Below are positions 1 through 10,501 of a stretch of 10,501 nucleotides of DNA, piece by piece. Made by a program: the position numbers and the translations under genes. The DNA is taken from assembly GCA_029857655.1 (NCBI GenBank), contig JAOUGR010000043.1:1-10501 (forward strand), read 5' to 3'. The stretch's first letter is position 1. Every line of letters starts with the position of its first letter. Origin of the DNA: Gammaproteobacteria bacterium (GTDB taxonomy: Bacteria; Pseudomonadota; Gammaproteobacteria; Steroidobacterales; Steroidobacteraceae). Under the pieces are notes generated by a model. That model saw nothing but the letters and a program-made list of their open reading frames with translations. It was not told the DNA's origin and searched no databases.

Positions 1-52
1 GCAGTCGCGGCGCAAATGACCAGTCTTGAACGAGTCATGCGAGGGTCTCCCT

Positions 53-2011
53 TCAGGGCGTCACGACGTTGAACCAGTACGGGAACTCGTCGAGTAACGC
101 CAGATGTGCACGCACGGCGGCTGGATCGCCGGTTATTTGTATCGAACCATCGGCGACCCGATCGGCGAATTTCGCGCTGCCGAGCAATATTTCATCAAGT
201 GTAACGCGATTCATACGCGCCGTCGCGGCGGCGTTCTCCGCGCGACATCCCATGCGCGGCACTGCAACGTCGTCGCCGACGATGACGCAAATGGTTTCTT
301 CGCGATCCGGAAATTCGAAGTTGATTACATAGTGGGCAGTTCCTGCCTTGGCGGGGTTGAAGCGCACGGACAGAGAATCGAACAGCATCGCGGTCGGCAC
401 GGCGCGCAGGAAATCCGCGTTGCCAAGCTGCACGGCACCCTTGCCGGCCGGCCCATGGCGCAGTTCCTGCGCGGCTACCAGGTAATAATTTCGCCAGATC
501 GCGGATTCGGCCTGGAAGCCAAGCTGCTCGTAGCTCGCAGCCAGCCAGTCGCGTGCCGGCACATTCGCCGGATCGGCGAACATCAGGTGATTCAGCACCT
601 CTGCGCTCCAGCGATAATCGCCCTGGTCGAAGGACGCGCGGGCCTTGGTGAGCAGCTGCTCCGGCCCACCCATGAACTCGACGTATTTGCGGGCGGCATC
701 TTCGGGCGGCAATGCGTGCAGATGGGCGGGTACGCCGTCCCACCAGCCGAAATAGCGCTGGTACACGGCCTTGCTGTTATGGCTGAGCGTGCCGTAATAG
801 CCGCGCGTCGAGAAATCTTCCTTCAGGAATCCGGGCTCGGCCAGTTGCTCGGCGATTTCATCCGGCGTGAAGCCCAGGTTCGCGAGCCGCAGGGTCTGGT
901 CGTGGATGTAGCGATAGATATCGCGCTGGTGCGTCAGGAACTCTCGTGCGGGTCCGGCGCCGAACGTCGGCCAGCTGTGGGAGGCAAATACGACTTCCAG
1001 GCCGGCGCCGTATTTCTCCAGCACTTCGTCGAGATACCTGCTCCATGCGAGGCCGTCGCGAATCTGCGCGCCGCGCAGCGTCAGCAGGTTGTGCATCGTG
1101 CCGGTTGCAAGCTCCGCTGCGCAGAGCGCGTGGAACTTCGGCAGGTAGAACATGAACTCTGCCGGCGCCTCGGTGCCGGGGGCATTGATGAACCGGAACT
1201 CGACGCCATCGATGATGAGTTGGCTGCGGCCGTTGACAATCTCGGTCGGTTCGATCAGGCCGATGACGCCTTTGGATAGCGCCGTGCCGATGCCAACGCC
1301 CACCTGTCCGGTGGGGCCAGGCTTCAGTGTCTGGCCGAACTGGAATGCGGCACGACGCGCCATCGCGTTGCCGGCGAGCAGGTTTTCGGCGACGGCCTCC
1401 TGCGTGAATCCTTGCGGCGCGATAATTCGGAGTCCGCCGCTGATGTCGGCCTCGGAAGCGATGCCGCGCACGCCGCCGAAGTGATCCGCGTGACTGTGGG
1501 TGAATATCACGGCGCGCACCGGTCGCTGGCCGAGATGCTGATTGGCAAGCGCCAGTGCCGCGCGTGCCGTTTCCGCCGACAGCAGTGGATCGACCACGAT
1601 CCAGCCGGTCTTGCTCCGGATCAGTGTCATCACGGCGGTGTCGTAGCCACGCAGCTGGTAAAGCCCGGGCTTCAATTCGAATAGCCCGTGGATGCGGTCG
1701 AGTTGCGTGTGCCGCCACAGCGAGGGATTGACGGTGGCAGGCGCGGCAGCGTCGAGGAACCCGTAGGCGCCGGCATCCCAGACGATGCGGCCATCGGCCG
1801 CGCGGATGACGCCGCCGGGAATCTGCGCCAGCAGCCCGCGCGTCGCATTCTCGAAATCGCGCCGGTCCCCGAGCGGCAGCGCCGCCGCTATTTCGGCGTT
1901 GGCACTACGCGTGGCCTCGGTCGCCACGCCGACGGGCGGCAAGTCCTGGCTGTTTGCAAGCGCAGTGGCGAGAGCAGTGGCGGCGAGCGCCACGCAGAAG
2001 GATATGCGCAT
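53..2011 (-). CDS. sdsA: Periplasmic SdsA1-type alkylsulfatase (metallo-beta-lactamase fold)
   Basis: The 652-aa product matches the type III linear alkylsulfatases (SdsA1/YjcS/Bds1), which cleave alkyl sulfate esters such as SDS to alcohol and sulfate with two zinc ions. Residues 1-20 are a Sec signal peptide ending TALA. The zinc-binding motif THSHADH is at 171-177 (H172, H174, D176, H177). Further ligands are E281 in GTEAPAE, E300 in CAAELAT, and H345 in FASHSWP. Numbering is almost that of P. aeruginosa SdsA1. After the catalytic domain come an alpha-helical dimerisation region (about 380-510) and an SCP2-like C-terminal domain (about 535-652) that binds the alkyl chain in relatives. The start at 2011 is chosen because AGGAG lies six bases upstream and the signal peptide follows directly; the frame is open to 2116, but that adds a non-signal extension. 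It is the last gene of a four-gene minus-strand cluster, 43 bases after the lipoprotein. Family assignment is firm; the true substrate is inferred. Confidence 0.93.
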   Translation of the reverse strand: MRISFCVALAATALATALANSQDLPPVGVATEATRSANAEIAAALPLGDRRDFENATRGLLAQIPGGVIRAADGRIVWDAGAYGFLDAAAPATVNPSLWRHTQLDRIHGLFELKPGLYQLRGYDTAVMTLIRSKTGWIVVDPLLSAETARAALALANQHLGQRPVRAVIFTHSHADHFGGVRGIASEADISGGLRIIAPQGFTQEAVAENLLAGNAMARRAAFQFGQTLKPGPTGQVGVGIGTALSKGVIGLIEPTEIVNGRSQLIIDGVEFRFINAPGTEAPAEFMFYLPKFHALCAAELATGTMHNLLTLRGAQIRDGLAWSRYLDEVLEKYGAGLEVVFASHSWPTFGAGPAREFLTHQRDIYRYIHDQTLRLANLGFTPDEIAEQLAEPGFLKEDFSTRGYYGTLSHNSKAVYQRYFGWWDGVPAHLHALPPEDAARKYVEFMGGPEQLLTKARASFDQGDYRWSAEVLNHLMFADPANVPARDWLAASYEQLGFQAESAIWRNYYLVAAQELRHGPAGKGAVQLGNADFLRAVPTAMLFDSLSVRFNPAKAGTAHYVINFEFPDREETICVIVGDDVAVPRMGCRAENAAATARMNRVTLDEILLGSAKFADRVADGSIQITGDPAAVRAHLALLDEFPYWFNVVTP

Positions 2012-2054
2012 GTCGGCTCCTGGAACCTGTGATCCGGCGCCGCCCTCAACGCCT

Positions 2055-2906
2055 CTATTGCGTGAGCGCGTCTGCCTCGACAAAGCCGCGCCGGCAGGCA
2101 TTGCAGGGCGACACATACTTATAGGGCGCTGTGCGGGACGTTCCGATGACGACGACGGCCGTGCCGGACGGATACACGTCGATCGGCTGCCCGTCCTTCG
2201 ACGGCGCGGTCAGCACCGGCGCTTCGCGGGAGAGTCTCCACAAGTCACTGGGAATTACGTCCACGATGTTGCCGCGGTACTCGATCCACGAACGCTCGTA
2301 GGCGCTGCCTATCCACTTGTAGAACGTGAACTCGCTGCAGGGGCGTTCGCCCATGCAGCCGCCACGCAAGGTCGCAGGTGTGCCGGGTTTTCCGCCCAGT
2401 ACCTCGATGCCAGGCGCGTCGTCCGCATTCATGGCGCCCAGCTCCACCCAGGAATCCTGGCGCTGCGAGTACAGGAAATACGGACAGCCCAGGCTGCCGC
2501 AGGAGAGCACGGACGGTGCGCCATAGCAGGTGAAGTTCTCGTTGAGGTCAATGAGGATTTCATTGCTGCCGTCGGCATCCACGTCCAGCGACCAGATGCT
2601 TGACTCTGGCATCGCCTGCAGCGTGCCGCCACCTGCGGTGCATTCGCGGATCATGTAGTCCAGGGATTGCAAGACGTATGTGGGACAGCCGCTGATGACT
2701 GCATCTTCGTCGCGGCCTTCCTCAGTGAGGCACGCCGAAAGGTCGATGTTCTTCTTGAGCACGGCCGGGATCGCCGTGCCTTCGGCCTCCGCGTCGGATT
2801 CTCCGCTGGATCCCACCCTTGCGGCCTTCCCGGCATCGCCACCGCAGGCGCCCAGCATGGCGAGGCAGACGGCAACCAGGAAAAAGCGGATGGGCAGCGC
2901 CTTCAT
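2055..2906 (-). CDS. Cys-rich lipoprotein with EF-hand-like loop, unknown function
   Basis: This 283-aa protein starts with a lipoprotein signal: a hydrophobic stretch at 7-20 and lipobox LGAC with the lipidated Cys at 21. Gly at +2 suggests outer-membrane sorting. A Ser/Glu/Ala-rich linker (24-45) follows. The body contains about ten further cysteines, including a CNAC pair at 268-271, so it is probably disulfide-bonded in the periplasm. Residues 108-120 read DVDADGSNEILID, a calcium-loop-like pattern also found in VCBS/FG-GAP-type repeats. The C-terminal part (about 228-283) could be an SH3-like beta domain, but that is weak. It begins seven bases after the DDAH stop codon with no clear Shine-Dalgarno sequence, so translational coupling is likely. 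I do not recognise a specific family. Co-transcription with the exported alkylsulfatase suggests an envelope role, which is inference. Confidence 0.85.
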   Translation of the reverse strand: MKALPIRFFLVAVCLAMLGACGGDAGKAARVGSSGESDAEAEGTAIPAVLKKNIDLSACLTEEGRDEDAVISGCPTYVLQSLDYMIRECTAGGGTLQAMPESSIWSLDVDADGSNEILIDLNENFTCYGAPSVLSCGSLGCPYFLYSQRQDSWVELGAMNADDAPGIEVLGGKPGTPATLRGGCMGERPCSEFTFYKWIGSAYERSWIEYRGNIVDVIPSDLWRLSREAPVLTAPSKDGQPIDVYPSGTAVVVIGTSRTAPYKYVSPCNACRRGFVEADALTQ

Positions 2907-2913
2907 CGCTGCA

Positions 2914-3684
2914 TCATAGTCGCAGCGATAGGCAACTCAAGCCCCCGTCCATCTTCCTGAATTCCGACATCTCGACCGGCACGACATTGTAGCGCCTGGC
3001 CTTGAGCAAGCCGGCGAGCATCGGATATCCCGCGGCCACCAGCACACGATCGTTGACCAGGACGCAATTCGCCGCGTAGCGTTCCTCGGCCGGCACGGGA
3101 ATCAGCTCGTATTGGCTGAGCTCCGGCACGCGCGGCATGTCTTCCGAGACGACCATGCAGCTGTTGCCGAGATAGGAGAGTCCTGTTTTCAGATGCAGAA
3201 GTCGGCTCCCCCGGATGTCCACAATGCTGGACGTGCACTGCAGGTCACCGAGAAGCCGCGCCAATTGACGCGCACCGAGTTCGTTGGTCCGCGACGAGAG
3301 GCCGATCAGGAAATGTCCGTCGACTTCGCAGACGTCGCCGCCATCCACTGTGCCAGGCGCGAAAATCTGGGCGACTTCCTGGAATTGGCTGCGCAGCGCC
3401 TGCATGACACTGGCCACTTCGCCGACCCGGCTCGGCGCGCCGGGGCGCAAGGCGATTGCGCCGTGCTCCATCAGGATCGCCGTGTCTTCGATGAAGCAGC
3501 CATCGGGATGCCTGGGATCCGCCGGCAGTTCCGTGATCTCGAGACCGCATTCCTCGAGAACCCGGCAATAGGCGCGGTGCTCTTCGATTGCCCGGGCAAT
3601 ATCCGGCGGGCCTTCACCGGAACTGGTCAGGCCCTCGGCGAAGTTGGAGGACGGCGGGCGGACGAGGGCGCGGGTGTACTGCAT
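2914..3684 (-). CDS. ddaH: Dimethylarginine dimethylaminohydrolase-type amidinohydrolase (DDAH family)
   Basis: The 256-aa product belongs to the guanidine-modifying (pentein fold) superfamily and is closest to DDAH, which converts N-methylated arginines to citrulline plus methylamines. All expected active-site residues are in register with the P. aeruginosa enzyme: D61, E66 and D67 in DGCFIEDTA, R86, R132, H164 in LLHLKTGLSYLG, and the nucleophile C251 in GGLSCLSLRL at the extreme C-terminus. The length of about 255 aa is typical. No signal peptide is seen, so it is cytoplasmic. Its ATG is three bases after the upstream TAG, and the lipoprotein starts seven bases after its stop, so it sits inside an operon. 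No strong ribosome-binding site precedes it, consistent with coupling. Another guanidine substrate cannot be excluded, because several arginine-like deiminases share these residues. Confidence 0.88.
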   Translation of the reverse strand: MQYTRALVRPPSSNFAEGLTSSGEGPPDIARAIEEHRAYCRVLEECGLEITELPADPRHPDGCFIEDTAILMEHGAIALRPGAPSRVGEVASVMQALRSQFQEVAQIFAPGTVDGGDVCEVDGHFLIGLSSRTNELGARQLARLLGDLQCTSSIVDIRGSRLLHLKTGLSYLGNSCMVVSEDMPRVPELSQYELIPVPAEERYAANCVLVNDRVLVAAGYPMLAGLLKARRYNVVPVEMSEFRKMDGGLSCLSLRL

Positions 3685-3687
3685 CAG

Positions 3688-4092
3688 CTAGTCTGACGGG
3701 AGTCTTCCGCCCTCTGCAAGGCAATCGCTCATGTTTGCGTAGGCGGTGTAGTGGTTGATCCCCGTGAATCGACCATCACTCGAGTCGTAGCAGATGTTAT
3801 TGCGGGATTTCTTGATGATATTCGGGTCGTCGCTGTCGTAAAGATCCTTGCCATTCTGCTTCGGGGGCGAGGGCGGCGAAACGACGCTGCCTTTTCTAAG
3901 CTTACCGCCGGAATCAAGGCATTCGGCAAGCGTCGCATAGGCCACGTAGGCCTCGATGTGCCTGTAATTCGGGCTCGACGCCTCGTGACAGGTACCGGAG
4001 CTGAGGGCCTTGCGTACCGGCAGCTCTTCCGACTGGCAGGGGATCGTCGCCAGGGCCAGGAGCAGTACTGCGGCAAGATACGGGCCACGCAT
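3688..4092 (-). CDS. Small exported protein with two copies of a Cys-pair module
   Basis: This 134-aa protein has a Sec signal peptide (hydrophobic 5-17, cleavage near 20-22; C19 follows Pro, so it does not fit a lipobox). The mature part is an internal duplication. Module 1 (33-66) and module 2 (99-132) share the pattern [GN]xC-[HY]-x(2)-S...[YF]...I..Y.AYA-x(3)-[DE]-CL-x(2)-GG-[KR]-L. In each the two cysteines are exactly 23 residues apart (35/58 and 101/124). A Pro/Ser/Lys/Asp-rich linker separates them. From memory, a similar GICH...ECL..GGRLP segment occurs as a terminal module of some exported HNH-type nucleases, but no nuclease motif is present here. It is the first gene of the minus-strand cluster, with its stop three bases before the DDAH start. 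A weak AGAG lies upstream of its ATG. Function unknown. Confidence 0.82.
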   Translation of the reverse strand: MRGPYLAAVLLLALATIPCQSEELPVRKALSSGTCHEASSPNYRHIEAYVAYATLAECLDSGGKLRKGSVVSPPSPPKQNGKDLYDSDDPNIIKKSRNNICYDSSDGRFTGINHYTAYANMSDCLAEGGRLPSD

Positions 4093-4283
4093 GGCGTTAC
4101 TCTACGCCGAAGAAACGGCTGCAAACCTTTGACCCGGCACCAATCCATCCATCTTGCGTCGCAAAAGGCCGACGCCAGGCACCCGGTTTCTCATCCGCAC
4201 CGTAGTATTTTGGCCATTCTCCCGGTCTTATGAATGACCTTCGGGTCTTTCAGCTGAATGTTTCCACAACGAGGGTATTGATA
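4093..4283. other. Divergent intergenic region between the DDAH operon and the bufferin operon
   Basis: About 190 bases separate two operons transcribed away from each other, so both promoters must lie here. I see no convincing sigma-70 or ECF pair on either strand and name none. The only clear structure is the small UUCG hairpin close to the bufferin start. Confidence 0.6.
4231..4252 (+). promoter_or_regulatory. UUCG-capped leader hairpin upstream of the bufferin precursor
   Basis: TGAA-T-GACC-TTCG-GGTC-T-TTCA folds as two short stems flanking one T/T mismatch and closed by the very stable UUCG tetraloop. An upstream GGTC at 4224-4227, within CCCGGTC, could pair with the same GACC (4236-4239), giving a mutually exclusive alternative. 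The hairpin ends 31 bases before the ATG and may tune mRNA stability or early termination; this is inferred from sequence only. Confidence 0.4.
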
Positions 4284-4649
4284 ATGTCCATGAATCGTAG
4301 AGATTTCGGCAAAGTGATGTTGGGCGTCGCGGGCGGCCTGGTCGCCGGCGCACAACTCGCGAATGTCGCCTCCGCCAGTGAAAAAGCCGGCGACGACAAG
4401 CATGTCTGTAAAGGCCATAACGAGTGCAAGGGCGCCGGTGGCTGCCAGAGCGGTGACGGCGGCTGCGCCGGCAAGAACTCGTGCAAGGGCAAGGGCGGCT
4501 GCGCCTCGGCCACGCATGAGTGCAAGGGCCATAACGAGTGCAAGGGCCAGGGCGGCTGCAAGTCAGGTGACGGCGGCTGCGCGGGCAAGAACTCGTGCAA
4601 GGGCAAGGGCGGCTGCAAGTCGCCGGTCGATCCGGAACACATGGGCTGA
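4284..4649 (+). CDS. bufA: 12-Cys bufferin-type metallophore precursor with Tat signal
   Basis: The 121-aa precursor peptide is encoded just before its MNIO maturase. Bufferins are ribosomally made, cysteine-modified periplasmic metal-binding peptides (copper in studied cases). Residues 1-31 form a twin-arginine signal: NRRDFGK, a hydrophobic stretch VMLGVAGGLVAGAQLA, and a VASA cleavage site. The mature core has 12 cysteines at 42, 48, 54, 61, 67, 73, 80, 86, 92, 99, 105 and 111, spaced C-x5-C-x5-C-x6 throughout, i.e. four 19-residue repeats rich in Lys and Gly (CKGHNECKG, CAGKNSCKGKGGC). The start at 4284 is chosen because GAGGG lies at 4271-4275, eight bases upstream; ATG 4290 (MNRRDF) is an alternative, and an in-frame ATG at 4230 would add residues before the Tat motif without a ribosome site. 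A metallothionein-like role without modification is the main alternative, but the bufB/bufC context argues for a modified bufferin. Confidence 0.9.
   Translation: MSMNRRDFGKVMLGVAGGLVAGAQLANVASASEKAGDDKHVCKGHNECKGAGGCQSGDGGCAGKNSCKGKGGCASATHECKGHNECKGQGGCKSGDGGCAGKNSCKGKGGCKSPVDPEHMG
4407..4634 (+). repeat. Four 57-bp in-frame tandem repeats (A-B-A'-B') encoding the 12-Cys core
   Basis: Units start at 4407, 4464, 4521 and 4578, each encoding 19 residues with three cysteines. Units 1 and 3 (CKGHNECKG...) match each other best, as do units 2 and 4 (CAGKNSCKGKGGC), so a 114-bp block was duplicated. The last part of unit 2 and of unit 4 is almost identical in DNA, including codon choice, which points to recent duplication or gene conversion. 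Confidence 0.9.
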
Positions 4650-4666
4650 GAGCCCGACGCGATCGC

Positions 4667-4696
4667 GCCGCCACCCGGGTTTACCCGGGTGGCGGC
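4667..4696 (+). terminator. Perfect 13-bp hairpin between bufA and bufB (attenuator or mRNA stabiliser)
   Basis: GCCGCCACCCGGG (4667-4679) and CCCGGGTGGCGGC (4684-4696) pair perfectly around a TTTA loop, starting 17 bases after the bufA stop. The following bases, CATTTATTCG, are only mildly T-rich, so complete termination is unlikely. Partial termination, or protection of the bufA mRNA 3' end, would make precursor far more abundant than its enzymes. Confidence 0.7.
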
Positions 4697-4725
4697 CATT
4701 TATTCGTGATGCTCCTTGAGCGTTG

Positions 4726-5592
4726 ATGACCCAGGCCTCGCTGCCTAATCGCTGGAACCTCCCGGACCTTGGCCTGGGCGTGGGCCTGCGCACGCAGCAT
4801 TTCGGTCACATCACCGAGCGCTGGCCGGCGATGGACTGGTTCGAGATCCTGTCCGAGAACTTCATCGACACCGAAGGCCGGCCGCTCTATTTCCTGGACC
4901 AGATCGCCGAGCGCTATCCGATCGTGATGCACGGCGTGTGCCTTTCCGTCGGCAGCACCGATCCTGTTGATTTCAAGTTCCTCGACAAGCTGGCCGCACT
5001 CGCGAAACGCGTGAAAGCGGTATGGCTGGGCGATCACATCTGCTGGACCGGTGTAGCGGGGCTCAATGGCCACGACCTGTATCCGGTGCCGTACACCGAA
5101 GAGGGTCTGCGGCACATGGTATCGCGCGTGCGAACGATCCAGGATTATCTCGAACGGCCGCTGGTGCTCGAGAATCCGTCGACCTACCTGACCTTCGCAT
5201 CGTCGTCAATGCCGGAGGAGGAATTCATCGCGCGGCTCGCGGTCGAAGCGGACTGCGCGCTGCTGCTCGACGTCAATAATGTCTATGTGACCTGCCGGAA
5301 TCACGACCTGGATCCGGTGGCGTACCTGGATGCGATGCCCTACGAGCACGTGGTGCAGGTGCACCTGGCCGGCCATACGGACAACGGCACGCACTGCATC
5401 GACACCCACGACGGGCGCGTGATTGAAGAAGTCTGGAAGCTCTACGCACGCGTGCATCAGAAGACGGGCGGGCGCGCGACACTGCTGGAATGGGACGCGA
5501 ACGTGCCGAAGTTTTCCGTGCTGCAGCAGGAAGTCGGGAAAGCCTCAAGATTCCGCAACGGCGCCAGGCTGGCCAGGCCGGTGGCCGCTTGA
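4726..5592 (+). CDS. bufB: MNIO-family (DUF692) bufferin maturase BufB
   Basis: This 288-aa cytoplasmic protein belongs to the multinuclear non-heme iron-dependent oxidases, TIM-barrel enzymes that modify precursor cysteines (to oxazolone/thioamide or thiooxazole in studied members). Typical metal-site blocks are visible in order: GVGLRTQHF (18-26), DWFEILSENF (37-46), MHGVCLSVGS (68-77, H69), WLGDHICW (100-107, D103/H104), VLENPSTY (147-154, E149), LLDVNNVYV (180-188, N184), QVHLAGH (211-217, H213), DTHDG (226-230, H228) and LLEWDANVP (253-261, E255/D257). All expected His, Asp, Glu and Asn positions are kept, so it should be active. The start is ATG 4726, directly preceded by an in-frame TTG; the ribosome site is weak (TTGAG). 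It lies 76 bases after bufA beyond a hairpin, and its stop overlaps bufC. Confidence 0.95.
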   Translation: MTQASLPNRWNLPDLGLGVGLRTQHFGHITERWPAMDWFEILSENFIDTEGRPLYFLDQIAERYPIVMHGVCLSVGSTDPVDFKFLDKLAALAKRVKAVWLGDHICWTGVAGLNGHDLYPVPYTEEGLRHMVSRVRTIQDYLERPLVLENPSTYLTFASSSMPEEEFIARLAVEADCALLLDVNNVYVTCRNHDLDPVAYLDAMPYEHVVQVHLAGHTDNGTHCIDTHDGRVIEEVWKLYARVHQKTGGRATLLEWDANVPKFSVLQQEVGKASRFRNGARLARPVAA

Positions 5593-6464
5593 GTCTCCGC
5601 GACGCGCCGCGGCTGGAGACGATCGAGCGCTGGATGCAGGCGGTCGTGATGCATCCGGAAGGTGCCGCGGCGGGTGTCGCGGCGAGGCCCGCACGACGAC
5701 TGCTGCTGCAGGCGGCAGCGAAGCTTGAAAATGTGGTGTTGCCGTCGAAGTCGCTGACTTCGCTCGAGCGGCTCAATATCTACGCGTACATGTATTACGC
5801 GCGGCTCCTCGAGATCCTGACCAACGAATACCCGACCACACGGCAGGTGCTGGGCGACAAGGTATTTGAGCGGGCGTGCCGCCGGTTCATTGAGCGCAAT
5901 CCGTCGAAGCACCGCACGCTGAATCTGCTGAGCGAGAAATTCCCTTCTTTCCTGGCGCGTTCGCTGCCGCCGGGCAATCGGCGCAGCCTTGCGGTGGACG
6001 TCGCGCGCATCGAGCGGGCCATGGAAGACGTGTTCGATGCGCCGCGGGCCGATCCGCTGGCGGCGGCCGAGTTTGCCGCGATCGCCGCCGACGAATGGCA
6101 TCGGGTACGTTTGCGCGTGAATCCGGCATTGGTGCCCCTGAAACTGCGGTTCCCCGCCAATGACTACATGAACGTCGCGCGAGCCGGCGCCAGCCCACGC
6201 ATGCCGCGCCCCCGCGCGACATTTGCAATCGTCTATCGCCGCGATTTCAAGGTATTCCGGCGCGACCAGGCGCCGGGACAGTTCAAGCTGCTGACAGCGC
6301 TGGCGCGCGGCAAGACGCTTGCGCAGGCCGTACGCTCAAGCGTCAGTGGACGCGGTAATGCAGACCGGCTGGCCGCCACGCTTGGCGCGTGGTTTCACGA
6401 GTGGGCGGCCGCGGGAATTTTTTGTGGCATCGAGCGGGCAGGCTCTGGGCGGCGCGGCCGCTGA
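5589..6464 (+). CDS. bufC: DUF2063 partner protein BufC
   Basis: This 291-aa protein is of the DUF2063 type, the usual partner of DUF692/MNIO enzymes; it binds the precursor and delivers it to the maturase. The N-terminal helix LETIERWMQAVVMHPEG and the block LERLNIYAYMYYARLLEILTNEYPTTRQVLGD, followed by NPSKHRTLNLLSEKFPSFL, are diagnostic. The C-terminal half, with RVNPALVPLKLRF and YRRDFKVFRRDQAPGQFKLLTAL, is the second, substrate-binding domain of BufC-like proteins. A start at TTG 5589 is inferred: it overlaps the bufB stop (TTGA), has GGTGG four bases before it, and gives the family's usual N-terminus; no ATG exists before the helix. This rare start codon plus overlap implies strict translational coupling to bufB. 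The frame is open upstream to 5490 but that stretch reads as bufB shadow. Confidence 0.92.
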   Translation: MSLRDAPRLETIERWMQAVVMHPEGAAAGVAARPARRLLLQAAAKLENVVLPSKSLTSLERLNIYAYMYYARLLEILTNEYPTTRQVLGDKVFERACRRFIERNPSKHRTLNLLSEKFPSFLARSLPPGNRRSLAVDVARIERAMEDVFDAPRADPLAAAEFAAIAADEWHRVRLRVNPALVPLKLRFPANDYMNVARAGASPRMPRPRATFAIVYRRDFKVFRRDQAPGQFKLLTALARGKTLAQAVRSSVSGRGNADRLAATLGAWFHEWAAAGIFCGIERAGSGRRGR

Positions 6465-6504
6465 GGCTTACACTTCCCCTCAGGCATGTTTGGGGAGATA
6501 GCTT

Positions 6505-6864
6505 GTGAATATTCGCAATCTGGCCACGGGGCTCAGGTACTGCGGCATGGCCTCCGGCAAGAAGCAGACCTATTACGTCTTCGAGAGTGGCAAGGCCTAC
6601 ATGGTGATGTCGGCATCGCGCTCGAAGCGCGCGAGCGGTTACTTCAACCTGGTCAGCCGGGAAGCCGTCACCCGGATCCGCAAGACCTATGCCGGCCGCC
6701 AGGACGTGACGGCAAAGCAGCTTGCCACGCGATCGCGCGGCGCAGGCGTGCGCGATGCGCTGCAAGCACTCAACATCCTTTATGTCCTGGTCGCAACCGG
6801 CGCTGCCAAGCGCGACGATCGCTTCCAGGACCAGCGGCTGCATTTCAACATCCTGCCGCGATAA
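6505..6864 (+). CDS. Hypothetical 119-aa protein downstream of bufC
   Basis: This protein begins with GTG at 6505, preceded by GGGGAG at 6492-6497 with seven bases of spacing, a strong ribosome site. It is basic, has no signal peptide or membrane segment, and looks like a small alpha/beta domain (TYYVFESGKAYMVMSASR, 22-39) followed by a helical region with a possible winged-helix look (RDALQALNILYVLVATGAAKR, about 83-103). I do not recognise a family. It lies 40 bases after bufC and just before a strong terminator, so read-through from the bufferin operon is likely, but its own strong ribosome site leaves an independent role open. It sits where many bufferin operons carry a DoxX-type gene, to which it bears no resemblance. 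Confidence 0.78.
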   Translation: MNIRNLATGLRYCGMASGKKQTYYVFESGKAYMVMSASRSKRASGYFNLVSREAVTRIRKTYAGRQDVTAKQLATRSRGAGVRDALQALNILYVLVATGAAKRDDRFQDQRLHFNILPR

Positions 6865-6868
6865 AAAG

Positions 6869-6896
6869 AAAAGGCCCGCCAAATGGCGGGCCTTTT
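6869..6896. terminator. Bidirectional rho-independent terminator
   Basis: AAAAGGCCCGCC (6869-6880), loop AAAT, then GGCGGGCCTTTT (6885-6896). The 12-bp stem has a GC core and T-runs on both strands, so it can end the bufferin-side transcript and the convergent membrane-protein transcript. It begins five bases after the stop codon at 6864. Confidence 0.93.
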
Positions 6897-6921
6897 GTCT
6901 GCCGCGTCCTGCGGACTTCTT

Positions 6922-7230
6922 TTAGGGCTTGTATCTGGTCCAGACGTTGCGAGCAATCATCATGAGTGCTGCGCCGGAAGCGAAGACGCCCGCTGCGCTG
7001 AATATCTTGTACAGATAATCGCCAACTTCCGGGATGTGATTGAAGGCGCTCGACAGCGATGTCAGCACGAGTGCCGAAACCAGCACACGCACACTGTCTT
7101 CCGTTGCCATGCCGAAACCGGCAGCCAGACCAAGCAGCACCAGGATCAGGCCCGTGTACTCAAACGACATGAAAGCGGAAACGACGCACAAAGCGATTGC
7201 CGCCCAACCTATCAACTTGAATGGATTCAC
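6922..7230 (-). CDS. Small four-helix integral membrane protein, unknown function
   Basis: This 102-aa protein starts with GTG at 7230, preceded by AGGGGGG with six bases of spacing. Four hydrophobic segments are seen at about 6-22, 26-42, 47-62 and 76-93, with a charged loop (TEDSVR, 43-48) and a polar stretch HIPEVGDYLYK (65-75) between helices 3 and 4; the C-terminus is basic (RNVWTRYKP). The layout resembles a widespread family of uncharacterised roughly 100-aa membrane proteins, but I cannot name it. It converges on the bufferin-side gene across the bidirectional terminator and has a long, structured upstream region. Confidence 0.83.
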   Translation of the reverse strand: MNPFKLIGWAAIALCVVSAFMSFEYTGLILVLLGLAAGFGMATEDSVRVLVSALVLTSLSSAFNHIPEVGDYLYKIFSAAGVFASGAALMMIARNVWTRYKP

Positions 7231-7469
7231 TTTTTACCCCCCTGAAGCTTGTTATGGTGCGGCTTGGTAGGCCCGTACCGCTGCGCGATCCTACGCCCGG
7301 CTTTCCGGCGCGGCAAACCTGCCTGATTCCCGCCAACCGGGGGTCCTCCCGGTCGGAATGGGCAAGTTCGCCGGGTGGAGTCGTGGCGCCCTCAGGCCAG
7401 CCAACCGCATTCGCAGGGACAGCAATAACCGGGTTGTCGCAGCACCGTGCGTGCCCGATGCTGCGCGCC
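7231..7469. other. 239-base divergent intergenic region with structured sequence
   Basis: No coding frame here looks real; the frame open into DUF1203 reads as low-information sequence. The region holds the promoters of the membrane-protein gene (minus) and DUF1203 (plus), though I see no clean consensus, and an extended palindrome at 7326-7359. Confidence 0.55.
7326..7359 (-). repeat. Extended imperfect palindrome, better paired as minus-strand RNA
   Basis: Outer arms ATTCC/GGAAT flank an inner perfect ACCGGG/CCCGGT stem with a six-base loop. Read as minus-strand RNA, the nine-base stem CCGACCGGG/CCCGGUUGG is fully paired with one G-U wobble, whereas the plus-strand RNA has an A-C mismatch. 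This favours a structure in the leader of the membrane-protein transcript. No known riboswitch consensus is recognised. Confidence 0.45.
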
Positions 7470-7937
7470 ATGAGCTACACACTGCGCGGGCTCGAGCCCG
7501 CATTATTCGAACCGCTGTTTGGTCTCGATGAAGAAACGCTCGCTGCCCGCGGCATGCGCTGGATGGACGTGGACGCCGCCGTCGGCTATCCCTGCCGCAT
7601 CAGTCTTGAGGACGCGCCTGTCGGCGAACGGGTGCTGCTGCTGCCATTCGTGCACCAGGACAGCAGCTCACCCTATCGCGCTTCAGGGCCCATTTTCGTG
7701 CGCCAGGGCCAGCGCGAGGCCCAATGCATTGCCGGCGAGTTGCCGCCCTACCTCACTTTGCGACCACTCTCGGTTCGCGCCTACGACGCAGCGGACGAAA
7801 TGGTCGATGCGGATGTCATCGAGGGCGCCGCCGCCGCATCACTGATCGAGCGCTACCTCGGCCGCGACGACGTCGCCTATCTGCACCTGCACTTCGCGCG
7901 GCGCGGATGCTATGCCTGCCGAGTGGATCGCGGTTGA
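7470..7937 (+). CDS. DUF1203 family protein
   Basis: The 155-aa product is a typical full-length DUF1203 protein of unknown function. Family signatures are visible in order: the N-terminus YTLRGLEPALFEPLFGL, GYPCRISLEDAPVGERVLLL (39-58), SPYRASGPIFVR (67-78), and the C-terminal block YLHLHFARRGCYACRVDRG (137-155) with two cysteines and clustered His/Arg that look like a ligand or metal site. It is cytoplasmic. The ATG at 7470 fits the family's start; an in-frame ATG at 7458 is possible, and neither has a good ribosome site. It is followed six bases later by a hairpin and appears monocistronic. Confidence 0.88.
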   Translation: MSYTLRGLEPALFEPLFGLDEETLAARGMRWMDVDAAVGYPCRISLEDAPVGERVLLLPFVHQDSSSPYRASGPIFVRQGQREAQCIAGELPPYLTLRPLSVRAYDAADEMVDADVIEGAAAASLIERYLGRDDVAYLHLHFARRGCYACRVDRG

Positions 7938-7942
7938 GCAAG

Positions 7943-7969
7943 GGCGACCTGCCGAAGGCACAGGTCGCC
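7943..7969 (+). terminator. Probable terminator hairpin after DUF1203
   Basis: GGCGACCTG (7943-7951) and CAGGTCGCC (7961-7969) pair perfectly, with a nine-base loop that can close further (TGCC-GAA-GGCA). The tail ACTTTCG is short of T, so efficiency is uncertain. It sits between DUF1203 and the convergent LacI remnant. Confidence 0.6.
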
Positions 7970-8012
7970 ACTTTCGAGTCGAACCATGACTGACCTGGCA
8001 CAGATTGGCAAC

Positions 8013-8165
8013 TCAGGTTTCGCGAACAATCAGCTCGGTCCCGATGAACTGGGACGCGGGTTGTGCACTTTCGAGTATGCCCATGAGGTTCGAGACAAGC
8101 AGGGCGCCGGCCTGCCGCGTGTCCTGGCGGATCGTCGTAATGGGCGGGCTGAAATAGGCCGCGGC
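8013..8165 (-). pseudogene. Orphan C-terminal remnant of a LacI-family repressor
   Basis: Read on the minus strand, about 48 codons ending in TGA at 8013-8015 give AYFSPPITTIRQDTRQAG, then a helix ALLVSNLMGIL, then FIGTELIVRET. This is the characteristic end of LacI/GalR regulators: the PPlTTirQd segment, the AG..LV..L helix, and the terminal TELivRes strand. Nothing of the DNA-binding domain or the rest of the sugar-binding domain is found; upstream (rightwards) the same frame remains open but reads only as the shadow of the PhoX-like gene. The remnant lacks a start and cannot be functional. It was probably cut off when the PhoX-like gene arrived. Good local match to the family by eye; the exact right boundary is uncertain (8160-8200). 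Confidence 0.72.
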
Positions 8166-8216
8166 CGGCTGAAGTTCGTGCCGCCGCCCGGCGCGGCGTG
8201 GATAATATGCGTGCCG

Positions 8217-9719
8217 ATGAAACATCCGTCCCTCAGCCGCCGGAATTTCCTCGTGGGTTCCGCAGGAATTGCTGCGGTCACCATCGCCACGGTCCTCGCT
8301 GCCCGGCGCTCGCGTCGCATGGCCTCGGGCGTCGCTGGCTCCAGGAGCGTGCCAGGTCCCTACGGACCGCTGCGACCGGTTGCCGACCTGGAAACCGGCC
8401 TGCCGCTGGTGCAGTTGCCGGAGGGATTCGAGTACCGCTCGTTCTCCTGGAGTGGCGATCCAATGAGCGATGGTGCGCCGACGCCGGATTCGCATGACGG
8501 CATGGGTGTCATCTTCGCCGCGCAGTCCGGCGATGAACGGGAGATCGTGCTGGTGCGCAACCACGAGCGCGAGCATGACACGCTGATTGTTGCGCCGGCG
8601 CTCTACGACACGGCAGTAGAGGGCGGGAATCTGCCCATGGGCGGCGGCACGACCACGCTCACGTTCCGCGGCGGCCGCTGGATCAGCGCCGTGCCCTCGC
8701 TCGGCGGCACATACGATAATTGTGCGGGCGGCGTGACACCCTGGGGCACCTGGCTTTCCTGCGAGGAGACCAAGCTCGATCGCAGCCGGCAGGGCGGGCG
8801 CAGGCACGGTTATGTGTTCGAAGTGCGGCGCCATGCCGCCGAGACCACCGGCCGGCCGATCGTGGACATGGGCCGCATGGCGCACGAGGCCGTCGCGATC
8901 GATCCGGAAACGCGCATCGCCTACCTGACGGAAGACGACGACGATGTCCGCAGTGGCGGTTTCTATCGCTTCGTTCCGAAGGATCCCGGCGGCAATGCCG
9001 GCAGCTACGAGGAGGGCGGGCAGCTGCAGGCAGCCCGGGTCATTGGCAATCGCAACGCGGATTTGCGCGCGCCGGCGGTCGGCGATCTTTACCAGGTCGA
9101 ATGGGTGGATATTGAAAACCCGGATGCTGATCCTGGTGCCGCTCCGCCCGAAATCGCCTCAGCAACGACGCTGGCCAGCGGCCCGTTCCGGCAGGCCTGG
9201 TCCCAGGGCGCATTGCGCCTGCGCCGCGGCGAAGGAATCTGCCATCACGCGGGCAAATTCTATGTCGTCGATACCGCCGCCGGCACCGACATGTTCGGGC
9301 GGCGTGGCCGCGGGGACGGCGCGGTCTGGGAGTACGATCCGCGCACCGGGAACCTGCGTGCGATCTTTGTCGCCGACAGCCAGGAGGTCGGCGACAACAT
9401 CGATAACATCACGGCAAGCCCGCGTGGCGGCCTGTTTCTCTGCGAGGACGGCGATTCAATCGTGGACGCCTATGGTCCGGGCATGCGGCTGCTCGGCCTG
9501 ACGGCCGAAGGCGACTCGTACACGTTCATGAAGAATCATGTGCAGCTGACTGAGCAGCAAATCACCTCGGCAGGCAAGCAGATTGCGCCCGGCGATTATC
9601 GCGGCGAGGAACTAGCCGGCGTCTGTTTCGATCCCGCCGGCGAGCTGATGTTCGTGAATATCCAGCGCCCGGGGATCACGCTTGCGATCTGGGGCCCGTG
9701 GGCGAAGGGCAACCTCTAG
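8217..9719 (+). CDS. Tat-exported PhoX-like (DUF839) phosphatase-family protein
   Basis: This 500-aa protein begins with a textbook Tat signal: LSRRNFL (6-12), then GSAGIAAVTIATVLAA. The mature part is a PhoX/DUF839 beta-propeller; characterised PhoX enzymes are periplasmic phosphomonoesterases that use iron and calcium. Matching blocks are LVRNHEREH (112-120), EGGNLPMGGGTTTL (135-148), GGTYDNCAGGVTPWGTWLSCEE (163-184) with the iron-ligand-type Cys169 and acidic E183/E184, GRMAHEAVAIDPET (219-232), AYLTEDDDD (235-243), RRGEGICH (336-343) and LFLCEDGD (406-413). It is shorter than classical PhoX (about 600 aa or more), so phosphatase activity should be taken as likely but unproved. ATG 8217 is chosen by the Tat motif; an in-frame GTG at 8211 has a better placed GTGGA. 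No Pho-box pair is evident upstream, where the LacI remnant lies antisense. Confidence 0.9.
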   Translation: MKHPSLSRRNFLVGSAGIAAVTIATVLAARRSRRMASGVAGSRSVPGPYGPLRPVADLETGLPLVQLPEGFEYRSFSWSGDPMSDGAPTPDSHDGMGVIFAAQSGDEREIVLVRNHEREHDTLIVAPALYDTAVEGGNLPMGGGTTTLTFRGGRWISAVPSLGGTYDNCAGGVTPWGTWLSCEETKLDRSRQGGRRHGYVFEVRRHAAETTGRPIVDMGRMAHEAVAIDPETRIAYLTEDDDDVRSGGFYRFVPKDPGGNAGSYEEGGQLQAARVIGNRNADLRAPAVGDLYQVEWVDIENPDADPGAAPPEIASATTLASGPFRQAWSQGALRLRRGEGICHHAGKFYVVDTAAGTDMFGRRGRGDGAVWEYDPRTGNLRAIFVADSQEVGDNIDNITASPRGGLFLCEDGDSIVDAYGPGMRLLGLTAEGDSYTFMKNHVQLTEQQITSAGKQIAPGDYRGEELAGVCFDPAGELMFVNIQRPGITLAIWGPWAKGNL

Positions 9720-9734
9720 CGGCGCGCAGTGCGG

Positions 9735-10133
9735 TCAACGCGACGCCGTGCCGTTGCCATTTGTCTTCCTGCGACCTTCGATGAAGTAGAAGATCAGGTT
9801 GGCAAGACCGATCGCAGCCGGGATCAGGCCGAACAGCGCGACGTCATTGCCCGCCACCCGGTCGAGGGCGAAGTAAAGCACGATGCCGACGCCCAGCATG
9901 GTCATGCCGCTGCGGAGCGCGCCGGAACGCGAGCGCATGCCCCCATTTTCGGGGTCTTCGAGTTCAGGAGGAAGTTCCAGGCCCTTTTCCATGGCCACGA
10001 GCCTTTCCTTGTGGCGCAGTTCGACACGCTGCATCTTGCGGCGGTGGCCCGTGAGGACCGCGACGACCGCTATGCCAATTCCGAACACGATCCCCAGAAT
10101 AGGGATCAACAGTGCCATCGTGTCTTCATCCAT
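9735..10133 (-). CDS. DUF6249-like membrane protein linked to an ECF sigma factor
   Basis: The 132-aa product has an N-terminal membrane helix (about 6-27), a basic, probably cytoplasmic segment HRRKMQRVELRHKERLVAMEKGLELPPEL (30-58), and two more helices (about 74-91 and 98-116). The HRRKM....H.ERL.AmeKG.e.PP pattern is typical of a family of small membrane proteins (DUF6249-like) commonly found beside ECF sigma factor genes. ATG 10133 is used because GGGAG lies seven bases upstream; a TTG directly before it is in frame. It follows the 40-aa gene by 19 bases and probably shares its promoter. A role in sensing or controlling the sigma factor is possible, but no anti-sigma zinc-finger motif is present. 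Confidence 0.85.
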   Translation of the reverse strand: MDEDTMALLIPILGIVFGIGIAVVAVLTGHRRKMQRVELRHKERLVAMEKGLELPPELEDPENGGMRSRSGALRSGMTMLGVGIVLYFALDRVAGNDVALFGLIPAAIGLANLIFYFIEGRRKTNGNGTASR

Positions 10134-10152
10134 CAAAATTCTCCCGGTTGAT

Positions 10153-10275
10153 TCAGAAACCCAGCAGCAGGCTTAGCAGTTGCCAGATGACGCTCGAATC
10201 CGCTTTCAACACGGATCCGAACAGGAAGCCCGCGATCGCGACAGCCGTGATTTCGAGGGCATGTATGCTGTTCAC
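10153..10275 (-). CDS. Unlisted 40-aa small membrane protein, possibly leaderless
   Basis: A short minus-strand frame from GTG 10275 to TGA 10153-10155 encodes 40 residues with two hydrophobic stretches: ALEITAVAIAGFLFGSVL (6-23) and SVIWQLLSLLLGF (28-40), joined by KADS. It lies 19 bases upstream of the DUF6249-like gene and directly downstream of a leftward ECF-type promoter. The GTG begins seven bases after the -10 element, about where transcription should start, and has no Shine-Dalgarno sequence, so a leaderless message is plausible. No other start codon in this frame gives a sensible product. No family is recognised. Reality is supported by placement and hydrophobic pattern only. Confidence 0.62.
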   Translation of the reverse strand: MNSIHALEITAVAIAGFLFGSVLKADSSVIWQLLSLLLGF

Positions 10276-10281
10276 GGTAAT

Positions 10282-10311
10282 TGATACGCTGCCGCGGCCT
10301 GCCGGGTTTCA
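10282..10311 (-). promoter_or_regulatory. Leftward ECF-type promoter (TGAAACC-N16-CGTATCA)
   Basis: On the minus strand the -35 TGAAACC occupies 10311-10305 and the -10 CGTATCA occupies 10288-10282, with a 16-base spacer. The AAC-containing -35 and CGT-type -10 are standard for ECF sigma factors. Expected transcription start is near 10275, driving the 40-aa gene and the DUF6249-like gene. Confidence 0.75.
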
Positions 10312-10333
10312 GGCTGGTGCGGGAAAATATCGC

Positions 10334-10363
10334 TGAAACCTTGCCGGGTGCCGCAGCGTATCA
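10334..10363 (+). promoter_or_regulatory. Rightward ECF-type promoter (TGAAACC-N16-CGTATCA)
   Basis: The -35 TGAAACC is at 10334-10340 and the -10 CGTATCA at 10357-10363, again with a 16-base spacer. The expected start near 10370 leaves a leader of roughly 17 bases containing AGAAGG before the sigma-factor ATG at 10387. Likely autoregulated by that sigma factor. Confidence 0.78.
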
Positions 10364-10386
10364 ACCGGGGAGAAGGTCCGATCCGA

Positions 10387-10501
10387 ATGCCGGCCGACGA
10401 CGCGATCATTGCATTGATCCAGCAAGGCCGGGCCGGCGAGGGCTTCGAGCTGCTGATGCCGGCTTATCGCCGGCGTGTTTTCGGGCTGGCTTACAGCCTG
10501 T
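10387..10501 (+). CDS. ECF-family RNA polymerase sigma factor, N-terminal part (cut by window edge)
   Basis: Only the first 38 residues are visible: MPADDAIIALIQQGRAGEG, then FELLMPAYRRRVFGLAYSL. This is the usual opening of a sigma-70 region 2 domain in ECF sigma factors, where a short acidic/helical lead precedes the Y..RVF.LAYSLL helix. The ATG at 10387 has GGGGAGAAGG at 10367-10376, about ten bases upstream. An ECF-type promoter precedes it, and a mirror copy faces the opposite way into a small membrane-protein operon. The subgroup cannot be assigned without regions 2.4 and 4.2, which lie outside. Confidence 0.8.
   Translation, partial: MPADDAIIALIQQGRAGEGFELLMPAYRRRVFGLAYSL

Follow-up and report, generated by a model that had tools for sequence, protein, structure and literature searches.

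The closest described relatives of the present locus are bufferins of the Buf2 kind (BufA2, Buf_6/12Cys, Antoine et al. 2025; NF050166), in which the genes are ordered bufABC and the precursors, by the published rule, carry 6 or 12 Cys, the 12-Cys form making up about 10% (PMC12452194). Buf1 (DUF2282, PF10048) is described as a separate precursor family with four conserved Cys and likewise with MNIO and DUF2063 partners, and bufD as a frequent but non-universal part of bufferin operons (PMC12452194). The Lys-Cys captophorins (fontiphorin, oxazolin/HvfA, EGKCG repeats) share the MNIO and DUF2063 partners and the repeated Cys motifs, with 5-thiooxazoles in the characterised members (PMC13097082). 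Copper and thiooxazole have both been reported for relatives (PMC12452194, PMC13097082). Bufferin precursors are described with Sec signals, the precursor search of the bufferin survey demanded a predicted Sec signal, and the terms ‘Tat’ and ‘twin-arginine’ are absent from its main text (PMC12452194). According to Antoine and colleagues, precursors with Sec signals need a means against export before modification, and how this is achieved is given as speculation (PMC12452194). An analogy only is offered by REMP systems, Tat substrates with dedicated chaperones, where cofactor insertion or modification in the cytoplasm precedes Tat export and a partner binds the signal peptide (PMC3316669), whereas here a DUF2063 protein would act as partner and the exported molecule would be a short peptide built of repeats.

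The window, the whole stretch of 10,501 nucleotides that was analysed, carries on its forward strand the precursor gene bufA (4284..4649, 121 aa), the intact MNIO maturase gene bufB (4726..5592) and the DUF2063 partner gene bufC (5589..6464), which is the gene order of bufferin operons. The bufB product (PF05114) scored 341.6 bits against the equivalog profile NF050167 MNIO_BufB (cut-off 310) and the bufC product 61.1 bits against DUF2063 PF09836 (cut-off 27.2), in line with the preliminary description, which had proposed a bufferin-type operon with both partners intact beside the precursor. For bufB, a start at ATG 4726 is more likely than at TTG 4723, and the most probable bufC start is TTG 5589, which gives a four-base overlap with the bufB stop. 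The 12 Cys of BufA lie at residues 42 to 111 (4407..4616, forward strand) with spacings of 5,5,6,5,5,6,5,5,6,5,5, an exactness that yields four 19-aa units of C-x5-C-x5-C-x6, as had been described. At the DNA level, the array consists of two copies of a 38-aa block (aa 42-79 and 80-117; identity 92/114 nt and 31/38 aa), and Lys directly follows eight of the Cys. The locus is not a product of chance, since 6414 of 8000 scored sequences were precursor homologues at E<=1e-3 and the precursor was immediately followed by an MNIO sequence at 68 of 80 genomic loci.

Judged by sequence, the locus is best classified as a Tat-targeted 12-Cys branch of Buf2. Its precursor has a Cys number and spacing allowed for Buf2, and 12 Cys by itself is not new, being a known minority form of that family (PMC12452194). 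The search against BufA families suggested at the outset did return BufA2, although at 56.4 bits, below the curated cut-off of 60. This is a narrow miss and not an absence: among 10 relatives, four passed NF050166 and six scored 51.7–58.7 bits, the four comprising 3/9 RR members (P0020, P0083, P0101) and the sole non-RR member (L054). The first five Cys are spaced x5-x5-x6-x5 as in six-Cys Buf2, whereas the sixth lies inside CKGKGGC and not after a CKGxG(W/F)-type stretch, the array BufB form a separate supported clade, and the signal is of Tat type where that of described Buf2 is Sec. From captophorins the locus differs by Cys-Lys arrays in place of EGKCG, and the preliminary description had already set its CKGxGGC motif apart from EGKCG. 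Overall, the locus was read as a Buf2-type RiPP operon for copper buffering, with a precursor that would be exported by Tat, and we put the probability of this reading at roughly two in three.

Residues 5-6 of BufA are RR (codons at 4296..4301, forward strand), part of an RRDFGK motif within MSMNRRDFGKVMLG, followed by the hydrophobic core VMLGVAGGLVAGA (h-region, 4314..4352) and by ASA (4368..4376), likely the signal peptidase I site. With this motif and a weakly hydrophobic h-region, the signal does not look like the Sec signal described for Buf2, its type being judged from motif and conservation. Compared with the Tat consensus S-R-R-x-F-L-K (PMC7317946), the Leu position is Gly, which counts against the Tat reading, while RR-x-F under selection, an AxA site and a TatC encoded in the window's own genome are the features of a Tat substrate.

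Among the 120 listed homologues (of 6414), 116 had RR-x-[FLMVIA]. RR-x-[FLMVI] was present in 44/80 genomic loci, a share biased upwards since these were the best 80 of 449 and the alignment used to find and rank them contained RR members alone. Surveys of two other phyla (297 and 294 genomes), run with the same alignment and partly overlapping with the 80, gave 60 loci, from which two without a signal and 22 more failing the array rule were dropped; RR was found in 21 of the 36 clear arrays, with RR or starts doubtful in two loci (L198, L204) and an RR pair lying shortly before the scripted start in two others (L161, L197). Start codons were chosen by script (ATG, Shine-Dalgarno likeness, hydrophobicity), L030 and L047 being re-started by hand, and in the class assignment L047 (RRDA) was kept as non-Tat and L043 (RRVV) as Tat. 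In the 45 RR loci, the Phe position was F in 43 and the Lys position K or R in 30. Together with the window, these loci encode the 46 RR pairs with 17 different codon pairs. Mean h-region hydrophobicity was 1.72 in RR and 2.04 in non-RR members (Mann-Whitney p 1e-6, the rows not being independent), and less hydrophobic h-regions have been described for Tat signals (PMC7317946). K or R after the h-region was only weakly commoner in RR members (33/44 vs 20/36, Fisher p 0.10).

Control precursors carried RR in 0/30 (Buf1) and 1/30 (six-Cys Buf2) cases, and these controls, with the codon turnover, rule out that RR turned up by chance in an n-region rich in basic residues. The proposal of a Tat signal, made earlier and in contrast to Sec-exported bufferins, is thereby borne out at the level of sequence by conservation, synonymous codon turnover, the difference from the control families, whose published signals are Sec, and the TatC of the own genome. 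Presence of TatC does not explain which loci are of Tat type: no match was obtained in 3/14 RR-type genomes tested (L018, L022, L046; completeness not given), whereas 16/18 non-RR genomes have it, so signal type appears independent of TatC presence.

The BufB trees comprised 41 RR rows, the window's among them, plus 28 further rows; the quick tree also had 26 six-Cys BufB and the second tree six. Comparison of sequences indicates repeated exchange of Tat, Sec and lipoprotein signals within the wider array family, with six changes from Tat to Sec or lipoprotein type or the reverse, at least four of them forced; supported branches of the quick tree force only two and those of the second tree four, with the caution that in the latter L049 and the outgroup are joined by long branches. 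A single origin of the Tat signal was rejected by the AU test (41 rows, p 0.00026) and again in a group of 37 rows without L043, L046, L064 and L038, picked after a tree had been seen (p 0.0078). In the quick tree, RR is kept in all 18 rows of the window's own group, labelled Gammaproteobacteria, Deltaproteobacteria and Planctomycetota. The expectation that close relatives keep the motif therefore held, and the opposing one, of homologues that lack the RR pair and carry a Sec signal, applies to more distant members but not to the close group.

These sister lineages, with Sec-like or lipoprotein signals beside the same kind of maturase, are also what a Sec-competent or dual signal would lead one to expect, where RR is present but export runs mainly via Sec, and in E. 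coli over half of the Tat signals are able to use Sec when given a suitable cargo (PMC7317946). We consider this unlikely, although it is the strongest of the alternatives: the invariance of RR in the 18-row group and the codon pairs across the family point to selection on the RR pair, and Sec would be expected to handle arrays poorly once these are modified or carry metal.

The hydrophobic core is common to Tat and non-Tat relatives. A profile of the h-region trained on 40 RR members recognised 33/36 non-Tat members at p<0.05, compared with 2/28 Buf1 and 3/22 six-Cys signals, these controls being what remained of 30 each after near-duplicates and unclear starts were left out, several of them trimmed by hand to the likely start; the six-Cys set gave a slight combined signal (p 0.03). 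The common motif is partly due to shared descent. Being recognisable in non-Tat relatives and rarely in other bufferins, the h-region was read as a maturase address and the RR pair as an exchangeable export address.

A second alternative makes the RR pair part of the leader read by BufB and BufC, with export via Sec. Preliminary Buf1 results of Antoine et al. do support a role of the signal peptide in BufB-BufC recognition (PMC12452194), yet BufB and BufC of the same clade still adjoin non-RR members, the element conserved across the classes is the h-region and not RR, and the combination of RR, F and a less hydrophobic core is the hallmark of Tat. No BufB position separates Tat from non-Tat rows at a 65%/60% contrast, and just two BufC positions (L186, R198) do so at the looser 55% contrast (62 rows), which leaves little room for a Tat-specific maturase; with almost no class-specific positions, there is no obvious sign that the maturase reads RR. 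This alternative appears improbable, slightly more so than predominant export via Sec.

An ordinary unmodified metallothionein-like Cys-rich secreted protein merely lying beside MNIO genes is very improbable. In its favour, 12 of the best 80 of 449 loci lack an MNIO sequence directly 3' in the available DNA (some being extra copies in one genome, SZAS-1), but the other 68 have one, in 67 of these with bufB <=175 nt from the precursor by scripted starts, 63/80 have a bufC sequence, and the single MNIO of the window's own draft genome is located at the window operon.

The bufB and bufC sequences of relatives were located by tblastn with the window's proteins. The own genome gave one further, weak match (C130, E 9e-4); it contains a stop and was regarded as a chance hit. 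PF10048 gave no match in that genome. No DoxX-type bufD was matched on the window's contig (C211), in agreement with its reported absence beside the operon and in the window, and the host genome has two DoxX matches on other contigs (C362 and C29). Among 20 relatives compared by eye, some on short contigs, DoxX lay <=5 kb from the array MNIO in 0/12 RR-type and 3/8 non-RR genomes. A conserved fourth operon gene was not supported, the next same-strand ORF (present in 45/63 bufC loci) being heterogeneous: no Pfam family occurred in more than 3/45 loci among the 25 of 52 families listed, so that single DoxX cases could be hidden. No copper-related gene was seen among the scanned neighbours of the operon, no Rfam family reached gathering score in the window, and a consensus scan of 4000-6700 gave no sigma-70 promoter.

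The active site of the window's BufB reads EWDA, compared with ERDD in the published Cys-Lys bufferin enzymes. The residue after the catalytic Asp, at the position of FonB Phe250, is Ala258, this register being taken from an alignment with 3BWW, and Asp occupies it in 24/26 six-Cys BufB vs 9/69 array BufB. In the published Cys-Lys enzymes, that Asp is thought to hold the substrate Lys (PMC13097082), and the Ala of the window therefore appears to count against the Cys-Lys chemistry proposed below. Two differences from the captophorin enzymes are this Ala and a Thr at the Arg16 position, placed via the GLR motif. No solved structure gave a credible match to BufC by sequence.

Following the preferred reading of a Tat-exported precursor, BufA would be synthesised in the cytoplasm, where BufC with BufB would recognise the h-region of the signal peptide as a leader, and BufB would oxidise Cys of the array, most likely the Cys-Lys ones and probably to 5-thiooxazoles. 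Once finished and compacted, and possibly with metal bound, the peptide would then be directed by its RR motif to the Tat translocase, and signal peptidase would free it in the periplasm, where it would bind excess copper. Modification and metal loading would thus precede export. Unlike Sec, which translocates unfolded chains, Tat requires folded cargo, and without modification or bound metal an array so rich in Gly, Lys and Cys may be disordered, which counts against Tat export. The n-region would select the exporter and the h-region the maturase, and with the two addresses in different regions of the signal, Tat could be swapped for a Sec or lipoprotein signal while maturation is kept.

It is about an even call whether this extends to a multi-phylum branch of copper-binding RiPPs, matured in the cytoplasm, exported by Tat in folded and perhaps metal-loaded form, in which the exporter was repeatedly swapped and the maturase address in the hydrophobic core kept. 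The signal peptides of these RiPPs would then bear two independent addresses, and the Tat lineages would hold a natural answer to avoiding premature Sec export before modification. Nature has in effect run an experiment on that question, since Tat and Sec-like signals were exchanged repeatedly while the type of maturase alongside stayed the same, and modification, route of export and metal content could be contrasted between pairs of related operons. Within the PMC literature searched, outside which lies the founding PNAS bufferin paper, no earlier RiPP family with a Tat signal came to light, which would make this one the first, and screens requiring a Sec signal could miss its Tat-type members.

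The gap between bufA and bufB contains a 13-bp perfect inverted repeat (4667..4696, forward strand), an RNA hairpin with a fold z of -4.92 for 4647-4725, which would favour precursor mRNA over enzyme mRNA. With p values from 60 shuffles each, the hairpin was present in 44/69 operons, and Buf1 shares one 3' of the precursor gene in 13/29 cases, where the stretch lies 3' of the gene and does not in every case coincide with the gap preceding the MNIO gene.

The precursor gene bufA (4284–4649, + strand) encodes 121 amino acids with the signal peptide MSMNRRDFGKVMLGVAGGLVAGAQLANVASA and 12 Cys in strict x5-x5-x6 spacing. Beside it lie the maturase gene bufB (4726–5592, + strand), whose product passes NF050167 and PF05114, and bufC (5589–6464, + strand), whose product passes PF09836, which bears out the strict 12-Cys array next to intact MNIO and DUF2063 genes reported in the preliminary description. 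The array consists of two copies of a 38-aa block, identical at 92 of 114 nt; within block 1 the first and second 19-aa halves are far more diverged (29 of 57 nt identical). Eight of the 12 Cys lie in a Cys-Lys motif, which at motif level makes this a Cys-Lys precursor. The host draft genome (2.56 Mb, 88% complete) has one MNIO match and a TatC; a DUF2282 match was not found in it. Judged by sequence comparison, the operon represents a real, conserved Tat-targeted branch of the 12-Cys Buf2 bufferins; a putative role in copper binding and putative thiooxazole formation are assigned to it by analogy with relatives.

Of the 8000 proteins scored in a database search, 6414 were homologues. The twin-arginine (RR) count in proteins was based on the 120 homologues listed, where RR-x-[FLMVIA] was found ahead of the array in 116, with RR-x-F in 110 of these, and the remaining four began MNGKDIRKF or MNGKDVRKF. 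A subgroup of loci and proteins (L057, L159, P0013, P0019, P0033 and P0045) shares the N-terminus MNGKDIRKFL or one near it, which is Tat-motif-like without the RR pair and possibly intermediate between the Tat and Sec types. The last array unit of two homologues, P0051 and P0094, continues into a Buf2-like tail (P0094: CKGKGWIELSEKDC), which links the array family to the six-Cys Buf2.

Relatives were encoded in 449 stretches of genome contigs, and the best 80 of the 449 were fetched. These loci were labelled mainly Gammaproteobacteria, Acidobacteriota and Planctomycetota, with a few from Deltaproteobacteria, Eremiobacterota, Armatimonadetes and others. An MNIO sequence was directly downstream of the precursor in 68/80 and upstream in one (L076); it was not found beside the precursor in the fetched DNA of 11/80, one of which, L065, breaks off shortly after the precursor gene. 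One isolate, SZAS-1, has three array precursor genes (L055, L066 and L075), possibly with a shared maturase, and an MNIO gene adjoins only that of L075. At the locus labelled as a Klebsiella pneumoniae MAG (L068), a label that may be wrong, the array precursor has a non-RR signal and lacks an adjoining MNIO sequence.

RR-x-[FLMVI] was present in 44 of the 80 loci (L030 corrected by hand) and RRDA in one more (L047), while in the others the n-region, the N-terminal part of the signal peptide, was K-rich or neutral, and many had a lipobox. A lipobox was also seen in some RR members (L021, L022, L043, L076 and L084). Across the 45 RR loci the Phe position was F in 43 and the Lys position K or R in 30; with the window included, the 46 RR pairs were encoded by 17 different codon pairs, in which each of the six Arg codons occurred. 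The h-regions (hydrophobic cores) of RR members were less hydrophobic than those of non-RR members. Surveys of the phyla of L020 (labelled Acidobacteria, 297 genomes) and L021 (labelled Planctomycetota, 294 genomes) gave matches in 41 and 43 genomes, respectively. Sixty loci were fetched from them, 36 with a clear array behind the signal; RR was present in 21 of the 36 (6/11 and 15/25 in the two phyla) and an MNIO sequence within the 1.5-kb flanks of 30. In controls of the window's class, RR was present in 0/30 Buf1 and 1/30 six-Cys Buf2 precursors. The single six-Cys exception, L109, has TRRKF near its start, and Tat may therefore also have arisen outside the array family. Two of the 30 Buf1 (DUF2282) precursors, L130 and L145, start with MTDKRTFLK and MTDKRAFLK, in which Lys-Arg takes the place of the twin arginines of the Tat motif.

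Array-family BufB formed a clade separate from 26 six-Cys Buf2 BufB in a quick tree (99% SH-aLRT) and from six of them in a careful tree (100/100). The nearest BufB to that of the window in the quick tree was from a Steroidobacteraceae MAG (95% identical), from which the host is probably a Gammaproteobacterium. The Tat motif proved conserved in close relatives, as RR was present in all rows of the window's 18-row BufB group (96% SH-aLRT, quick tree), which carries Gammaproteobacteria, Deltaproteobacteria and Planctomycetota labels. If the BufB tree is taken as the operon history, six changes of export type are required on either tree and 6–7 on bootstrap trees, with at least two (quick tree) or at least four (careful tree) forced by supported branches. 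A single Tat clade was rejected on the BufB tree (AU test, p 0.00026).

An h-region profile was trained on 40 distinct RR-member h-regions (consensus AAVAGMVAGS) and scored against shuffles of the same h-region. Of the 36 non-Tat array precursors, L047 included, 33 matched better than the shuffles (p<0.05), but few controls did so (Buf1 signals 2/28, six-Cys signals 3/22); the h-region is thus kept in the array family whatever n-region precedes it. According to a hint in PMC12452194, the recognition sequence includes the signal peptide. Taken with this hint, the conservation suggests two addresses, in which the h-region would direct BufA to BufB/BufC and the n-region would direct it to the exporter. 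Shared descent accounts for part of the h-region conservation; yet the n-region diverged and the h-region did not.

Polar residues at least 95% conserved in 95 aligned BufB are present in the window, among them H69, D103, H104, E149, N150, D182, N184, H213, H217, D226, H228, E255 and D257. The active-site signature E255-W256-D257-A258 (5488–5499) lies opposite E-R-D-F in the alignment with 3BWW. W256 was found in 66/69 array BufB (the three others gapped there) and R in 25/26 six-Cys BufB; position 258 was Asp in 24/26 six-Cys BufB, while most array BufB had Ala, Glu, Asp or Gln there. Six-Cys Buf2 BufB have ERDD, whereas array-family BufB have EWD followed mostly by one of these four residues, a difference that could be used as a class marker. 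PMC13097082 proposes that an Asp at this last position holds the substrate Lys when the substrate is of the Cys-Lys type; since the window precursor is Cys-Lys by motif and its BufB is without that Asp, substrate selection may differ.

Between bufA and bufB is a perfect 13-bp stem (4667–4696), and the stretch 4647–4725 has a folding energy of -42.1 kcal/mol (z -4.92). The window, L013, L014 and L017 retain all 13 pairs, 4 of which show changes on both sides. Stems of at least 8 at p≤0.05 were found in 44/69 array-family gaps between the two genes, and in control stretches in 4/69 (upstream of bufA), 2/69 and 1/67 (inside bufB) and 3/61 (after bufC). Such a hairpin also followed 18/30 six-Cys Buf2 genes (0 in control stretches) and 13/29 Buf1 genes (2 in control stretches). 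Common to all three groups, a long hairpin 3' of the precursor gene looks like a general feature of bufferin operons. A T-rich tail was rare (five or more T within 9 nt in 9/70 rows, the window counted twice). The hairpin likely serves partial termination or 3'-end protection, which would give more precursor than enzyme. A word search of the PMC12452194 text did not find hairpin, stem-loop or terminator.

Buf2 precursors have 6 (90%) or 12 Cys and Sec or lipoprotein signals, according to PMC12452194. No report of Tat-exported MNIO peptides was found in the literature searched, the founding bufferin paper lying outside that search; PMC12509749, on copper efflux, mentions both bufferins and twin-arginine, but apart. 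What is new here is the switching of export type, the two-address interpretation and the signature of the enzyme.

No DoxX match was found on the window's contig, in agreement with the earlier statement that a DoxX-type bufD is absent. Among 20 relatives' genomes compared by eye, some with short contigs, DoxX and the array MNIO shared a contig and lay no more than 5 kb apart in 0/12 RR-type and 3/8 non-RR genomes (G421, G425 and G432). A window without DoxX therefore seems usual for this branch. Elsewhere in the window, a PhoX-domain protein (7986–9719) carries SRRNFLVG internally, at about residue 83, where Pfam TAT_signal scores 18.5 bits and falls short of its cut-off. The real start of this protein therefore probably lies further downstream, and the protein is a likely Tat substrate. 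A dimethylargininase-like protein is encoded at 2914–3684 (- strand; NF045658 250 bits, far under the cut-off of 450).
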